DNA of 64,000 nucleotides, taken from assembly GCF_030658505.1 (NCBI RefSeq), contig NZ_JAUTXR010000109.1, positions 8,396-72,395 of the forward strand, in the 5' to 3' direction. The position numbers were made by a program, and so were the translations under genes. This document shows positions 1 through 64,000 of this stretch, one piece after another. Source of the DNA: Stenotrophomonas raiganjensis (SeqCode). Lineage in GTDB: Bacteria; Pseudomonadota; Gammaproteobacteria; Xanthomonadales; Xanthomonadaceae. A model generated the notes under the pieces. The model ran no database searches. It worked only from the letters and a program-made list of their open reading frames with translations, and was not told the origin of the DNA. The stretch's first letter is position 1, and each line of letters starts with the position of its first letter.

Positions 1-1836
1 AACCAGCTGTTGTTCGACGGTATCCCGCTGCTGTCCACGCTGGGCAGCGTGTACGGCCTGGAACAGATCCCGGCCGGGTTCGTCGACCGCATCGAAGTGG
101 TCAAGGGCGGTGGCTCGGCGCTGTACGGCCCGGGTGCGGTTGCCGGTGTGATCAACCTGATTCCGCCGCTGCCGGCGCGCAGCGGTGGCCATGTGCAGGC
201 CGGCGTGGATGTCCTGAAAGGCACGCCGCAGAAGAACACCGACGTGCGGCTGGACCTGGTGGCGAAGGACGCCGACGCCGGGCTTTCAGTGATCGCCCAG
301 CGCAACTGGAACAGTGGCATCGACTACAACGGTGACGGCTATACCGAGATCACCCGCAAGAACCTCAAGGTCGGCGGACTGCAGGCCTGGTACGCGCCCA
401 CGCCGGGCACGCGGCTGCGCCTGGACCTGCAGGTGACCGATGAAATCCGGCGTGGCGGCAACCGACTGGAGCAGCCGGAATACCTGGCCAACATCGCCGA
501 ATCGCTGGATACGAAATACCGGCGAGGCAGCGTGTCGTGGGACCAGGAGATCAATGCCGACGTCGATTTCCGCCTGGCCTACGCCTTCGCCGACATCGAC
601 CGCGACAGTTTCTATGGCGGCCTGGGCGACGTCGTCACCGATCCCTCAGCACCCGGCTATGACCCGTCGCAGCTGGACCCCAACGTCGCCGGCAGCGCAG
701 CCTCGCGTTCGTGGCGCCAGTACGGCCGCACCCACAACCCGCTGCACTACATCGACAGCCAGTTGAACTGGCGGTTGGGCGCGCACGCGCTGGCCTTCGG
801 CGTGCAGTACAAGCACGAGGCGCTGCGCGACGACAACCGCACCGGTGACGGGCAGCGTATTGCCGTGCTGGAGGATGCGACCTTCCACAACCTGGGCGCC
901 TTCATCCAGGACGAGTGGAGCCTGCGCGACAGCGTCGACCTGGTACTGGGTGCGCGCGTGGACAAGAGCTCGGAACTGGACAGCGCAGTGTTCTCGCCGC
1001 GCATCGCGCTGGCCTGGCAGGCCACGCCGAACCTTAAGTGGCGGGCCGGTATCGCCACCGGCTTCCGCGCCCCGGAGATCTTCGTCGAGGATGTGCATGT
1101 CGATACGCTGGGTGGCGAACAGGTGCGCGTGCGCAACACCGACGGCCTGAAGGAAGAGCGTGCGTTGACCACCCTGTTCGGCTTCGACTGGCGATCGGAC
1201 CCGGCCAATCCGGTGTGGAGCTGGGATGCCACCGCCTCGTATGCGCGCATCCGCGACACCTTCGCACTGGGCGAGATCCAGCGCGGTGATGATGGACAGT
1301 TGAGCCAGCTGCGATACAACGCGTCCGGCTCCAACGTGCTGGGCGCGGAAACCAACCTGGGTTGGCAGCCATCGCCGCAATGGCGCCTGACTGCCGGGGC
1401 TTCGTGGTACCGCTCGCGCTTCCGCGAACCACAGCGCATCTTCGACGATACCGGCGATGGTGGCGACACCGTCATCGAAAGCCGCGATTACCTGAAGACC
1501 CCGCGCTGGACCGGCCTTGCCCAGCTAAGCTGGATGCCGGCCGAGCCGTGGGAGACCTTCGTCGCGCTGCGCCACACCGGCCCGATGTCGGTGCTGAACA
1601 ACCGGTTGGGCGAACTGCACCGCACGCGTTCATTCCTGGTGACCGACCTGGGTGCGCGCTGGCATCGTCACCTGGGCGCGCAGGCGCAGCAGGAAGTGTC
1701 GGTGGCCGCAGGCGTCAAGAACGTGTTCGATCAGCGCCAGAAGGATCTGGAAGTCGGCGCGCTGCGCGACAGCGACTATGTCTATGGGCCGCGTTTCGCG
1801 CGCTCGTGGTACGTCAACCTGCGCTATGCGTTCTGA
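1..1836 (+). CDS. TonB-dependent outer-membrane receptor, 5' end outside window
   Basis: The reading frame is open from base 1, so the start, signal peptide and TonB box lie upstream. The visible 611 residues begin inside the plug domain (VDRIEVVKGGGSALYGPGA, then VAGVINLI, the usual end of the plug). A long alternating beta-barrel follows, ending in an aromatic C-terminus (NLRYAF), as expected for insertion by the BAM complex. Receptors of this class import iron chelates, cobalamin, metals or sugars across the outer membrane using TonB-ExbBD energy. I cannot assign the substrate. The stop overlaps the start of the next gene by 11 bases, so the two are probably co-transcribed and translationally coupled. 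Confidence 0.93.
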   Translation, partial: NQLLFDGIPLLSTLGSVYGLEQIPAGFVDRIEVVKGGGSALYGPGAVAGVINLIPPLPARSGGHVQAGVDVLKGTPQKNTDVRLDLVAKDADAGLSVIAQRNWNSGIDYNGDGYTEITRKNLKVGGLQAWYAPTPGTRLRLDLQVTDEIRRGGNRLEQPEYLANIAESLDTKYRRGSVSWDQEINADVDFRLAYAFADIDRDSFYGGLGDVVTDPSAPGYDPSQLDPNVAGSAASRSWRQYGRTHNPLHYIDSQLNWRLGAHALAFGVQYKHEALRDDNRTGDGQRIAVLEDATFHNLGAFIQDEWSLRDSVDLVLGARVDKSSELDSAVFSPRIALAWQATPNLKWRAGIATGFRAPEIFVEDVHVDTLGGEQVRVRNTDGLKEERALTTLFGFDWRSDPANPVWSWDATASYARIRDTFALGEIQRGDDGQLSQLRYNASGSNVLGAETNLGWQPSPQWRLTAGASWYRSRFREPQRIFDDTGDGGDTVIESRDYLKTPRWTGLAQLSWMPAEPWETFVALRHTGPMSVLNNRLGELHRTRSFLVTDLGARWHRHLGAQAQQEVSVAAGVKNVFDQRQKDLEVGALRDSDYVYGPRFARSWYVNLRYAF

Positions 1837-2386
1837 TCCACTACGAGCGTTGTTGCTGGCCTGTGCCGTGCTGCTGGCCGCACCGGCGATGGCTGCGGAC
1901 CTGCATGCGCAGGTCTCGACCTCGCTGATGCGGCCGGAACAGCGCTCGCTGCGGCCGATGCAGTGGCCATCGCCACCCAAGCTGGTGGCGTTGTACTTCG
2001 GCGCCGACTGGTGCGCGCCCTGCCATGCTTTCGTACCCACCCTGCGCAGCGTGCGTGATGCGCTGCGCGAGGCCGGCGCCGATACCGAAGTGGTGTACGT
2101 CAGCCTGGATGAGAGCGAGAGCGCGCTGCGCCGCTACATGCACGCGCAGGACATGCCATGGCCGGTGCTGGACCCCCGCCGCGCCGCGCGCATGCCCACG
2201 CTACAGGCATTGGCCGGATTGGCACCGCCGAACCTGGTGCTGATCGATGCCGACGGCACGGTGCTGGCCAATGGCTGGCAAGGCCGGCGCTATGAAGGCC
2301 TGCAGCCGGTGTTGAAGGAATGGGCGAAGCAGGCGTGTGCGCAGCAGCAGGCCCGTTGTCCCAACGCCGGCATCCAATCGCGGTAG
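1826..2386 (+). CDS. Periplasmic thioredoxin-like (TlpA-type) protein
   Basis: 186 residues starting at the ATG inside the end of the TonB receptor gene. A signal peptide (residues 1 to about 24, ending APAMA) predicts export. The thioredoxin active site WCAPC follows in GADWCAPCHAF, and a conserved proline-like region PTLQALAGLAPPN comes later, so this is a thiol-disulfide reductase or oxidase fold acting in the periplasm. The 11-base overlap with the receptor suggests a shared function, perhaps in handling the imported metal or ligand, but that is inference. The TAG stop codon lies inside the GTAG head of a SMAG-type palindrome. Confidence 0.85.
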   Translation: MRSDPLRALLLACAVLLAAPAMAADLHAQVSTSLMRPEQRSLRPMQWPSPPKLVALYFGADWCAPCHAFVPTLRSVRDALREAGADTEVVYVSLDESESALRRYMHAQDMPWPVLDPRRAARMPTLQALAGLAPPNLVLIDADGTVLANGWQGRRYEGLQPVLKEWAKQACAQQQARCPNAGIQSR

Positions 2387-2453
2387 CGCCGGTCCATGCC
2401 CGGCGAAAGCCATGAAGGCGGCGACGCGCCCGCCGGGCATCGCCCGGCGCTAC
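2383..2453. repeat. SMAG-type REP inverted dimer
   Basis: Two palindromic units face each other. The first starts GTAGCGCCGG (2383-2405) and the second ends CCCGGCGCTAC (2431-2453). This matches the GTAG-headed palindromes of Stenotrophomonas. It lies between the convergent thioredoxin-like gene and mntR and probably forms a stem that ends or stabilises both transcripts. Confidence 0.75.
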
Positions 2454-2455
2454 CG

Positions 2456-2926
2456 CTACGGCGCCCCGCCCTCGGCCTTGCGCACGAACGCTTCGAACAA
2501 TGCCAGCGTCTGTTCGCTGACATGGTGCTCGATGCCCTCGGCATCACGCCGCGCGGTATCCGCGTCCACGCCCAGTGCCAGCAGGAAACGCTCCACGGTC
2601 TGGTGACGCTGGCGGCTGGCATGGGCCAGCGCCTCGCCTTCCGGGGTCAGGAACACGCCACGATACGGGCGCTGCACCACCCAGCCATCACGAGCCAACC
2701 GCCGCAGCATCTTCGCCACCGTGGGCTGGGCCACGCCCAGGCGGGTGGCGATATCGACCTGGCGGGCCTCGCCGCCATCGGCCAGCAGGTCCGAGATCAG
2801 CTCGACATAGTCCTCCACCAGCTCCATCCGGTGCGCCTCGCGCACTTGCCGGAAGCTCTCGACCTGGCGCTCGGCCTCGATCAAGGGGGTGCTTTTCAGC
2901 GATGTCGAATCGTCGGTCTTGCCCAC
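2456..2926 (-). CDS. mntR: Manganese-responsive repressor, DtxR/MntR family
   Basis: 156 residues from a GTG start. An N-terminal winged helix (about residues 35-95) contains the recognition segment [18 protein letters not shown] and the wing [13 protein letters not shown] helical dimerisation and metal-binding half follows ([21 protein letters not shown]). The length suits the short MntR group, which lacks the SH3-like third domain of DtxR/IdeR. The gene is divergent from mntH, and the intervening sequence carries an MntR-type operator. It should repress mntH when manganese is sufficient. No closer ATG exists, so the GTG is the best start; the ribosome-binding site is weak (GGAAGG about 12 bases upstream). 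Confidence 0.9.
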
Positions 2927-3016
2927 GCCTGCGCCTGTCCTTCCGGGGTGATCCGGTGTTGAACCTGAATTCTGGACCAGTAACGCGATAAAGACGATTG
3001 TTTCACATTGCTAATG

Positions 3017-3036
3017 ACTATAGCAGGAGCTATATT
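3017..3036 (+). promoter_or_regulatory. MntR box upstream of mntH
   Basis: The arms ACTATAGC and GCTATATT are separated by the 4-base spacer AGGA. Compared with the E. coli MntR box (AACATAGC-N4-GCTATGTT), 13 of the 16 arm bases agree. The box ends 7 bases before the mntH ATG, and its spacer is the only purine-rich, SD-like tract nearby. A bound repressor would block initiation or early elongation. Confidence 0.75.
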
Positions 3037-3043
3037 CGGACCC

Positions 3044-4375
3044 ATGAACACCCTGGCGCCCCGCGACCCTTCGGCCCCCACCCCGGCCAGCCTGGGCGCG
3101 CTCAACGCCTCGGTGGCGGTGCCCGACAAGGGCCACTGGTGGTTCCGCCTGCTGGCCTTCCTCGGCCCGGGCTACATGATCTCGGTCGGCTACATGGACC
3201 CGGGCAACTGGGCCACCGACCTCGCCGGCGGTTCGCGCTTCGGCTACCTGCTGCTGTCGGTCATCCTCATCTCCAACCTGATGGCGGTGATCCTGCAGGC
3301 GCTGTCGGCACGGCTCGGCATCGCCACCGGCATGGACCTCGCGCAGGCCTGCCGCGCCCGCTACCCGAAGCCGGTGAACCTGGCACTTTGGGCGCTGTGC
3401 GAGGCGGCGATCATCGCCTGCGACCTGGCCGAAGTGATCGGCACCGCCATCGCATTGAAGCTGCTGTTCGATCTGCCCCTGCTCTGGGGTGCGGTCATCA
3501 CCGCGCTGGATACCCTGCTGGTGCTGCTGCTGATGAACCGCGGCTTCCGCGCACTGGAAGCGTTCGTGATCGCGCTGCTGATGGTGATCTTTGCCTGCTT
3601 CATGGTGCAGATCGCGATGGCGGCGCCGCCGGTGATGGCGGTGCTGGGCGGCTTCATTCCGCGAGCACAGGTGGTGACCGATCCACACGCGCTGTACATC
3701 GCCATCGGCATCATTGGTGCGACAGTGATGCCGCACAACCTCTATCTGCATTCGTCCATCGTGCAGACCCGCGCCTACCCGCGCACCGATGAAGGTCGCC
3801 GCAGCGCCCTGCGCTGGGCAGTGACCGACAGCACCCTTGCGCTGACCCTGGCACTGTTCATCAACGCCAGCATCCTGATCCTGGCGGCAGCCGTGTTCCA
3901 TGCCAATGGCCGATTCGATGTGGAAGACATCGAACAGGCCCACCAGCTGCTGGCGCCGATGCTGGGCGTGGGCGCGGCGGCGACGTTGTTCGCGGTGGCG
4001 CTGCTGGCCTCGGGCCTGAATTCGACAGTGACCGCCACCCTGGCCGGCCAGATCGTGATGGAAGGTTTCCTGCACCTGCGCCTGCCGCCGTGGCTGCGAC
4101 GGCTGATCACCCGTGCGCTGGCGATCATCCCCGTGGTGGTGGTGATCATGCTGTTCGGGGACCAGGGCGCGGTGAAGCTGCTGGTACTGAGCCAGGTGGT
4201 GCTGTCGATGCAGCTGCCGTTCGCGATCATCCCGCTGGTGCGGATCGTGACCGACAAGGTGACGATGGGCGCACTGGTGGCGCCGCGTTGGCTGGGCGCG
4301 ATGGCCTGGGTGATCGCGCTGGTGATCGTGGTGTTGAACGTGAAGCTGCTGGTGGATACCTTCAGCGGCGGATAG
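3044..4375 (+). CDS. mntH: Manganese/divalent metal importer, Nramp family
   Basis: 443 residues with the Nramp core of about 11 membrane helices. TM1 carries the metal-binding motif ([15 protein letters not shown], containing DPGN) and TM6 the second one ([13 protein letters not shown], containing MPHN). The conserved first loop and the terminal helices [18 protein letters not shown] are present. The family couples proton influx to Mn2+ (and Fe2+) uptake through the inner membrane. I chose the ATG at 3044 because an upstream in-frame ATG (3014) would place the operator inside the coding region. Divergent mntR and the MntR box show manganese-dependent control. Confidence 0.95.
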
Positions 4376-4398
4376 CGCGAAATGCCAGGGACGCCGCT

Positions 4399-4466
4399 GT
4401 AGAGTCGAGCCATGCTCGACTCATCGCACCCGGCACGAACAGCAGCCGAGCATGGCTCGGCTCTAC
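4399..4466. repeat. SMAG-type REP inverted dimer
   Basis: GTAGAGTCGAGCCATGCTCG begins the first unit (4399-4421). The mirror unit (4444-4466) ends GGCTCGGCTCTAC. It sits between the convergent mntH and thioredoxin genes and likely serves as a bidirectional terminator or mRNA 3' stabiliser. The second unit runs into the thioredoxin gene and supplies its TAG stop. Confidence 0.85.
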
Positions 4467-4789
4467 AAATGCAGCGCGATCGCGGCCTCGATCTGCTGCG
4501 GCGACTGGAACCCGGCAAGGCGCGTGCGTTCGTCGCCGTCACGGAACAACGCCAGCGTAGGCGTCTGGCGCAGGCCCAGCTGCCTGAAGAACGCCTCGCC
4601 CAGCACCTCCAACTGCACGCGCAACAGGGTGGTGCCCTGCCCCGCCACGCTGTTGGCCACGCGATGCAGCGACATCTCCAGCATCCGGCAGCCGGGGCAC
4701 TGGTCCTTGTGGAAATCCACCAGCACCCGCGGGTGTTCGGCCAGCAGCCGCTGGAACTGCTCAGGCGTGGTGGCGTCGATGATCTGCAT
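4463..4789 (-). CDS. Cytoplasmic thioredoxin-like protein
   Basis: 108 residues, the standard size of a single thioredoxin domain, with no signal peptide. The active site reads CPGC (DFHKDQCPGCRML) rather than CGPC. The cis-proline loop QTPTLALF and a C-terminal helix are in place. The CPGC dipeptide should give a redox potential different from thioredoxin 1. The gene overlaps the end of the flavodoxin gene by 29 bases, and both follow nrdA-nrdB, so a role as electron donor to ribonucleotide reductase is plausible but inferred. I chose the ATG at 4789 because the fold begins there. Confidence 0.85.
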   Translation of the reverse strand: MQIIDATTPEQFQRLLAEHPRVLVDFHKDQCPGCRMLEMSLHRVANSVAGQGTTLLRVQLEVLGEAFFRQLGLRQTPTLALFRDGDERTRLAGFQSPQQIEAAIALHL

Positions 4790-5303
4790 CGGTGTTGCTC
4801 CAGTAGTGGGCCAGGACCGCATCGGTCCACGCATTGATGGCCTCGGCGTGGCGAACGCCATGCGGCATCTGTTCGATCTCCAGCGGCGGGTAGTCGCTGT
4901 GGAAGTAGCGGATCAGCCGGTGCACGGCGCCGCAGTAGTACTCCTGCCCCCACTGCGTCTCGCCGGTGCCGAACACCGCCAGCTGCCGCGGCCGCTCGCC
5001 GCGTTCGGCAATACCGGCCACCCACGCCTTCATCTCCGACGGCGTGCGGCCGCCGTTGTCAGTCCAGCAGCCCAGCAGCACCAGGTCGGCCTCATCGGCC
5101 GCCAGTGGCGGCGCCTGGCGCAGGTCGTCCGCCTCCTGCCAGTGCACCGCATGGCCGGCGGCGCGGCAGCGCTCGACGATCTGCCGGCCGAGTTCGCGGG
5201 TGTTGCCGCTCAAGGAGGCGACCACCACCAGGATGCTCAGCGCGGCGCTGGGCTCAGAGGTCGTCGAAGCCGTTGTCGACGTTGGTCTTCTTGTAACTTG
5301 CAT
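4761..5303 (-). CDS. Flavodoxin-like protein linked to ribonucleotide reductase
   Basis: The flavodoxin fold is clear: the beta1 strand and phosphate-binding loop ILVVVASLSGNTREL, then LLGCWTDNGGRTP, then an FMN-contacting loop VFGTGETQWGQEYYCGAV. The start is uncertain. The only ATG (5303) lies 50 bases inside nrdB and adds about 22 low-complexity residues before beta1, so a CTG or GTG nearer the nrdB stop may be used. The product should carry FMN and deliver electrons. Its position directly after nrdB recalls NrdI, the flavodoxin that activates the dimanganese cofactor of class Ib reductases, though an ordinary flavodoxin that maintains the NrdB cofactor is equally possible. Confidence 0.8.
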   Translation of the reverse strand: MQVTRRPTSTTASTTSEPSAALSILVVVASLSGNTRELGRQIVERCRAAGHAVHWQEADDLRQAPPLAADEADLVLLGCWTDNGGRTPSEMKAWVAGIAERGERPRQLAVFGTGETQWGQEYYCGAVHRLIRYFHSDYPPLEIEQMPHGVRHAEAINAWTDAVLAHYWSNTDADHRRHHA

Positions 5304-6294
5304 TGCGCATCTCGAAGAAGTCGGTCTTGGTTTCGGTGAAGTTGTCGGCGTAGGCCTTGATCCACGGCATCACGTTGTCGGCGGTGTCGCTGTACAGGCG
5401 CTCGATGCCGAGCATGCCGGCCATCTTGTTGGCGCGGTACTTCACGTAGCGCACCATCTCGTCCACATCGATGCCGTCGATGCCATCCAGCACCTCCGAC
5501 GACCACTGCGTCTCCAGCTCGATGGCATGCTCGAACGATTGGTGCACATAGGCAGTCAACTCGTTGGTCTGCAGCTCCGGGTTCTCGCCGATGATGGCGC
5601 GGATCAGCTCGCTGATGAACTTCGTGTGCGCCAGCTCGTCACGGTTGATGAAGCTGATGATCTTGCCGGTGCCGTTCATGCGGTTCTGCCGCACCATGTT
5701 GTAGAAGTACGCGAACCCGGAATAGAAATTGATGCCCTCCAGGATCGAGGACTGGATCAACGACTTCAGCAGGGTCTCGGCGGTCTTCTCGCGCATGAAA
5801 TCGTCATACGCCCCCATGATCGGCGCATTGCGCTTGATGATGGTCGGGTGAGTACGGGCGATCTCGAAGATGCGGTTCTGGTTCGGCAGGTCGGTGATCG
5901 AGGCCAGCACGTAACTGTAGCTCTCGTTGTGGATCACTTCCTGCTGCCCGATGATCGCCGCATTGGCGTGCGCGGCCGGGTCGGTGATGTACTCGGCCAC
6001 GTTGTAGATGAAGCGCGTCTGCGGTGAATCGAGCGTGGCGAGCAGGCCGATGATCGAGTCGTAGGCGTTCTTCTCGCGCGCGTTGAGCTCGCCGTACTGG
6101 CGGGCATCCAGCTTCATGTCGACCTCGTCGGGAATCCAGAAGTTGGTCGACAGCTCCTTGTAGGCCCGATAGAACGACGGGTACGGGATGTCGTTCCAGT
6201 TGAGGATGCCGCTGGTGCGGCCGTTGATGATGCCGGTGCTGCGGTTGGGATGGCGCGGTTCGAGGATCTTGATGCGGTCGAGGGGGGTTGCCAT
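5254..6294 (-). CDS. nrdB: Ribonucleoside-diphosphate reductase, small subunit
   Basis: 346 residues. The dimetal site of class I small subunits is visible: probable Asp89, Glu119 and His122 (QQEVIHNESYSY), Glu186 (SSILEGINFY), and Glu220 with His223 (NRDELAHTKF). The radical tyrosine is Tyr126, with the same E-x2-H-x3-Y spacing as E. coli Glu115/His118/Tyr122. The 34-residue Glu186-Glu220 spacing also agrees. Glu119 to Glu186 is 67 residues, shorter than in E. coli NrdB and closer to NrdF. The protein generates the radical that NrdA uses to reduce ribonucleotides. It lies 61 bases downstream of nrdA, with one REP unit in the gap. Confidence 0.95.
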   Translation of the reverse strand: MATPLDRIKILEPRHPNRSTGIINGRTSGILNWNDIPYPSFYRAYKELSTNFWIPDEVDMKLDARQYGELNAREKNAYDSIIGLLATLDSPQTRFIYNVAEYITDPAAHANAAIIGQQEVIHNESYSYVLASITDLPNQNRIFEIARTHPTIIKRNAPIMGAYDDFMREKTAETLLKSLIQSSILEGINFYSGFAYFYNMVRQNRMNGTGKIISFINRDELAHTKFISELIRAIIGENPELQTNELTAYVHQSFEHAIELETQWSSEVLDGIDGIDVDEMVRYVKYRANKMAGMLGIERLYSDTADNVMPWIKAYADNFTETKTDFFEMRNASYKKTNVDNGFDDL

Positions 6295-6326
6295 GGGTTT
6301 CTGCCTTCGTTCTCTTTCTATCGTGT

Positions 6327-6349
6327 TGCCGGCCAGCGGCCGGCACTAC
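6327..6349. repeat. Single SMAG-type REP unit between nrdA and nrdB
   Basis: A 23-base palindromic unit reading TGCCGGCCAGCGGCCGGCAC then TAC, that is, GTAG-headed on the minus strand. It lies between nrdA and nrdB and could form a hairpin that adjusts the ratio of nrdA to nrdB message. A near-identical copy lies at 23581-23603. Confidence 0.75.
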
Positions 6350-6355
6350 CATTGA

Positions 6356-8719
6356 TCAGCTGGAGCACCACTCGCATTCGCTGATGTCGATGTCGTTGGA
6401 GCGCACGTAGTAGGTGGTCTTCAGGCCCTCGCGCCAGGCGCTCAGGTGCAGCTCCAGCAAGGTGCTGGCGCGGATGGTGCTGGGCACGTACAGGTTGAAG
6501 CTGATCGACTGGTCGACATGGCGCTGGCGGCGCGCGTTCTGGCGCACGCTGGCGAACTGGTCGACCTTGTAGGCACCCTTCTCGTAGTACGGCCAGGTTT
6601 CCAGCGACAGGCCCGGCGCCGCCACCGGCCGCCGGAAGTCCTTCTTTTCCTCGTAGTAGAACGCGCTGTAGATCGGGTCGATCGAGGCCGTGGAGCCTGC
6701 AATCTGCGCGGTGCTCATATTCGGCGCCACCGCCAGCAGCCAGCCGTTGCGCAGGCCGTGCGTGGCCACTTCGTGGGCCAGGCTGTCCCACGCGGCGCCA
6801 CTGTAGTCGCGGTCACGGAAGTAACGCCCGTTGTGCCAGTCACTACCCGCGAACATCGGGTAGCTGCCCTTCTCCTTCGCCAGCTGCGCGCTGGCCTGGA
6901 TGGTCAGGAAATTGATGCGTTCGTAGAGCCGGTCGGCCAACGCCTCGGCATCCGGTGATTCCCAATGGATCGCCTGCTGCGCCAGCAGGTGGTGCCAACC
7001 GAACGTGCCCAGGCCGATGGCGCGGTACTTGCGGTTGGTGATCGTGGCCTGCGGCACCGGCAGCGCGTTGAGGTCGATCACGTTGTCGAGCATGCGCACC
7101 TGGATCGGGATCAGGCGCTCCAGCACATCGGTGGCCAGCAGGTCATCCGGCGCGCTGATCGCGCGGCCGAGGTTGATCGAGGACAGGTTGCAGACCACGA
7201 AGTCACCGGCACGGCGTGTGGTGACGATCTGGTCACCGCTGACGATCTCCTGGATCATCCGCGTCGGGCTCATGTTCTGCAGGATCTCGGTGCACAGGTT
7301 GCTGGAATAGACCATGCCCGCGTGCTTGTTCGGATTCCTGCGATTGACCTCGTCGCGGTAGAACAGGAACGGATTGCCGGTTTCCAGCTGGCTGAGCATG
7401 ATCCGCTTGAACAGATCGATGGCCTTCACCGTGCGCCGGCTGATGCGCTCATCGGCCACCAGCTCGGCGTAGCGGTCGCGGAAGCTGCCCGCGCCGCGCT
7501 TTTCATCGTAGAAGTCCTGCAGGTACCAGCCTTTGGCGCTCTTCACTTCGTGCGGATCGAACAGGTACCAGTCGGCGCGGCGTTCGACCGCTTCCATGAA
7601 CAGATCGGGCACGCACACCGAGGTGAACACATCGTGCGCACGCAGGCGCTGGTCGCCGTTGTTCAGGCGCAGATCGAGGAAGGCTTCGATATCGCGGTGC
7701 CAGATGTCCAGGTACACCGCCACCGCGCCCTTGCGCTGGCCGAGCTGGTCCACTGACACAGCGGTGTTGTTGAGCTGCTTGATCCACGGCACCACGCCGC
7801 CGGACGAATTCGGCACCCCGCGGATCGGCGCACCGCTGCTGCGCACATAGCCCAGGTAGGCACCCACGCCGCCGCCATGCTTGGAAACACGGGCGATATC
7901 GGTATTGGAGTCATAGATGCCCTGCAGGCTGTCATCCACCGTGTCGATGAAGCAGCTGGACAGTTGGCCGCCCAACTTGCCGGCGTTGGCGAGGGTTGGC
8001 GTGGCCACCGTCATGTACAGGTTGGACAGCGCCCAGTACGCCTCGCCGACCAGCTGCATGCGGCGTTCTCGTGGCTTCTCTTCCTGCATCAGGTACAGCG
8101 CGATGGTCAGCCAGCGTTCCTGCGGCAGTTCGTAGACCTCGCGGCTGCGATCGCTGGCCAGGTAGCGCGTGGCCAGCAGGTACAGGCCGTTGTAGGCGAA
8201 CAGGCGATCGCGCTCCGGGTCGATCATCTCGCCGGCCTGCTGCAGTTCTTCCTTGGAATAGCAGCGCAGGATGTCGTTGCTGTAGATGCCGCGGTCGGCC
8301 AGGCTTTCCTGCAGGCCCACGTAGGAGCCGTACTTCAGGCTGACATCGTAGAAGCGGTTGCGGCTGGCGCGCTTGTACAGGCGGCGCAGGTAGATGCGGG
8401 CGGCGAACTGTTCCCACTCCGGCGCGACCAGGTCCACGCGCGACTCGGCCTCGCGGATCAGCAGGTCGACCAGGTCATCGGCACTGAGGCTGGGCTTGCG
8501 CTCGACCATCGCCTGCACCACGCGGCGGTAGTCGCTGACATCCAACTGCGGGAACTCGGCATGCACGGTGTCGATGCTGCGTTGCAGGCGCTCGGCGTCG
8601 AACGGCAGGCGGCGGTTGCCGGCCTCCTTGGTGATCCAGGTCGGCACGCGCTCGCCACCAGCGCGCAAGGCGTCGCCAGCGCCGGCCAGATCGGCCACGC
8701 GGAAGGTACTGTCGGTCAT
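6356..8719 (-). CDS. nrdA: Ribonucleoside-diphosphate reductase, large subunit
   Basis: 787 residues from the ATG at 8719. An N-terminal ATP-cone-like segment (about residues 20-110, TWITKEAGNRRLPFD) is followed by the ten-stranded reductase barrel. Catalytic features are visible: the redox cysteine in QLSSCFIDT, the triad NLCTEI (equivalents of N437, C439 and E441) and the partner cysteine in FVVCNLSSINLG. The protein ends in CEWCSS, the mobile CxxC tail that takes electrons from thioredoxin or glutaredoxin. It converts NDPs to dNDPs together with NrdB. The frame stays open upstream of 8719, but that sequence is not protein-like and contains the likely promoter, so the annotated ATG is preferred. 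Confidence 0.95.
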   Translation of the reverse strand: MTDSTFRVADLAGAGDALRAGGERVPTWITKEAGNRRLPFDAERLQRSIDTVHAEFPQLDVSDYRRVVQAMVERKPSLSADDLVDLLIREAESRVDLVAPEWEQFAARIYLRRLYKRASRNRFYDVSLKYGSYVGLQESLADRGIYSNDILRCYSKEELQQAGEMIDPERDRLFAYNGLYLLATRYLASDRSREVYELPQERWLTIALYLMQEEKPRERRMQLVGEAYWALSNLYMTVATPTLANAGKLGGQLSSCFIDTVDDSLQGIYDSNTDIARVSKHGGGVGAYLGYVRSSGAPIRGVPNSSGGVVPWIKQLNNTAVSVDQLGQRKGAVAVYLDIWHRDIEAFLDLRLNNGDQRLRAHDVFTSVCVPDLFMEAVERRADWYLFDPHEVKSAKGWYLQDFYDEKRGAGSFRDRYAELVADERISRRTVKAIDLFKRIMLSQLETGNPFLFYRDEVNRRNPNKHAGMVYSSNLCTEILQNMSPTRMIQEIVSGDQIVTTRRAGDFVVCNLSSINLGRAISAPDDLLATDVLERLIPIQVRMLDNVIDLNALPVPQATITNRKYRAIGLGTFGWHHLLAQQAIHWESPDAEALADRLYERINFLTIQASAQLAKEKGSYPMFAGSDWHNGRYFRDRDYSGAAWDSLAHEVATHGLRNGWLLAVAPNMSTAQIAGSTASIDPIYSAFYYEEKKDFRRPVAAPGLSLETWPYYEKGAYKVDQFASVRQNARRQRHVDQSISFNLYVPSTIRASTLLELHLSAWREGLKTTYYVRSNDIDISECEWCSS

Positions 8720-8991
8720 GGTGGTGGAACTCCAGGCTCGCACGCGCGTTGGCGGTCGATGCCGTGGCGGCCCTGCACGCGATACCGGCGCACGGGGCGA
8801 TCGGGGTGGGATGCCAAAGCGCGGGAACACCAGGTCGTCGGCAAAATTGCCTGCGCCTGCGGCCGGTATCCGGGCCGTGGGGGCGATCTGGGTCCGCACG
8901 ATGGCGGCCGCGTCGACACGGCAAGCCTTCAGGGGCGGGCCGCGGGACGTTTGCTGCATGTCCGGCGGCGGCGGCTGACCGGGAGTGACGG
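8720..8991. other. Long nrdA leader region, no gene seen
   Basis: About 270 bases of GC-rich sequence lie between the predicted nrdA promoter and its ATG. I see no credible small gene, riboswitch or attenuator. If the promoter call is right, this is a long 5' untranslated region. Confidence 0.4.
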
Positions 8992-9039
8992 CCACAACAT
9001 AGTGGGGATATCCCGAACCGTCAACACAAGATGCGGTAA
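8992..9039 (-). promoter_or_regulatory. Tandem NrdR-like boxes upstream of nrdA
   Basis: Two 16-base sites read on the minus strand: TTACCGCATCTTGTGT (9039-9024) and CCCCACTATGTTGTGG (9007-8992), separated by exactly 16 bases. They match the NrdR consensus ACACWATATWTWGTGT at 10 and 11 of 16 positions. Paired boxes about three helical turns apart are the hallmark of NrdR, the ATP/dATP-sensing repressor of reductase genes. The nearer box covers the predicted -10 element. Confidence 0.55.
8996..9024 (-). promoter_or_regulatory. Sigma-70-type promoter of the nrd operon
   Basis: On the minus strand TTGACG (9024-9019) and TATGTT (9001-8996) are spaced 17 bases apart, matching the consensus at 5 of 6 and 4 of 6 bases. 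The overlap with the NrdR-like boxes is what repression would require. Confidence 0.55.
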
Positions 9040-9153
9040 TCAACACCTGTCGCGACGATCAGTCGCAGGATGCCGTGTTGCACCTGCATCGCCTTGTCGA
9101 CCGCGCGCGCATCCCCAGTTCGGTACAACATCCACTTTCCCCGGAACACCGCC

Positions 9154-10131
9154 ATGCGCGCTGCCCAGTACCCCTCCTTCGGCGATCCGGCCGACGTCCT
9201 CGCCATCGCCGAGACGCCCCTGCCCGAGCCCGGCCCCGGCGAGGTGCGGATCCGCACCGTGCTGGCGTCCATCCACAATCACGACCTGCTGACCGTGCGA
9301 GGCCTGTACGGCTACAAGCCGACACTGCCGGCGATCGGGGGCAGTGAAGCGCTGGGAGTGATCGATGCCCTTGGCGACGGTGTCGACGGCCTGCAGATCG
9401 GCCAGCGCGTCGCCGCTGCCTCGGTGCACGGCACCTGGGCCGAGGCATTCATTGCACCGGCACGCATGGTGATTCCGATGCCGGAGGCGATCCCCGACGA
9501 GATGGCCGCACAGCTGATCGCGATGCCGCTGAGCGCGCTGATGCTGCTGGAATTCCTGCGCGTCGAGCCGGGCCAGTGGATCGTGCAGAACACCGCCAAC
9601 GGCGCGGTCGGCAAGTCGCTGGCGATGCTGGCAAAGGCACGCGGCGTGTACGTGGCCAACCTGGTGCGCAACGCCGCGGCCGTGGCGCAGTTGCAGGCGC
9701 TGGGCATCGATCATGTGTTCGACACCTCGGTGGACGGCTGGAAGGACCGCGTGCGCGAAGCGACCGGCGAAGCACAGGCCGCCGCTGCGGTCGATTCCAT
9801 CGGCGGTGAAGCCAGCGCCGACCTGGTCGATCTGCTCGGCCACCACGGAACCCTGGTCTCGTTCGGCGTGATGAGTGGCGAACCCATGCGCATTCCTGCC
9901 GGAGGCCTGATCTACAAGGAGGCCACGGTGAAGGGCTTCTGGGGCAGCAAGGTCAGCCAGGCAATGGCGGTGGAGGACAAGCGCCGGCTGGTCGGCGAAC
10001 TGCTGGCGCGAGCCGCTGGCGGCGAGCTGACCCTGCCGGTGGAGCAGGTCTTCGCATTGGACGACATCGCGCAGGCGTCGAAGGCCGGCGCGGGGTCGGG
10101 CCGCAACGGCAAGGTGCTGCTGCGGCCTTGA
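9154..10131 (+). CDS. Zinc-independent MDR oxidoreductase (quinone reductase-like)
   Basis: 325 residues of the medium-chain dehydrogenase/reductase superfamily. A GroES-like N-terminal half (residues 1 to about 125; IGGSEALGVIDALGDGVDGL) is followed by a Rossmann nucleotide-binding domain with NTANGAVGKSLAMLAKARG. The cysteine-rich structural zinc lobe is absent, which points to the NADPH:quinone or enoyl reductase branch rather than classical alcohol dehydrogenase. Substrate unknown; cytoplasmic. It stands alone, divergent from nrdA and followed by a repeat cluster. The start at 9154 gives the canonical beta-strand opening MRAAQYPSFGDP. Confidence 0.85.
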   Translation: MRAAQYPSFGDPADVLAIAETPLPEPGPGEVRIRTVLASIHNHDLLTVRGLYGYKPTLPAIGGSEALGVIDALGDGVDGLQIGQRVAAASVHGTWAEAFIAPARMVIPMPEAIPDEMAAQLIAMPLSALMLLEFLRVEPGQWIVQNTANGAVGKSLAMLAKARGVYVANLVRNAAAVAQLQALGIDHVFDTSVDGWKDRVREATGEAQAAAAVDSIGGEASADLVDLLGHHGTLVSFGVMSGEPMRIPAGGLIYKEATVKGFWGSKVSQAMAVEDKRRLVGELLARAAGGELTLPVEQVFALDDIAQASKAGAGSGRNGKVLLRP

Positions 10132-10139
10132 TGGTCTCC

Positions 10140-10177
10140 GGGTCAGATCCCTTTCCACAAGGAAAGGGCGCTGACCC
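10140..10177. repeat. Imperfect hairpin repeat
   Basis: GGGTCAG (10140-10146) pairs with CTGACCC (10171-10177), and CCCTTTCC (10149-10156) with GGAAAGGG (10161-10168), around the loop ACAA, with a 2-base internal mismatch. It starts 9 bases after the oxidoreductase stop and probably acts as its terminator or 3' stem. Confidence 0.7.
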
Positions 10178-10182
10178 TGCAG

Positions 10183-10214
10183 GGGGTGTGCGGACCAACG
10201 GTCCGCACCCACCG
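10183..10214. repeat. Dispersed 32-bp palindromic repeat, copy 1
   Basis: This sequence contains the perfect 9-bp dyad GTGCGGACC-AAC-GGTCCGCAC. It is identical over 32 bases to 13031-13062. The two copies flank the TonB receptor gene at 10329-12956. Confidence 0.8.
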
Positions 10215-10328
10215 AGCCGGTTCGTTAAGAACCTGTGATGTATAACTGAATGCGCTTTCGTCATTGGATGGCGCGTGCGGTCGCATGCGGTACTGACGGC
10301 TCCTCCCCCGTTCGGCGTTGTCGCTTCC

Positions 10329-12956
10329 ATGTACCGCACCACCCTGAACCTGCTTGCCGGCGCGATCGCGCTGGGCCTCACTGCCGGCGCTGCCGGCGCC
10401 GCTGAAACCGCCGACACCGGCAAGGACAGCACCACCCTCGGCGCCGTGCTGGTGACCGGCTCCAACATCAAGCGCAGCGATACCGCCGGGCCGAACCCGG
10501 TGCAGATCGTCAGCCGCGAACAGATCGAACAGACCGGGCGTTCGACCCTCACCGACGTGTTGCGCAATCTGTCGGCCAATGCCGGCAACAGCTTCGACGA
10601 GCAGTACACCGGCAGCTTCGCCGCGGGTTCGGCGTCGATTGGCCTGCGTGGCCTGTCGCCGAAGAACACGCTGGTGCTGGTCAATGGCTACCGCGTATCC
10701 AACTTCGGCTTCGCGCTCAACACCCAGGACACCTTCGTCGACCTCAACGCACTGCCGATCAGCGCGGTCGAGCGCATTGAAGTACTCAAGGATGGTGCCT
10801 CGGCGGTGTACGGTTCCGATGCCATCGCAGGCGTCATCAACATCATCCTGCGCAGGAACTTCCAGGGCGTGGAGGTCGGTGGCGGCTTCGGTACTGCCAC
10901 CCAGGGTGGCTTGAACGAACGCAAGGCCAACCTGCTGGCCGGCTTCGGCGACCTGGAACAGCAGGGCTGGAACGTGCTGTTCGGGTTGGACCTGCTCAAG
11001 CGCGACCGCCTGGATGCCGACCAGCGCGCCTACACCCGCAGTGGCGATTTCCGCGACAAGCCCGGTGGCCGCCTGGCCGGTTGGTCCACCGCCGGTGGCA
11101 ACTGGCTGTCCAACCCGCGCGCGCCGCAGCCGTTCGCCAACTGCCCCGAGGGCAGCCAGCTGCGCCCGTACAGCGACTTCGGCAGCACCCTGCCCGGCCA
11201 GGCCTGCGCCTTCAACGCGCAGCCGTTCAAGACCCTGCAGCCTGGCGCGGAGCGCCTGCAGGCATCGTTGAGCGCCACCTACCGCTTCAACGACAGCATC
11301 GAGGCGTTCGCCGACGTGCTGTACAGCCACAACAAGGCCGACCAGATCTTCAGTGCACCGCTGACCGTCGGCCCCGGCCTGCGCGCGTACAACCCGGCCA
11401 CCGGCACGCTCATTGACGTGCCGGCGGTGCTGCCGGTCGGCCACCCGAACAACCCGGGCAGCACGCCGCTGCCGTTCGAGTACACCTTCTTCGATCTCGG
11501 CCCGCGCCTGAAGGACAACACCCAGGTGTTCTACCGTGCCCTGGCCGGCGTGCGCGGCAGTGGCGAGCGCTGGGACTGGGAAGTGGCGGCGCTGACCTCG
11601 CAGAGCGCGCAGCGCGAATACGTCGACAACTTCGTCAACCGCTATGCGTTCGAGCAGATCCTCCGCGACGGCAGCTACAACTTCCTCAACCCGTCCGCCA
11701 CGCCGGGCGCGCTGGATGCACTGCGCCTGCAGACCAAGCGGCCAGGCTGGTACAAGCTGCACGCGCTGAACCTGAAGGCCTCGACCTCGCTGTGGGAGCT
11801 GCCGGCCGGTGCGGTGGGCTTCGCCTGGGGTGCCGAGTTCCGCAAGGAATCGCTGGACGCGCGCACCAGCGCGCAGGTGCTGTCGGGCACCGAACTGCGC
11901 CCGGCCATCAACGTGGTCAACGGCGAGCGCCAGGTCAGTGCTGCCTACGCCGAGCTGAGCGTGCCGCTGCACCGCACCCTGGAACTGCAGGTGGCCGGCC
12001 GTGGCGACCACTACGACGACTTCGGCAAGGCATTCTCGCCGAAGGTGGCGCTGCGCTGGCAGCCGCTGGACAGCCTGCTGCTGCGCGGCTCGTTCTCGCG
12101 CGGCTTCCGTGCACCGTCGCTGCCGGAAATCGCGCCGGGCCAGACCGTCAGCTACGGCTCGGTGATCGATCCGCTGGATCCGCTGCAACCCGGCGGCAGC
12201 CGTGGCGTCACCAACATCCGTACCGGCAACCCCGACCTGAAGGCCGAGCGCTCGCGCAACTTCAACGTGGGCGCGGTGTGGTCGCCGGATGCCGATACCA
12301 GCATCGGCCTGGACTGGTACCGCATCGAGCAGGACAACCTGGTCAAGCCGGACAGCGCGCAGTTCATCGTCGACAATCCGACGCTGTTCCCGGGCCGGGT
12401 GCAACGTGATGCGCAGGGACGCATCCAGTTCATCACCAACCAGTATGCCAACCAGGGCGAGTTGACCACCTCGGGCCTGGACCTGGACGCCAGCCGTACC
12501 TTCCGCACCGACGGCTGGGGCAACTTCACCGTGGCCGGCAGCTGGACCCACCTGCTCAGCTTCAAGCAGCCGCTGGTGGCCGGCCAGGCACCGTATGACG
12601 GCGCCGGCAACAACCGCCACGGCGCACTGCCGCGCACCCGCGGCACCACCTCGCTGAACTGGGCGGTCGGCGACTGGAGCAGCACGCTGAGCCTGCAGTA
12701 CGTGAGCGGCTACGACCAGCGCGTGGCGACTGCGACCAGCAACCCGGGCCTGCGCGACCGCATCAAGCCGTATCACCAGCTGGACCTGTACGTGGCGTAC
12801 GAAGGCATTCCGAATACCACGCTGTCGCTGTCGGTGCTGAACCTGACCGACAAGGAGCCGCCGTTCGATCCGGCCGGCGGATCCAATGGTTTCGACATCA
12901 GCCAGTACAACCTGCGCGGGCAGTTCGTCTCGTTGGGGGCGCGCTACCGGTTCTGA
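10329..12956 (+). CDS. TonB-dependent outer-membrane receptor
   Basis: 875 residues. Signal peptide residues 1 to about 25 (ending GAAGA), then a likely TonB box region (TTLGAVLVTGSNIKRS). The plug domain spans about residues 50-160 (VERIEVLKDGASAVYGSDA, IAGVINIIL), followed by a long barrel ending GARYRF. The plug motif and the length match the large Xanthomonadaceae receptors often linked to carbohydrate or cobalamin uptake, but no neighbouring gene names a substrate. The gene is monocistronic, flanked by palindromic repeats on both sides. I chose the ATG at 10329 because the signal peptide begins there. Confidence 0.93.
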   Translation: MYRTTLNLLAGAIALGLTAGAAGAAETADTGKDSTTLGAVLVTGSNIKRSDTAGPNPVQIVSREQIEQTGRSTLTDVLRNLSANAGNSFDEQYTGSFAAGSASIGLRGLSPKNTLVLVNGYRVSNFGFALNTQDTFVDLNALPISAVERIEVLKDGASAVYGSDAIAGVINIILRRNFQGVEVGGGFGTATQGGLNERKANLLAGFGDLEQQGWNVLFGLDLLKRDRLDADQRAYTRSGDFRDKPGGRLAGWSTAGGNWLSNPRAPQPFANCPEGSQLRPYSDFGSTLPGQACAFNAQPFKTLQPGAERLQASLSATYRFNDSIEAFADVLYSHNKADQIFSAPLTVGPGLRAYNPATGTLIDVPAVLPVGHPNNPGSTPLPFEYTFFDLGPRLKDNTQVFYRALAGVRGSGERWDWEVAALTSQSAQREYVDNFVNRYAFEQILRDGSYNFLNPSATPGALDALRLQTKRPGWYKLHALNLKASTSLWELPAGAVGFAWGAEFRKESLDARTSAQVLSGTELRPAINVVNGERQVSAAYAELSVPLHRTLELQVAGRGDHYDDFGKAFSPKVALRWQPLDSLLLRGSFSRGFRAPSLPEIAPGQTVSYGSVIDPLDPLQPGGSRGVTNIRTGNPDLKAERSRNFNVGAVWSPDADTSIGLDWYRIEQDNLVKPDSAQFIVDNPTLFPGRVQRDAQGRIQFITNQYANQGELTTSGLDLDASRTFRTDGWGNFTVAGSWTHLLSFKQPLVAGQAPYDGAGNNRHGALPRTRGTTSLNWAVGDWSSTLSLQYVSGYDQRVATATSNPGLRDRIKPYHQLDLYVAYEGIPNTTLSLSVLNLTDKEPPFDPAGGSNGFDISQYNLRGQFVSLGARYRF

Positions 12957-12964
12957 TGGTCGCT

Positions 12965-13029
12965 GTAGAGCCGAGCCACGCTCGGCTGCTCTTCCGGCAT
13001 CACGCAGCCGAGCGTGGGCTCGGCTCTAC
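12965..13029. repeat. SMAG-type REP inverted dimer
   Basis: The unit GTAGAGCCGAGCCACGCTCG (start 12965) faces a mirror unit ending GGCTCGGCTCTAC at 13029. It lies between the convergent receptor gene and betT and is a likely bidirectional terminator. Confidence 0.85.
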
Positions 13030-13030
13030 A

Positions 13031-13062
13031 GGGGTGTGCGGACCAACGGTCCGCACCCACCG
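13031..13062. repeat. Dispersed 32-bp palindromic repeat, copy 2
   Basis: Identical over 32 bases to 10183-10214, directly abutting the SMAG dimer and ending 2 bases before the betT stop codon. Confidence 0.8.
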
Positions 13063-13064
13063 CA

Positions 13065-15044
13065 TCACCGGCTCAGGTGCAGGAACTGCAGGTGCCGTTC
13101 GTACTGGCTGATGATGTCGTTGATGATCTGCTTGCGGCTGTAGCCCACCAGGTCGTAGTCCTGGCTGCCTTCGAACAGATGCACTTCAGCGCGGTAGTAG
13201 CGCTGGTTGCGCAGCTGCTGGGCGGCGAACGACGGGGTCAGGTAGCCGCTCAGGATCACCCGGTACAGGAAGTCCTGCTGCTCGCCGTGATTGACCGTCA
13301 GCTCCATGTCGCCGGCCTCGAAGCGGGTGGATACATCCCAACCCTGCCCGCGCAGCTGTTCGGCCACCGCTTCCATCGCCGGCTTCACCGTATCGTCCAT
13401 GAAGCGGTAGACCTGGTCGCGCACCGGGAAGTGCATGGCCTGGCTCAGGCGCTGGCGCCAGCCCTGGTGATGGCGATCGTCGCCGATCAGCGGCGAGGGC
13501 CGGTACTGCAGCGCGCGCTTGCGGTGCGACTCGTCACTGAAGGCGCGGGTCAGGCCCCACATCATCAGCAGCAGGATCGCCGAGAACGGCAGCGAGGCCA
13601 GCACCACCGCCGATTTCAGCGCATCGATGCTCCCAGCCAGCAGCAGCCCGGCGGTCAGCACGGCGATCACCGTGCCCCAGAACACACGCAGCCAACGCGG
13701 ACCATCATCCTCCGGTGCACCGCCATGCGAGGACAGCGTGGACAACACCACCGCCCCCGAGTCGGCCGAGGTCACAAAGAAGATGAAGCTGACCAGCACC
13801 GTCACCGCGATCACCGTGCGGCTCCACGGGTAGCCATCCAACAATGCATACAGCACCGTCGGTGGATCATCCACCGCCAGCTGTGCCAACTGCTGCTGGC
13901 CGTGGTGCAGGACCTGGTCCAGCGCGCTGTTGCCGAAGATCGACAGCCAGGCCAGGGTGAAGCCCAGCGGGATCAGCAGCACGCCGAACACGAATTCGCG
14001 GATGGTGCGGCCACGTGAGATGCGCGCGATGAACAGGCCGACGAACGGCGCCCAGCCGATCCACCATGCCCAGTAGAACACCGTCCAGCCGCCCAGCCAT
14101 TCCGGTCGGCCGCCATAGGCGTACACATCAAAACTCTTGCCGACCACGCTGCCCAGGTAGTCGCCCAGGTTCTGCATCAGCGTGCTGAACAGGTACTGCG
14201 TCGGCCCGGCAAACAGCATGAACAGCACCAGCGCGATCGCCAGCAGCATGTTGATGTTGGCCATCCAGCGCACGCCCTTCTCCACGCCGGAGACGGCCAC
14301 GGCCACCGCCGCGCCCATCATGCTGACCACCAGGATGATCTGCACCAGGTTGGAATGCGGGATGTTGAACAGGTGCGCAAGGCCGGCATTCAGGTGCAGC
14401 ACCCCGAAGCCCATGTCGGCACCAATGCCGAACACGGTGGCGACGATGCCCAGCGCGTCTACGGTGTAGCCGATCGGGCCGTTGATGCGCTTGCCGATCA
14501 GCGGGTACAGCGCCGAGCGCAGGGCCAGTGGCAGGTTGTGGCGATAGGCGAAGTAGGCCATCGCCATCGCCGCCAGCGCGAACACGCCCCAGCCGTGCAG
14601 GCCCCAGTGCAGGAACAGCAGCTGCATGGCCTGGCGCGCGCCAGCCTCGCCTGCAGCTGGATCGCCCTGCGGCGGCTGCAGGTAGTGGGTCAGCGGTTCG
14701 GAGACGCAGAAGAAGAACAGGGTGATGCTGATGCCGGCGGCGAACAGCATGCCGGCCCACGAGAGGTAACTGAACTCCGGCTCGTCATGGTCAGCACCCA
14801 GCTTAATGCCGCCGTACTTGGACAATGCCACGCCGACCACGAACACCAGGTACAGGGTCATGGCCAGGAGGTAGTACCAGCCGACGTTGAGGGCGGCCCA
14901 GTCCTGTGCCTTGAGCAGAAGGCGGCCCGCGCCGAGCGGGAACAGGCTGACGAACAGCGCGAACGCCACGACAACGATCGCCGCGAAGGCGAACACAGGC
15001 CGAAGGGTGCGCACCGGGGATTGTTGCGGCTCCAATACTTCCAT
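13065..15044 (-). CDS. betT: Choline/betaine carrier, BCCT family (BetT-type)
   Basis: 659 residues with about 12 membrane helices. The BCCT signature tryptophan stretch (FYWAWWIGWAPFVGLFI, then SRGRTIREF) lies near residues 325-360, and an N-terminal glycine-rich helix reads SWAGMLFAAGISI. A C-terminal cytoplasmic domain of about 130 residues (from SPLIGDDRHHQGW) matches long BetT proteins, where it senses osmotic stress. The protein imports choline or a related quaternary amine driven by cation gradients. No betAB genes are visible here. It appears monocistronic. Confidence 0.88.
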   Translation of the reverse strand: MEVLEPQQSPVRTLRPVFAFAAIVVVAFALFVSLFPLGAGRLLLKAQDWAALNVGWYYLLAMTLYLVFVVGVALSKYGGIKLGADHDEPEFSYLSWAGMLFAAGISITLFFFCVSEPLTHYLQPPQGDPAAGEAGARQAMQLLFLHWGLHGWGVFALAAMAMAYFAYRHNLPLALRSALYPLIGKRINGPIGYTVDALGIVATVFGIGADMGFGVLHLNAGLAHLFNIPHSNLVQIILVVSMMGAAVAVAVSGVEKGVRWMANINMLLAIALVLFMLFAGPTQYLFSTLMQNLGDYLGSVVGKSFDVYAYGGRPEWLGGWTVFYWAWWIGWAPFVGLFIARISRGRTIREFVFGVLLIPLGFTLAWLSIFGNSALDQVLHHGQQQLAQLAVDDPPTVLYALLDGYPWSRTVIAVTVLVSFIFFVTSADSGAVVLSTLSSHGGAPEDDGPRWLRVFWGTVIAVLTAGLLLAGSIDALKSAVVLASLPFSAILLLMMWGLTRAFSDESHRKRALQYRPSPLIGDDRHHQGWRQRLSQAMHFPVRDQVYRFMDDTVKPAMEAVAEQLRGQGWDVSTRFEAGDMELTVNHGEQQDFLYRVILSGYLTPSFAAQQLRNQRYYRAEVHLFEGSQDYDLVGYSRKQIINDIISQYERHLQFLHLSR

Positions 15045-15122
15045 GGGGCGGCGTTCTCCGGTAGATCAAGGGGTTAGCCGACCAATTCTGGCTGAACCGC
15101 AGTGGACAGAGCATGAAGTTGC

Positions 15123-15140
15123 GGCCTGCGGTCGCAGGCC
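15123..15140 (-). terminator. Short hairpin between VOC gene and betT
   Basis: GGCCTGCG and CGCAGGCC form an 8-bp stem with a 2-base loop, about 100 bases past the VOC gene stop. There is no clear U-tract. The rest of the 15045-15240 gap shows nothing I recognise. Confidence 0.4.
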
Positions 15141-15240
15141 CGTCCGCTCATTCCGTGGTATCACGCGCGCGCTGCAACGCACCTTTGCTGGCGCGGGCCG
15201 CGCGCACCGCCTGCGGCGCGGCCACGCGCATCCTGTCCGA

Positions 15241-15621
15241 TCACGACATTACATGCACCGCACACAGCTTGTTGCCATCCGGGTCACGCAGATAGGCCAG
15301 GAACAGCTGGCGCCCGGCCATGTTGCGGATGCCGGCCGGGTCTTCGATGGCGGTGCCACCATGGGCCACGCCCGCATCCTGCCAGCCACGCACCGCCTCG
15401 GCGCTGTCGAGGGTGAAACCAATCGTGCCGCCGTTGGCATGGCACGCCGGCTGCCCATCGATCGGAGCAGTGACGATGAACATGCGGCCATCCTTGAAGT
15501 ACACCAGTCGCCCCTTGTCATCGAAGACCCCCGGACGGGCGCCCAATGCGGTGAACAGGGCATCGTAGAAGCGATGCGCGACGTCCATATCGTTCGTTCC
15601 AACGGTGATGTGGCTGAACAT
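15241..15621 (-). CDS. VOC (glyoxalase/bleomycin-resistance fold) protein
   Basis: 126 residues, one vicinal-oxygen-chelate module pair. Two beta-alpha-beta-beta-beta units begin at MFSHITVGTNDM and at GTIGFTLDSAEAVRGW, and the protein ends YLRDPDGNKLCAVHV, the usual closing strand of this family. Members are lyases, dioxygenases or drug-binding proteins. Substrate and metal use cannot be read from the sequence. The ATG at 15621 starts directly on the first strand. It is divergent from the sigma factor gene. Confidence 0.8.
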   Translation of the reverse strand: MFSHITVGTNDMDVAHRFYDALFTALGARPGVFDDKGRLVYFKDGRMFIVTAPIDGQPACHANGGTIGFTLDSAEAVRGWQDAGVAHGGTAIEDPAGIRNMAGRQLFLAYLRDPDGNKLCAVHVMS

Positions 15622-15711
15622 GCGGGCACTCCTTGTGGAAAACCGCAGTGTCGACGAGCGGGGCGGGCATCGCAAATGCACGCCTCCGGCCTGCTGCTGC
15701 GTGCGCAGGGT

Positions 15712-15741
15712 TTGTCGTGCGCCGCTCGACCACCCTATAAT
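15712..15741 (+). promoter_or_regulatory. Promoter of the sigma/FecR cassette
   Basis: TTGTCG (15712-15717) and a perfect TATAAT (15736-15741) are spaced 18 bases apart. The start site would fall near 15748, leaving only about 18 bases of leader before the sigma factor ATG. The -10 box lies within the Fur site. Confidence 0.65.
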
Positions 15742-15754
15742 GGGAATCATTCTC
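15736..15754 (+). promoter_or_regulatory. Fur box
   Basis: The 19-mer TATAATGGGAATCATTCTC matches the Fur consensus GATAATGATAATCATTATC at 15 of 19 positions, and further ATT/AAT hexamers continue to 15762. It overlaps the -10 element, so iron-loaded Fur should shut the cassette off. Confidence 0.8.
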
Positions 15755-15765
15755 ATTAATGATCG

Positions 15766-16290
15766 ATGCCGATGGCCGTGCCCGCCGCCTCCAGCACCGC
15801 GCTGGCGGGGTTCTACCGCGAACACCATGGCTGGCTGCTGGGCTGGCTGCGCCGCCGCACCCACAACGCCGACTGCGCCGCCGACCTGACCCAGGATACG
15901 TTCCTGCGCCTGCTCAGCCGTCGTGTCGATCCCTCCGAGCTACGCCTGCCACGCGCCTACCTCAGCACCATCGCGCATGCGCTGCTGGTCAACCACTGGC
16001 AGCGCGCGGACCTGGAGCGCGCCTACCTGGCCGCACTGGCTGCGCAACCGGAGTCGGTGCACCCGTCTGCGGAGGAGCGCACACAGGCACTGCAGCTGCT
16101 GCATGCCGTCGCCGACATGCTGTCCGGCCTGGCCGAGCGCCCGCGACGCGCCTTCCTGCTGGCACGGTTGTCCGGCCTGGGCTATGCGGAGATCGGCCAA
16201 CAGCTGGGCGTGTCCGAACGCATGGTCAAGAAGTACATGGCGCAGGCGATGCTGCATTGCCTGCGCCTGTCCGGCGACGCCAAGGCATGA
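15766..16290 (+). CDS. ECF sigma factor, FecI-like
   Basis: 174 residues with sigma region 2 (FYREHHGWLLGWLRRR, then ADLTQDTFLRLL) and sigma region 4 (GYAEIGQQLGVSERMVKKYM), the two-domain layout of FecI-type iron-starvation sigma factors. It directs RNA polymerase to the partner receptor promoter once released by FecR. The gene starts just downstream of a Fur box and overlaps fecR by 4 bases (ATGA). A second in-frame ATG at 15772 is equally possible; neither has a clear ribosome-binding site. No separate promoter for the receptor was identified. Confidence 0.9.
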   Translation: MPMAVPAASSTALAGFYREHHGWLLGWLRRRTHNADCAADLTQDTFLRLLSRRVDPSELRLPRAYLSTIAHALLVNHWQRADLERAYLAALAAQPESVHPSAEERTQALQLLHAVADMLSGLAERPRRAFLLARLSGLGYAEIGQQLGVSERMVKKYMAQAMLHCLRLSGDAKA

Positions 16291-17231
16291 GCACCGCACT
16301 GACCGGCCCGGCGCTGGAGCAGGCCGCCGAATGGTTCGCGCTGCGCCAGCAAGGCTGGAGCGACGAAGACCGGCAGCACTGGCAGGCCTGGCTGCACGCC
16401 GATGCCACGCATGCCAACGCGTGGCACCGCGTCGAGGCGGTCTGGCAATCCTTTGCTCCGCTGTCGGCACCGGCCGCTGCCACGGCGCTCGGTGCCGCAG
16501 GCCGCCGCCGCCGGCAGGCACTACGCGCCCTCGGTGGCGCACTGGGCATCGGTGCGGTATCACTGCTGGGCCTGCATGGACTGCAGGCGCAACGCGCCCT
16601 GCAGACACAGCGCACTGCTGCCGGCCATACCGGGCACTGGACGCTCCTCGATGGCAGCCAACTGTGGCTCAACGCCGACAGCGAAGTCACGATCGACATC
16701 GGCAACGGTCGCCGTGCCCTGCATCTGCTGCGCGGCGAACTGCTGCTGCAGACCGGTCACCATCCGGCGTTCGTCGGCCAGCCCTTGACCGTGCATGTGC
16801 CGGGCGCACGCCTGCAGCCGATCGGCACCCGCTTCGCGGTCGGCCGCCAGGCACAGGACAGCCGCCTGGATGTGTTCGAGGGCGTGGTGCGATGCCTGCC
16901 GCTCTTTGGCCCCTCCCGCGATGTGCCTGCAGGCAGCGGTGCGCGGATCAGCCCGATGGGCGGCCTGGTGGCGGTCGAGGCCGATCCACTGCGCGGTGAC
17001 TGGAACAACGGTCGCCTCCAGGTACGGGATGCAGCGTTGATCCGGGTCATCGATGAACTGGCACGCCATCATCGCGGCTACCTCGGTTGCGATCCGGCCG
17101 TTGCGGCGCTGAAAGTCACTGCGGTGCTGCCACGACTGGACAGTGCACAGGCCTTGCGGTTGCTGGCGCGCGCCCTGCCGTTGCGGCTCGAGCAGCGCTG
17201 GCCGTGGTGGACCGTCGTGCGCCCGCTCTGA
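16287..17231 (+). CDS. FecR-family anti-sigma/signal-transducing protein
   Basis: 314 residues. The cytoplasmic N-terminal domain (QAAEWFALRQQGWSDEDRQ, ATHANAWHRVEAVW) is the conserved sigma-binding region. One transmembrane helix lies near residues 75-95 (LGGALGIGAVSLLGL), and a periplasmic FecR domain follows (GHWTLLDGSQLWLNADSEV). It relays ligand occupancy from the STN domain of the outer-membrane receptor to the sigma factor. Start and stop of adjacent genes overlap by 4 bases, so sigma and FecR are translationally coupled. Confidence 0.92.
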   Translation: MSTALTGPALEQAAEWFALRQQGWSDEDRQHWQAWLHADATHANAWHRVEAVWQSFAPLSAPAAATALGAAGRRRRQALRALGGALGIGAVSLLGLHGLQAQRALQTQRTAAGHTGHWTLLDGSQLWLNADSEVTIDIGNGRRALHLLRGELLLQTGHHPAFVGQPLTVHVPGARLQPIGTRFAVGRQAQDSRLDVFEGVVRCLPLFGPSRDVPAGSGARISPMGGLVAVEADPLRGDWNNGRLQVRDAALIRVIDELARHHRGYLGCDPAVAALKVTAVLPRLDSAQALRLLARALPLRLEQRWPWWTVVRPL

Positions 17232-17300
17232 AAACGCGGTTCCCCTTTTTCGCGCTCACCGGGCAGTACAGGGGAACCCATTGCGGATGTTGCCGCCTCC

Positions 17301-20249
17301 ATGAAACTGCCTTGCCCCTCCCCTCGCCCTCTGGCCATTGCCCTGTGCCTGGCCCTGGCCACGCCCGCCCTGCTGCCGGCCGCTGCCCACGCACAGGCGT
17401 CTACCGCTGCGGTCCGCTGGCAGATCGCCGCCGGCCCGCTCGACCAGGCCCTGACCGCGTTCGGCCAGCAATCGGGGCTGTCCATCGCCGCTGATGCACG
17501 CCTGACCCGTAGCCGCCACAGCAATGGCGTGCAGGCCACGCTCGATACCGACGCGGCATTGGCGCAGCTGCTGGCCGGTACCGGCCTGACCTTCCAGCGT
17601 GATGCCAATGGCGTGGTGCTGCAGGCGGCACCCGACGCTGAAGCCGGCGTGCGCCAGATCGGCACGCTGCGCGTGGCCGGCCAGGCCAGCGAAGGTGCTT
17701 CGCCGTGGGGCCTGGCCGATGCCGATGCGGTCTACCGCGACAGCGGCTCGCGCGTGCACCTGGACCGCCAGCAGCTGGAGCGGTTCCGCGGCCAGTCGAT
17801 CGGCGATGTGCTGGCCGGCGCGGTCGGCGTGCACACCGGAGATGTGCGCAATGGCGGCGCACTGGACGTCAACATCCGTGGCCTGCAGGGCCAGGCCCGC
17901 GTGCCGGTGATCATCGACGGTGGCCAACAGGCCATCGACGTGTACCGCGGCTATGCCGGCGTGCAGCAGCGCAGCTACCTCGACCCGGACCTGATCAGCG
18001 CGGTCAGCATCGAGAAGGGGCCGAGCCTGGCCGCCAACGCCGCCAGCGCGATCGGTGGTGTGGTCTACATGGAAACGCTGAACGTCGATGACGTCCTCGA
18101 CGACAACCAGGCCTGGGGGCTGCGTGTGCGCGGTGGTATGGCCGACAACAGCATCGACCGCACCCGCACCTTCAAGCAGATCGCGCGCGGCAGCGACAAC
18201 CGCAACAGCCTGCGCGATCCGCGCGACTGGAACGGCAGCGTGGCCTTCGCCCAGCGCGGTGCCGACTGGCAGCTGGTGGCCGCCTATGCGCGGCGGCGCC
18301 AGGGCAACTACTTCGCCGGCAGCAAGGGCGCCCACCGCTACGACGGCCAGCACCTTTCCAGTGGCGGTACCGGCATGTCCAGCCAGGCGGTGTCGGACAT
18401 GTACCACCCCGGCGATGAGGTACTCAACACGCATACCGACAATGAATCGGCACTGCTGAAGTTCACCTGGACGCCCAGCCCCGACCAGCGCCTGGAGCTG
18501 AGCCACCGCTACTTCAATTCGAGTTTCGGCGAGATCATGCCGTCGGCGATCGGCCGCGTCGGCGAGTCCAACGAATGGGTGACCTACGTGGACAAGGCCA
18601 ACACCATGTTCCAGTTCGAACCCGGGAAAATGCGGCTCAATGCCACCTCGCTGCGCCACCGCTACCGGCCCGCGGCACACCCGTGGCTGGACCTGAGCAG
18701 CACGCTGTGGTTCACCACCGCCACCAGCCGCATGTTCAACAGCAACATCGCCAATACACCGCTGTTCAAGGACGTACCCAACGACCAGATGCCGGACACG
18801 CTGGGCGAAACCTATGGCCCGGGCCTGCAGTCGGACGTGAAGACCCGGCGCTGGGGCGTGGACAGCAGCAACACCACGCGCTTCAGCAATGACCTGGGCG
18901 ACTGGACGCTGCGCTATGGCGCGTCCTTCCAGCACGAAGACACTGCACCGAACTCGCCGGTGCTGCCGGTGGACTACAACAACAACCGCTACCTGCGCTC
19001 GGGCACGCGCCGCGAGGCCAGCGCGGTGGCATCACTGCAATGGCGGCCGTGGGACTGGCTGTCGCTGACCGCGGGTGGCCGCTTCATCGACTACCGTACC
19101 CGTGACCGCAACCGCGTCGCCTTCGTCAGTGAATCGCGCGACCTGCGCTACACCTTCGCGCGCCTCAGCAAGGGCGGCCAGTTGCTGCCGGGCTGGTACA
19201 AGGAGTGGTACCCGGATGCACAGGGCAACTACACCTACGACTCGCTGCGGGCCACGCCCTACGGCGACAGCACGCTGGGCCAGAGCTACGACTTCGACGG
19301 CTTCATTCCCGACCCGCGCGGCGCCAATGGTTTCTACACCAAGCAGATTCCTACCGCCTGGGGCTACAAGCCGGCGATCCGGCGCTCGGGCCACGGATTC
19401 GCGCCGTATGCCGAGGCGCGCTTCAACCTCGACGCAGACACGTTCTTCTACGTGAAGTACGCGCAGGGCTGGAAAATGCCCAGCCTGTTCGAATCGACGC
19501 TGGGCAACAGCACCTCGGCGCCGGTGGCCGGCCTGAAGCCGGAAAAGAACCGCTCCTGGGACATCGGCTTCAGCCTGCTCAAGCAGGACCTGTGGCGCGA
19601 CGGCGACCGCCTGGCGTTCAAGCTGGCCTGGTTCAAGAACGATATCGACAACGCGATCACCCGCCGCTTCGACTCCAGCAACTGGGCCTTCTACGTGGAC
19701 AACGTCGACAACTACACAGTGTCGGGCTACGAGCTGCAGTCCGGCTATGACGCCGGCATCGCCTACCTGGATCTGTCGGCCAGCTACTACCAGCGCGCGC
19801 GCACCTGCGACGCGGCCACCGCCAAGCGCCTGCGCGAAGACCCGTATGCGAAATGGAGCAAGCTGGACACCACGCCGGACTGCGTGGACGGCGGCTTTGG
19901 CACCTCGTTCGTCAACGCGCAGAACCCGCCGAAGCACTCGATCCACAGCACGCTGGGCTTCCGCCTGTTCGACAAGCGGCTGGATACCGGCATCCGCCGC
20001 ACCTACAACAGCGGGCCCACCCACGAACTGGACAAGCCCTGGAGTACCACCGGCTCGACCGGTCTGCAGAACATCTACCTGCCGACCGCGATCTATGACT
20101 TCTATGCGCGCTGGCAGTTCACCCCGAAGGCCGAAGTGGAACTGGTGGTCAGCAACCTGCGCAACACCTACTACATGGACACGCTGGCGATGAGCCTGAT
20201 GCCCGGCCCGGGCCGTACCACGCGATTGAACTTCACCGCACGCTTCTGA
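17301..20249 (+). CDS. TonB-dependent transducer receptor with STN domain
   Basis: 982 residues. Signal peptide residues 1 to about 32 (ending AAHAQ); STN signalling domain about 38-88 (WQIAAGPLDQALTAFGQQSG). The plug follows (GDVLAGAVGVHTGDVRNGG, VSIEKGPSLAANAASAIGG), then a large barrel ending NFTARF. The STN domain contacts the periplasmic part of the FecR protein encoded 69 bases upstream, so substrate binding should switch on the cassette sigma factor. Fur control points to an iron source. The size and plug are compatible with the HasR-like heme receptor branch or a siderophore receptor, and I cannot decide between them. Confidence 0.9.
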   Translation: MKLPCPSPRPLAIALCLALATPALLPAAAHAQASTAAVRWQIAAGPLDQALTAFGQQSGLSIAADARLTRSRHSNGVQATLDTDAALAQLLAGTGLTFQRDANGVVLQAAPDAEAGVRQIGTLRVAGQASEGASPWGLADADAVYRDSGSRVHLDRQQLERFRGQSIGDVLAGAVGVHTGDVRNGGALDVNIRGLQGQARVPVIIDGGQQAIDVYRGYAGVQQRSYLDPDLISAVSIEKGPSLAANAASAIGGVVYMETLNVDDVLDDNQAWGLRVRGGMADNSIDRTRTFKQIARGSDNRNSLRDPRDWNGSVAFAQRGADWQLVAAYARRRQGNYFAGSKGAHRYDGQHLSSGGTGMSSQAVSDMYHPGDEVLNTHTDNESALLKFTWTPSPDQRLELSHRYFNSSFGEIMPSAIGRVGESNEWVTYVDKANTMFQFEPGKMRLNATSLRHRYRPAAHPWLDLSSTLWFTTATSRMFNSNIANTPLFKDVPNDQMPDTLGETYGPGLQSDVKTRRWGVDSSNTTRFSNDLGDWTLRYGASFQHEDTAPNSPVLPVDYNNNRYLRSGTRREASAVASLQWRPWDWLSLTAGGRFIDYRTRDRNRVAFVSESRDLRYTFARLSKGGQLLPGWYKEWYPDAQGNYTYDSLRATPYGDSTLGQSYDFDGFIPDPRGANGFYTKQIPTAWGYKPAIRRSGHGFAPYAEARFNLDADTFFYVKYAQGWKMPSLFESTLGNSTSAPVAGLKPEKNRSWDIGFSLLKQDLWRDGDRLAFKLAWFKNDIDNAITRRFDSSNWAFYVDNVDNYTVSGYELQSGYDAGIAYLDLSASYYQRARTCDAATAKRLREDPYAKWSKLDTTPDCVDGGFGTSFVNAQNPPKHSIHSTLGFRLFDKRLDTGIRRTYNSGPTHELDKPWSTTGSTGLQNIYLPTAIYDFYARWQFTPKAEVELVVSNLRNTYYMDTLAMSLMPGPGRTTRLNFTARF

Positions 20250-20267
20250 CCGCTGCAGAAACAGCAA

Positions 20268-20294
20268 CGCCCCGGGAAGATCATTCCCGGGGCG
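20268..20294. terminator. Hairpin after the STN receptor gene
   Basis: CGCCCCGGGAA and TTCCCGGGGCG form a perfect 11-bp stem with loop GATCA, starting 18 bases after the receptor stop. The U-tract is weak (CTTGCTTG). It sits between convergent genes and may serve both. Confidence 0.7.
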
Positions 20295-20318
20295 CTTGCT
20301 TGCGGCGGCTCAGCACTG

Positions 20319-20342
20319 GTAGGTGCCAACCTTGGTTGGCAC
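20319..20342. repeat. GTAG-headed palindrome (SMAG-like)
   Basis: GTAGGTGCCAACCTTGGTTG, then GCAC: the GTAG head is followed by a dyad GTGCCAACC/GGTTGGCAC. It lies just past the stop of the mdtI-like gene. Confidence 0.7.
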
Positions 20343-20351
20343 GGCGACACG

Positions 20352-20675
20352 TTACTTCGCAGTACTCAGCAGCAGCACCGCAACAGTGACCAGACCGATA
20401 CCGATCCAGCCGATCGGGCGCAGGCGGTTGCCGAACAACAGGCGGCCGCAGGTGGCGGTACCGATCACGCCGATCGCCCCCCACATCGCATAGGCGGTGG
20501 CCAGGTCCATGTAGCGCACTGCCTGGCCGAGCAGGGCGAAGGCGATCCAGACCATGACGATCGCGCCGACGCCCCAGCGCCAGCGGCGGAAGCCTTCGGA
20601 CTTGGCCACCATCATGTTGGCGGCGACGTCGATCAGCGCCGAGCAGATCACGAAAAACAGGGCCAGGGTGTTCAT
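20352..20675 (-). CDS. SMR-family exporter subunit, MdtI-like
   Basis: 107 residues with four hydrophobic helices. Unlike EmrE, TM1 has aspartate in the usual glutamate position (FFVICSALIDVAANMMV). TM3 (MDLATAYAMWGAIGVIG) carries the conserved small multidrug resistance motif AYAMWG. MdtI and MdtJ form a heterodimer that exports spermidine. Here the two genes overlap by one base (TGATG), which fits obligate pairing. Substrate is inferred from the paired arrangement only; quaternary compounds remain possible. Confidence 0.75.
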   Translation of the reverse strand: MNTLALFFVICSALIDVAANMMVAKSEGFRRWRWGVGAIVMVWIAFALLGQAVRYMDLATAYAMWGAIGVIGTATCGRLLFGNRLRPIGWIGIGLVTVAVLLLSTAK

Positions 20676-21028
20676 CAGTGTGCCTCCCCGAGGGTGACAC
20701 AGACGATGCCCACCACCGCCAGCACCAGGCCGGCCAGCTGCTGCAGCGACAGGCTTTCACCGAAGACGGTGAGGCCGACCACGGTCAACAGGGTGAGGCC
20801 GAGGCCTTCCCACACGGCGTAGGCCACGCCGACGGCGATGCGGCGCACCGACTGCGCGAGGAAGAAGTAGGACAGCGCCAGCGCGCCGGCCATGATCAGG
20901 TAGCCGCTCCAGCCGCCATCGCGGGCGGCATGGGCCATGAACGAGGTGCCGACCACTTCGGCGACGATCGCCACGGTCAGGCAGGCCCACGCGACCAGCG
21001 CGCCGCGGGCGGAAACAGTACGGGACAT
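20675..21028 (-). CDS. SMR-family exporter subunit, MdtJ-like
   Basis: 117 residues and four membrane helices. TM1 keeps the essential glutamate (LTVAIVAEVVGTSFM), and TM3 reads IAVGVAYAVWEGLGLT, with the WEG variant seen in MdtJ rather than the WAG or WSG of EmrE. A strong AAGGAG ribosome-binding site precedes the ATG at 21028, which decides the start over the longer frame. It is the first gene of a two-gene unit, divergent from a LysR regulator that is the obvious candidate controller. Confidence 0.78.
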   Translation of the reverse strand: MSRTVSARGALVAWACLTVAIVAEVVGTSFMAHAARDGGWSGYLIMAGALALSYFFLAQSVRRIAVGVAYAVWEGLGLTLLTVVGLTVFGESLSLQQLAGLVLAVVGIVCVTLGEAH

Positions 21029-21073
21029 GTGAAACTCCTTGCAGGACGGGGACCGCACCGCCTCATCAATAGA

Positions 21074-21090
21074 TCCACGGCATGCGTGGA
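21074..21090. repeat. Small inverted repeat between mdtJ-like and lysR
   Basis: TCCACG-GCATG-CGTGGA, a 6-bp dyad in the divergent promoter region. It resembles the core of the hairpin at 29396-29416 and may be another dispersed unit rather than an operator. Confidence 0.4.
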
Positions 21091-21129
21091 GGGTCCGGAA
21101 CGCCCCGCAGACAGGGGCGACGGCGGCCA

Positions 21130-21156
21130 GTATCATCGCCTTTTACGTTGGTATCA
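21130..21156. promoter_or_regulatory. Direct repeat GTATCA spaced 21 bp in the divergent promoter
   Basis: GTATCA occurs at 21130-21135 and 21151-21156, exactly two helical turns apart, between the exporter pair and the LysR gene. It could be part of the regulator's binding region. Six-base repeats can arise by chance, so this is weak evidence. Confidence 0.25.
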
Positions 21157-21188
21157 AAATGGATCCCATCGATAGGAGCGATGGATCA

Positions 21189-22040
21189 ATGCCTTATTCC
21201 CCTGAGTCCCTGCAGGCCTTCGTGGAAGCTGCGGCACTGGGCTCGTTCTCCGCAGCGGCGCGCCGCCTGCGCAAGACCCAGTCAACGGTCAGTACCGCCA
21301 TTGCCCATCTGGAGGCCGACCTCGGGGTGAGCCTGTTCAACCGCAGCGGGCGCTACCCGCAGTTGACCGAGGCCGGGCGCCAGGTACTCGGCCATGCCCA
21401 GGAAATCCTCGCCGCCGATGCCCGCCTGCAGCAGTTGAGTGTGCGCCTGGCCGCGCCGGTCGAAGCGCGGCTGACCGTGGTGTTCTCCGACGTGTACCAG
21501 CTCGATCCGGAGCAGCGCGTGCTGCAGCGCTTTGCCGAAGCATTCCCGGAGATCGAACTGGAATGGCTGGATGCCGAAGGCGATGACGTGCTGGAGCTGG
21601 TCGGCAGCGGCCGCGCCGCGCTGGGCCTGCTGCCGCAACAGGACGGCTATCCGGATGGCCTGATGGCCCGGCCGTTGGCCCATCACAGCGAACTGTCGGT
21701 GTACGTGGCGCGCGAGCATCCGCTGGCCAGCGCCGGCCGTCGCGCGGCCGCTCAGCTGGCGCGGCACCGGCAGGTACGCTTGAGCGCCGAAGTCGACCAG
21801 GCACGCGTGGTCACCGGCCTGGCCTGGACCGCCACCGACTACCTGATGGTGATGGAAATGGCCGAGGACGGTCTCGGCTGGGCCGAACTGCCGCGGGCGC
21901 TGGTGCAGCGCTATGACCGCGGGCGGCTGGTGGAACTGGTACTGCCCGGCTGGCCACGGCGCATCCACAGCGACCTGCTGTGGCGCCGCGACGCGCCGCC
22001 GGGGCCGGCAGCCCTCTGGTGGGCCGAGGCGCTGGGGTGA
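21189..22040 (+). CDS. LysR-family transcriptional regulator
   Basis: 283 residues. The N-terminal winged helix-turn-helix is intact (LQAFVEAAALGSFSAAARRL, then TQSTVSTAIAHLEADLGVSL). The effector-binding half (from about residue 90) begins RLTVVFSDVYQLDP. I chose the ATG at 21189 over an earlier one at 21159 because AGGAG sits 10 bases upstream. It is divergent from the SMR exporter genes, the classical arrangement for a LysR regulator and its target. Effector unknown. Confidence 0.9.
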   Translation: MPYSPESLQAFVEAAALGSFSAAARRLRKTQSTVSTAIAHLEADLGVSLFNRSGRYPQLTEAGRQVLGHAQEILAADARLQQLSVRLAAPVEARLTVVFSDVYQLDPEQRVLQRFAEAFPEIELEWLDAEGDDVLELVGSGRAALGLLPQQDGYPDGLMARPLAHHSELSVYVAREHPLASAGRRAAAQLARHRQVRLSAEVDQARVVTGLAWTATDYLMVMEMAEDGLGWAELPRALVQRYDRGRLVELVLPGWPRRIHSDLLWRRDAPPGPAALWWAEALG

Positions 22041-22069
22041 GGTTGTGCCGGTGCTCCCGCCACGACCTG

Positions 22070-23422
22070 CTACTCCGTCGCAACCCCACTGTCACCCGTG
22101 CTGGTCTCTGCCGGCGCGGGGGCGGCGCGCACGACGGTTCTCCATCCCGGCAGTGCGTCCGCCAGCGCGTCCTGCAACAGCGCCAGTGGCGCCTCGTCCT
22201 CTCCAGCCCGCTCAAGAAGCGTAGCCGATACCCACAGCTGTTCTGCGTTCACTTCAAGTGCTACGAGCCGGTCACCCAGTACACCCCGGGCCCGCTCGCG
22301 CACATGCAACGCTGAGATCGAGCGCATCTGCTGCACCTGATCGGACAACGCACCAACGGCAACCCTCAGCCCGGCCAGGTCGGCACGATCATGCCGCCCG
22401 GCATCGCTCGCCTCCAGCGTCTGCCTTACCCGCAATCGCGGCGTCACCGGCAGCCGCTGCGCCAGCAGGGACTGCAGTACCGCCTGCGCGTCCGGATGGA
22501 AATCGGGCACCATCGCGACCAGATCCACCTGCAGTCCGCTCGCGCTGCGCTTCACCTCCAGCTGCTGGATGCTCCCGCCCTGGCCGTCAAGATAGCCCTG
22601 CACGACCGAGCGCACCTGCGTTTCATTCCAGGCCTGGCGACCGATGTCACGCAGTGCGACGCCCAGCGGCACCGCCAGCATCGCGAACGTGCCCACGATC
22701 ACCGCGCCCTGCCACATCGCATGGCCGGTGCGCTTGCGCGATCCAAACCCGTACCAGCGCGCAATGACGGTGACACTGAAGGCAATGGCCAGCAGATTGG
22801 TCATGAACAGGAAGCCCGCACCCTTGGCGATCTGCAGTTCTCCCGTTGCCAGCCCATAGGCGACGACCGCCAGCGGCGGCATCAGCGCAGTGGCGATCGC
22901 CACGCCAACGATGGCCTCCCCTTTCCGGGTGATGACCGCGTAGCCACCTGCGAGACCCGAAAAGACCGCCACCAGAAGATCGAACAGGGTCGGCTGGGTC
23001 CGTGCCAGGATTTCACTCGTGGCCACCCGCAACGGCGACAGCCACACAATCAGCATTGCCGTGCCGAGTGCCAGCGCTACCCCGCACACAAGGGCGGACA
23101 GGGAGCGCCCCATCATGCGGAAATCGACCACGCTGAGCGAGAAGCCCAGCTGGACGATCGGGCCCATCAGCGGCGATATCAGCATCGCACCGATGACCAC
23201 CGCCGCCGACGACTGCAACAGGCCGAGAATCGCGATGCCGCAGGACATCACTGCCATGAAGGCGTAGCGGGGGCTGAGGCCGCCACCATCGGTGACGTCA
23301 TCCATCACCGCCGAATGCGAGGTCGCCTCGATCAGGCGTTCACGGAGCCCATATGAAGCACGGGCGGCGTTGCGGGTCAGTTGGCCGCAACGTCGCACCA
23401 CAGACCGGCGCGCATTGTTCAT
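22070..23422 (-). CDS. DUF389 membrane protein
   Basis: 450 residues. The DUF389 core (about residues 50-250) has several helices including SCGIAILGLLQSSAAVVIGAM and MLISPLMGPIVQLGFSL, and a second hydrophobic pair around GAVIVGTFAMLAVPLGVALR. The C-terminal 200 residues are soluble-looking with alternating strands and helices and end in an acidic, low-complexity tail. Function of the family is not established. No neighbour clarifies it; the genes on both sides have their own promoters or opposite orientation. Confidence 0.82.
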   Translation of the reverse strand: MNNARRSVVRRCGQLTRNAARASYGLRERLIEATSHSAVMDDVTDGGGLSPRYAFMAVMSCGIAILGLLQSSAAVVIGAMLISPLMGPIVQLGFSLSVVDFRMMGRSLSALVCGVALALGTAMLIVWLSPLRVATSEILARTQPTLFDLLVAVFSGLAGGYAVITRKGEAIVGVAIATALMPPLAVVAYGLATGELQIAKGAGFLFMTNLLAIAFSVTVIARWYGFGSRKRTGHAMWQGAVIVGTFAMLAVPLGVALRDIGRQAWNETQVRSVVQGYLDGQGGSIQQLEVKRSASGLQVDLVAMVPDFHPDAQAVLQSLLAQRLPVTPRLRVRQTLEASDAGRHDRADLAGLRVAVGALSDQVQQMRSISALHVRERARGVLGDRLVALEVNAEQLWVSATLLERAGEDEAPLALLQDALADALPGWRTVVRAAPAPAETSTGDSGVATE

Positions 23423-23580
23423 TTTCGCCACTTGCTGTCGGAGAGGGCTGCATGATCGACAGCAACGAAGATGAATAGAATGAAAGAACTTGCAGATCGC
23501 TGCGCGACCGCATTCCATTCAGCGAGCGGACAGTCCCTACCGGAAGTGCCAGGCTCGGTCAGCGCATTCGGGCAAGGTCC

Positions 23581-23603
23581 TGCCGGCCAGCGGCCGGCAC
23601 GAC
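23581..23603. repeat. SMAG-type REP unit (variant end)
   Basis: Same 23-base palindrome as 6327-6349 except that the final CTAC reads CGAC. It lies just past the stop of the M14 peptidase. The remainder of the 23423-23606 gap shows no other feature. Confidence 0.7.
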
Positions 23604-23606
23604 CGG

Positions 23607-24527
23607 TCAGCGATGGGCGAGCGCGTAGTCCAGCGCCGAGCACACCGCCGCCACCTGCGCGTCATTGCACTGCTGCGGCGTGGCGCGCGGGCTGTCCGGG
23701 TAGACCTCGGTGGTGGTGGTGTACGTCGCACCGGTGATGCCGGCACACAGGCCAAGCTTCACCAGCGGGTACTCGATCACGCCGTGCGCCACGACCGGCG
23801 AACCGATGATCTCGTTCTTGTCGTCGGCCGGCGCAATATGGGTGACCTTCTCCACTGCCGCGATCACCGCCTGCTGGAAGGCCGGCTGCGGGTTCTCGCT
23901 GTCGTCCACCAGATAGAAACCATCCGGGATCAGGCCCGGCTCGAATGGCTTGCCATCACGTGCGGCGAGCGCCGGGCGGAACTCGCTCTCGTCGCTGTCG
24001 GTGGTCTCGTGCAGGTCGATGTGCAGCACGAACTGGCCCCTGTACGGCGCGATCAGTTCGATGACGGCGGTCGATTCACGGGCCGGGCCGTCGGCGCGGA
24101 AGTTGCGGTTCGGATCGATCGCATCGAAGTTCCAGCGGTTGATGCGCTCGAAGCCCCACGGGTTCACGCACGGCGCCACCAGCAGGTTGGCCTTGCCGGC
24201 ATAGTCGGCGGCGTGCTTTTCGAGGAACTCCAGCGCGCCCATCACGCCGCTGGTTTCATAGCCATGCACGCCGCCGGTGACCAGCGCCGCCGGCAATGCC
24301 GGATTCCAGTCGCGGCTGCGCAGGGCAAACAGGGTGTAGGTCTCGCCGGCATAGTCGAGCTGGCCATAGGCCACCTTGTCGAAGCGCGGGGCCAGCGCCT
24401 CGATACGCGGCAGCACCTCTTCGTCATAGCGACGCAGGCGCTGCTGGCGGCCACGCCACGCCTCCCGCTCCGCCGCTCCCCACGGCTGGCCAGGGGTTCC
24501 GACGGGGTAGAAAGCGACTTGGGACAT
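23607..24527 (-). CDS. M14-family zinc carboxypeptidase
   Basis: 306 residues with the M14 metallocarboxypeptidase signatures. The first zinc ligands are His and Glu in VTGGVHGYETSG, the third ligand His is in VLHIDLHETTD, the substrate-binding Asn/Arg stretch is DPNRNFRADG, and the catalytic Glu is in TTTTEVYPDS. No signal peptide is visible from this start, so it is probably cytoplasmic, like MpaA-type enzymes that act on peptides. Specificity is unknown. An upstream in-frame start would add nine residues (MLPDPLRSA) without changing the domain. Confidence 0.87.
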   Translation of the reverse strand: MSQVAFYPVGTPGQPWGAAEREAWRGRQQRLRRYDEEVLPRIEALAPRFDKVAYGQLDYAGETYTLFALRSRDWNPALPAALVTGGVHGYETSGVMGALEFLEKHAADYAGKANLLVAPCVNPWGFERINRWNFDAIDPNRNFRADGPARESTAVIELIAPYRGQFVLHIDLHETTDSDESEFRPALAARDGKPFEPGLIPDGFYLVDDSENPQPAFQQAVIAAVEKVTHIAPADDKNEIIGSPVVAHGVIEYPLVKLGLCAGITGATYTTTTEVYPDSPRATPQQCNDAQVAAVCSALDYALAHR

Positions 24528-24597
24528 GGCGGATCTCAGCGGGTCAGGAAGCAATCCCCCACTCTACCATCAGGGCATCGGCATGAATCGGAGGCGC

Positions 24598-24617
24598 ATT
24601 CCATTGGCGAATGGAAT
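24598..24617. promoter_or_regulatory. Perfect 8-bp dyad upstream of the FecA-like receptor
   Basis: ATTCCATT-GGCG-AATGGAAT, a perfect 8-bp inverted repeat ending one base before the Fur-like site and 41 bases before the receptor ATG. It looks like an operator for a dimeric regulator, although an RNA hairpin is also possible. Confidence 0.5.
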
Positions 24618-24618
24618 C

Positions 24619-24637
24619 AGCAATAATTCTCATTTAC
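24619..24637 (-). promoter_or_regulatory. Fur-like box upstream of the FecA-like receptor
   Basis: Read on the minus strand, GTAAATGAGAATTATTGCT contains AATGAGAATTATT, very close to the Fur half-site pattern of xanthomonads and pseudomonads. It matches the 19-bp enterobacterial consensus at 12 of 19. It lies 21 bases before the receptor start. Confidence 0.6.
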
Positions 24638-24658
24638 AACCTTCCACAGCCCGCTCCA

Positions 24659-26740
24659 ATGCCCATCCCTGCCCTGCAACCGGCCCGCTTGCCGCTGGCT
24701 GCCGCCCTCACCCTGTGCCTGCTTCCCGCTGCCAGCGCCCTTGCCCAGGACAGCACCACCACACTGGACAGCATCCAGGTCTCCGGCAGCTGGCTGGGCA
24801 CCGGCCTGCATGACAGCGTGAAGAGCTTCGCCGGCGCGCGCACCGTGGTCGACCGCCAGCGCATCGAGGCCAGTGGCGCGGCCAGCATCGGCGATGCCAT
24901 GCGCCGCATCCCCGGCGTGCAGGTCACCGACAACTCCGGCACCGCCGGCAGTTCGGTGTCGCTGAACATCGGCGTGCGCGGCCTGACCGGCCGCTACTCG
25001 CCGCGCTCGACCGTGCTGCTCGATGGCGTGCCGCTGGCGGTGGCGCCGTATGGCCAGCCGCAGCTGTCGTTCGCACCGACCAGCCTGTCCAACATCGAGT
25101 CGATCGACGTGGTGCGCGGCGGCGGCGCGGTGCGCTACGGGCCGCAGAACGTGGGCGGCATCATCAACTTCAGCACACGCGCCATTCCCACCGAGGCCGG
25201 CCTGCACGGCGAAGCGGGCGTGCGCCATACCGCCTACGATCATGGCAGCGGTGACAGCACCCAGTACAACGCCTTCCTCGGCGGTACCGCTGGCAACGGG
25301 CTGGGCGCCGCCCTGCTCTACTCCGGCCAGGACGGCCGCGGCTGGCGCCAGGGCAGCGGCGACCGTTTCAACGATCTCGCGCTGAAGTTCGCCTACGCCA
25401 TCGACGAACAGCAGGAACTGCGTGCCAAGCTGTCCTACTACGATGTGCGCTCGTTGACCCCAGGCGGCTTGACCCGTGCGCAATACGAGGCCGATCCGTT
25501 CCAGAACACCCGCCCGACCGACTTCTGGAAGGGCCATCGCACCGGCATCGACCTGGGCTACACCAACACGTTGTCGGCCAACAGTGAATTCGAGGTGCTG
25601 GCCTATTACAACGAGAGCAGCCGCGCCAGCTCGCTGATCAACGCCGCCAACACCCAGCTGACCGTGCAACCGCGCGACTACCGCGTGCTGGGCATCGAGC
25701 CGCGCTATACCCAGCGCCTGCACTGGGGCAGCACGGTGCATGACGTCACCGCCGGTTACCGCTTCCTGCGCGAGCGTGGCAACGACCGCAGCTACACCGT
25801 CACCCGTCGCACCGGCGTGGCCGGCGCGACCACCCGCTTCGACAACGCCACCGACGCGCACTCCTTCTACATCGATGACCGCATCGCGATCGGCCAGTGG
25901 CGGATCACCCCGGGCGTGCGCATGGAATGGATCGACATGGACCGCCGCCAGGCCGGGGGCACGGCGACCTTCAGCAGCCGCAACGACAAGGCGCTGCCCT
26001 CGATCAACATCGCCTACCTGCTGACCCCGCAGCTGACCGTATTCGGCAACTACACCACCTCGTTCGGGCCGGTGCAGAACATCCAGCTGAATTCGCAGAG
26101 CGCCCGCAATCCGCTGAACCCGGAGGTGGCAAGGACCGCTGAACTGGGCGCGCGCTGGCAGGACGGTGCACTGCTCGCGGAAGTGACCGTGTTCAAGATG
26201 CGCTTCGACAACCAGATCCTGCAGGTGCCTGGGATCACCCCACCGACCTTCCAGAACATCGGTGCCACCGACCACAAGGGTGTGGAAAGCGCGCTGGAGT
26301 ACCACTTCGCCGAGGACAGTGCGCTGGCCGGGCTGGAGCTGTACGCCAACTACACCTGGACCAAGGCGATCCAGCAGTCCGGCGACAACCGTGGCCTGGA
26401 CGTGCCGTTCTACGCGCGCGACACCGACAGCGTCGGCGCCCGCTACGCGCTGGCCGGCTGGACCTTCAATGTCTCCAGCACCCACCAGAGCGGCCAGTTC
26501 TCCGATGCCGCCAACACCTGGGACGAGACTGCCGATGCGCGCGTGGGCCGCGTGCCGGGCGTGCGGCTGTGGAACGCGCAGGTGGCCTGGCAGGTACCGG
26601 GCCTGGGTGACAGCGAACTCGCGCTGGGCGTGAACAACCTGGCCGACAAGCGCTGGTACACCCGCAACGTCGATGGCAACGCCGGCCGCATGGTGGCCGC
26701 ACCGCGCACGTTCTACGTGCAGGGCCGCTACCGCTTCTGA
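24659..26740 (+). CDS. TonB-dependent iron-chelate receptor, FecA-like, no STN domain
   Basis: 693 residues. Signal peptide about 1-29 (ending ASALAQ), then TonB box region TLDSIQVSGSW. Plug domain about 45-160 (IGDAMRRIPGVQVTDNSGT, SIDVVRGGGAVRYGPQNVGG) and a 22-strand-type barrel ending VQGRYRF. The plug resembles FecA (RGLTGRYSPRSTVLLDGVP), but the N-terminal signalling domain is absent, so this receptor imports without sigma signalling. A Fur-like box and a perfect dyad lie directly upstream, which supports an iron role. The exact ligand (citrate or another carboxylate siderophore) is a guess. I chose the ATG at 24659 because the upstream residues overlap the operators. Confidence 0.88.
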   Translation: MPIPALQPARLPLAAALTLCLLPAASALAQDSTTTLDSIQVSGSWLGTGLHDSVKSFAGARTVVDRQRIEASGAASIGDAMRRIPGVQVTDNSGTAGSSVSLNIGVRGLTGRYSPRSTVLLDGVPLAVAPYGQPQLSFAPTSLSNIESIDVVRGGGAVRYGPQNVGGIINFSTRAIPTEAGLHGEAGVRHTAYDHGSGDSTQYNAFLGGTAGNGLGAALLYSGQDGRGWRQGSGDRFNDLALKFAYAIDEQQELRAKLSYYDVRSLTPGGLTRAQYEADPFQNTRPTDFWKGHRTGIDLGYTNTLSANSEFEVLAYYNESSRASSLINAANTQLTVQPRDYRVLGIEPRYTQRLHWGSTVHDVTAGYRFLRERGNDRSYTVTRRTGVAGATTRFDNATDAHSFYIDDRIAIGQWRITPGVRMEWIDMDRRQAGGTATFSSRNDKALPSINIAYLLTPQLTVFGNYTTSFGPVQNIQLNSQSARNPLNPEVARTAELGARWQDGALLAEVTVFKMRFDNQILQVPGITPPTFQNIGATDHKGVESALEYHFAEDSALAGLELYANYTWTKAIQQSGDNRGLDVPFYARDTDSVGARYALAGWTFNVSSTHQSGQFSDAANTWDETADARVGRVPGVRLWNAQVAWQVPGLGDSELALGVNNLADKRWYTRNVDGNAGRMVAAPRTFYVQGRYRF

Positions 26741-26802
26741 AGCCGTAGCCGCCCGATGCAGTGACGGCGGCGATCACGGTGGCGGCGTATCATGCCGCCA
26801 CC

Positions 26803-28575
26803 ATGTCATTGCCCGTTTCGCCATCGCGCCTGCATCTGGCCTTCCAGGGCCTGCGCCTGCGGCTGCGTGGCAGTGACCTGTGGTTCATTGCGCTTGCCCT
26901 GCTGGTCGGCCTGATCGCCGGCTACCTGACCCTGCTGCAGTCGGGTATCGCACGCTGGTTGCAGGGCACCCTGTACGGGCTGGACGACGGCATGCGCCTG
27001 AGCTCCCTGCCCTCGCTGACCTGGACCGCGTTGCTGGTGCTGCCACTGGGTGGCCTGCTGGTTGGCCTGGTCAGCCTGGCCGCGACCCGGCTCAAACGTC
27101 CCCTGCTGGATGCGGTGGAAGCCAACGCCCTGCACGGCGGCCGCATGTCGATGCGCGACAACCTGATCGTGCTGACCCAGACCCTGTTGTCCAACGGCTG
27201 CGGCGCCTCGGTCGGGCTGGAAGCCTCATACACGCAGATGGGCGCCGGCAGCGGCTCGCAGTTGGGTCGGGTGATGCGCCTGCGCCGCAACGACGTGCGC
27301 ATCCTGGTCGGCGCCGGTGCCGCCGGTGCCATCGCCGCCGCGTTCGGGGCACCGTTGGCGGGTGCGTTCTATGCCTTCGAGATCGTGATCGGCGCCTATA
27401 CCCCGGCTGCACTGGCGCCGGTGGCGGTAGCCGCCCTGGCTGGCGCCTTCGTGGCCGACCAGGCTGGGATCGAGGCCTACCTGCTGCCCGCCGCCGCGAC
27501 CATCGACGTGCGTGCCGCCGACTATGCCATCTACGGCCTGCTCGGCTGCTGCTGCGCGATGGTCGGTATCGTCATCATGCGCCTGATCGCCTCGATTGAA
27601 GGCACGGTCAAGCGCAGCCCGCTGCCTGCCTGGGGGCGGCCGGTGGTCGGTGGCCTGCTGCTGATTCCACTGGCACTGGCCAGCCCGCAGGTACTGTCGT
27701 CCGGACACGGCGCGCTGCACCTGGACCTGACCACGCATCTGCCGCTGGTCTGGATCGGTGGCCTGCTGACCCTGAAGTGCCTGGCCTCGGGTATCTCGCT
27801 GGGCTTCGGCTTCCGCGGCGGCCTGTTCTTCGCCTCACTGTTCATGGGCACCCTGGTCGGTGCGCTGTTTGCCGGCCTGCTGGCGCTGGCCACCGGTGTG
27901 CCGGTGATCGATGCCACATCGGCCGCGCTGGCGGGCATGGCGGCATTGGCTGCTGCGGTGGTAGGTGCGCCGATGACGATGGCCATGCTGGTGCTGGAGG
28001 GCACCCATGACTTCCTGCTGACCAGCGTGGTGATGAGCGCGGTGCTGGTCTCCAGCACGCTGGTGCGGCAGTGGTTCGGCTATTCGTTCTCGACCTGGCG
28101 CATGCATCTGCGCGGTGAAACCATCAGGAGTGCCCGCGACGTGGGCTGGGTGCAGAACCTCAATGCTGGCCGGCTGATGCGCAAGGGGGTTGCCACCGCT
28201 CCGGCCGATATCGATGCTGCCGCCTTCCGCCAACGCTTTCCGCTGGGCTCGGGCAGCCGGGTGATCCTGATCGACAGCGAAGGCCATTATGCCGGCATCG
28301 TACAGATCCCGCGCGTCTACGGTGATGGGGTGAAGCCGGAGACCATGATCGGCGAGCTTGCCGAGAACCGGGACATATCTCTGTCGCCGGCCGCCGACGT
28401 GGTCAGCGTGATGCAGCGCTTCGACCAGACCCAGGCCGACGAACTGGCCGTGGTCGCCGCCGACGGCCAGGTGCTGGGCGTCGTCTCCGAAGCTTTCGTG
28501 CGCAAGCGCTACGCCGAAGAACTGGACAAGCGCCAACGCGAGCTGATGGGCGAGCGGGTCGAGGACACCGACTGA
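26803..28575 (+). CDS. ClC-family chloride channel/antiporter with C-terminal CBS-like region
   Basis: 590 residues. The N-terminal 430 hold the ClC membrane domain with its two halves (GAGAAGAIAAAFGAPLAGAF and GMAALAAAVVGAPMTMAML). The filter motifs are unusual: the GREGP position reads SVGLEAS, keeping a glutamate, and the GxFxP position reads RGGLFFASL without the proline. The C-terminal 150 residues look like paired CBS modules (SRVILIDSEGHYAGIVQIPR and ELAVVAADGQVLGVVSEA). Such proteins move chloride or fluoride across the inner membrane. Ion and direction cannot be read here. It sits 62 bases downstream of the receptor gene, but no link is implied. Confidence 0.87.
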   Translation: MSLPVSPSRLHLAFQGLRLRLRGSDLWFIALALLVGLIAGYLTLLQSGIARWLQGTLYGLDDGMRLSSLPSLTWTALLVLPLGGLLVGLVSLAATRLKRPLLDAVEANALHGGRMSMRDNLIVLTQTLLSNGCGASVGLEASYTQMGAGSGSQLGRVMRLRRNDVRILVGAGAAGAIAAAFGAPLAGAFYAFEIVIGAYTPAALAPVAVAALAGAFVADQAGIEAYLLPAAATIDVRAADYAIYGLLGCCCAMVGIVIMRLIASIEGTVKRSPLPAWGRPVVGGLLLIPLALASPQVLSSGHGALHLDLTTHLPLVWIGGLLTLKCLASGISLGFGFRGGLFFASLFMGTLVGALFAGLLALATGVPVIDATSAALAGMAALAAAVVGAPMTMAMLVLEGTHDFLLTSVVMSAVLVSSTLVRQWFGYSFSTWRMHLRGETIRSARDVGWVQNLNAGRLMRKGVATAPADIDAAAFRQRFPLGSGSRVILIDSEGHYAGIVQIPRVYGDGVKPETMIGELAENRDISLSPAADVVSVMQRFDQTQADELAVVAADGQVLGVVSEAFVRKRYAEELDKRQRELMGERVEDTD

Positions 28576-28587
28576 CCCCGAAAAAGC

Positions 28588-28607
28588 GGACGGAGGGGAT
28601 TTGGTCG
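28588..28607. repeat. Half copy of the GGACGGAGGGGAT repeat
   Basis: GGACGGAGGGGATTTGGTCG, flanked by A-rich and T-rich tracts, matches 17 of 20 bases of the left arm of the large hairpin at 30725-30788. Only one arm is present. It lies between the ClC gene and the MgtC-like gene. Confidence 0.6.
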
Positions 28608-28676
28608 TTTTTGGCACATCCGGATCTCCATGCAGGGCGTGGTTCCACCGTCACATGGCCGAGGTAGACTCCGGCC

Positions 28677-29393
28677 ATGCGCTTCATTGAAACCTTCCAG
28701 GCCGGCCCCTTCGCCGACACCGTGGTCAGTCTGCTGGCCGCCTTCGTGCTGGGCACACTGATCGGAGCCGAGCGCCAGTACCGGCAGCGCACCGCCGGCC
28801 TGCGCACCAACGTACTGGTTGCGGTGGGTGCCGCCGCCTTCGTCGACCTGGGCATGCGCATCGCCGGCAGCGCCGAGGCGGTGCGGGTGATTTCCTACGT
28901 GGTCTCCGGCGTCGGTTTCCTCGGCGCCGGCGTGATCATGAAGGAAGGCATGAACGTGCGTGGCCTCAACACCGCCGCCACGTTGTGGTGCTCGGCGGCC
29001 GTGGGCAGCTGCACCGGTGCCGACATGCTGGCCGAGGGCGTACTGCTGACCGTGCTGATCATCGCCGGCAACACCCTGCTGCGGCCGCTGGTGAATGCGA
29101 TCAACCGCATCCCGATCAACGAGGCGGCGACCGAAGCCACCTACGAAGTGCGCCTGAGCGTGGATGCCGAAGCCGTGCCGCGGGTGCGCGAGCGCCTGGT
29201 CGATGCGCTGGAAGCGGCGCAGTATCCGGTCGGTGACGTGCAGGTGGTCGAGCATGCCGATGCGCCCACCGACGTGATCGCCGTGCTGGTCAGTACTGCG
29301 GTCAGTGCCGACGAGCTGGACGTGGTGCTGGCGCGGATGGAGCACGTGCCGGGCGTACTGCACGCCACCTGGGAAGTCAGTACCCGGGACTGA
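28677..29393 (+). CDS. MgtC/SapB-family membrane protein
   Basis: 238 residues. Four to five membrane helices occupy residues 1 to about 140 with family motifs VLGTLIGAERQYRQRTAGLR, SGVGFLGAGVIMKEG and LNTAATLWCSAAVGS. An ACT-like soluble domain follows (from YEVRLSVDAEAVPRV to the end). MgtC in pathogens supports growth at low magnesium and inside phagocytes by acting on the F-type ATPase. Whether this homologue does the same is unknown; SapB-type members are common in soil bacteria. It is monocistronic, with a hairpin 2 bases after the stop. Confidence 0.88.
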   Translation: MRFIETFQAGPFADTVVSLLAAFVLGTLIGAERQYRQRTAGLRTNVLVAVGAAAFVDLGMRIAGSAEAVRVISYVVSGVGFLGAGVIMKEGMNVRGLNTAATLWCSAAVGSCTGADMLAEGVLLTVLIIAGNTLLRPLVNAINRIPINEAATEATYEVRLSVDAEAVPRVRERLVDALEAAQYPVGDVQVVEHADAPTDVIAVLVSTAVSADELDVVLARMEHVPGVLHATWEVSTRD

Positions 29394-29395
29394 TT

Positions 29396-29416
29396 CATCC
29401 ACGCATGGCGTGGATG
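29396..29416. terminator. Perfect hairpin between convergent genes
   Basis: CATCCACGC-ATG-GCGTGGATG, a 9-bp perfect stem with a 3-base loop lying between the convergent mgtC-like and merR-like genes. No strong U-tract. It is probably a dispersed Stenotrophomonas palindrome serving as a bidirectional terminator. Confidence 0.6.
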
Positions 29417-29424
29417 CTCTTCCC

Positions 29425-29826
29425 TCACCCTCCCATGCGCTGCTGCGCACGCAGCAGTTTCCGGAACGAAGCGCACTTCCGGGCATCCTCTGCCTGCGGG
29501 CACGCCGCCGCACGCTGCAGATGCCGTCGCACCCGCTGCAGCTGGGTGATCTGCCGCTGCAGCACCTCGGCCTGCGCCAACAAGGCATCGCGGTCCAGGG
29601 TAATGCTTCCTCTCCGGGGCAATGACAACGCGATCTGCTGCAGCGACATCCCGGCCGCCTGGCCGAGACCGATCAGCGCCAGCCGTTCCAGCACCTGCTC
29701 GTCATACTGCCGGCGCAGGCCGCGACGGCCCAGCACCTGCAGCAACCCCAGCTGTTCGTAGTAACGCAGGGTCGAGGCCGGCACGCCACTGCGCTTCACC
29801 ACTTCGCCGATATCCAGTTCACGCAC
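29425..29826 (-). CDS. MerR-family transcriptional regulator
   Basis: 133 residues from a GTG start. The DNA-binding domain is typical (LDIGEVVKRSGVPASTLRYY, then EQLGLLQVLGRRGLRRQY), followed by a coiled-coil dimerisation helix (LLAQAEVLQRQITQLQRV). The short C-terminus has two cysteines nine residues apart (ACPQAEDARKCAS), which might bind metal or form a disulfide. It is divergent from the methyltransferase gene with a MerR-type dyad between them, so it likely controls that gene and itself. Confidence 0.87.
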   Translation of the reverse strand: MRELDIGEVVKRSGVPASTLRYYEQLGLLQVLGRRGLRRQYDEQVLERLALIGLGQAAGMSLQQIALSLPRRGSITLDRDALLAQAEVLQRQITQLQRVRRHLQRAAACPQAEDARKCASFRKLLRAQQRMGG

Positions 29827-29830
29827 GAGC

Positions 29831-29854
29831 TTGACCTCAAGTCGCCTTCAAGCA
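29831..29854 (+). promoter_or_regulatory. Probable MerR-type operator/promoter
   Basis: TTGACC (29831-29836) is a good -35 element. The following CCTCAAGTCGCCTTCAAGC resembles the CCTCAAGT...ACTTGAGG dyad bound by MerR-family proteins of the SoxR type, with a good left and a degraded right half. Such operators sit inside a lengthened 19-20 bp spacer; the -10 candidate (near 29856-29862) is poor. Confidence 0.45.
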
Positions 29855-29889
29855 TCAACCTATGGGCAACTTCGCAGCAGGACAAGGTC

Positions 29890-30717
29890 ATGCCCCACAC
29901 ATCCCCCGTTGACCAGAACGCGCTCTGGAATGGCAGCAGCGGCCACGCCTGGGTCGCCCAGCAGGCCATCCTTGATGGCCTGTTCCAGCCGATGGCCGAC
30001 CTGCTGGTGGCCGAACTTCCGGATACCGTCACGCAACTGCTGGATGTTGGCTGTGGCACCGGCGCCAGCCTGCTGGCATCGGCGACGGCGCGCCCAGCGG
30101 CGCACAGCACCGGCCTGGACATCTCTGCACCGATGCTGGCGCTGGCGCGCCAGCGCGCCGAGGCGGCGGGGCTGCACGCGGACTTCATCGTGGCGGACGC
30201 GCAGCGGCATCCACTGCCCCCTGTGCACTTCGATTGGATCCAGTCGCGGCTGGGGGTGATGTTCTTCGAGGATACCGGGGCCGCCTTCGCCAACCTGCAT
30301 CGCGCAGCGCGCCCCGGCGCCGGGCTTCGCTTCATTGCGTGGCGCGGCGCCGAGGAGAATCCGTTCATGACCACCGCCGAGCGCGCCATCGGCGATGCAC
30401 TGGAACTGCCGCCGCGGGTGCCCGGCATGCCGGGGCAGTTCGCCTTCGCCGATGGCGAACGCGTACGGCACCTGCTGCGGCTGGCAGGCTGGCACGACGT
30501 GGAGGTCACCGCAGTGGACCTGCCGTGCTCGATCGCACGCAAGGACCTGCCAGCCTACATCGGCCAGCTGGGCCCGTTGGGACTCGCCCTGCGATCGATG
30601 CCGAAGGAACGCGCCGAACCCCTGCTGGCCAGGGCGCTATCCGCATTCGCACCGTTCATCGCGGGCGACCGCGTACGTGTGGACGCAGCCTGCTGGCGGG
30701 TCCGCGCCCGCGCCTGA
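29890..30717 (+). CDS. SAM-dependent class I methyltransferase
   Basis: 275 residues with a Rossmann methyltransferase core. Motif I reads LLDVGCGTGASLL, the acidic residue after beta2 is in TGLDISAPML, and motif post-III falls around WIQSRLGVMFF, where small-molecule methyltransferases usually show a DxxxS/C-type strand. The C-terminal third is helical with an RHLLRLAGWHDVEVTAVDL strand pair. The substrate is unknown. It is divergent from the MerR-type gene, so induction by the MerR ligand is the natural expectation. Confidence 0.85.
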   Translation: MPHTSPVDQNALWNGSSGHAWVAQQAILDGLFQPMADLLVAELPDTVTQLLDVGCGTGASLLASATARPAAHSTGLDISAPMLALARQRAEAAGLHADFIVADAQRHPLPPVHFDWIQSRLGVMFFEDTGAAFANLHRAARPGAGLRFIAWRGAEENPFMTTAERAIGDALELPPRVPGMPGQFAFADGERVRHLLRLAGWHDVEVTAVDLPCSIARKDLPAYIGQLGPLGLALRSMPKERAEPLLARALSAFAPFIAGDRVRVDAACWRVRARA

Positions 30718-30724
30718 AAAATGC

Positions 30725-30793
30725 GGACGGAGGGGATCAAGTCGCACATGCCCCGGTTGTGCCGGAGACGACTTAATCCCCTCCGTCCCTTTT
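30725..30793. terminator. Large near-perfect hairpin with T-tract
   Basis: The 20-base arms GGACGGAGGGGATCAAGTCG (30725-30744) and its complement (30769-30788) differ at one position and are followed by CTTTTT on the plus strand. On the minus strand A-rich sequence flanks it, so it can terminate both the methyltransferase gene and the small gene beyond. A half copy occurs at 28588-28607, showing that it belongs to a repeat family. Confidence 0.85.
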
Positions 30794-30797
30794 TCTG

Positions 30798-31088
30798 CTA
30801 GAGCGCCTCGCCGGCGTCGGCCAAGCGCGATTCGATCAGTGCGTACCACTGCTGCAGCACGTCGATCAGCATGTCCAGCTCGGCATCGGTGCGCTGTGCG
30901 CGGCCGCTGCGCAGGCAAGCCTGGGCTTCCTGCAGCTGGGCCAGGAACCCGGCCACGGTGTCGGCCTGCAGGATCAGACCCGGCAGGCGCCGCCCGGGTA
31001 TGCGCACCACGGCATGATTGCCGAGCTGTCCATACACACTCAGTGTGGTTTCCGTCTTCATGGAAAGTGGCAGGAATTGGGCGTTCAT
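30798..31088 (-). CDS. Small conserved-looking protein of unknown function
   Basis: 96 residues from the ATG at 31088; another ATG at 31061 would give 87. Neither has a clear ribosome-binding site. The middle reads YGQLGNHAVVRIPGRRLPGL, a strand-rich segment with a well-defined GNHAVVRIPGR motif, followed by a helical C-terminus (LDMLIDVLQQWYALIESRL). No membrane segment, signal or catalytic motif is seen. Codon use and the adjacent terminator support a real gene. I cannot name a function. Confidence 0.6.
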   Translation of the reverse strand: MNAQFLPLSMKTETTLSVYGQLGNHAVVRIPGRRLPGLILQADTVAGFLAQLQEAQACLRSGRAQRTDAELDMLIDVLQQWYALIESRLADAGEAL

Positions 31089-31209
31089 CGCAGGCACCGT
31101 GGAAAACCTGAGCCGCCGGCAGGCATGGTCAACGGGGGAGACGTAACCATGTCCTGCCGACGGTCAGGGGGGACTCGGGATACGGGGGTGCGGCCCCGGC
31201 GTAGGTCGG

Positions 31210-32046
31210 TCAGCGCGGCTGGGCCATTCCGGCGATCTGCACGCGCCGGTTCGGCGCCAGGCAGGCGATCAGTTCGCGACGATTGCGCTGCTCGCACTGC
31301 ACGATCGGCTCGGCGGCGCCGCGCCCTTCGGCGCTGATGCTGGCGGCGGGCACCCCGCCCTGCACCAGCGCGCTGCGCACCGCTTCGGCGCGGCGCTGCG
31401 ACAAGGACTGGTTGTAGCTGGCACTGCCGATACGGTCGGTATATCCAGTCACCCGGATCGACTGCACCTGCGAAGCTTCGCGAACCTGTGCCAGGATGCC
31501 CTGCACCGCCTGCTGGCCCTCGGCGCTGAGCACGGCACTGTCGAAGCCGAACAGCGCATCGGCCGACAGTCGCAAGGGCTGCTCCGGCAGCGGTGCGGGT
31601 GCCGGCGGTGCCGGCGGCCGCGGCGGTTCGAGTACGGCCGCACACGACTCCGGCTTCCAATAGCCGCCCTGCGCGATGCCCTTGCCGTCGAAGCGGACCT
31701 GGAACTGGCAGGTGAAGTACTCCGCGCCCTGTGCGGTACGGAAGTTGAACAGGTAGTTCCACTCGCGCACGCCCCACATGCCTTCATTGAAATGCGGCGT
31801 GCCCAGCAGCGTGTACAGCTGGCGCTTGGTCATGCCCGGCGCGAAGCGGCGCAGGTCGGCGACGTCGGGATAGGTGCCTTCCTTCAGCGACGCCTTGGAG
31901 GCCTCGGGGAAGTGCACGGCCGTAGCTTCGGCAGGGCCATCGGCGGCCGGCGCATGGCTGCGGCAGGCGGCCAGCAGGCCCATCCCCAGGATCAGGCCCA
32001 GCATGGCGGTCATCTGGCCGCTGCGGGCGATGCAATGCTGTTTCAT
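31210..32046 (-). CDS. BamE-like + OmpA-like lipoprotein, TpgA-type partner of the adhesin
   Basis: 278 residues. A lipoprotein signal with lipobox LLAAC puts the acylated cysteine at residue 28. An N-terminal SmpA/OmlA (BamE)-like domain follows (FAPGMTKRQLYTLLGTPHF, WGVREWNYLFNF), then a proline-rich linker (PPRPPAPPAPAPLPEQP). The C-terminal OmpA domain carries the peptidoglycan-binding pattern GYTDRIGSASYNQSLSQRRA and NRRV. The same domain order defines TpgA of Acinetobacter, encoded beside the trimeric autotransporter Ata and needed to anchor it. Here too it lies 61 bases downstream of a trimeric autotransporter on the same strand, so the assignment by analogy is strong. Confidence 0.87.
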   Translation of the reverse strand: MKQHCIARSGQMTAMLGLILGMGLLAACRSHAPAADGPAEATAVHFPEASKASLKEGTYPDVADLRRFAPGMTKRQLYTLLGTPHFNEGMWGVREWNYLFNFRTAQGAEYFTCQFQVRFDGKGIAQGGYWKPESCAAVLEPPRPPAPPAPAPLPEQPLRLSADALFGFDSAVLSAEGQQAVQGILAQVREASQVQSIRVTGYTDRIGSASYNQSLSQRRAEAVRSALVQGGVPAASISAEGRGAAEPIVQCEQRNRRELIACLAPNRRVQIAGMAQPR

Positions 32047-32107
32047 GTCAGTCCCCCTATGGACGGTTCCGCGATGCCGGGCCGCGGCTGCGGCCCGGCG
32101 GCGGCGA

Positions 32108-35100
32108 TCACCACTGGATGCCGGCACCGACGGCCACACCGGCCTCGCCGCGGCTGTTGGTGGAACCACTGAACTTGTAGATCCAGCGGCCACCCTCGGA
32201 AACGCCCGAGATACCGACCGCCACGCCCGATTCACCGTTGTAGCTGCCGGCCGCGATCGAGGCCATGCTGCGGCCAGCTTCACTGGGCTGCGGCAGCGCC
32301 GCGGTGGCCATCGCCGAAGCGATACCGGCCGAGGCACGATTGTCGGTCTTGCGCAGGTCCCGCTCGAAGCCGCCCATGCGCTCGTCGGTGTAGGCCTTCG
32401 ACCAGTCCAGGGTCTGCGCCATGCCCGACTTCAACTGGTCGACGTTGACCGCGTCGGTGCCGGCGGTGCCGGCAGCAACGTTGCGCACCGTGGTCGGGCC
32501 GCTGCTGGTGCTGCCAAGGGTAACGCTGTTGTAGTTGGTGGCACCGTTGGTGGTGGTGTCGTAGCGGATCGTGCCCTGCTGCGAGGCCTGCAGCTGGCGC
32601 ACGTTGACCGCATCGGTGGCCTGCGAACCGTCGGCCACGTTGACCACCTGGCGTTCGGCACCGGCGGCACCGACCGAGACCGTGTTGGCCCGGTTCGCCA
32701 CCGAACCCGCACCCAGGGCCACCGAGTTGTCGGCCTGCGCCTGCGAACCATTGCCCAGCGCGGTGGAGTTGGCACCGGCTGCGGTGGAGCCTGCGCCACC
32801 GGCGGCCGAGTTGGCACCGCTGGCGGACGGATCAGCCAGGTTGTTGGTGTTGTTGGCACGGAAGCTGCCAGCCACGTTGGTGATGTTCTGGATCTTCTGG
32901 TCGGTGTAGGACTTGGACTGGTCGATGGCGTAGTTCACGCCATTCTTCAGCTGGCCGACGTTGGTTGCATCGTGATCGTCGGAGCCATCGGCGACGTGAG
33001 TGATCTTGCGCTCGCTGCCGGTGCTGCCGACCGAGACCTCACCTGCCGAGTTGCTGGCGCCGGTCTGGCCATAGGCACCGGTGTAGCCGCTCTGTGCACC
33101 GACGCTGGCGACCGAACCGGCACCCAGGGCCACGCTGTTGCCTGCACTGGCGCTGGCACCGTTGCCGACCGCCACGCTGTTCGCGCCCGCAGCGCTCGCC
33201 TGCGGGCCGACCGCCACCGCTTCGGCGCCCGCCGCCGTTGCAGCCGCCGCTGTCGAGTTCACCGCCAGGTAGGCACTGCCACCACCGCCGTTGGTGATGC
33301 GCTGGTTGAGCACCTTCAGCGAGCCATCCACTGCCGTGAAAGCAGCAGTGACATTGTTGTAGTCGCCGCTGGTGAAGGTGCCATCGGTGGCGATGCTGGA
33401 GATGCTGAACTTTGGTGCGGTCCACACGTTGGTGGTGCCGTCGTAGGCGGTGGTGCCGCCGAAGTAGTTGGCGATGGTGCTGTTGGTGCTGAACAGCTGG
33501 TCGCCAGTGATGGCATCACTGCTGCCGGCCTGGATGCTGCCGGCGGCGACGTTGGTGATCTTCACCGCGCCGGTACCGGTCCCCTTCAGTGTCACGCTGT
33601 TGAGCACGTTGCCGCTGCCGTCGACGTCGTACTTCACGGCCAGCTTGTCGATCTCGCCGGTCTGGTCAGCGACGTTGGCCAGCGAGTTGCTGACGGCATC
33701 GAAGGCGGTACCGACGTCGTTGTAACTGCCCTTGGTGACGGTGCCGTTGGCGGCGACGTTGTTGATCGAGTAGGTCGGTGCGGTCAGTACACCGCTCGCA
33801 TTGACCGCAGCACCACCACCGAGGTGGGTGGCCACGGCCTGGTTGGCGGCGAACAGCTGGGCGCCGTTGATGGCCTCGCTGCTGGTGGCGCTGACCTGGC
33901 CCGGGCCGAGGTTGCGCAGCGTGGTGGCGGTACCGGCCTGCCCCAGCGTAGCGCTGGCGTAGTTGACGCTGCCATCGCCGTTGAGGTCGTAGCGCAGCGC
34001 GCCCTGTTCCGATGCCTGCAGCTGGCCGACATTGACCGCGTCGGTCGCAGCAGTACCGGCCGCCATGTTGGTCACCTGGCGCTCGGCACCGGCGGCGCCG
34101 ATCGAGACCGAATTGGCACGGTCAGCGAGGCTGCCGGCACCCACCGCGATGCTGTTGGCGGCGGTGGCGCGTGCGTTGGTACCGACTGCGATCGAGTCGG
34201 TGCCGCTGGCCACGGCCTCGGTTCCGGTCGAATTCACCCGCAGGTACTTGGTGCCGCCGTTGCGGATATCGGTGATCTGCGTGTTGAGGTTGACCAGCGA
34301 GCCGTCGACCGCAGCGAAGGCATCGGTGGCGTTGTCGTACAGGCCCTTGGCGATGGCGCCACTGGTGGAGATGGTGCTGATCTCGAACAGCGGCGCGGTG
34401 AAGGCACCGCTGGCCGGATCGAACGCTGCACGCCCGCCGAAGAAGCTGGCAATGGCCGCATTGGTCGCCGCCAGCTGGCCACCGTTGACCGCTTCAAGGC
34501 TGCCCGCCGTGATCGCGCCACCGGCCAGGTTGCCGATGGTGGTGGTGCCGGTGCCCGCGCCAAGCGTGACACGACGGTAGTTCGGATTGCCGCCAGCATC
34601 CAGGTCGTAGGTGACGGCGGCATCGGCCACGCCGTTGATCAGGCTGATCGCACCCTTCAACTGGGCCACGTTGACCGCATCGGTGTTGACGCTGCCGGCA
34701 GCCACGTTGGTGATCTGGCGCTCGCCACCACCCGCAGTGCCCACCGACACTTCACCGGCCGAGACCTGCGGGGCGGTGAGTCCGTAGGCGCTGTAGCTGG
34801 CCTGCGCGCCGCGCAGCGCCGCCGACCGGTAGCCGAGGGCGACCGAGTTGGCCTGGTTGGAGGTCGATTCGGCACCGAGCAGGGTCTGGCCGTTGGCCGT
34901 GCCCACCGCGCTGTCGCCGACGATCACCGAATGGCCCATGCGTGCAGCGTAGTCGGCGGTCGGCACACCGGTCGGGTTGCTCGGGTCGTTGACCCCATCA
35001 CCCGGGAAGGCAACGTTGGCATCAACCTTCGGCAGCTCGTGACGTGCGTTGGCACCGATCACCACTTCCTTCGAACCGTTGGCGAACGCACCGTCGCCCA

Positions 35101-37162
35101 TCAGCACCTGGTAGTCCTGCGCGGCGTTGACCGCCCAGCACGAGATGTCAGCCAGGGCGATGTCCAGGCACTTGGCGGCCCAGGCAGGCGAATCCTTCGG
35201 CAGCAGCAGGCCCAGCAGGCCACCGGGGTTGCCGTTGTTGATGTTGTAGATGTAGCTGTCGGAGGTGACGCCACCGATCAGCGTCAGGTGCGAGCTGCCG
35301 CCGGTGACGGCACCGCCCAGGCCATTGAGCGTGCTGCCGACCGGCGACAGGTTCACCACCGGCAGGCCCAGCACGTTGACCGTCGAATAGGTCTGCATCA
35401 CGTTGGCGTTGCTGAGCTTGAGATTGCCGTTGCTCAGGTAGCCGTTGCCGCCGAACAGGCTGGTGGTGGTCGGCCCGATCAGCTGGCCGACGTTGCCGAC
35501 CAGACCGCCGGTGCCGATGATCAGGCCCGCATTCGGATCAGCCGGAGCCGGCGCCTTCGGGCTGGTCGGTGGAATCGCCGAGGGCTTGGTCAGGCCGAGA
35601 CCGCTCAGCGTGCCTCCGACCAGGCCACCTACGGCACTGCCGAGATTGCCGATGGTGCCGTTCAGATTGCCGTTGAGCAGGTTGCCCACGGCGCTGCCGA
35701 CGTTGCCAAGCGTGTTGCCCAGCAGGCCACCCAGGCCCCCGCTGCTGCCGCCGGTAGCGCCATTGAGCACACCGCCAACGGTGCCGCCCACCGCGCCCAC
35801 CGTGCTGTTGAGCGTGCCGCCCACTGCGCCGCCGACTGCGCCGACGGTTCCGTTCAGCGTGCCGCCCACCGTGCCGTTCAGTGCGCCACCCACGGTGCCG
35901 CCGACGGCACCGACAGTGCCAACCGCGCCGTTGAGCGTACCGCCCACGGTGCTTCCGACTGCACCAACGGTTCCGTTCAGCGCGCCGCCCACCGTGCCGC
36001 CGACGTTGCCGACCGTACCGTTCAGTGCGCCACCTACCGCGCTGCCCACCGTGCCAACGGTGCCGTTGAGTGCGCCGCCAACCGTGCCAACGGTGCCATT
36101 CAAAGCACCGCCGACTGCACTTCCGACAGTACCCACCGTGCCGTTCAGCGCGCCGCCGACTGCACTGCCAGCGGAGCCAACGACGCCGCCCACCAGGCCA
36201 CCGACACCCAGCGCACTGTTCTGCGCCGCCACAGTGGCCTGGCCCGCGAGCTTGAGGTTGCGGTCGGCCACCACCTCCTGGCCGTCCGGTGCCTGTACGC
36301 GTACCTTGCCGGCCACGCCGGCATCGAAGGCCGCGGTGATCGCACGATCGTGGGTCTCGCCCGGCAGTTCTTCCTTGGCCGGCAACGTGACCGCCGCCGT
36401 TGCCCTGGCCTGGCCCTGGCCATCGATCCGGTGGCCCGCCACCTTCAACTGCGAATCAAGCGTGCCGTCGACCGAGGCCTTCAGGCCAGGCACGGAACCG
36501 GCGGATGCGCCTCTGATGGCGGCCGCCGCCTTGGCCCCGGCATCGATCGAAGCAACCTGGCTGCCGGCGACACCGACATGGGCTTTCGCCCGCGCATCCG
36601 CAGCGACTGCGAGCGGCGCATGTGCGGACGGCGCAACCTGTGCCGCCAGCGATGCATCAACCTTCGCGCCATTGGCAGCCGCGTGACCCAACCCCACATT
36701 GGCACGGACATCGGCCGCCAGCGCCGGAACGGCGACCTGCTTCGGCGCGGCGTTCGCACCCAGCTTCACCTGCACCGTGGCCGGCAGCACGTCGCGCACC
36801 ACAGGCAACGCGTTCGTGCTCAGCTGCAGGCCGACACGCGCATCAGCACTGATTGCCGGGGTGCTCTGCGCCTGGCGCGCGGCGGCGGCCAGCGCCACTT
36901 CAGCGTCGACCTTGACCGGCATCGGCTGGGCGTACTTCGCCGCCAGCGCCTGCAGGTCGCGCAGCGACTGATTGGATTCGGATGCTCCTGCATGCCCACT
37001 GGCCAGCGCACACAGCAGGGCCAGGGCCAGTGCGGTCGGCATCAGCAGGACACTGCGCGGATCGCGGGCGGCGCTGCCGCCGCTGTCGCCGGTGGCCAGT
37101 TCCGAGGCCACAACCAGAGCATTGAGCTGGCGGTTCCATACACGCCGGTAGATGCGGTTCAT
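32108..37162 (-). CDS. Trimeric autotransporter adhesin (YadA/Ata type)
   Basis: 1684 residues. The N-terminus is an extended signal peptide (MNRIYRRVWNRQLNALVVAS), the ESPR of large type V proteins, with cleavage predicted near residue 60. An alanine- and lysine-rich region (to about 320) leads to a run of 15-residue-type units with GTVGTVGSAVGGALN periodicity. A passenger of YadA-like head repeats (NSVALGAGSVA, ANSIAVGAGSLADRANSVS) alternates with at least five neck motifs such as TDAVNVAQLK, HDATNVGQLK and TDAVNVDQLK. The last 80 residues form the membrane anchor, ending AGVAVGAGIQW. Trimeric surface adhesin; ligand unknown. The ATG at 37162 fits the GGGGGA ribosome-binding site 7 bases upstream. 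Confidence 0.95.
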   Translation of the reverse strand: MNRIYRRVWNRQLNALVVASELATGDSGGSAARDPRSVLLMPTALALALLCALASGHAGASESNQSLRDLQALAAKYAQPMPVKVDAEVALAAAARQAQSTPAISADARVGLQLSTNALPVVRDVLPATVQVKLGANAAPKQVAVPALAADVRANVGLGHAAANGAKVDASLAAQVAPSAHAPLAVAADARAKAHVGVAGSQVASIDAGAKAAAAIRGASAGSVPGLKASVDGTLDSQLKVAGHRIDGQGQARATAAVTLPAKEELPGETHDRAITAAFDAGVAGKVRVQAPDGQEVVADRNLKLAGQATVAAQNSALGVGGLVGGVVGSAGSAVGGALNGTVGTVGSAVGGALNGTVGTVGGALNGTVGTVGSAVGGALNGTVGNVGGTVGGALNGTVGAVGSTVGGTLNGAVGTVGAVGGTVGGALNGTVGGTLNGTVGAVGGAVGGTLNSTVGAVGGTVGGVLNGATGGSSGGLGGLLGNTLGNVGSAVGNLLNGNLNGTIGNLGSAVGGLVGGTLSGLGLTKPSAIPPTSPKAPAPADPNAGLIIGTGGLVGNVGQLIGPTTTSLFGGNGYLSNGNLKLSNANVMQTYSTVNVLGLPVVNLSPVGSTLNGLGGAVTGGSSHLTLIGGVTSDSYIYNINNGNPGGLLGLLLPKDSPAWAAKCLDIALADISCWAVNAAQDYQVLMGDGAFANGSKEVVIGANARHELPKVDANVAFPGDGVNDPSNPTGVPTADYAARMGHSVIVGDSAVGTANGQTLLGAESTSNQANSVALGYRSAALRGAQASYSAYGLTAPQVSAGEVSVGTAGGGERQITNVAAGSVNTDAVNVAQLKGAISLINGVADAAVTYDLDAGGNPNYRRVTLGAGTGTTTIGNLAGGAITAGSLEAVNGGQLAATNAAIASFFGGRAAFDPASGAFTAPLFEISTISTSGAIAKGLYDNATDAFAAVDGSLVNLNTQITDIRNGGTKYLRVNSTGTEAVASGTDSIAVGTNARATAANSIAVGAGSLADRANSVSIGAAGAERQVTNMAAGTAATDAVNVGQLQASEQGALRYDLNGDGSVNYASATLGQAGTATTLRNLGPGQVSATSSEAINGAQLFAANQAVATHLGGGAAVNASGVLTAPTYSINNVAANGTVTKGSYNDVGTAFDAVSNSLANVADQTGEIDKLAVKYDVDGSGNVLNSVTLKGTGTGAVKITNVAAGSIQAGSSDAITGDQLFSTNSTIANYFGGTTAYDGTTNVWTAPKFSISSIATDGTFTSGDYNNVTAAFTAVDGSLKVLNQRITNGGGGSAYLAVNSTAAAATAAGAEAVAVGPQASAAGANSVAVGNGASASAGNSVALGAGSVASVGAQSGYTGAYGQTGASNSAGEVSVGSTGSERKITHVADGSDDHDATNVGQLKNGVNYAIDQSKSYTDQKIQNITNVAGSFRANNTNNLADPSASGANSAAGGAGSTAAGANSTALGNGSQAQADNSVALGAGSVANRANTVSVGAAGAERQVVNVADGSQATDAVNVRQLQASQQGTIRYDTTTNGATNYNSVTLGSTSSGPTTVRNVAAGTAGTDAVNVDQLKSGMAQTLDWSKAYTDERMGGFERDLRKTDNRASAGIASAMATAALPQPSEAGRSMASIAAGSYNGESGVAVGISGVSEGGRWIYKFSGSTNSRGEAGVAVGAGIQW
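35600..36215 (-). repeat. Internal tandem repeats of the adhesin gene
   Basis: Degenerate units of about 33-45 bases encode blocks such as GGALNGTVGTVGSAV, GTVGGALNGTVGAVG and GTLNSTVGAVGG. The repeats preserve frame and vary by small insertions. This arrangement is prone to slippage and length variation between strains. Confidence 0.8.
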
Positions 37163-37191
37163 GAGCATTTCCCCCGTAGGCGAACAACTGG

Positions 37192-37230
37192 AATGTCAGT
37201 GGACTTGCCGCTAGGCAGGTGACTGACATT
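37192..37230 (-). promoter_or_regulatory. 39-bp dyad in the adhesin leader
   Basis: The outer arms AATGTCAGT (37192-37200) and ACTGACATT (37222-37230) are perfect. The inner arms ACTTGCC and GGCAGGT pair with one mismatch around GCTA. It ends about 30 bases upstream of the adhesin ATG and 12 bases before its ribosome-binding site, so it is either an mRNA stem-loop or a large operator. Confidence 0.55.
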
Positions 37231-37260
37231 TCAGCGTCTGCAACGGTGGCCGCGCACTTC

Positions 37261-37365
37261 ATTCCGGCACGGCAATCGCGCATTCCGGCAAATCCACGGC
37301 CGGATTCGGCAGCCGGTTATGCAGAAGCGGCAACCATATCGGCAAGCGGATATGCAATTCCGGCA
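37261..37365. promoter_or_regulatory. Array of CGGCA half-sites with 21-bp period
   Basis: ATTCCGGCA occurs exactly at 37261, 37282 and 37357; ATTCGGCA at 37304; ATATCGGCA at 37336; and AGCGGCA ending at 37332. Counting the final A of CGGCA, the positions are 37269, 37290, 37311 and 37332 (steps of 21), then 37344 and 37365 (step of 21). AraC-type proteins bind direct repeats with this spacing, and an AraC-type gene starts its 3' end 33 bases away. The array lies about 100-200 bases upstream of the adhesin ATG. Confidence 0.6.
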
Positions 37366-37397
37366 GAAAGGACTTGGAAACCCTTGTGGCGCTTCGC

Positions 37398-38381
37398 TCA
37401 GGCCGGCTGGCCGATCTGCGCCGGTGCACGCATCAGCGTGTCGCGGGGAAGTTCGCCGAACACCTTGCGGTAGTTGTCGGCGAAGCGGGACAGGTCCCAC
37501 AGGCCGCAGCTGAGGGCGATGGCCTTCACCGAGCGGCGGCTGGAATCGGCCATCGACAGGCTGCGGCAGGCGGCACACAGGCGCAGCATCGACAGGTAGC
37601 GGTTGGGCGAGGTGCCGAACAGATCCTCGAAGGCATAGCGCAGGCCACGCTCGCTGACGCCCGCGGCATCGCAGATTTCATTCATGTAGATATTGCGGCG
37701 CAGGTTGAGCCGCATGAAATTCTCCGCCCGCTGCGCGATCAGATAATGGGTACGCCGCGCGCGGCTGCATCCAGGCCGATCAGCAGCACCGGCACCGAGC
37801 AGGGCCTGCACGTGTTCGTGCAGCAGCCTCTCGGTTTCTTCCGGCTGCAGGCTCGCACCCTGCCCCAACTGCAGGTGCAGCTGCTGGTAATGCTGCGCGA
37901 GCGGGATGGTTTCGCTGGCCAGATTGAACAACGACAGCGCCTGGCCTGCCGGAGGCGTACTGCGCAGGCTCAGTTCGGTCAGCTTGCGCTGCACCCGTGC
38001 CACCGGCACCAGCATCAACGTCATGTGCGTTCCCGGGCTGAGCGTGAACTCGCTGATGCCTTCGGGCATCACCGTCAACGCCATGCCGGGGGTAAGCGGC
38101 ACGCCGTGGCACCAGCTCAGCGTTTCATCGGTTGCGTGCAGATACCCCAGCATCGCCCAGTCCGGCGGCAGCATGAATCGGCCACGGCAATGGAAGCCGC
38201 AGCTGATGCTGCAGAACAAGGCCTCTTCATGCACGCGCGAAGCGAAGGCCGCCCGGGGGCCGTTGCCATCGAGCAGAAGCAGTTCGACATCGCACACACG
38301 AAGCACGCCGCTCAGCGTCGCCAGGTCGATCGACCGCAGGCCGCTGTCGTCGCTGTCTCCTACCCCACCACCATCGACCAT
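37398..38381 (-). CDS. AraC-family transcriptional regulator
   Basis: 327 residues from the ATG at 38381 (GGGGGGA 10 bases upstream); the frame stays open further upstream but is not protein-like. The N-terminal 200 residues form a ligand or dimer domain without a recognised family motif, rich in strands (HGVPLTPGMALTVMPEGISEF). The C-terminal two helix-turn-helix motifs are clear: NIYMNEICDAAGVSERGLRY and VKAIALSCGLWDLSRFADNY, with the final FGELPRD. It precedes the adhesin gene on the same strand with 235 bases between, filled by a 21-bp-period array. It is probably the direct regulator of adhesin expression. Confidence 0.85.
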   Translation of the reverse strand: MVDGGGVGDSDDSGLRSIDLATLSGVLRVCDVELLLLDGNGPRAAFASRVHEEALFCSISCGFHCRGRFMLPPDWAMLGYLHATDETLSWCHGVPLTPGMALTVMPEGISEFTLSPGTHMTLMLVPVARVQRKLTELSLRSTPPAGQALSLFNLASETIPLAQHYQQLHLQLGQGASLQPEETERLLHEHVQALLGAGAADRPGCSRARRTHYLIAQRAENFMRLNLRRNIYMNEICDAAGVSERGLRYAFEDLFGTSPNRYLSMLRLCAACRSLSMADSSRRSVKAIALSCGLWDLSRFADNYRKVFGELPRDTLMRAPAQIGQPA

Positions 38382-38613
38382 GACAGTGTCGTCCCCCCGT
38401 TGATCCGCCACACGGTGCAGCCCCCACTGCCTGACAGGGCCACGCCATTCCAGGAACCGCTGCTGCTGCCCGGGCGGCTGCGGCCGATGCCACGCGGCCA
38501 CCCAGGAGAATACGAGAGCTTGAATACGAGTATGCCCGATAATCCATCCCGGCAAACCCGAAAGCCTGCAATGAAGAAAACAGATACACAGGTGAAGAAA
38601 ATGTCCGCGGCAC

Positions 38614-38629
38614 TGGCACGGTTTTCGCA
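38614..38629 (+). promoter_or_regulatory. Candidate sigma-54 promoter upstream of flp
   Basis: TGGCACGGTTTTCGCA keeps the invariant GG and GC separated by 10 bases and matches TGGCAC-N5-TTGCA except for one base at -12 (TCGCA). It lies about 440 bases upstream of the pilin start. Chance matches at this level are not rare, so confidence is limited. Confidence 0.35.
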
Positions 38630-38942
38630 TGCGCCAACAAAGTGGAATCACATTATCTACACGTCGATGAATCGTTTTGCATGGGAACGGATTGCCGTCA
38701 CAGAAAAGGACTGAAGATTTAAGGGCAGGCGAGTTTCTGCCGAATTTGCATATAGGTTCCGGTTGCAGCCAACCGCCATTCAGGCAAAGTCGATATCACG
38801 GTGATCCGGTCGTCAGGACGGCCGCACCCAGGGGGACAGCATGGCCATGCACATATCGCTCGATACCACGACCACCGGCCCCACGCCGCGCGGTCGCGAT
38901 CGCGCGAACGGCGTCCCGCCTGGAAGCGATCACCCTGCTTGA

Positions 38943-39018
38943 GCACAGCGGGCCTGTCCCGCCGTGCCTCCTCCGCCAGGACGAGCGGAGGTCCACGGAC
39001 GATCCCGGCGGAGCCGGG
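38943..39018 (+). promoter_or_regulatory. Three consecutive hairpins in the flp leader
   Basis: Stem 1 (38943-38967): GCAC-A-GCGGG pairs with CCCGC-C-GTGC. Stem 2 (38970-38991): CCTCCGC pairs with GCGGAGG. Stem 3 (39004-39018): CCCGGC pairs with GCCGGG. They follow one another with 2-12 base gaps, ending 51 bases before the pilin ATG. They could stabilise the abundant pilin message or regulate its translation. Confidence 0.5.
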
Positions 39019-39069
39019 CCACCGCCCAACAGGTGTCCTGTAGCAGACAGGTAGAGGGAGACAAACGTC

Positions 39070-39255
39070 ATGAACGCATCGATCCGCAAGTTCCTGAAGG
39101 AAGAAGATGGCGTCACCGCACTCGAATATGGGCTGCTCGCTGCGGTGATCGCTGGCGTCCTGATCGCGCTGGGCAGCACGCAGATCCAGACTTTCTTCAG
39201 CACGCTGTTTGAAAATCTCACCAAGCTCGCCAACAAAGCGTCAGGCACCACCTGA
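39070..39255 (+). CDS. flp: Flp/Fap-type pilin of the Tad system
   Basis: 61 residues. A short leader MNASIRKFLKEEDG ends in glycine 14, the expected prepilin peptidase cut site, and the mature protein begins VTALEYGLLAAVIAGV with glutamate at +5 and tyrosine at +6, the Flp hallmark. One hydrophobic helix is followed by a polar tail. It is the major subunit of the bundle-forming Tad pilus used for surface attachment and biofilm. A GAGGGAGA ribosome-binding site precedes it. It is first in a 12-gene plus-strand series. Confidence 0.95.
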   Translation: MNASIRKFLKEEDGVTALEYGLLAAVIAGVLIALGSTQIQTFFSTLFENLTKLANKASGTT

Positions 39256-39331
39256 AGCGCGGGGGGACTGCGGGTCCATCCCGGGTCGGGAGCGTCTGCT
39301 GACTGTCCAGTGACGGACGAGGGAGAGCACG

Positions 39332-39877
39332 ATGACACTGCTGGGGTTGTTGGCCATTGCCCTGTGCCTGCGGATCACCATCAGTGACCTGTACGCACGC
39401 CGCGTGCCCAATGCCTGGCTGCTGGCCACATCCGCACTTGCCGTCCTGCTGCTTGTCACCGGCCAGTTCAACGCGCCGCGCCTGCCGTGGTTGCCCCACG
39501 TTGCCGGCGCGGCGCTGGGCCTGATGGCACTGCTGCCGTTCTACGCGTTGCGATGGATGGGCGCCGGCGATGTCAAGTTCTTCTGCGTACTGGGACTGAT
39601 GCTGGGCTGGCAGGCGTTGCTGCCGATCTGGATCGCAGCCAGCCTGGCCGCCGGCGCACATGCAGCGCTGGTGCTGGCTTCGCGCCGGCTGCGCTGGATG
39701 CTGCCGCTCGGGCTGCAGGCCCAGGTAAGCCGAGCCAATGCACATTGGCATTCGCATCCGGCGCTTCGCGGCATGCAGAGCGCGCGGCAGGGACGACGCG
39801 GCATTCCCTACGCCGCCTACCTGGCACTGGCCGCCATCGGTTGGATCCTCTTCAGTACGTACGGAGGCCTGGCATGA
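39332..39877 (+). CDS. cpaA: Tad prepilin peptidase (TadV/CpaA)
   Basis: 181 residues, all membrane helices, of the A24 aspartate peptidase family. The catalytic aspartates are Asp19 (ITISDLYARRVPN) and Asp80 in WMGAGDVKFF, the GxGD signature. The N-terminal methyltransferase domain of PilD is absent, as usual for TadV/CpaA. It cleaves the leaders of Flp and the TadE-type pseudopilin. A region of about 35 basic, non-membrane residues (VSRANAHWHSHPALRG) sits before the last helix. Its stop overlaps the tadE start by 4 bases. Confidence 0.92.
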   Translation: MTLLGLLAIALCLRITISDLYARRVPNAWLLATSALAVLLLVTGQFNAPRLPWLPHVAGAALGLMALLPFYALRWMGAGDVKFFCVLGLMLGWQALLPIWIAASLAAGAHAALVLASRRLRWMLPLGLQAQVSRANAHWHSHPALRGMQSARQGRRGIPYAAYLALAAIGWILFSTYGGLA

Positions 39878-40350
39878 ACATCCAACGTCCACGGCTGCAA
39901 CGAGGCGTGATCAGCATCGAGTTCGCCCTGATGCTGATGCTGGGCCTGCTGCCGCTGCTGCTGTTCACCTTCTCCGGCGTGATGATCATGGCGGCGCAGC
40001 AGACCCTGGCGACGGCCTCCGCCGAAGGGGCGCGCGCATCACTGCGCTACGGCACGGCCAGTGAACGGCGCACGGCAGCCTGCATTGCGGCCCGCAGTTC
40101 AATGCAGTGGCTGCTGAACTTCTCCGGACAGCCCGTCGATTGCAGCAACGGCGGCAGCAATGCCATCACGGTATCCGCACAGGCCCCCTGCGCCGGTCTG
40201 GCCAGCGCCCAGTGCATGACCGTGACGGTCAGCTACGACTACGCCAGCCATCCCTTCCTGCCCGGCACCGCCACGCTCTACAAGTGGGTGATGCGGGCTC
40301 CCATCCGCAGCGTCGCAGTCGCCCAGCTCGACCTTGGCAGCGGCAACTGA
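39874..40350 (+). CDS. tadE: TadE-type pseudopilin
   Basis: 158 residues. A basic N-terminus and prepilin-like junction QRGVISIEFALMLML, with glutamate in the +5 region, lead into one hydrophobic helix. The rest is periplasmic with four cysteines (AACIAARS, VDCSNGG, APCAGLASAQC) that may form disulfides. TadE-like minor pilins are processed by TadV and needed for pilus assembly. It is translationally coupled to cpaA through ATGA. Confidence 0.87.
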   Translation: MNIQRPRLQRGVISIEFALMLMLGLLPLLLFTFSGVMIMAAQQTLATASAEGARASLRYGTASERRTAACIAARSSMQWLLNFSGQPVDCSNGGSNAITVSAQAPCAGLASAQCMTVTVSYDYASHPFLPGTATLYKWVMRAPIRSVAVAQLDLGSGN

Positions 40351-40372
40351 CGATCGGTACAGGAGACGGTTC

Positions 40373-41410
40373 ATGCTCAAGTTGACCCGCATCGCCGCCA
40401 TCGCCCTGATCGGGCTGGCTGTGCTGCTGGCCCTGGTGGCCCTGATGATCGGGCGCAAGCCGGCGGCGCCCACCACGGTCACCGCGGTTGCCCCCAGCGA
40501 AGCCCAGGCCATCACCGTGGTCGAAGCCGTTGCGCGCCTCCCGGCCGGCGAACCGATCACTGCCAATGGCGTGCGCCTCGCGCGGCGCAACGCACCTGTC
40601 GCTGGCGCCGCCTCCAGCGTTTCCGCAGTGATCGGCAAGGTGCCGGTGCAGGATATCGCCGAAGGTACCGCGATCAGCACCAGCGGCCTCGCGCAGGGAT
40701 TTTCGCTGCAGCTGCGTCCGGGCGAGCGTGCACTGGCCGTTCCGGTGGATGAACTGGTGGGCGCCGGCAACCGCATCCTGCCGGGGGATTTCGTCGACGT
40801 CTTCCTCAACCTGCGCAACGCCCAGCCCAACGCCAACGGTCCGGGCGAAGCTGCACAGACCCGCCTGTTGCTCTCACGGCTGAGAGTACTGAGCTATGGC
40901 CAGCAGGACATCGCGCCGGCCGCCAGCGATACCGTCGCCAGTAGTGAAGGCGACAACCGCAACGATCCGCGCGCCGCGGACATCACTGGCAACGGCGGCA
41001 ACCACGGCACTGGCAACGAGCCCCCGCAGCCGGCGCGCAGTGCGGTGCTGGCCGTACCGGTGGCCGATGCCAACCGGCTGCTGCTGGGCGCGCAGCAGGG
41101 CAAGCTGTTCCTGGCCCTGCGCAATCCCGCCGATACCGGCCTCCCCGACCTCGCCCTGTTCCCGCAGGCGCGCGGGGTCATCGATCCGCTGCGCGGCCTG
41201 GACGCGGAGCAGCAGCTCGCGCTGCAGCGCCCGGAGAACCATGCCTTCGCGGGGATCGATGGCGATGGCCTGGCCGGTCGTGGCAACACGCCGGCGCGCA
41301 GCACTCCGGACACTGCAGCGCGTGCGCCGGCACCACGACGCAGTGCTCCGCGCGCGTCAGGTATCGAGATCATCCGCGGCGACAGTTCCGCCCCACGTGG
41401 TTCCCTTTGA
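40373..41410 (+). CDS. cpaB: Tad pilus assembly protein CpaB (RcpC)
   Basis: 345 residues. One N-terminal membrane helix (IAAIALIGLAVLLALVALMI) is followed by a SAF/beta-clip domain (VVEAVARLPAGEPITANGV) and a C-terminal RcpC region (LRPGERALAVPVDELVGAG, RILPGDFVDVFLNL). The last 70 residues are disordered and rich in Ala, Arg and Pro. CpaB/RcpC is thought to contact the secretin or peptidoglycan in the periplasm. I chose the ATG at 40373, preceded by AGGAGACGG. Confidence 0.92.
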   Translation: MLKLTRIAAIALIGLAVLLALVALMIGRKPAAPTTVTAVAPSEAQAITVVEAVARLPAGEPITANGVRLARRNAPVAGAASSVSAVIGKVPVQDIAEGTAISTSGLAQGFSLQLRPGERALAVPVDELVGAGNRILPGDFVDVFLNLRNAQPNANGPGEAAQTRLLLSRLRVLSYGQQDIAPAASDTVASSEGDNRNDPRAADITGNGGNHGTGNEPPQPARSAVLAVPVADANRLLLGAQQGKLFLALRNPADTGLPDLALFPQARGVIDPLRGLDAEQQLALQRPENHAFAGIDGDGLAGRGNTPARSTPDTAARAPAPRRSAPRASGIEIIRGDSSAPRGSL

Positions 41411-41428
41411 CCTGCATCGAGCGCATCC

Positions 41429-42787
41429 ATGACCCAACGTCGCCGCAGTCCACGCCGTTCCCCCCGCCAGTGCTGGCTGGCCCTGCTGCTGGTGCTGCTG
41501 GCACCGGCGACAAGCGTGGCCGCCGACGATCTGGTCCTGCAGGCGCGCGAGCAGCGCCCGTGGACGTTGCCCAACGATCTGGAACGGGTCGCGATTGCCG
41601 ACCCGGGCGTGGCCGACATCGTGATGCTGCGCGGCCAGCGTCAGGCCCTGCTGGTCGGCAAGGCACCCGGTACGACCACCCTGCTGCTGTGGCACCGCAG
41701 GCAGGCCGAGCCCCAGCGCCTGCAGGTGCGCGTGCAGAGCGCGGTACAGGGTGCCGCCGATGCCGGCGCAAGCGGCCTGGTGTTCACCCAGCAGGACAAC
41801 CAGGGCCTGCTGCAGGGAAGCACCGACAGCGTGCTCTCGCACATGCAGGAACAGAAGACCGCCGCCATGGCGCTGGGCAAGGACGGCCTGCTTGCCGATG
41901 CCTCGACAGTCAGCAGTGGCGGCGTGGTCCAGGTCGAGGTCAAGGTGGTCGAGTTCAACAAGACCGCGCTCAAGCAGATCGGCATCAGCTTCCAGAACCG
42001 CAATGGCAGCTTCGCCTACGGCTTCGCCCGGCCCGGCGGCCAGCTGCCCGGCAACACCGGCATCCTGCCCGGCATGAAGGAAGGCAACTCCAGCAACGAA
42101 TCCGAGTCTCCGATCTCGTCGGCCTTCCGGTTGGTGTTCGGCTCGACCAAGGGCCTGTGGAACGCCGACGTCGACCTGCTGCAGAGCAACGGCATGGCAC
42201 GCGTGCTGGCCGAACCGACCCTGGTTGCCCTGTCCGGCCAGAGCGCCAGCTTCCTCGCCGGTGGCGAACTGCCGATCCTCGAGCCCCAGGGCCTTGGCAC
42301 CACCACCATCACCTACAAGCCGTTCGGTATCGGCCTGACCGTAACCCCGACGGTGCTGGCGCCCAACCGCATCGCACTGAAGGTGGCGCCGGAAGCCAGC
42401 GATCTGGACTACAGCAACTCCATCGCACTCAACGGGGTGCAGATACCCTCCATCACGACCCGCCGCGCCGACACCACGGTGGAACTGGGCGACGGCGAGA
42501 GTTTCGTGATCGGCGGCCTGGTCAGTTCGAATACGGTCTCCAACGTCGACAAGATCCCCCTGCTGGGTGACCTGCCGATCATCGGCTCGTTCTTCCGCAG
42601 CGTTGATTACAAGCGCCAGGACAAGGAGCTGGTGATCATCGTCACGCCACGGCTGGTGCAGCCGCTGGCACGCAACACCGAGCTGCCGCTGCCTGGCGAG
42701 CGCGAGGCCAAGCCCCACCTGCCCGAATGGGGCGCGTGGCTGCTTGGCCCGATCAGCCAGGACCCGGTGCCCGGTTTCTCACGCTGA
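41429..42787 (+). CDS. cpaC: Tad secretin (CpaC/RcpA)
   Basis: 452 residues. Signal peptide to about residue 32 (APATSVAADD), an N-terminal pilus-secretin domain (WTLPNDLERVAIADPGVAD), then the secretin core (VVQVEVKVVEFNKTALKQIG, FLAGGELPILEPQG, VELGDGESFVIGGLVSS, KIPLLGDLPIIGSFFRS). It forms the multimeric outer-membrane channel through which the Flp fibre passes. The protein ends in about 40 polar residues after the core. The gap to cpaB is 18 bases. Confidence 0.95.
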   Translation: MTQRRRSPRRSPRQCWLALLLVLLAPATSVAADDLVLQAREQRPWTLPNDLERVAIADPGVADIVMLRGQRQALLVGKAPGTTTLLLWHRRQAEPQRLQVRVQSAVQGAADAGASGLVFTQQDNQGLLQGSTDSVLSHMQEQKTAAMALGKDGLLADASTVSSGGVVQVEVKVVEFNKTALKQIGISFQNRNGSFAYGFARPGGQLPGNTGILPGMKEGNSSNESESPISSAFRLVFGSTKGLWNADVDLLQSNGMARVLAEPTLVALSGQSASFLAGGELPILEPQGLGTTTITYKPFGIGLTVTPTVLAPNRIALKVAPEASDLDYSNSIALNGVQIPSITTRRADTTVELGDGESFVIGGLVSSNTVSNVDKIPLLGDLPIIGSFFRSVDYKRQDKELVIIVTPRLVQPLARNTELPLPGEREAKPHLPEWGAWLLGPISQDPVPGFSR

Positions 42788-42859
42788 TTCCATGATGCCT
42801 GCGATACCACGCCCATGCCCTACGCCACCGCCCAGCCACTGCATCCGCAAGGACCACCG

Positions 42860-44071
42860 ATGAATCTGGTCCTGTACGGAATGGATCGCGAACTGCTGCC
42901 CCGGCTGGCGGCCAAGCTGCCGCCGACCACGACCCTGCACTGGCAGGACAGCAGCACCCCGACCTCGGCGCAGGACCTGCAGCGTGGACCGCAGAGCCTG
43001 GTGCTGCTCGATTTCCGCCCGGAGCACGCGGCCGCTTCAAGCGTGCTTGCACAGCAGCTGCAGCAGACCGAACCGGACCTGATGCTGGTTGCTGTCGGTG
43101 CCACCAGCGCCGGCCAGGTGGAAGGCGTGGTCATGGCCCTGCGCGTCGGCCTGCGCGATGTCCTGGACCTGGACAGCGACAACGTCGGCATCGAAGCGGC
43201 ATTGCGCCGCGCGCTGTCGCCGCGGCCGGCGGCCGCCGCACAGCATGCGCACAAGGCACGCTTGATCGTGCTGCTGGGCGTACGTGCCGGCGTCGGCACC
43301 AGCACGCTGGCCGCGCACCTGTCGGTGCTGGCACAGCAGACACGGGCACTGGCCCAGGGCGAATCGCTGCAGCAGGATGGCCTGCTGATGGAACTGGCGC
43401 AGCCATCGGGCGATCTGGCGCTGTACCTCAACCTGGACAGCCGCTTCCACTACGAAGATGCGCTGCGCAATGCCAGCCGCATCGATGCCACCCTCGCCCG
43501 CACCGCGATGGCGCGCCACGATACCGGGCTGGTCCTGCTGGACCGCGCCAGCGGCAGCGACGCGGTACCGCCCTCCGATCCAGGCGCATTGCTGCAACGC
43601 CTGCGCGGCGTGTTCGCCAGCGTACTGTGCGACGCAGGGGGCTGCCCGCTGCGGCAGCTGCCGCCCCTGCTGCTGGACCAGGCTGACGAGATCTGGCTGG
43701 TCACCGATGCCTCGATCGCCACCCTCGTGTCGCTGGATCAGGCCCTGAAGCACCTGGCCGGCCAGCGCGAGCGCGAGAAGCGGCTGCAACTGGTGATCAA
43801 CCGCCACGACGACAGCAGTGGCATGAGCCCAGAGCAGATCGCGCGCCGCTTCGAGCTGCCACTGCTGGCCACCCTGCCCGAACGCTCGCGCGTGCGCCTG
43901 GCCGCCAGCCAGGGCCACCTGCTGCTGCAGGACGCGCCGCGCGACCCCTATCTGCGTGCCCTCGCCCCGCTCGTCCCGCGCCTGGACCCGGCCGCCTGCC
44001 CGGTCCAGGCGCATGGCCTGCGGGAAAGACTCTCCCTTGCCCTGGGTGGATCGCAATGGAAGACAAGGTAA
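42860..44071 (+). CDS. cpaE: TadZ/CpaE-type ParA-like localisation protein
   Basis: 403 residues. An N-terminal receiver-like domain (MNLVLYGMDRELLPRLAAK; VVMALRVGLRDVLDLDSDN) is followed by a MinD/ParA-type domain. Its P-loop reads LLGVRAGVGTSTLAAHL, so the conserved KGGxGKT lysines are missing and only the glycines and the following Ser/Thr remain. TadZ proteins with degenerate P-loops are known to mark the pole and recruit the TadA ATPase. I chose the ATG at 42860 because AAGGA lies 6 bases upstream; an earlier ATG at 42815 lacks one. The stop overlaps cpaF by 16 bases. Confidence 0.9.
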   Translation: MNLVLYGMDRELLPRLAAKLPPTTTLHWQDSSTPTSAQDLQRGPQSLVLLDFRPEHAAASSVLAQQLQQTEPDLMLVAVGATSAGQVEGVVMALRVGLRDVLDLDSDNVGIEAALRRALSPRPAAAAQHAHKARLIVLLGVRAGVGTSTLAAHLSVLAQQTRALAQGESLQQDGLLMELAQPSGDLALYLNLDSRFHYEDALRNASRIDATLARTAMARHDTGLVLLDRASGSDAVPPSDPGALLQRLRGVFASVLCDAGGCPLRQLPPLLLDQADEIWLVTDASIATLVSLDQALKHLAGQREREKRLQLVINRHDDSSGMSPEQIARRFELPLLATLPERSRVRLAASQGHLLLQDAPRDPYLRALAPLVPRLDPAACPVQAHGLRERLSLALGGSQWKTR

Positions 44072-45405
44072 CCCCGTTCCCGCATGCCGCCACCCGCCCG
44101 GTGTTGCCCGACATTGCGCCGGGCCATCTGCCGTTCGCGCAGACCGAGCAGTACCAGAAGGTGCTGTCGGCCGCGCATGAGCACCTGCTCAACAGCATCG
44201 AAGACGAGCGCATCGACATCGACTCCTGGGCCCCGGACACCATTGCCCGGTGGGTGCAGGTGCAGACCGTGGGCTTCATCCAGGAATGGCGCATTCCGAT
44301 CAACGAAGAGGAAATGCAGGTGGTCGCTGAAGGCCTGGTCAAGGAACTGACCGGCTTCGGGCCTCTGGACGACCTGCTGCACGACCCGACCATCGAAGAC
44401 ATCCTGATCAACGGCTTCAAGGACGTGCACGTCTCGCAGGGCGGGCAGCTCAAGCGCGCCACCCAGCGCTTCACCGACGATACCCACCTGCTGCGCATCC
44501 TGCGCCGGATCCTCGCGCCGCTGGGCCGTCGCCTGGACGATTCCAATCCGATGGTCGACGCGCGCCTGCCCAACGGCGGCCGCCTCAATGCGATCATCTC
44601 GCCGCTGGCGGTGGACGGGCCGATGGTCTCCATCCGCAAGTTCCGCAAGGACCCGTTCACGCCGGATGAACTGCTGGCCAAGGGCACCTTCGACGCGCCG
44701 ATGCAGGCGCTGCTGAAAGCGATGGTGCTCGGCCGCTGCAACATTCTGGTATCCGGTGGCACCAGCTCCGGCAAGACCTCGCTGCTCAACGCACTGGCCA
44801 GCTACGTGCCCCACAACGAGCGCGTGATCACCGTCGAGGACACCGCCGAACTATCACTCAACCATCCGCACGTGGTGCGCTTGGAGAGCCGCATCGGTGG
44901 CGCCGAAGGCCACGGTGCGGTCAGCATCCGCGACCTGGTCCGCAACAGCCTGCGCATGCGACCCGACCGCATCGTGGTCGGCGAAGTACGTGGCGCCGAG
45001 GTACTGGAGATGCTGCAGGCGATGAACACCGGCCACGACGGCTCGATGGCCACCATCCACGCCAACTCGCCGCGTGATTGCCTGTACCGCATCGAGATGC
45101 TGGCCGGATTCGCCGGCTTCCAGGGCAGCGAGGACAGCCTGCGCCGGCAGATCGCCAGTGCAATCGACTTCATCGTGCAGATATCGCGCCTGGGCAGCGG
45201 CCGCCGCGTGCTGGTCTCGATCACCGAGATCACCGGCGTCAGCGACAACCTGATAACCACCCAGGAAATGTTCCGCCACGAGCTGCAGATCGACGGCAAC
45301 GGCAGGGAAACCGATCGCTGGATCGGCCTGGGCTTCCAGCCACACTCGCACAAGCTGGAGCCGTTCCGCCAGCAGCTGCGCGAATCGCTGTACGGAGACT
45401 TCTGA
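44056..45405 (+). CDS. cpaF: Tad secretion ATPase (CpaF/TadA)
   Basis: 449 residues of the GspE/VirB11 superfamily. N-terminal domain to about residue 190, then Walker A SGGTSSGKTSLLNAL, Asp box ITVEDTAELSL, Walker B-like RPDRIVVGEVRGAEVL, and His box GHDGSMATIHANSPRD. This is the hexameric cytoplasmic motor that assembles (and in Tad systems possibly retracts) the pilus. All motifs are intact, in contrast to the neighbouring TadZ. The start lies within the end of cpaE. Confidence 0.96.
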   Translation: MEDKVTPFPHAATRPVLPDIAPGHLPFAQTEQYQKVLSAAHEHLLNSIEDERIDIDSWAPDTIARWVQVQTVGFIQEWRIPINEEEMQVVAEGLVKELTGFGPLDDLLHDPTIEDILINGFKDVHVSQGGQLKRATQRFTDDTHLLRILRRILAPLGRRLDDSNPMVDARLPNGGRLNAIISPLAVDGPMVSIRKFRKDPFTPDELLAKGTFDAPMQALLKAMVLGRCNILVSGGTSSGKTSLLNALASYVPHNERVITVEDTAELSLNHPHVVRLESRIGGAEGHGAVSIRDLVRNSLRMRPDRIVVGEVRGAEVLEMLQAMNTGHDGSMATIHANSPRDCLYRIEMLAGFAGFQGSEDSLRRQIASAIDFIVQISRLGSGRRVLVSITEITGVSDNLITTQEMFRHELQIDGNGRETDRWIGLGFQPHSHKLEPFRQQLRESLYGDF

Positions 45406-45407
45406 GC

Positions 45408-46364
45408 ATGGGCACGGGCATGCTGCTGGGCGTGTTGAGCATCATCCTGGTGCTGCTGGCGCTGGCGGCATGGCTGTGGGGCACGGCCAGCAGCCGCGAA
45501 CAGCGCCAGGCCTCGATGCAGCATGCCGAGCAGCAGCTGGCGCGGGGCGGTGCCGGGGGGGGCATGCCTGCGGGGCCCGCGGTCGCCGCCGCCAATGACC
45601 CGGTGCGGACCACCAGCAGCGCACGGCGCGTACTGCCACTGGACGGCCTGCTCCAGCGTGCCGGCCTGCAGACAGGCTGGAAGCTGCCGATCATGCTGCT
45701 GGTACCGGGCGTGGTGATCGCGGTGATGGCGGCGCTGCGGCTCGGCACCGCCTGGATGTTCCCGCTGACCCTGTTGCTGTACCTGCTGGGCTGCTGGCTG
45801 TGGCTGATGCGGCGCACCTCGAAGCTGCGCGCGCAGCTGCTGCACCAGCTGCCCGACTTCCTCGACAACCTGGTACGCCTGACCGCGCTCGGCAACAGCC
45901 TGCAGGCTGCCTTCCAGGTCTCTTCAATGCAGACCAGCGCGCCGCTGCGCGGACTGCTGGATACCACGGTGCGCTACGCGCGCAGCGGCATGGACCTGGA
46001 CCGGGCCCTGGGCCTGGCAGCACAACCCTACCGGATGGACGTGCTGCGGGTCCTGTCGGTGGTGATCGGCGTGAGCGTGCGCATTGGCGGCCGCTCCGAC
46101 CAGATCCTGCAACGCATGGGCGATTTCATCCGCGATCTTGAACAGGCCCAGCAGGAGCTGGCGGCCACAACATCGGAAACCCGGATGTCGGCGTGGGTCC
46201 TTGGCCTGCTGCCACCGGCCTGCGCGGTACTGATGGCGATCGCCAGCCCGGACTTCTTCCAGCCGGTGCTGCGTGATCCGCTTGGCCACAAGATCCTGCT
46301 GATCGCGCTGGGGCTGGAGCTGGTCGGTGGCTTCCTGCTGTATCGCCTGGCCAAGTCGCTATGA
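45408..46364 (+). CDS. tadB: Tad inner-membrane platform protein TadB
   Basis: 318 residues. An N-terminal helix (MLLGVLSIILVLLALAAWLW), two central helices, a T2SS-F domain (LLHQLPDFLDNLVRLTALG, ARSGMDLDRALGLAAQPY) and two C-terminal helices (LGLLPPACAVLMAIAS; ILLIALGLELVGGFLLY). It forms the inner-membrane platform with TadC, above the CpaF ATPase. The start is 2 bases past the cpaF stop codon. Confidence 0.93.
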   Translation: MGTGMLLGVLSIILVLLALAAWLWGTASSREQRQASMQHAEQQLARGGAGGGMPAGPAVAAANDPVRTTSSARRVLPLDGLLQRAGLQTGWKLPIMLLVPGVVIAVMAALRLGTAWMFPLTLLLYLLGCWLWLMRRTSKLRAQLLHQLPDFLDNLVRLTALGNSLQAAFQVSSMQTSAPLRGLLDTTVRYARSGMDLDRALGLAAQPYRMDVLRVLSVVIGVSVRIGGRSDQILQRMGDFIRDLEQAQQELAATTSETRMSAWVLGLLPPACAVLMAIASPDFFQPVLRDPLGHKILLIALGLELVGGFLLYRLAKSL

Positions 46365-46392
46365 CCACCGCCATCCACCACGGAGGTGCACG

Positions 46393-47331
46393 ATGAGCGC
46401 CAGTGCCTGGTTCGCCCTTTCGCTGCTGGTGCTCGCAGCCGGCGTTGCCCTGCTCGGCATCGGCGGCTGGGTGCGCAGCCATCGCGAGCACCGCACATCG
46501 GCCACCTTGAAGACCGCCCTGCAGCCACGTGACGAAGCGCGTGACACCGACGCGGCATCGCCCCGCGATTCCCTTGGCTGGCTGGAACGCTTCGGGCGTG
46601 CGCTGAGTGGCGGCCGCCTGGAAGCGGCACTGCTGGCCAATGAAGACCGGCTGCTGCTGGACCTGGCCGGATGGAACACCCGCCGGGGAACAGCGATCTA
46701 TCTCGGCCTGCGCCTGTTGCTGGCGACGCTGGTGCTGGCCCTGGCACTCGCCTTCAGCGACGCGACCGGCCTGGCCCGGATCATGGTGGTGATCGGCGCG
46801 CTCGCCGCAGGCCTGCTGCTGCCCAAATTCATCCTGTCCTCCTGGGTGAAGCGACGCCGGCGTGCGGTCGACAACGAGTTGCCGCTGCTGATCGACCTGC
46901 TGCGCCTGCTGCAGGGCGTGGGCTTCAGCATGGACCAGAGCCTGCAGACGCTGGGTGACAAGCTGCGCGACGCGCTGCCGGTGCTCGGCGGCGAACTGCA
47001 GGAGGCCAACGTGGCCTATACCCACGGCCGCACCCGCGCGCAGTCACTGCGCCGCCTGAGCGAAGTCTATGCCGACGATGACCTCACCAGCCTGATGCAG
47101 CTGATCCTGCAGGTGCACGCGCATGGCGGCGCGGTGCAGGAACCGCTGCGGCAGTTCAGCGTGCGGCTGCGCGAGCAACGCCGCAACACCCTCAAGGAAA
47201 AGGTCGGCAAGCTCTCGGTGAAGATGACCGTGGTGATGATGCTGACCCTGCTGCCAGCGCTGATGCTGGTCCTTGCCGGCCCGGCGCTGGTCGCGCTGGC
47301 CACCACCCTGTCCAAGATGGGATCACCCTGA
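46393..47331 (+). CDS. tadC: Tad inner-membrane platform protein TadC
   Basis: 312 residues with the same topology as TadB: N-terminal helix (WFALSLLVLAAGVALLGI), a central pair (YLGLRLLLATLVLALALAF), the T2SS-F domain (ELPLLIDLLRLLQGVGFSMD, DDDLTSLMQLILQVHAHG) and C-terminal helices (VVMMLTLLPALMLVLAG). The TadB/TadC pair is characteristic of Tad as opposed to type II secretion, which has one longer GspF. Its TGA overlaps the tadD ATG by one base. Confidence 0.93.
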   Translation: MSASAWFALSLLVLAAGVALLGIGGWVRSHREHRTSATLKTALQPRDEARDTDAASPRDSLGWLERFGRALSGGRLEAALLANEDRLLLDLAGWNTRRGTAIYLGLRLLLATLVLALALAFSDATGLARIMVVIGALAAGLLLPKFILSSWVKRRRRAVDNELPLLIDLLRLLQGVGFSMDQSLQTLGDKLRDALPVLGGELQEANVAYTHGRTRAQSLRRLSEVYADDDLTSLMQLILQVHAHGGAVQEPLRQFSVRLREQRRNTLKEKVGKLSVKMTVVMMLTLLPALMLVLAGPALVALATTLSKMGSP

Positions 47332-48209
47332 TGCCTGCCCTGCGCACCGCCTGCCTGCTGCTTGCCCTTGCCACCGTCGCCGGCGGCTGCGCCTCGACCA
47401 CGCCGAAGTACCTGCGCGCGCCCAGCCTGGCCGCGCCTGAACCGGCGCCGCAGGACAGCCGCAATGCGTACCTGGAGCTGATCGAACGCATGCAGCAGCA
47501 GGGCGCCTGGTATGCCTCGCTGGCCCATGTGGATGCCTTCCGCCAACGCTACGGTGACCCGCCGGCACTGCGCCTGCTGCGGGCCGATGCCCTGCGCGAA
47601 ACCGGCCAGGCCGACGCGGCGACCGCCCTGTACCGCGATCTGTCGAACGGCCCGCAGGCTGCCGCGGCCGCGCACGGGCTGGGCCTGATCGCCGCGCGCC
47701 GCGATGACGATGCCGGCAGTGAGCAGGCACTGGCACGCGCGGCACAGCTGCAACCGCTGAACATCAGCTACCTGGGAGACCTGGGCTACGCGCGCCTGCG
47801 TGCGGGCCAGTTCGAGCAGGCACGCGAGCCGCTGGCGAAAGCCCTGGAACTGTCACCGGGCAATGCCAAGGCGACCGCGAACCTGGCGTTGTGGGCGGTA
47901 CTGCGTGGCGACACCGCCACCGCCGAACGCCTGGCCGAGCAGGCGAGCCTCAACGAGGATACCCGGCGCAGCATCCAGCAGCAGGCCGCGCAGATCCGTT
48001 CCCGCCTGCAGCAACGCCAGGCTGCAAGCGCAGCTACGACTACCGCCCAGACGCCGCCCCGTGCCGTGGCCCGCAATGCTGCAGGCAGCACACGCCTGGC
48101 CGCCGAACCGCGACGCGAAGCCCGCGACGAGCGTGATCCGCAGCGCCTGCCACCCTCGATGCTGGAACGCTTCAGCTCCTCCGATCACCCCGACGGGAAC
48201 ACGCCATGA
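47331..48209 (+). CDS. tadD: TadD-type TPR lipoprotein
   Basis: 292 residues. Lipobox VAGGC places the acylated cysteine at residue 20. Helical tetratricopeptide repeats follow (about 45-210; ALRLLRADALRETGQADAAT, GDLGYARLRAGQFEQAREPL). The C-terminal 80 residues are low-complexity (Ala, Arg, Gln). TadD is a pilotin-like lipoprotein needed for secretin assembly or stability. It overlaps the next gene by 4 bases. Confidence 0.88.
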   Translation: MPALRTACLLLALATVAGGCASTTPKYLRAPSLAAPEPAPQDSRNAYLELIERMQQQGAWYASLAHVDAFRQRYGDPPALRLLRADALRETGQADAATALYRDLSNGPQAAAAAHGLGLIAARRDDDAGSEQALARAAQLQPLNISYLGDLGYARLRAGQFEQAREPLAKALELSPGNAKATANLALWAVLRGDTATAERLAEQASLNEDTRRSIQQQAAQIRSRLQQRQAASAATTTAQTPPRAVARNAAGSTRLAAEPRREARDERDPQRLPPSMLERFSSSDHPDGNTP

Positions 48210-48661
48210 CCGCCACGCTCCAGACCCGACGCCTGTTGCCCGTGCTCGCCTGCCTGTTGATTGCGGGCGCCGCACAGGCCCAGCAACAGCCGTTGACCGG
48301 CCAGATGCTCGGCGGCAACAGCCCCGCACCGGTCCCGCAACCACTGCAGTCCGAGGCGCTGGCGACGGTGGATCTATCCACGCCCACGCCCCCGCCAGCG
48401 GCCGCGATGCCGGCAGCGGTCGCTACCGGTGAGCCCGCCACGCCTGCAGTCCGTCCAGTGCGCAGCCAGATCGGCGACACCACACGCAGCCTGTTCCGCC
48501 TGCAGGCATCGGGCCAGCAGGCCGGGCAGCACCTGCCGCTGCTCGGCGACCAGGCCACGCTGGGCTACGCCCGCTACATGAAGAGCTTCGAACACGAGAT
48601 CCCGGACTTCTTTGAAACCGATGTCGCCAAGTCCAAGGGATCGTCCTCATCCGGACGCTGA
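48206..48661 (+). CDS. DUF3613-type small exported protein in the tad operon
   Basis: 151 residues. Signal peptide about 1-25 (ending GAAQAQQ), a proline- and alanine-rich middle, and a conserved-looking C-terminal block (IGDTTRSLFRLQASGQQAG, LGYARYMKSFEHEIPDFF). This matches the DUF3613 proteins of beta- and gammaproteobacterial tad loci. Function unknown. Coupling to tadD by ATGA suggests a periplasmic helper of the secretin complex. Confidence 0.75.
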   Translation: MTATLQTRRLLPVLACLLIAGAAQAQQQPLTGQMLGGNSPAPVPQPLQSEALATVDLSTPTPPPAAAMPAAVATGEPATPAVRPVRSQIGDTTRSLFRLQASGQQAGQHLPLLGDQATLGYARYMKSFEHEIPDFFETDVAKSKGSSSSGR

Positions 48662-48669
48662 GGTAGGCC

Positions 48670-50820
48670 ATGAAACGCCCACGCCAGTTCAGTTTCAGCC
48701 GCCCGCGCGGCGGCATGTCGATCACCATGATGCTGGTCATGCTGGCATTGCTGGCGATGCTGGGCCTGATCGAAATCGGCTATCTGTTCTGGGCCAAGCG
48801 AGACGCGCAGAAGGTCGCTGACCTGGCCGCACTGGCCGGTGCGCAGCGGCTGGAGCTGTGCACCTCGGACAACAGCGACAACAGCGCAGCGCGGCAAAGC
48901 GCGATCACCCAGAACAAGTTCGCAGGCACCCTGCAGATCCGCTGCGGCAACTGGAGCGCTGCACGCGGCACGCCGAACCGCTTCGTCACCACCGTGGATG
49001 CGAGCAATCCGCGCAATGCCGTGCAGGTGATCGCGCAACGCAGCGTGCTGCCGTTCTTCGGCCAGAACACCCGCCTGCCCACCGTCAGCGTGGAAGCCGT
49101 GGCTCGCCGCTCGGAACCCACGGCCGTGTTCGCGGTGGGTTCGCAGCTGCTGCGCACCAACGGCGACTCGGTCCTGCTGTCGACCCTGCGCCTGGTGGGC
49201 CTGGATGTCACCAATGCCACCGTGCTCTCCTATGACGGCCTGGCCCAGGCCAACATCACTCCGTCGGGCCTGCTCAAGGCGTTGAACATCCCGGTCAGTG
49301 CCAATCTCAGCGTGGCCGACTTCAACCGGCTGCTGTCGGTCAACAAGATCTCGCTGGCACAGCTGGTCGATGCCACCGCTACCGTGGTCGGTCGCGATAC
49401 CACCGTGGGCGTGCAGCTGCGCGCCCTGTCCGACCTGGTCGCCACCCAGCTGGACATCAACAAGCTCAACATCGTGCTCGGCAGCCAGTCCGGCGGCGGC
49501 GGCCTGTTCGCCGAAGTCGTATCGCCGGATGGCACCGTCGGCAGCGCACTGGAAACCAAGGTCAACGTCCTCAACCTGATCAGCACCGCCATCTCCATCG
49601 CCAACGATGGCAACGGTGTGGCAGTGAAGGGACTGGACCTGCTGGGCATCAACATCCAGGCCGGCGTGGTCGAGCCACCCTCGATCGCCATCGGCGGCGT
49701 CGGCACGCGTGCGTACAACGCGCAGGTGCGGCTGATGGTGGATGTGGACAGCAACAACCTGTTCGCGCTGGGGCCGCTGCTGAATCTGCTCGGCACGCGC
49801 CTGCACCTGCCGCTGCATGTCGATGTCGCCAACGCGATGGGCACGCTGACCAGCATCCAGTGCGGTGCCAGTCCGCCCAAGGCCACCATCCAGGTCGATT
49901 CATCGGTGCTGCGCGCCTGTGTCGGCAACGTCGATCCCACGCAGCGCTTTTCCAAGAGCAATGTCTGTGATGCGACCCTGCAGAACGAGCAGCTGCTGAA
50001 GCTGCTCGGGCAACCCTTGATCAACGACAGGATCACCCTGCCGGCGCTGACCAGCTCGCAGAACCTGACCCTGGCCGCCGGCGAGACCGGCTCGACCCGG
50101 ATCAACCCGCTGGCACTGGGCAATGCCGTATCGGACCTGGTCAATGAACTGCTGCGCGTGCTGTCGGGCATGCTCAGCTCACCCAAGCAGGGCATGAGCG
50201 CCAACGACACCGCCAAGGCACTGGCCGACCGCTACCTGCAGGCGGCATTTCCCACGGGCGGGCGCTACAACGTCGATCAGGTCATCCCGTTGCTGCGCGA
50301 TGGCGATCCGTCGCGCAACCTCGCGCCGTTGGGCAACTGGACGGTGAAGAACGGCGTGCCCAAGCCCTGCCTGCTGGGCCTGACCACCTGCTGGGAAGAC
50401 GGCTCGGTGTGGACCGGCTACAAGACGACCGTCACCGGACAGGGCCTGGGCCTGCTTGATGGCCTGCTGGGCTCGCTGGTCGGCGGCCTGCTGATCAACC
50501 GCTGCGACAGCCTGCTCGGCAACCTGATCGACTACAACGGCTGCGTGCGCAACAACCTGGCCTCCTACATCCAGACCGCGCCGGCCGGCTTCCTCGATGG
50601 CGCCGGTGGAACCGGCGTCACCAACCCGGACGGCAGCGTGAGCTGCAGCGGCCTGCTGTGCACGCTGCTGAAGCCGATCCTGGCCGCGCTGCGCCCCGTG
50701 CTCAACAGCGTCGGCACCCTGCTGACCAACCTGCTGGCCAGCGTACTGGGCCTGGAACTGGGGCGGACCGACGTCAACGTGCAGTCGATCCAGTGCAGCG
50801 CCGCACAGCTGGTCTATTGA
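48670..50820 (+). CDS. tadG: TadG-type protein, large
   Basis: 716 residues. The N-terminus is TadE/G-like: a basic stretch, then SITMMLVMLALLAMLGLIEI and the acidic AKRDAQKVADLAALAGAQRL. The remaining 650 residues are periplasmic or extracellular, with many Leu/Gly/Asn strand segments (SVDSNNLFALGPLL-like repeats) and several paired cysteines. No von Willebrand A motif is obvious, unlike many TadG proteins. It is last in the operon and is followed by a hairpin. Perhaps it forms a tip or anchor component; this is inferred from its position and leader only. Confidence 0.8.
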   Translation: MKRPRQFSFSRPRGGMSITMMLVMLALLAMLGLIEIGYLFWAKRDAQKVADLAALAGAQRLELCTSDNSDNSAARQSAITQNKFAGTLQIRCGNWSAARGTPNRFVTTVDASNPRNAVQVIAQRSVLPFFGQNTRLPTVSVEAVARRSEPTAVFAVGSQLLRTNGDSVLLSTLRLVGLDVTNATVLSYDGLAQANITPSGLLKALNIPVSANLSVADFNRLLSVNKISLAQLVDATATVVGRDTTVGVQLRALSDLVATQLDINKLNIVLGSQSGGGGLFAEVVSPDGTVGSALETKVNVLNLISTAISIANDGNGVAVKGLDLLGINIQAGVVEPPSIAIGGVGTRAYNAQVRLMVDVDSNNLFALGPLLNLLGTRLHLPLHVDVANAMGTLTSIQCGASPPKATIQVDSSVLRACVGNVDPTQRFSKSNVCDATLQNEQLLKLLGQPLINDRITLPALTSSQNLTLAAGETGSTRINPLALGNAVSDLVNELLRVLSGMLSSPKQGMSANDTAKALADRYLQAAFPTGGRYNVDQVIPLLRDGDPSRNLAPLGNWTVKNGVPKPCLLGLTTCWEDGSVWTGYKTTVTGQGLGLLDGLLGSLVGGLLINRCDSLLGNLIDYNGCVRNNLASYIQTAPAGFLDGAGGTGVTNPDGSVSCSGLLCTLLKPILAALRPVLNSVGTLLTNLLASVLGLELGRTDVNVQSIQCSAAQLVY

Positions 50821-50828
50821 CCCGTGAC

Positions 50829-50848
50829 GGGCGCCCTTGGCGGCGCCC
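50829..50848. terminator. Hairpin after the Tad operon
   Basis: GGGCGCC-CTTGGC-GGCGCCC, a 7-bp GC stem starting 8 bases after the tadG stop, without a U-tract. It may terminate or attenuate read-through toward the next gene. Confidence 0.5.
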
Positions 50849-50919
50849 GCGCCCATGCTAGACTCGCGGCGGGGAACCACCTTCAACTCAACCCACACTC
50901 ATCCGTGGATGGTCTAGAC

Positions 50920-51633
50920 ATGCGAGAAACTTCAGGGGGCGCGGTCTTCGCCCGGCACGCGCGCGGCGCGGCACTGCTGGCCGTGGCCATGATGCTGGTG
51001 GCGCCGGTGGCGATGGCTGCCCGTGCTGACCGCGAAGCCGCCGCAGAGCCGGCCACGCGTACTGCACCGGTGGTGCGCAACACGGTAGACGAGCTCAAGC
51101 AGCTGATGGATGCGCGCCAGCTGACCGAGCTGCGCACGACCTACAACGGCAACTACGGCGCCAGCCTGCTGTTCAACGCCAATACCCTGACCTACTACGT
51201 TGCCCTGTTCCAGGAGAAGAACTTCTGGCGGGTAATCAAGACCGACGCCGTGGACAACGCCGAGCGTGTCTACCGCACCTTTGCCCAGCAGTCGGAGCAG
51301 CTGGCCCAGGTCTACATCGACACCACCCGCCTGGAAGCCGGCAAGCGCTACACCGAGCGCCTGGTCGCCTACAACGAGGAACGCCTGCGCACCCTGCAGC
51401 AGGAAATGGAACAGCAGCAGGCGCAGTCGGCCCAGGTCAGCGCGGCCCTGCAGCAGGCCCAGCAGCAGGCGGTCAGCCTGAGCAGCGACGTGCAGAGCAC
51501 CAACAGCCAGCTGGACGCCCTGCAGCGCCGCATCCAGATCCTGCAGGCCGAACAGGGCAACCCGGAGCTGAGCCTGCCCAAGCCGGACAGCATGCCCTCG
51601 CCGGCACCGGCGGCGGCCAGCGACGGTCGCTGA
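50920..51633 (+). CDS. DUF2968-type exported coiled-coil protein
   Basis: 237 residues. Signal peptide about 1-34 (ending VAMAARA). A globular segment follows ([40 protein letters not shown]), then a long glutamine-rich coiled coil ([20 protein letters not shown] to [15 protein letters not shown]) and a proline-rich tail. The pattern matches DUF2968 proteins of unknown function. It is probably periplasmic. It follows the Tad operon after about 100 bases and a hairpin, so a link to the pilus is uncertain. Confidence 0.78.
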
Positions 51634-51654
51634 GGCCCAGCACCCGGTATTTCC

Positions 51655-51680
51655 ACAACGGCGCCCTTGGGCGCCGTTGT
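51655..51680. terminator. Strong hairpin between convergent genes
   Basis: ACAACGGCGCCC-TT-GGGCGCCGTTGT, a perfect 12-bp stem with a 2-base loop, followed by CGTTTCC. It lies between the DUF2968 gene and the convergent DUF4124 gene and should terminate both. Confidence 0.85.
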
Positions 51681-51700
51681 CGTTTCCAGCATTACCGGAT

Positions 51701-52096
51701 TCAGCGGCAGGCGTCGTACACCGCGTCATCCAGTTGGCGGCGTTGCACGAAGTCCAGGCGCTTGGCCCTGGCCAGCACGTTTCCGCGCTGTTGCCGCGCC
51801 CGCTCACAGGCAGTGGGATCGGTGCTGATGGGTATCAGCGCGGCCTGTGCGCGGCCCGAACGCATGGCGCGCGATGGCGCGGGCACCGTGCTGCCCGCCC
51901 TGACTGCCCTGGGCGCCGGGTCGCGCGACAGGGACGCCTCCACCGGCACCTCCCAGCGCCACTCCGCCCGTCCCTGGCAGGGTGTCTGCTGATACACCGC
52001 ATGCGGTCCATCCACGCACTTGTAGACATTGGTCTGCGCGTGCACCGCCGTCACCAGCAGCAGGCCCAGCAGCGGGCTGCATCGCATTCTCGGCAT
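51701..52096 (-). CDS. DUF4124-type small exported protein
   Basis: 131 residues. Signal peptide about 1-20 ([13 protein letters not shown]), then the compact cysteine pair [18 protein letters not shown], typical of DUF4124 proteins, and a basic helical C-terminus with two more cysteines ([19 protein letters not shown]). AGGAG six bases before the ATG at 52096 decides the start. Periplasmic; function unknown. Confidence 0.75.
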
Positions 52097-52233
52097 CGCG
52101 GGCTCCTAGACCAGGCTGCCGCCATCGTCGCCGCGGTGGCCGCTTCATGCCAGAGCGATATGCGTCACAGCCCGGGCAATCCAGCACAGCCGTGCAAGCC
52201 GTCCGATGTGCGCTGCGATGTACTGCCGAAGGC

Positions 52234-52251
52234 ACTGGCACCGCTGCCAGT
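52234..52251. promoter_or_regulatory. Perfect 7-bp dyad upstream of the hydrolase
   Basis: ACTGGCA-CCGC-TGCCAGT, ending 31 bases before the hydrolase ATG. It could be an operator or a leader hairpin. Nothing else is recognised in 52097-52282. Confidence 0.4.
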
Positions 52252-52282
52252 ACCTTCCCTCCCTTCCTCCAAGGAACCTGCA

Positions 52283-53107
52283 ATGAGCAATTACGTCACC
52301 GTCGCCGATGGCGCCCGCATTTTCTACAAGGATTGGGGCAACGGCCAGCCGATCGTGTTCGCACACGGCTGGCCACTGTCCTCCGATGCCTGGGACCCGC
52401 AGATGCTGTTCATGGGCCAGAACGGCTACCGCGTGATCGCCCACGACCGCCGCAGCCACGGCCGTTCCAGCCAGACCTGGGACGGCAACAACATGGACAC
52501 CTACGCCGACGACCTCGCCGCGGTCATCGACGCGCTGGACCTGCAGGACGCGATCCTGGTCGGCCACTCCACCGGCGGCGGCGAAGTGGCCCACTACATC
52601 GGCCGCCACGGCAGCACGCGCGTGGCCAAGGTGGTGCTGGTCGGCGCCGTGCCGCCGCTGATGCTGAAGACCGACACCAATCCGGCCGGCACCCCGCTGG
52701 AGGTCTTCGACGGCATCCGCAAAGGTACCGGCGGCGACCGTTCGCAGTTCTTCAAGGATCTGACCACGCCGTTCTTCGGTGCCAATCGCGACGGCAACGC
52801 GGTTACCCAGGGCATGCGCGATGCGTTCTGGCTGCAGGGCATGCTCGGCGGCGTCAAGGGCCAGTACGACTGCGTGCACGAATTCTCGGAGGTGGACTAC
52901 ACCGAGGATCTGAAGAAGATCGATGTGCCCGCGCTGGTGGTGCATGGCGACGACGATCAGATCGTCCCGTTCGATGCCTCGGCCAAGCTGTCCTCGCAGA
53001 TCATCAAGGATGCCGAACTGAAGGTGTACGCCGGTGCGCCGCACGGCCTGACCGTCACCCACGCCGACCAGTTCAACGCCGACCTGCTGGCGTTCGCGCG
53101 CAAGTGA
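52283..53107 (+). CDS. Alpha/beta hydrolase, non-heme chloroperoxidase-like
   Basis: 274 residues. The nucleophile elbow [12 protein letters not shown] gives Ser96, the acid is in [13 protein letters not shown], and the histidine is in [12 protein letters not shown], so the full triad is present. The oxyanion region [13 protein letters not shown] and overall length match the cofactor-free haloperoxidase/arylesterase group. The bromoperoxidase activity reported for that group is a side reaction of an esterase or perhydrolase fold, so the true substrate is unknown. AAGGA 8 bases upstream supports the start. Monocistronic. Confidence 0.88.
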
Positions 53108-53148
53108 GGCACCGCGGCGGCGCCGCAACGGTGCCGCCGCCCCCTTCG

Positions 53149-53222
53149 GTAGTGCCGGCCGCTGGCCGGCAACCCGATCAATCCATCGCGATCCTGCCCA
53201 GCCGACCAGCGGCCGGCTCTAC
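53149..53222. repeat. SMAG-type REP inverted dimer
   Basis: GTAGTGCCGGCCGCTGGCCG heads the first unit (53149-53171). The facing unit ends GCGGCCGGCTCTAC at 53222. It lies between the convergent hydrolase and MFS genes, in the typical bidirectional-terminator position. Confidence 0.82.
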
Positions 53223-53232
53223 CAGCGATGGG

Positions 53233-54879
53233 TCAGATGTCGGTGTGGTGATGTGGCACGGAGGCGGGCAGCGGGTCATGCCCCCCGACGAAGTGGCGTA
53301 CCACCGGTGCACGCTCACCGCGATGCAGCCCGCGCAGCACTTCCTGGATCGCCTTGTCATCGGCAGTGATGCGTTCGTGCTGGCGCAGATGCTCCAGCCA
53401 CGACGGGGTCACGAAATACTCCAGGTGGATGCCCGGGCTGGCCACGTCCTCCACAACACCCCAGACCACCGCGCCATCGCGGCGGCGGATCGTGCCCAGC
53501 GCGCGCATCTGTGCCTGGAATGCAGTGCGATCTGCGGCGTCGATGCGGTACTCGATGGTGACCAGCACCGGGCCGCGATCGTTCGACACCGGCACCGACA
53601 GTTCCGGAGCCGGCCAGTGCCCGGCAGGTCGCAGGTTGAGGTCTTCGGTGCCAGCGATGCGCACCCGCCAGACCAGCAGTCCACCGATCACCGCGCCTGC
53701 CGCTGCCACCAGCAGCGCCAGCTCCGGCGAGGTGCGCTGCGCCAGCGCGCCCCAGCTCAGGCCACCGGCCGCCATGCCCGCCGAGAACACCATGATGTAC
53801 AGCGCCAGCGCACGTGCACGCACCCACGCAGGCACCGCGGTCTGCGCGGCGATCTGCAGCGACGACAGCACAGTGATCCAGGCAAAGCCGTTGACCAGCA
53901 TGACCAGCGGCAGCACATACCAGCTGCGGGTCAGCGCCAGCCCGACCAGGCTCAAGCCCAGCGACAGCGTGGCCAGCAGCACCAGCAGATCGCGGTCCAG
54001 CTGCGCGCGCAGCTTCGGCAGCAGCAACGCACCGCCCACTGCGCCGATCCCGATGCAGCCCAGCAGCATGCCGTACTGCCCCGCCCCACCCTGCATCTGC
54101 CCACGCACCACCACGGGCAACAGCGCGTTCATTGCCGCGGCGAAGAAGAAGAAGCCGACCGACTTGATCAGCACCGCCTGCAGCCGTCCGGCACGGCTCG
54201 CGTAGCGCAGGCCCGCTTTCAATCCGGCACCAAAGCCTTCCGGCGGCAAGCTCGACTGCTTTGGGTCGCGCTTCCAACCCCACACCACGAACAGCATCGC
54301 GGCGAAGGTGATGGCATTGAAGCCGAACGCCCAGACCGCGCCCAGCTGGGCGACGATCACGCCGCCGATGGCCGGGCCGATCGAACGGGCGATATTGATG
54401 CCGATCGAGTTCAGCGCCACCGCCGAGGCCAGCATCGGCTGCGGCACCAGTTCAGAGACGATGGCGGCCTGCGCGGGCATTGCCATCGCCGCACCGCAGC
54501 CCATGCAGAAGGTCAGCAGCACCAGCAACTGCGGGGTCAGCAGGTCCATCGCGGTCAACGCTGCCATCGCAGCGGCCACCAGCAGCATCCAGCCCTGGGT
54601 CACCAACAGGTACTTCCGGCGATCGACGATGTCGGCCAGCGTGCCGGCAGCGAGCGCCAGCAGCACGATCGGCACCGTGGTGGCCGACTGCACCAGCGCC
54701 ACCATCAGCGGCGATCCCGTGCGTTCGGCCATCACCCAGGCGGCGGCAACGTCATTGACCCAGGTACCGATGTTGCTGGCCAGGATCGCCAGCCAGATCG
54801 AACGGAACATCCGGATCTTCAGCGGGGACCAGGCCCCTGCGGCCTGTACGGGGGGTTGCGACGCGGTTGCGTTCACCAT
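53233..54879 (-). CDS. MFS exporter (MFS_3/EntS-like) with C-terminal ABM-like domain
   Basis: 548 residues. About 12 membrane helices (residues 15 to about 415), opening IWLAILASNIGTWVNDVAAA, with the family loop LADIVDRRKYLLV. A soluble C-terminal domain of about 100 residues (LVTIEYRIDAADRTAFQAQM, SPGIHLEYFVTPSWLEHLRQ) has the look of a dimeric monooxygenase-like ferredoxin fold, which this exporter subfamily often carries. EntS-type proteins export siderophores and drugs. GGAG lies 7 bases before the ATG at 54879 and only one base before the ATG at 54885, so 54879 is the better start. Last gene of the operon, overlapping the porin gene by 7 bases. Confidence 0.88.
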   Translation of the reverse strand: MVNATASQPPVQAAGAWSPLKIRMFRSIWLAILASNIGTWVNDVAAAWVMAERTGSPLMVALVQSATTVPIVLLALAAGTLADIVDRRKYLLVTQGWMLLVAAAMAALTAMDLLTPQLLVLLTFCMGCGAAMAMPAQAAIVSELVPQPMLASAVALNSIGINIARSIGPAIGGVIVAQLGAVWAFGFNAITFAAMLFVVWGWKRDPKQSSLPPEGFGAGLKAGLRYASRAGRLQAVLIKSVGFFFFAAAMNALLPVVVRGQMQGGAGQYGMLLGCIGIGAVGGALLLPKLRAQLDRDLLVLLATLSLGLSLVGLALTRSWYVLPLVMLVNGFAWITVLSSLQIAAQTAVPAWVRARALALYIMVFSAGMAAGGLSWGALAQRTSPELALLVAAAGAVIGGLLVWRVRIAGTEDLNLRPAGHWPAPELSVPVSNDRGPVLVTIEYRIDAADRTAFQAQMRALGTIRRRDGAVVWGVVEDVASPGIHLEYFVTPSWLEHLRQHERITADDKAIQEVLRGLHRGERAPVVRHFVGGHDPLPASVPHHHTDI

Positions 54880-56159
54880 TGCCATGCTCCAACGATCGAG
54901 GCGAACAGCGTGTCCTGGCCTCCAGCCTGCTTCAGTGCAGGACCGGCATCGACCCAGGCCAGCTGCAGCTGCCATTGCCAGTGTTCGCTGGCCTGCCAGC
55001 GGGTTTCGGATTTGTACTGATTCCCGATGCGGCGCGCGCCGCCGGCGCTGCCCGGCAACGCCACCAGCGGTGCCGGCGTGGTGTAGACGGCATCGGCGCG
55101 CCGATGCTTCCACGCCATCTGTACGCCCAGCTCCGTCGTCACCGCGTCGTGCAGGCGCAGGGTCAGGGTGGGCTGGATGTCCATCAGGTTGGCCGGGGCC
55201 AGCAGGCTGGCCTCGCTGAAATAGGCCGACTTCGGAAACAAGGCGTTGAAGGTTCCCAGGCGACCGTCATGCAGGTTGCCATCGCCACTGGCGATATCGG
55301 CCTTCAGCCCCAGCCGCGGTTGCAGCGGCAGGTCCGTCCAGCGCCACCCTGTATCGGTCGCCAGCGTCCAGGCGCGGATATCGAGCGTGCCGGCGGTCGT
55401 CCGCAGTTCACCGCCCTGCGCCACCAGCTCACTGTTCCAGTCCAGTGCACCGGCCTGGCCGAACCAGCGCGTGCCCAGGGTCTGCCGACGTTCGGCACCC
55501 ACACCCGCGGCGAAGCGCGCGCCGTCGCGGCGGTAGTCCAGCAGGTACATATCCCACTGTCCCGCACCCTGTCCACGTGCCGTGGTGGCATAGGCACCCC
55601 ACAGGTGGGCGCCGTGTTCGCCGCGGTCGTCGAAGGCCCCCGGTCGGTTCTCCAGCGGCCGCAGCGCCATCAGATCCAGCGTGCCGAAGCGGCTTTTCCA
55701 GCCCAGACGCGCACCGTCGAAGGCCAGGCGGATGTTCGGCCCATCACGCACCGACAGCAGCCGCGAGCTGCCAAAGCCGGCTTCCTGCCGTCCCAGCTGC
55801 AGATGGAACGCGCCCTGCTGCCAGCGCCAATACGCCTGCTGCACATCCAGCGCGCTGCGGTCGGTGCGGCCCGGGCCGCCGGCCTTGCCACTTTCACCAT
55901 GCACACCCAGCTGCAGCTTCGCCTGCCAGGTCTCTTCCACATAGGTGGCCGAGGCCAGCGCGCGCAGCAGGCCATAGCCATCCTCGCCACCACCAATGCC
56001 GAACCGGCTCGGGTCGTAGTACAGCCCACGCACGCGCAGCGATGCATCCAGCTGCAATTGGCCGTCACCGACGTCGCTGCAGCGGCCACCCTCGCAGGCC
56101 AGCGCCAGCGATGGCGCGGTGGCCAGCAACACCAGGCTCAGAACGCGAAGCACGAGCAT
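54873..56159 (-). CDS. AlgE-like (alginate export family) outer-membrane porin
   Basis: 428 residues. Signal peptide about 1-21 (APSLALA), then a predicted 16-18-strand beta-barrel with alternating motifs such as YWRWQQGAFHLQLGRQEAGF and WDMYLLDYRRDGARFAAGVG, ending in an aromatic residue (VGAWQW). Family members form outer-membrane channels; despite the name most do not export alginate, and no alginate genes are present here. Together with the hydrolytic enzymes in the same operon, it could admit or release the operon substrate. It overlaps the amidohydrolase gene by 22 bases. Confidence 0.82.
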   Translation of the reverse strand: MLVLRVLSLVLLATAPSLALACEGGRCSDVGDGQLQLDASLRVRGLYYDPSRFGIGGGEDGYGLLRALASATYVEETWQAKLQLGVHGESGKAGGPGRTDRSALDVQQAYWRWQQGAFHLQLGRQEAGFGSSRLLSVRDGPNIRLAFDGARLGWKSRFGTLDLMALRPLENRPGAFDDRGEHGAHLWGAYATTARGQGAGQWDMYLLDYRRDGARFAAGVGAERRQTLGTRWFGQAGALDWNSELVAQGGELRTTAGTLDIRAWTLATDTGWRWTDLPLQPRLGLKADIASGDGNLHDGRLGTFNALFPKSAYFSEASLLAPANLMDIQPTLTLRLHDAVTTELGVQMAWKHRRADAVYTTPAPLVALPGSAGGARRIGNQYKSETRWQASEHWQWQLQLAWVDAGPALKQAGGQDTLFASIVGAWQW

Positions 56160-58108
56160 CCCATCGCGCCCCAGAACGCGGTCAGGTCATTGGTCGGTGC
56201 TGCATGCTGCGCGGCATGTCCGTGCGCGCCATGCGTACTGCAGGCCACACCGTGATGGTGGCGATGCGCGGCGGCCAACCCGGTGGCGGTACCGCCGACG
56301 TGATAGCCGCCGAACCGGTTGACCGGCGACCAGTTGGGCATCGCCGGCGGCAGCTGCGGCGCAAGCCCGGCATAGTCGGCGTCGGCATGCACGATGCGGC
56401 CGCCGACCACGGTCAACACGCTGGTGATGTCGGCGATCTGCGCGTCATCCACGCGGAAGAAGTCGGCCGAGAGCAGGATGAAGTCGGCCAGCTGGCCGGC
56501 CTTCAGTGTGCCCTTCACCGCTTCGTCGCCGGAGAACCAGGCGCTGCCCTGGGTCCACAGGCGCAGCGCCTGCTCGCGTTCGAGCAGGTTCTCATCGCCA
56601 TACAGGGCCAGCCCGCCCACGGTGCACCCGGTCACCAGCCAGGACAACGCCACCCACGGGTTGTAGCTGGCCACGCGGGTGGCATCGGTACCGGCACCGA
56701 CCGGCACGCCTTCGGCCAGCATGCGCTTGACCGGCGGCGTATGCCGCGCGGCCTGTACGCCGTAGCGCTCGACGAAGGCCTCGCCCTGGTAGGCCATGCG
56801 GTGCTGCACGGCGATACCCCCACCCAGCGCGCGGATGCGCTCGATGTTGCGCGGGGTGATGGTCTCGGCGTGGTCGATGAACCAGTGCAGGCCATCGAAC
56901 GGCACCTCGCGGTTGACCTGTTCGTACACATCCAGGATGCGGGTGATGCTCTCGTCGTAGGTGGCGTGGATGCGGAACGGCCAGCGCTTCTCGACCAGAA
57001 GCTTCACCACGTCGTGCAGTTCGGGCTCCAGCTCCGGCGGCAGTTCCGGGCGGGGCTCGTTGAACAGTTCGAAGTCGGCGGCGGAGAACACCAGCATCTC
57101 GCCGGCACCGTTGTGGCGCAGCAGGTCATCGCCCTGGCGCGGCTGCAGGATCTCGCTCCAGCCACGGAAGTCATCCACTTCCCTGCCCTTGTTCTGGGTG
57201 AACAGGTTGTAGGCAATGCGCACCGTCAGCTGGTCATCGCGGTGCAGCTGCTCGATGACCTGGTAATCCTCGGGATAGTTCTGGAAGCCACCGCCGGCGT
57301 CGATCACCGAGGTGATGCCAAGCCGGTTCAGTTCGCGCATGAAGTGGCGCGTCGAGTTCGCCTGGTACTCGATCGGCAGGCGCGGTCCCTTGGCCAGCGT
57401 GGCGTACAGGATCAGCGCGTTGGGCTTGGCCAGCAGCAGCCCGGTCGGGTTGCCCAGCGAATCGCGCACGATCTGCCCGCCCGGCGGATCCGGCGTGTCC
57501 TTGGTGTAGCCGCAGGCGCGCAGCGCGGCGCGGTTGAGCAGCGCGCGGTCATACAGGTGCAGCAGGAACACCGGCGTATCCGGCGCGATGTCGTTGAGCT
57601 CCTGCAGCGTCGGCAGGCGCTTCTCGTTGAACTGCGCAGCGGTGAAGCCACCGACCACGCGGACCCATTGCGGCGCGGGAGTACGGTCTACCTGGGCCTT
57701 CAGCATGTCGAGGGCGTCGCCCAGCGAGCGCAGGCCGTCCCAGCGCAGTTCCAGGTTGTAGTTCAGGCCACCGCGGATGAGGTGGGTATGGCTGTCGTTG
57801 AGGCCGGGCAGAAGGCGCCGGCCCTGCGCATCGATCAGGGTCGCTTCGTTGCCCCAGCCACGCATGACCTCCTCGTCGCTGCCGACGGCGACGATGCGGC
57901 CTTCCTGCACAGCCAGCGCCTGCGCATGAGGCTGCTGTGGGTCGAGGGTGGTAATGCGGGCATTGCGGATGACCAGCGTGCTCATGCGGCGCTCCTTGGA
58001 AGTGGAATCGAGTGCAGCACCGGCGCGACCGGCCAAGCCGAGCGCAACAGCAGCGCCGCTGGCCAGCACCACGTTGCGGCGGCCGAGGTTGAGGGGATCG
58101 TGACTCAT
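56138..58108 (-). CDS. Exported YtcJ-like amidohydrolase
   Basis: 656 residues. The N-terminus carries a twin-arginine type signal (LGRRNVVLASGAAVALGLAG). The metal-dependent amidohydrolase domain follows: an edge strand with MSTLVIRNARITTLDPQQP, the first metal histidines in NDSHTHLIRG, a later His in FRIHATYDES, one in WFIDHAETI, and the Asp in VPVGAGTDATRVAS. Such enzymes hydrolyse amide or ester bonds of cyclic and formylated compounds; the substrate is unknown. A histidine-rich tail (HRHHHGVACSTHGAHGHAAQ) closes the protein. It overlaps doxX by 4 bases. Confidence 0.88.
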   Translation of the reverse strand: MSHDPLNLGRRNVVLASGAAVALGLAGRAGAALDSTSKERRMSTLVIRNARITTLDPQQPHAQALAVQEGRIVAVGSDEEVMRGWGNEATLIDAQGRRLLPGLNDSHTHLIRGGLNYNLELRWDGLRSLGDALDMLKAQVDRTPAPQWVRVVGGFTAAQFNEKRLPTLQELNDIAPDTPVFLLHLYDRALLNRAALRACGYTKDTPDPPGGQIVRDSLGNPTGLLLAKPNALILYATLAKGPRLPIEYQANSTRHFMRELNRLGITSVIDAGGGFQNYPEDYQVIEQLHRDDQLTVRIAYNLFTQNKGREVDDFRGWSEILQPRQGDDLLRHNGAGEMLVFSAADFELFNEPRPELPPELEPELHDVVKLLVEKRWPFRIHATYDESITRILDVYEQVNREVPFDGLHWFIDHAETITPRNIERIRALGGGIAVQHRMAYQGEAFVERYGVQAARHTPPVKRMLAEGVPVGAGTDATRVASYNPWVALSWLVTGCTVGGLALYGDENLLEREQALRLWTQGSAWFSGDEAVKGTLKAGQLADFILLSADFFRVDDAQIADITSVLTVVGGRIVHADADYAGLAPQLPPAMPNWSPVNRFGGYHVGGTATGLAAAHRHHHGVACSTHGAHGHAAQHAAPTNDLTAFWGAMGCSCFAF

Positions 58109-58530
58109 GCGGAATCTCCCGGAAAGCGTTGGCCGTCCAGCGCCCAGGCGCCGGGCCCGGCCAGCGCGAGGGCCAGCAGCACCGTGGTCCACATCAACGG
58201 GTACTCACTGCCACCGCGCATCCAGAACCAGCCCTTGGGCAGGGCCAACAGCCCGGTGAAGCCGATGAAGGCGGCCGCCGCAAGCGCGGCGATGCGGGTC
58301 TGCCACCCCAGCAGCACGGCCAGCCCGGACAGCACCTGCAGCAAAGCCAACAGCAATGGCAACGGAGCCACAGCCGGCAGCCCGAAACCGCGCAGTTCGG
58401 TGGCGAAGCCGGAAAGCCCCGGGCCACCGAACCAGCCGAACAGCTTGCCCAGCGCGTGCGGCAGCAGGAATCCCCCTGCTGCCACGCGCAGCATCAGCAG
58501 CGCCAGGTCGGGGCCGTGGCCAGACAGCAT
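58105..58530 (-). CDS. DoxX-family membrane protein
   Basis: 141 residues with four membrane helices, including LLMLRVAAGGFLLPHALGKL, the family's first helix, and PLLLALLQVLSGLAVLLGWQ. DoxX-like proteins are thought to take part in quinone-linked redox processes, but most are uncharacterised. It starts 2 bases after the stop of the hydrolase gene and overlaps the amidohydrolase start by 4 bases, so all three are clearly in one operon. Confidence 0.85.
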   Translation of the reverse strand: MLSGHGPDLALLMLRVAAGGFLLPHALGKLFGWFGGPGLSGFATELRGFGLPAVAPLPLLLALLQVLSGLAVLLGWQTRIAALAAAAFIGFTGLLALPKGWFWMRGGSEYPLMWTTVLLALALAGPGAWALDGQRFPGDSA

Positions 58531-58532
58531 GC

Positions 58533-59189
58533 TCAGTGCCCGCCTTCCTGCGCGCCGAACATGCGCTTGGCGTACTGGATGCCGATGCCGTAGCCACCGG
58601 CGTGGTCGCGGGCAATGCCGGTGGTCAGGTCGTAGGTTTCACCGCGTGCCCAGTCACGCTGCAGCTCGAGCAGGTACTGCACGCTGGTCATCGGCACCGC
58701 ACCGGCCTGCACCATGCGTGTGATGGCACGTTCGTGGGCTTCATCGCTGACATCACCGCAGGCATCGGTGATCACGTATATCTCGAAGCCCTGCGCCAAA
58801 GCCGACAGCGCCGGGCCGACGATGCAGACGCTGGTCCACAGGCCGGCAATGACCAGGCGGCGCTTGCCGATGCGGTTGATCTCATCGATCACCGGCTGGT
58901 CTTCCCAGGTGTTCATCGAGGTGCGGTCGAACACCGTCTGGCCCGGGAAGATCTCCGGCAGTTCCGGGAACATCGGGCCGGAGAACGACGCTTCGGCAAC
59001 GGTGGTCAGCAGCACCGGCACGTTGAAGCCCTTGGCCCCCTTGCTGATCAGCGACACGTTGTTGCGCAGCGCGGAGATGTCGATGGTGTGGGTGGCGAAC
59101 GCCATCTGTGACTGGAAGTCGATCAGCACCAGGGCATGGTCGGTGGGCGACAGCAGGGCCGGGGCGGGCGTGGCGGTGGCAAGGCTCAT
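58533..59189 (-). CDS. Isochorismatase-like cysteine hydrolase (YcaC type)
   Basis: 218 residues. Catalytic Asp in ALVLIDFQSQMA, Lys/Arg region GKRRLVIAGLW and the nucleophilic Cys in LWTSVCIVGPALSALAQG, the usual triad of the family, with the cis-peptide preceding the cysteine. The closest described group is YcaC, whose substrate is also not known. No signal peptide, so it acts in the cytoplasm on a product that enters the cell. It overlaps the upstream AraC gene by 4 bases. Confidence 0.87.
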   Translation of the reverse strand: MSLATATPAPALLSPTDHALVLIDFQSQMAFATHTIDISALRNNVSLISKGAKGFNVPVLLTTVAEASFSGPMFPELPEIFPGQTVFDRTSMNTWEDQPVIDEINRIGKRRLVIAGLWTSVCIVGPALSALAQGFEIYVITDACGDVSDEAHERAITRMVQAGAVPMTSVQYLLELQRDWARGETYDLTTGIARDHAGGYGIGIQYAKRMFGAQEGGH

Positions 59190-59626
59190 GGGTGGACTCC
59201 GTTGGAAACACGATCAGGGGGAAGCAACAGGGCCGCATCGCCGGCCAGATACTGGCCGGGGCTGCAGCCGGTCTCGGCGCGGAAGCTGCGGACGAAATGG
59301 CTCTGGTCGAAGAAGCCCAGCTGCTGGGCCAGGCAGGACATCGGCAGCTGCGCGACCGGCAGCAACTGGCGCGCACGTTCGATGCGGCGGCGGCGGACAT
59401 AGCGCAGCGGGCTGGCACCGGTGCCGGTGCGGAACAGGCGCACCAGATGGAACCGGCTGACGCAGGCGACGGTCGCCAGCTCGGTCACCCGCAGCGGCTG
59501 GGACAGGTGCTCATCGACATAGCGCAGGGCGCGCTGCAGCGCGGCGGCCTGCTGCGGGGCCAGTGATGCGGCGAGCGGATGCGGAGAGATGGTGGCCATG
59601 CGGGACGCCGCGAGGGGGTGCCCCAT
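59186..59626 (-). CDS. Short AraC-type regulator
   Basis: 146 residues: almost only the two helix-turn-helix DNA-binding domain, with no ligand-binding half. The motifs are intact: LRVTELATVACVSRFHLVRL and MSCLAQQLGFFDQSHFVRSF, followed by GCSPGQYL. A regulator without a sensor domain may act through abundance, like SoxS or MarA. AGGGG nine bases before the ATG at 59626 favours that start over 59599. It begins the strictly overlapping gene chain that it presumably controls. Confidence 0.85.
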   Translation of the reverse strand: MGHPLAASRMATISPHPLAASLAPQQAAALQRALRYVDEHLSQPLRVTELATVACVSRFHLVRLFRTGTGASPLRYVRRRRIERARQLLPVAQLPMSCLAQQLGFFDQSHFVRSFRAETGCSPGQYLAGDAALLLPPDRVSNGVHP

Positions 59627-59676
59627 GGTGCGTCGCCCCTGTGCAATGCCCTACCCCCGTCGGTCGAGGCCAGTAC

Positions 59677-60012
59677 CTACCCGAATGGGGGAGGCCGATG
59701 GCCGAGCCGGCGACGACCGAACAGCCGCGCATCCAGTGAATAGGCACCCGGGCCCAGCGCCAGCAAGGCCAGCGGCAACACCACCAGTGGCCACGGCAGC
59801 GCCTGTGCATACAGGCCCAGTGTTGCCGGCACTACCGCCAGCGGCGTCAATACGCCCAGCACGAGCATCGCCACCGCCAGCAGGCACAGCGCCGACAGCC
59901 AGCCCGCAGCGTGCGTGCCCGGCGTGCATAGTGCAGCGGCCACGCACAGCCGCAGCCACAGCAGGCCGATGCCCGGCCCGCGGTCGGGGAACATCACGAA
60001 CAGGCGCTGCAT
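59677..60012 (-). CDS. Small DoxX-like membrane protein
   Basis: 111 residues, four hydrophobic helices (GLLWLRLCVAAALCTPGTH; LSALCLLAVAMLVLGVLTPL; LPLALLALGPGAYSLDARLF). The last block, GPGAYSLDARLFGRRR, matches the end of the DoxX protein encoded at 58105 (GPGAWALDGQRF), so the two are related paralogues. It lies 50 bases upstream of the araC-type gene on the same strand and may be the first gene of the operon. Divergent from the histidine kinase. Confidence 0.75.
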   Translation of the reverse strand: MQRLFVMFPDRGPGIGLLWLRLCVAAALCTPGTHAAGWLSALCLLAVAMLVLGVLTPLAVVPATLGLYAQALPWPLVVLPLALLALGPGAYSLDARLFGRRRLGHRPPPFG

Positions 60013-60108
60013 GGCTGGGCTCCGCAGGACATGTCGGCGTGATAGCCGACCACGGCATCAGGCGCCTACCCCGATCGGGTCACCCGGGACTGCCCCGCAC
60101 CTGCCAGA

Positions 60109-63100
60109 ATGCGCGCCATGCATGGCCGCCCCTTCCCGTTACTGCGCCGCCTGCCGGCGCTGCTGACGTGCCTGCTGCTGTGGACCGCCCTGCCCGCCCT
60201 CGCCGTGCAGCGGCCGGCCGTGAGCAGCGGGTTGCCCGGCTACGAGCACACCGCGTGGCGGGTCGGCCAGGGTGCACCCGGTGACATCTGGGACATCAGC
60301 CAGGACCGTGACGGCCTGTTGTGGCTGGCCACCGGTTCGGGCCTGTACCGTTTCGATGGACGCCGCTTCGAACGGCAGGCGCCACCGGCCGGCACCCGCT
60401 ACCCGTCCACCAACATGGTCACGTTGGAACACAGCGCCGATGGCGCACTGTGGATCGGCTACTTCCAGGCCGGCATCAGCCAACTCGCACGTGGCCAACT
60501 GTACAACTACGGCCGCAGCCAGGGCGTGCCGGTTGGCGTGGTCCCGCACTTCAGCCAGGACCGCGACGGCCGGATGTGGGCGGCCATCAACGGAGGGCTG
60601 CGCGAGTTCGATGGCCAGCGCTGGCAGCCGCTGCACGCAGGCACGGGGGTGCCGGAACACCGCGTGCAATGGGTGCTGCACGACAGCCGCGGCACCTTCT
60701 GGGTACTGGCCGACCTCAGGATCTGGATGCGCCCTGCAGGCCAGCCGCATTTCGAGGACACCAGCATCGCCGTATCCCAGATGGCGACGCTGACCGAGAG
60801 CCCGCAGGGCGAAGTCTGGCTGGCCGACCGTGTGCGCGGCACCTCGCCACTGGCCAACGCGCACGGCCTGCTGCCGGACAGCGAGCGCGAAGCGCGGCGC
60901 CTGCCGGACCTGGTCGCCGCTCGCCTGCAGTTCACTGCCGACGGCGCGTTATGGGCCACGATGAGCCCGCATGGCGGTGTCGCCCGGATCACGTTCGATG
61001 GCAGCCGCGCCGTGCGCATGGAGCGTTTCGATTCGCCGCACGGGCTGACCGCCACCTCGGCCGTGCCGATCATCGCCGACCGCGAAGGCAATCTCTGGGT
61101 CGGCACCAATCTCGGCCTCAACCGCTTCCGCGTGCGCAGCGTGAACACGCTGGCGGTCGGCCCCAGTGATCCCTATCGCTCGTTGGTGCGGGCCAGCGAT
61201 GGGCGTGTGTACGGCTACGGCGAGGACCTCAAGCCGTACGACCTGCGCCGGCCACTGCTGGAAGGCAGCGCCGCACAACTGCAGGCGGCCGCGCGCCGGG
61301 CGCCCACGCCGATCTGGCAGTTCGACTGGGTCAACCTGGCACGCACGGTGGCCGGCCACACCACGCTGATTCCGCTGCCCGAGCCCTTCACCGGGCAACC
61401 GCTGCATGCCCTGCTGTTCGCCGATGACGACCAGGCCTGGGTCTGCACCGGTGAACGTGGCGTGCTTCACTATCTGCACGGCCAGTGGCAGCGCGAAACG
61501 CGCCTGCCCGAACAGGCCTGCTCATCACTGGCGCTGGAGGCCAATGGCCAGCTGCTGCTCGGCTATGCCGACGGCCGGCTGCGCAGCATGGGCACGACCC
61601 GCATCGAAACCTTCGATGCCAACCACGGGCTGTCGGTCGGCCCGGTCACCGCGCTGCTGCACCACCAGGACCTGTTGCTGGTGGCCGGTGAGGCCGGGCT
61701 GGCCGCCCGCATCGGCAATGGCCGCTTCATGCCGGTCAACACCGACCTGGCCGGCGTGCTGGAAGGCATCACCGGCATGGTTGCCGATGCGCACGGTCAC
61801 CTGTGGCTCAATGGCAGTCGTGGCCTGGTCCGGCTGGGGAGCGATCAGCTGCGACGGGCGCTGCGTACCGGGCAGCCGGTGACGCCACGCCTGTTCGATG
61901 CGGTGGATGGCATGCCGGGCATCGCCCTGCAGAGCGGACCGATCGCCACCGCCGCGCTGGCCGATGACGGACTGCTGTGGCTGGCCACCAACCAGGGCCT
62001 GGCCTGGCTGGATACCACGCGCTCGCACATCAACACCATGGCGCCCAGCGTACGCATCGGCGAAGTGCTGTACGGCAGCGCACGCGAACCCCTGCGTGAC
62101 GGCCTGCGCCTGCCGGCCGGCACCAGCCAGCTGCAGATCGACTACGTGGCGCTGTCGCTGGCACGTCCGGAGCGCAACCGCTACCGCTATCGCCTGTCCG
62201 GCGTTGACGACGGCTGGCAGGATGCCGGCAGCAGCACGCGGGCGTACTACACCAACCTCGCCCCCGGCAACTACCGGTTCGAGGTGGAGGCCGCCAACGA
62301 AGACGGCATCTGGAGCACCACGCCTGCCAGCCGCAGCTTCCGCATCGCGCCCACCTTCATGCAGACCGTGTGGTTCAAGCTGCTGTGCGCAGCCGCGATC
62401 CTCGCGCTGCTGGTGATGGCGGTGCGCATCCGCAGCGGGCAGCTGGCGGCCCTGTTCCGCGCGCGCCTGCAGGAACGCCATGGCGAACGCGAACGCATTG
62501 CCCGCGACCTGCACGACACCCTGCTGCAGGGCAGCCAGGGCCTGATCCTGCGCCTGCACGCGATCAGCCAATCGCCGCAGACCCCGCACACGGTGCGCGG
62601 CCAGCTGGAATCGGCGATGCAGCTGGCCGAGCGCAACCTGGCCGAGGGCCGCGAACGCGTCAACGCATTGCGCGACGGTCCCTTCGCCGGCCGCGACCTC
62701 GCCTCGGCACTGGCCGATGTGCACGCCGAGTACGCCGGGCATGGCATCAACCCCCTGCGCCTGACCGTGGAAGGTGCGACGCCACCGCTGCAGGCGGACG
62801 CGGCCGAGGAGGTGTTCCTGATCGGCCGCGAGGCCATCCGCAACGCGTTGCGCCATGCCAATGCCAGTGCCATTGAAGTGGAACTGTCCTATGGCACGCG
62901 CTGTTTCCTGCTGCACGTCCGCGATGATGGGGTCGGCATCGCCGACGAGAACGCCGGTCATGGTCATTGGGGCCTTCAGGGCATGCGCGAACGCGCGCAA
63001 CGACTGGGCGCCGAACTGCAGCTGTGGACCCGGCCCGGCCTGGGCACCGAAGTGGCGTTGGCGGTCCCGGCACGGCGCCTGTATCACCGCCGTCCATCGC

Positions 63101-63138
63101 GCTGGCGCTGGCCCTGGAGTAAAGCAAACCATGACTGA
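60109..63138 (+). CDS. Hybrid-free sensor histidine kinase with beta-propeller and Y_Y_Y domains
   Basis: 1009 residues. Signal peptide or anchor about 1-33. A periplasmic two-component-regulator propeller spans about residues 45-640, with repeated WxxT/GxxxGL units (DGLLWLATGSGLYRFDG, EGNLWVGTNLGLNRF, GHLWLNGSRGLVRLG). The Y_Y_Y domain covers about 650-745 (LAPGNYRFEVEAANEDGIW) and a membrane helix about 752-770. A HisKA_3 domain has His802 (ERIARDLHDTLLQGSQ), followed by an ATPase domain (EEVFLIGREAIRNALRHANA; VRDDGVGIADENAG). Such propellers often sense oligosaccharides or related ligands. The start could also be the ATG at 60118. It overlaps its response regulator gene by 8 bases. Confidence 0.93.
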   Translation: MRAMHGRPFPLLRRLPALLTCLLLWTALPALAVQRPAVSSGLPGYEHTAWRVGQGAPGDIWDISQDRDGLLWLATGSGLYRFDGRRFERQAPPAGTRYPSTNMVTLEHSADGALWIGYFQAGISQLARGQLYNYGRSQGVPVGVVPHFSQDRDGRMWAAINGGLREFDGQRWQPLHAGTGVPEHRVQWVLHDSRGTFWVLADLRIWMRPAGQPHFEDTSIAVSQMATLTESPQGEVWLADRVRGTSPLANAHGLLPDSEREARRLPDLVAARLQFTADGALWATMSPHGGVARITFDGSRAVRMERFDSPHGLTATSAVPIIADREGNLWVGTNLGLNRFRVRSVNTLAVGPSDPYRSLVRASDGRVYGYGEDLKPYDLRRPLLEGSAAQLQAAARRAPTPIWQFDWVNLARTVAGHTTLIPLPEPFTGQPLHALLFADDDQAWVCTGERGVLHYLHGQWQRETRLPEQACSSLALEANGQLLLGYADGRLRSMGTTRIETFDANHGLSVGPVTALLHHQDLLLVAGEAGLAARIGNGRFMPVNTDLAGVLEGITGMVADAHGHLWLNGSRGLVRLGSDQLRRALRTGQPVTPRLFDAVDGMPGIALQSGPIATAALADDGLLWLATNQGLAWLDTTRSHINTMAPSVRIGEVLYGSAREPLRDGLRLPAGTSQLQIDYVALSLARPERNRYRYRLSGVDDGWQDAGSSTRAYYTNLAPGNYRFEVEAANEDGIWSTTPASRSFRIAPTFMQTVWFKLLCAAAILALLVMAVRIRSGQLAALFRARLQERHGERERIARDLHDTLLQGSQGLILRLHAISQSPQTPHTVRGQLESAMQLAERNLAEGRERVNALRDGPFAGRDLASALADVHAEYAGHGINPLRLTVEGATPPLQADAAEEVFLIGREAIRNALRHANASAIEVELSYGTRCFLLHVRDDGVGIADENAGHGHWGLQGMRERAQRLGAELQLWTRPGLGTEVALAVPARRLYHRRPSRWRWPWSKANHD

Positions 63139-63784
63139 GTCCCCTGCCCCGATCGGCGTGCTGGTGGTCGACGACCATCCACTGCTGCGCGACGGCCTGG
63201 CCGCCCTGCTGGGCGCACAACCCGATCTGCGCCTGCTCGGTGAGGCCGCCGATGGCGAGGAAGCCATCGCGTGCTACCAGCGGCTGCAGCCCGACGTGGT
63301 GCTGATGGACCTGCAGATGCCACGGCTGGATGGCGTGGAAGCGATCGTGCGGATCCGCGCAATGGACCCGCGCGCGCGCATCATCGTGCTGACCACTTAC
63401 CGCGGTGACGTGCGCGCGGTCCGCGCGCTGCAGGCCGGTGCCAGCGCCTACCTGCTGAAGGACATGCTGCGTCACGAGCTGATCGACACCATCCGCATCG
63501 TCGCCGGTGGCCGGCGTGCACCGATTCCGCCGGCAGTGGCGGCGAGCATTGCGGCGCATGTCGTCGAGGATCGGCTGTCACCGCGTGAAACCGAGGTGCT
63601 GCGGCACGTTGCGAGTGGGCTGTCGAACAAGCGCATCGGCGAGCGCATGCAGATTTCCGAGCAGACGGTGAAGGCGCACATGAAGAGCCTGATGGACAAG
63701 CTCGGCGTGGGTGATCGCACGCATGCGGTGACCCAGGCGTTGCGGCGCGGCATCATCAGCCTGGACGACAGCGGTCACGATTAG
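63131..63784 (+). CDS. NarL/FixJ-family response regulator
   Basis: 217 residues. The receiver domain (8-125) has acidic Asp14/Asp15 and phospho-acceptor Asp60 (VVLMDLQMPRLDG). The LuxR-type DNA-binding domain is complete (LSPRETEVLRHVASGLSNKR, IGERMQISEQTVKAHMKSLM). It forms an obligate pair with the HisKA_3 kinase encoded directly upstream. The divergent DoxX/AraC/hydrolase operon, 96 bases beyond the kinase start, is the nearest candidate target. Confidence 0.94.
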   Translation: MTESPAPIGVLVVDDHPLLRDGLAALLGAQPDLRLLGEAADGEEAIACYQRLQPDVVLMDLQMPRLDGVEAIVRIRAMDPRARIIVLTTYRGDVRAVRALQAGASAYLLKDMLRHELIDTIRIVAGGRRAPIPPAVAASIAAHVVEDRLSPRETEVLRHVASGLSNKRIGERMQISEQTVKAHMKSLMDKLGVGDRTHAVTQALRRGIISLDDSGHD

Positions 63785-63794
63785 GGGGTTGTCG

Positions 63795-63813
63795 GCAGGG
63801 CTTGCAGCCCTGC
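63795..63813 (+). terminator. Hairpin after the response regulator gene
   Basis: GCAGGGCT-TGC-AGCCCTGC, a perfect 8-bp stem with a 3-base loop, 11 bases after the stop codon; no U-tract. Confidence 0.55.
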
Positions 63814-63829
63814 ACCTGCTACGGGCTGG

Positions 63830-63847
63830 AGCAACAGCAACAGCAAC
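63830..63847. repeat. Short tandem hexamer AGCAAC x3
   Basis: Three perfect AGCAAC units between the hairpin and the large terminal palindrome. Non-coding here. Confidence 0.7.
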
Positions 63848-63877
63848 AACTGAAGCAAAAGCGGTTTCCTGTGGGTC

Positions 63878-63979
63878 GGCGGGGTGGGTCCGGTTGCGGG
63901 AGACGCCGTAGACCCTTCCTTGGGGGCTTGGCCGCGGCATCCATGCCGCGGACACTCCCGCAACCGGACCCACCCCGCC
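63878..63979. repeat. Large nested palindrome
   Basis: The 24-base perfect arms (63878-63901, beginning GGCGGGGTGGGTCCGG, and 63956-63979) enclose 54 bases. An inner perfect 9-bp hairpin, CCGCGGCAT-CC-ATGCCGCGG (63932-63951), lies near the middle. It is either a composite repetitive element or a robust terminator; no gene is encoded in it. Confidence 0.8.
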
Positions 63980-64000
63980 TTCGACAGAGTCCCGCTGCTG

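Follow-up and report, generated by a model that had tools for sequence, protein, structure and literature searches.

A conserved array of TGCCG half-sites in 21-bp phase, the putative operator of an AraC/XylS-type switch for a trimeric autotransporter adhesin of Stenotrophomonas

At the araBAD promoter of Escherichia coli, the AraC half-sites I1 and I2 are spaced by 21 bp and the -10 element begins 37 bp after the start of I2. For XylS at the Pm promoter, the accessible text of PMC5481539 gives boxes of the form TGCA-N6-GGTA in two 15-bp repeats. The MtlR-controlled promoter PmtlE has two 15-bp direct-repeat blocks, from -72 to -58 and from -50 to -36, upstream of the -35 element (PMC4514859, in its accessible sections), and AggR at fimbrial promoters has its site 21–22 bp upstream of the -10 element (PMC6392122, likewise). 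The array of direct repeats described here, situated between a regulator gene and an adhesin gene of Stenotrophomonas raiganjensis, is real and deeply conserved. The adjacent AraC-type protein is its putative binder and very probably controls one adhesin gene, judged by sequence comparison.

Both genes are located on the minus strand of the window, i.e. the whole stretch of 64,000 nucleotides analysed here, and the functional reading of the boxes is therefore TGCCG. On this strand TGCCG occurs six times with steps of 21, 12, 21, 21 and 21 bp, 3' of the regulator stop codon and 5' of the adhesin start, within an intergenic gap of 229 bp. Four of these boxes, in exact 21-bp steps from 37332 to 37265, constitute the core array. 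The features are as follows:

37398..38381, minus strand: AraC/XylS-type regulator gene, 327 aa (open frame; Pfam HTH_18 and HTH_AraC over cut-off)
37361..37365, minus strand: extra box, TGCCG, another 21 bp upstream, S. maltophilia complex only
37340..37344, minus strand: extra box, TGCCG, 12 bp upstream of box 1, S. maltophilia complex only
37333..37365, minus strand: 33-bp extension holding both extra boxes
37328..37332, minus strand: box 1 of the core array, TGCCG (sequence and alignment of loci)
37307..37311, minus strand: box 2, TGCCG, without any variation among the 36 representatives
37286..37290, minus strand: box 3, TGCCG, 21 bp from box 4
37265..37269, minus strand: box 4, TGCCG, the promoter-proximal box of the core array
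37228..37233, minus strand: -10-like hexamer TGAAAT, 36 bp from the start of box 4
37192..37230, minus strand: inverted repeat AATGTCAGT...ACTGACATT, between the -10-like block and the adhesin start
32108..37168, minus strand: trimeric autotransporter adhesin gene, 1686 aa (Pfam ESPR, YadA_head, YadA_stalk and YadA_anchor)

The original prediction had listed six CGGCA ends at 37269, 37290, 37311, 37332, 37344 and 37365, and these coordinates agree with ours. The identical 9-mer ATTCCGGCA is indeed found three times, at 37261, 37282 and 37357, and these are its only copies on both strands of the 64-kb window. All six CGGCA sites are present, but a seventh copy at 37270–37274 had been missed; it is not conserved and is absent, for instance, in locus L033.

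When the 229-bp intergenic region was shuffled 5000 times with its dinucleotides preserved, seven CGGCA copies never appeared, nor did a chain of at least three boxes at 21 bp, and among 1000 shuffles no 5-mer at all was chained four times at any step from 8 to 40. When the four-box pattern was searched in the whole window with up to three mismatches, three matches were obtained versus 0.10 expected. Two of these are the array itself in overlapping registers, and the third lies at 48924 with three mismatches. TGCCG pairs and triples by themselves are not rare. The pair TGCCG-N16-TGCCG occurs 287 times in the whole genome, compared to 107 times for the reversed control pattern, and a three-box match is present somewhere in 90 of the 91 genomes of the genus. 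The exact four-box pattern was found in 75 out of 395 genomes of the family sample; thus, four boxes alone are not diagnostic. Among 30 four-box loci outside the genus, the -10-like block and an adhesin start are present only in L110 and L111, both in genomes carrying an orthologue of the regulator, and the remaining 28 have neither (the true array of genome G433 is L168, which is outside this set). All 30, L110 and L111 included, are located in stop-free frames of at least 183 codons, hence open frames cannot separate true arrays from others. One locus, L086 of G127, consists of a 21-bp tandem repeat starting TGCCGGAATCC, which gives eight overlapping four-box matches and is unrelated to the regulator.

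A strict signature, consisting of two boxes, N31 and TGWAAT, was scanned in the 91 genus genomes. It is found in 60 of them with one match each, 56 of these being the locus described here; the four matches elsewhere (G014, G069, G072 and G076) were taken as chance. A wider regulon was considered and rejected on the basis of this single match per genome. The signature is present at 56 of 79 regulator loci and so misses 23 true ones, which means that weaker targets could escape it. With regard to autoregulation, no 21-bp TGCCG pair was found on either strand in up to 500 bp upstream of the regulator match in the 36 representatives (19,080 bp). Plasmid records gave no match to the region.

Conservation of the array was followed through three levels of relationship. 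An orthologue of the regulator is present in 79 out of 91 Stenotrophomonas genomes (E 4e-96 or better), and the best match in the other 12 has an E value of 4e-16. In the regions downstream of the regulator at these 79 loci (the window, L004–L032 and L115–L163), the array was found in all 79, with 21-bp steps throughout; 70 arrays are exact and nine have one mismatch. An ESPR-type adhesin start follows the array in 74 of the 79 (73 by pattern, L163 by hand). L147, L148 and L150–L152 have kept regulator and array with no adhesin start in the stretch examined, L147 retaining a start-like remnant, judged by eye. Hence array and adhesin can come apart, and these five loci fit a loss of the target after the switch had evolved.

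In the family sample of 395 genomes the regulator is found at E≤1e-30 in 40, of which 10 are outside the genus. Among the latter, four boxes with no more than one mismatch are present in seven, G142 keeps three, and in G431 and G440 the regulator is present and the arrays are degenerate. The order sample (299 genomes) yielded 46 regulator matches at E≤1e-40, with 28 in a second family, taken as Rhodanobacteraceae because the named loci with the same array belong to Rhodanobacter and Fulvimonas. Four boxes are present in six of these 28 (five of them exact), and three in L184. A score of 17 out of 20 box bases is background for the long regions scanned in this family; L184 was counted on the basis of its three exact boxes plus TCTAAT at 36 bp. 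At the other 21 matches the array was not found in the fetched region (that of L179 is not fully readable), most of them having a regulator identity of 49% or less. L182 is a true exception, with regulator (51%) and adhesin present and the array absent. A scan of 84,980 species genomes with regulator peptide patterns, which reaches close relatives only, gave 32 loci from Stenotrophomonas, Rhodanobacter, Fulvimonas, a Lysobacteraceae MAG and two bracketed Pseudomonas names. Outside Stenotrophomonas, the array recurs in further genera and in a second family, at regulator identities as low as 51%, with some exceptions. As had been anticipated, the CGGCA sites and the 21-bp steps are kept across genera while the spacers drift. 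The array also accompanies the neighbouring AraC-type gene, at all 79 genus loci and again beyond the genus. At L184 and its neighbours L186–L195, a distant relative of the regulator adjoins a different gene, LD-carboxypeptidase-like by eye, as is the case in many second-family genomes; L184 keeps its three boxes beside this neighbour.

From 121 loci, among which some genomes appear twice, 36 representatives of less than 85% identity were derived; a paralogue (L174, 39%) was excluded from the 121, and for L164, L172 and L173 the anchor was set anew by hand at the -10-like block. Mean information over the 36 amounts to 1.80 bits in the box columns and 0.65 bits in the spacers. Unit 1 has the clearest second element, a G at unit position 11 and CAT at positions 14–16, and AraC-type half-sites such as those of AraC have their second box at about this place. 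The first step of the array is 20 bp in L058. The distance from the regulator stop to box 1 is 15–554 bp in the representatives and 10–583 bp in the 79 genus loci, and box 4 is followed by the adhesin start after 92–150 bp (31 representatives with a recognised start). In L031, L032, L115 and L117, which fall into one clade of the tree, about 550–580 bp separate the regulator stop from box 1, and the array remains with the adhesin promoter. In 11 of the 36 representatives (L049, L056, L057, L128, L130, L144, L147, L149, L150, L152 and L160) an inverted CGGCA is located 2–4 bp ahead of box 1, forming a short palindrome.

The original prediction had taken the change of phase after the fourth site to suggest two binding blocks. 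As a design, this is not supported, since the 12-bp offset stems from the 33-bp extension and the four-box form is the widespread one. Of the 121 loci, 47 have the two distal boxes at this offset, and in every one of these the regulator is 94.6–100% identical to that of the window. In a tree of 46 regulator genes (regulators below 76% identity were excluded, as were L033–L052 and L063, likely second copies) the 29 carriers of the extension make up one side of a single branch (SH-aLRT 99, quick method). On this tree, the extension is a derived character, gained once in the S. maltophilia complex. The upstream and the core copy of the 33 bp agree in 21 of 33 bases in the window, 10 of which belong to boxes, and the four-box relative L049 matches the core copy of the window at 30 of 33 positions, versus 24 of 33 for the upstream copy. 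In its simplest reading the extension probably arose by tandem duplication of unit 1 together with 12 bp. As 33 bp correspond to about 3.1 helical turns, the extra boxes come to lie on roughly the same face of the helix.

The -10-like hexamer begins 36 bp from the start of box 4 in 34 of the 36 representatives and 37 bp from it in two. It follows the pattern T-N-T/A/G-A-N-T or CG-T/A-AAT, the most frequent variants being TGTAAT (10/36), TGAAAT (7/36), TGTACT (5/36) and TCTAAT (4/36); strict TNTAAT is present in 17. The second position is a G in 28 of the 36, which is poor for sigma-70. If the hexamer is the -10 element and a 17-bp spacer is assumed, the -35 element falls at positions 13–18 after the start of box 4, at the end of the fourth half-site, where no -35 consensus was found in the 36 representatives. 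Together, the lack of a good -35 and the G in second place of the hexamer suggest a promoter which depends on an activator. Of the hallmarks of class II promoters, direct-repeat half-sites about 21 bp apart are found here. The proximal half-site, which would overlap the -35 element, is at a fixed 36–37 bp to the -10-like hexamer (36/36 representatives). From half-site position 16 to the hexamer there are about 20 bp. By analogy, the distance to the -10-like block fits AraC-family activation in a class II layout.

Inverted repeats are present between the -10-like block and the adhesin start of L056, L061, L153 and L168 at the same place as in the window, and were considered as a possible leader hairpin. 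In several clades the Shine-Dalgarno sequence can pair with the arm that directly follows the hexamer, with GCTCCC/GGGAGC in L056, GGCCTC/GAGGCC in L153 and CCCCCC/GGGGGG in L168. For an 8-base stretch beginning at position 42 past box 4, complementarity to the own Shine-Dalgarno sequence exceeds that to the others' (p 0.001, 33 representatives, relatedness uncontrolled), and arms starting at 34 and 40 gave p 0.0014 and 0.0012 in the same test. Folding energies are mostly unremarkable, with a mean z of -1.3 from position 42 (10 of 33 below -2) and of -0.5 from position 48 (4 of 33 below -2). An arm complementary to the Shine-Dalgarno sequence conflicts with the expected transcription start: with the hexamer as -10, most of the arm from position 42 would lie outside the transcript.

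The adjacent gene had been read as encoding an AraC-type protein, and Pfam HTH_18 scores 67.7 bits here, with a cut-off of 33.6. The C-terminal DNA-binding domain with two helix-turn-helix motifs which characterises the AraC/XylS family is present. A GTG at 38651 upstream also opens the frame; the ATG at 38381 is preferred because in many genomes the similarity among orthologues begins near 38399. The structure model (pLDDT 85.5, alignment of 48 rows) combines an N-terminal part rich in beta strands with seven helices in the C-terminal part. Over the DNA-binding domain it matches 3mn2_A with a TMt of 0.82, and over the whole length CuxR, ToxT and Rns rank first among PDB entries, with low TM-scores. 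No Pfam N-terminal domain and no NCBIfam model reaches its cut-off, the best partial NCBIfam matches being AndR and EutR. Relatives are annotated in some sources as ethanolamine operon activator and otherwise generically. EutR identity was rejected, the score being 55.9 bits versus an equivalog cut-off of 319, and the name ethanolamine operon activator is therefore unsupported. The c-di-GMP-binding motif of CuxR and VfmE is an N-terminal RxxxR, according to the part of PMC9045272 at hand. Sensing of c-di-GMP, prompted by the CuxR match, likewise found no support: the regulator has no N-terminal RxxxR, its sole RxxxR being at 224 in the DNA-binding half. Given the low TM-scores, the CuxR match tells little about a ligand. 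Frames beside the regulator, on the plus strand of the window at about 39332–44071, appear by eye to be Tad/Flp pilus-like (prepilin peptidase, pilus assembly proteins).

In the adhesin, ESPR, head, stalk and YadA anchor all exceed their Pfam cut-offs, as expected for a trimeric autotransporter, and the conserved ESPR start MNRIYRRVW is at 37162. The genome has four genes with a YadA anchor, and in the 350 bp preceding the first Met of each of the remaining three no 21-bp TGCCG pair was found on either strand.

In our opinion the array probably serves as operator in a local switch, and there are good grounds to expect that an AraC/XylS-type activator on four (in the window six) phased half-sites turns on one adhesin gene. 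One regulator monomer would occupy each TGCCG-headed half-site through its two helix-turn-helix motifs, with neighbouring monomers following one another in tandem along the same helix face. At the promoter-proximal half-site the monomer would overlap the -35 region and recruit RNA polymerase to the weak promoter, so that the trimeric autotransporter would be made when the regulator is active. We infer binding, activation as opposed to repression, oligomerisation and a ligand for the N-terminal domain. The same anatomy would serve a regulator that binds the array as a repressor of the adhesin, or that activates or represses it according to a ligand, with monomers next to the -35 region blocking the polymerase, and box 4 does overlap the expected -35. 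We regard repression as rather unlikely, since the spacing is that of activator promoters (AggR, PMC6392122, as far as its accessible sections go), a -35 consensus is missing and the boxes are located upstream of the -10-like block and not over it.

It is very improbable, as far as comparison of the loci can tell, that the array is bound by some other transcription factor, with the AraC-type gene a neighbour by chance. The five loci which keep array and regulator without an adhesin start could speak for it, as each of the two may persist for a reason of its own. Against it stand the position of the array next to the regulator gene, seen at all 79 genus loci and again beyond the genus, the fact that among the 30 four-box loci outside the genus a -10-like block with adhesin start occurs only beside the regulator (two loci), and the 21-bp direct repeats as such, which are the binding mode of the AraC family (AraC; XylS, in the accessible text of PMC5481539). 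Since 21 is divisible by three, the period might also reflect a seven-codon repeat, or a neutral tandem repeat such as the 21-bp TGCCG repeat of G127 in the same family. We give hardly any credence to this: even the best frame across the array is open in 28 of the 36 representatives and interrupted in the others, so that the period is not a seven-codon repeat, and outside the boxes the units are strongly unlike each other. Activation by the adjacent regulator thus is the reading we prefer. Within it, we put forward with considerable reserve that the monomers might form a same-face oligomer, four of them (six in the S. maltophilia complex) acting as a steep switch for a single, very large adhesin, whose half-site number is evolvable and was raised once by a 33-bp duplication that roughly keeps the helical phase. 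If true, this would be a mode of the AraC family beyond the usual dimer.

The titles and abstract openings of the open-licence literature contain no apparent treatment of this regulator, array or adhesin, nor AraC-type sites comparable in number or in phase. Relatives with three, four and six boxes offer a deeply conserved natural test of phasing and half-site number in an AraC-type switch, and a likely regulator can be named for a large adhesin on the surface of an opportunistic pathogen. An AraC-type regulator beside a surface-protein gene is also known from the YSIRK-adjacent surface-antigen regulators (TIGR04094), there in other bacteria and with other surface proteins, and this model gives a weak partial match to the regulator (18.5 bits, cut-off 200). 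The control of adhesins by AraC-family proteins is shared with AggR and with Rns, which is among the structure matches of the regulator. According to the accessible sections of PMC6392122, however, one correctly placed site suffices for AggR and many genes are controlled, whereas here the strict signature matches once per genome. MtlR at PmtlE differs by its two blocks 22 bp apart and its role in mannitol metabolism (accessible text of PMC4514859). With XylS at Pm and AraC at I1-I2 the array shares direct-repeat half-sites located upstream of the core promoter; there they are bound by monomers with two helix-turn-helix motifs, as is proposed for the array. In these systems there are two half-sites, in contrast to the four of the array, six in the window, and to its target, an adhesin. 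Judged by its layout, the array very probably works as the class II promoters of the AraC/XylS family do, with four to six phased half-sites instead of two.
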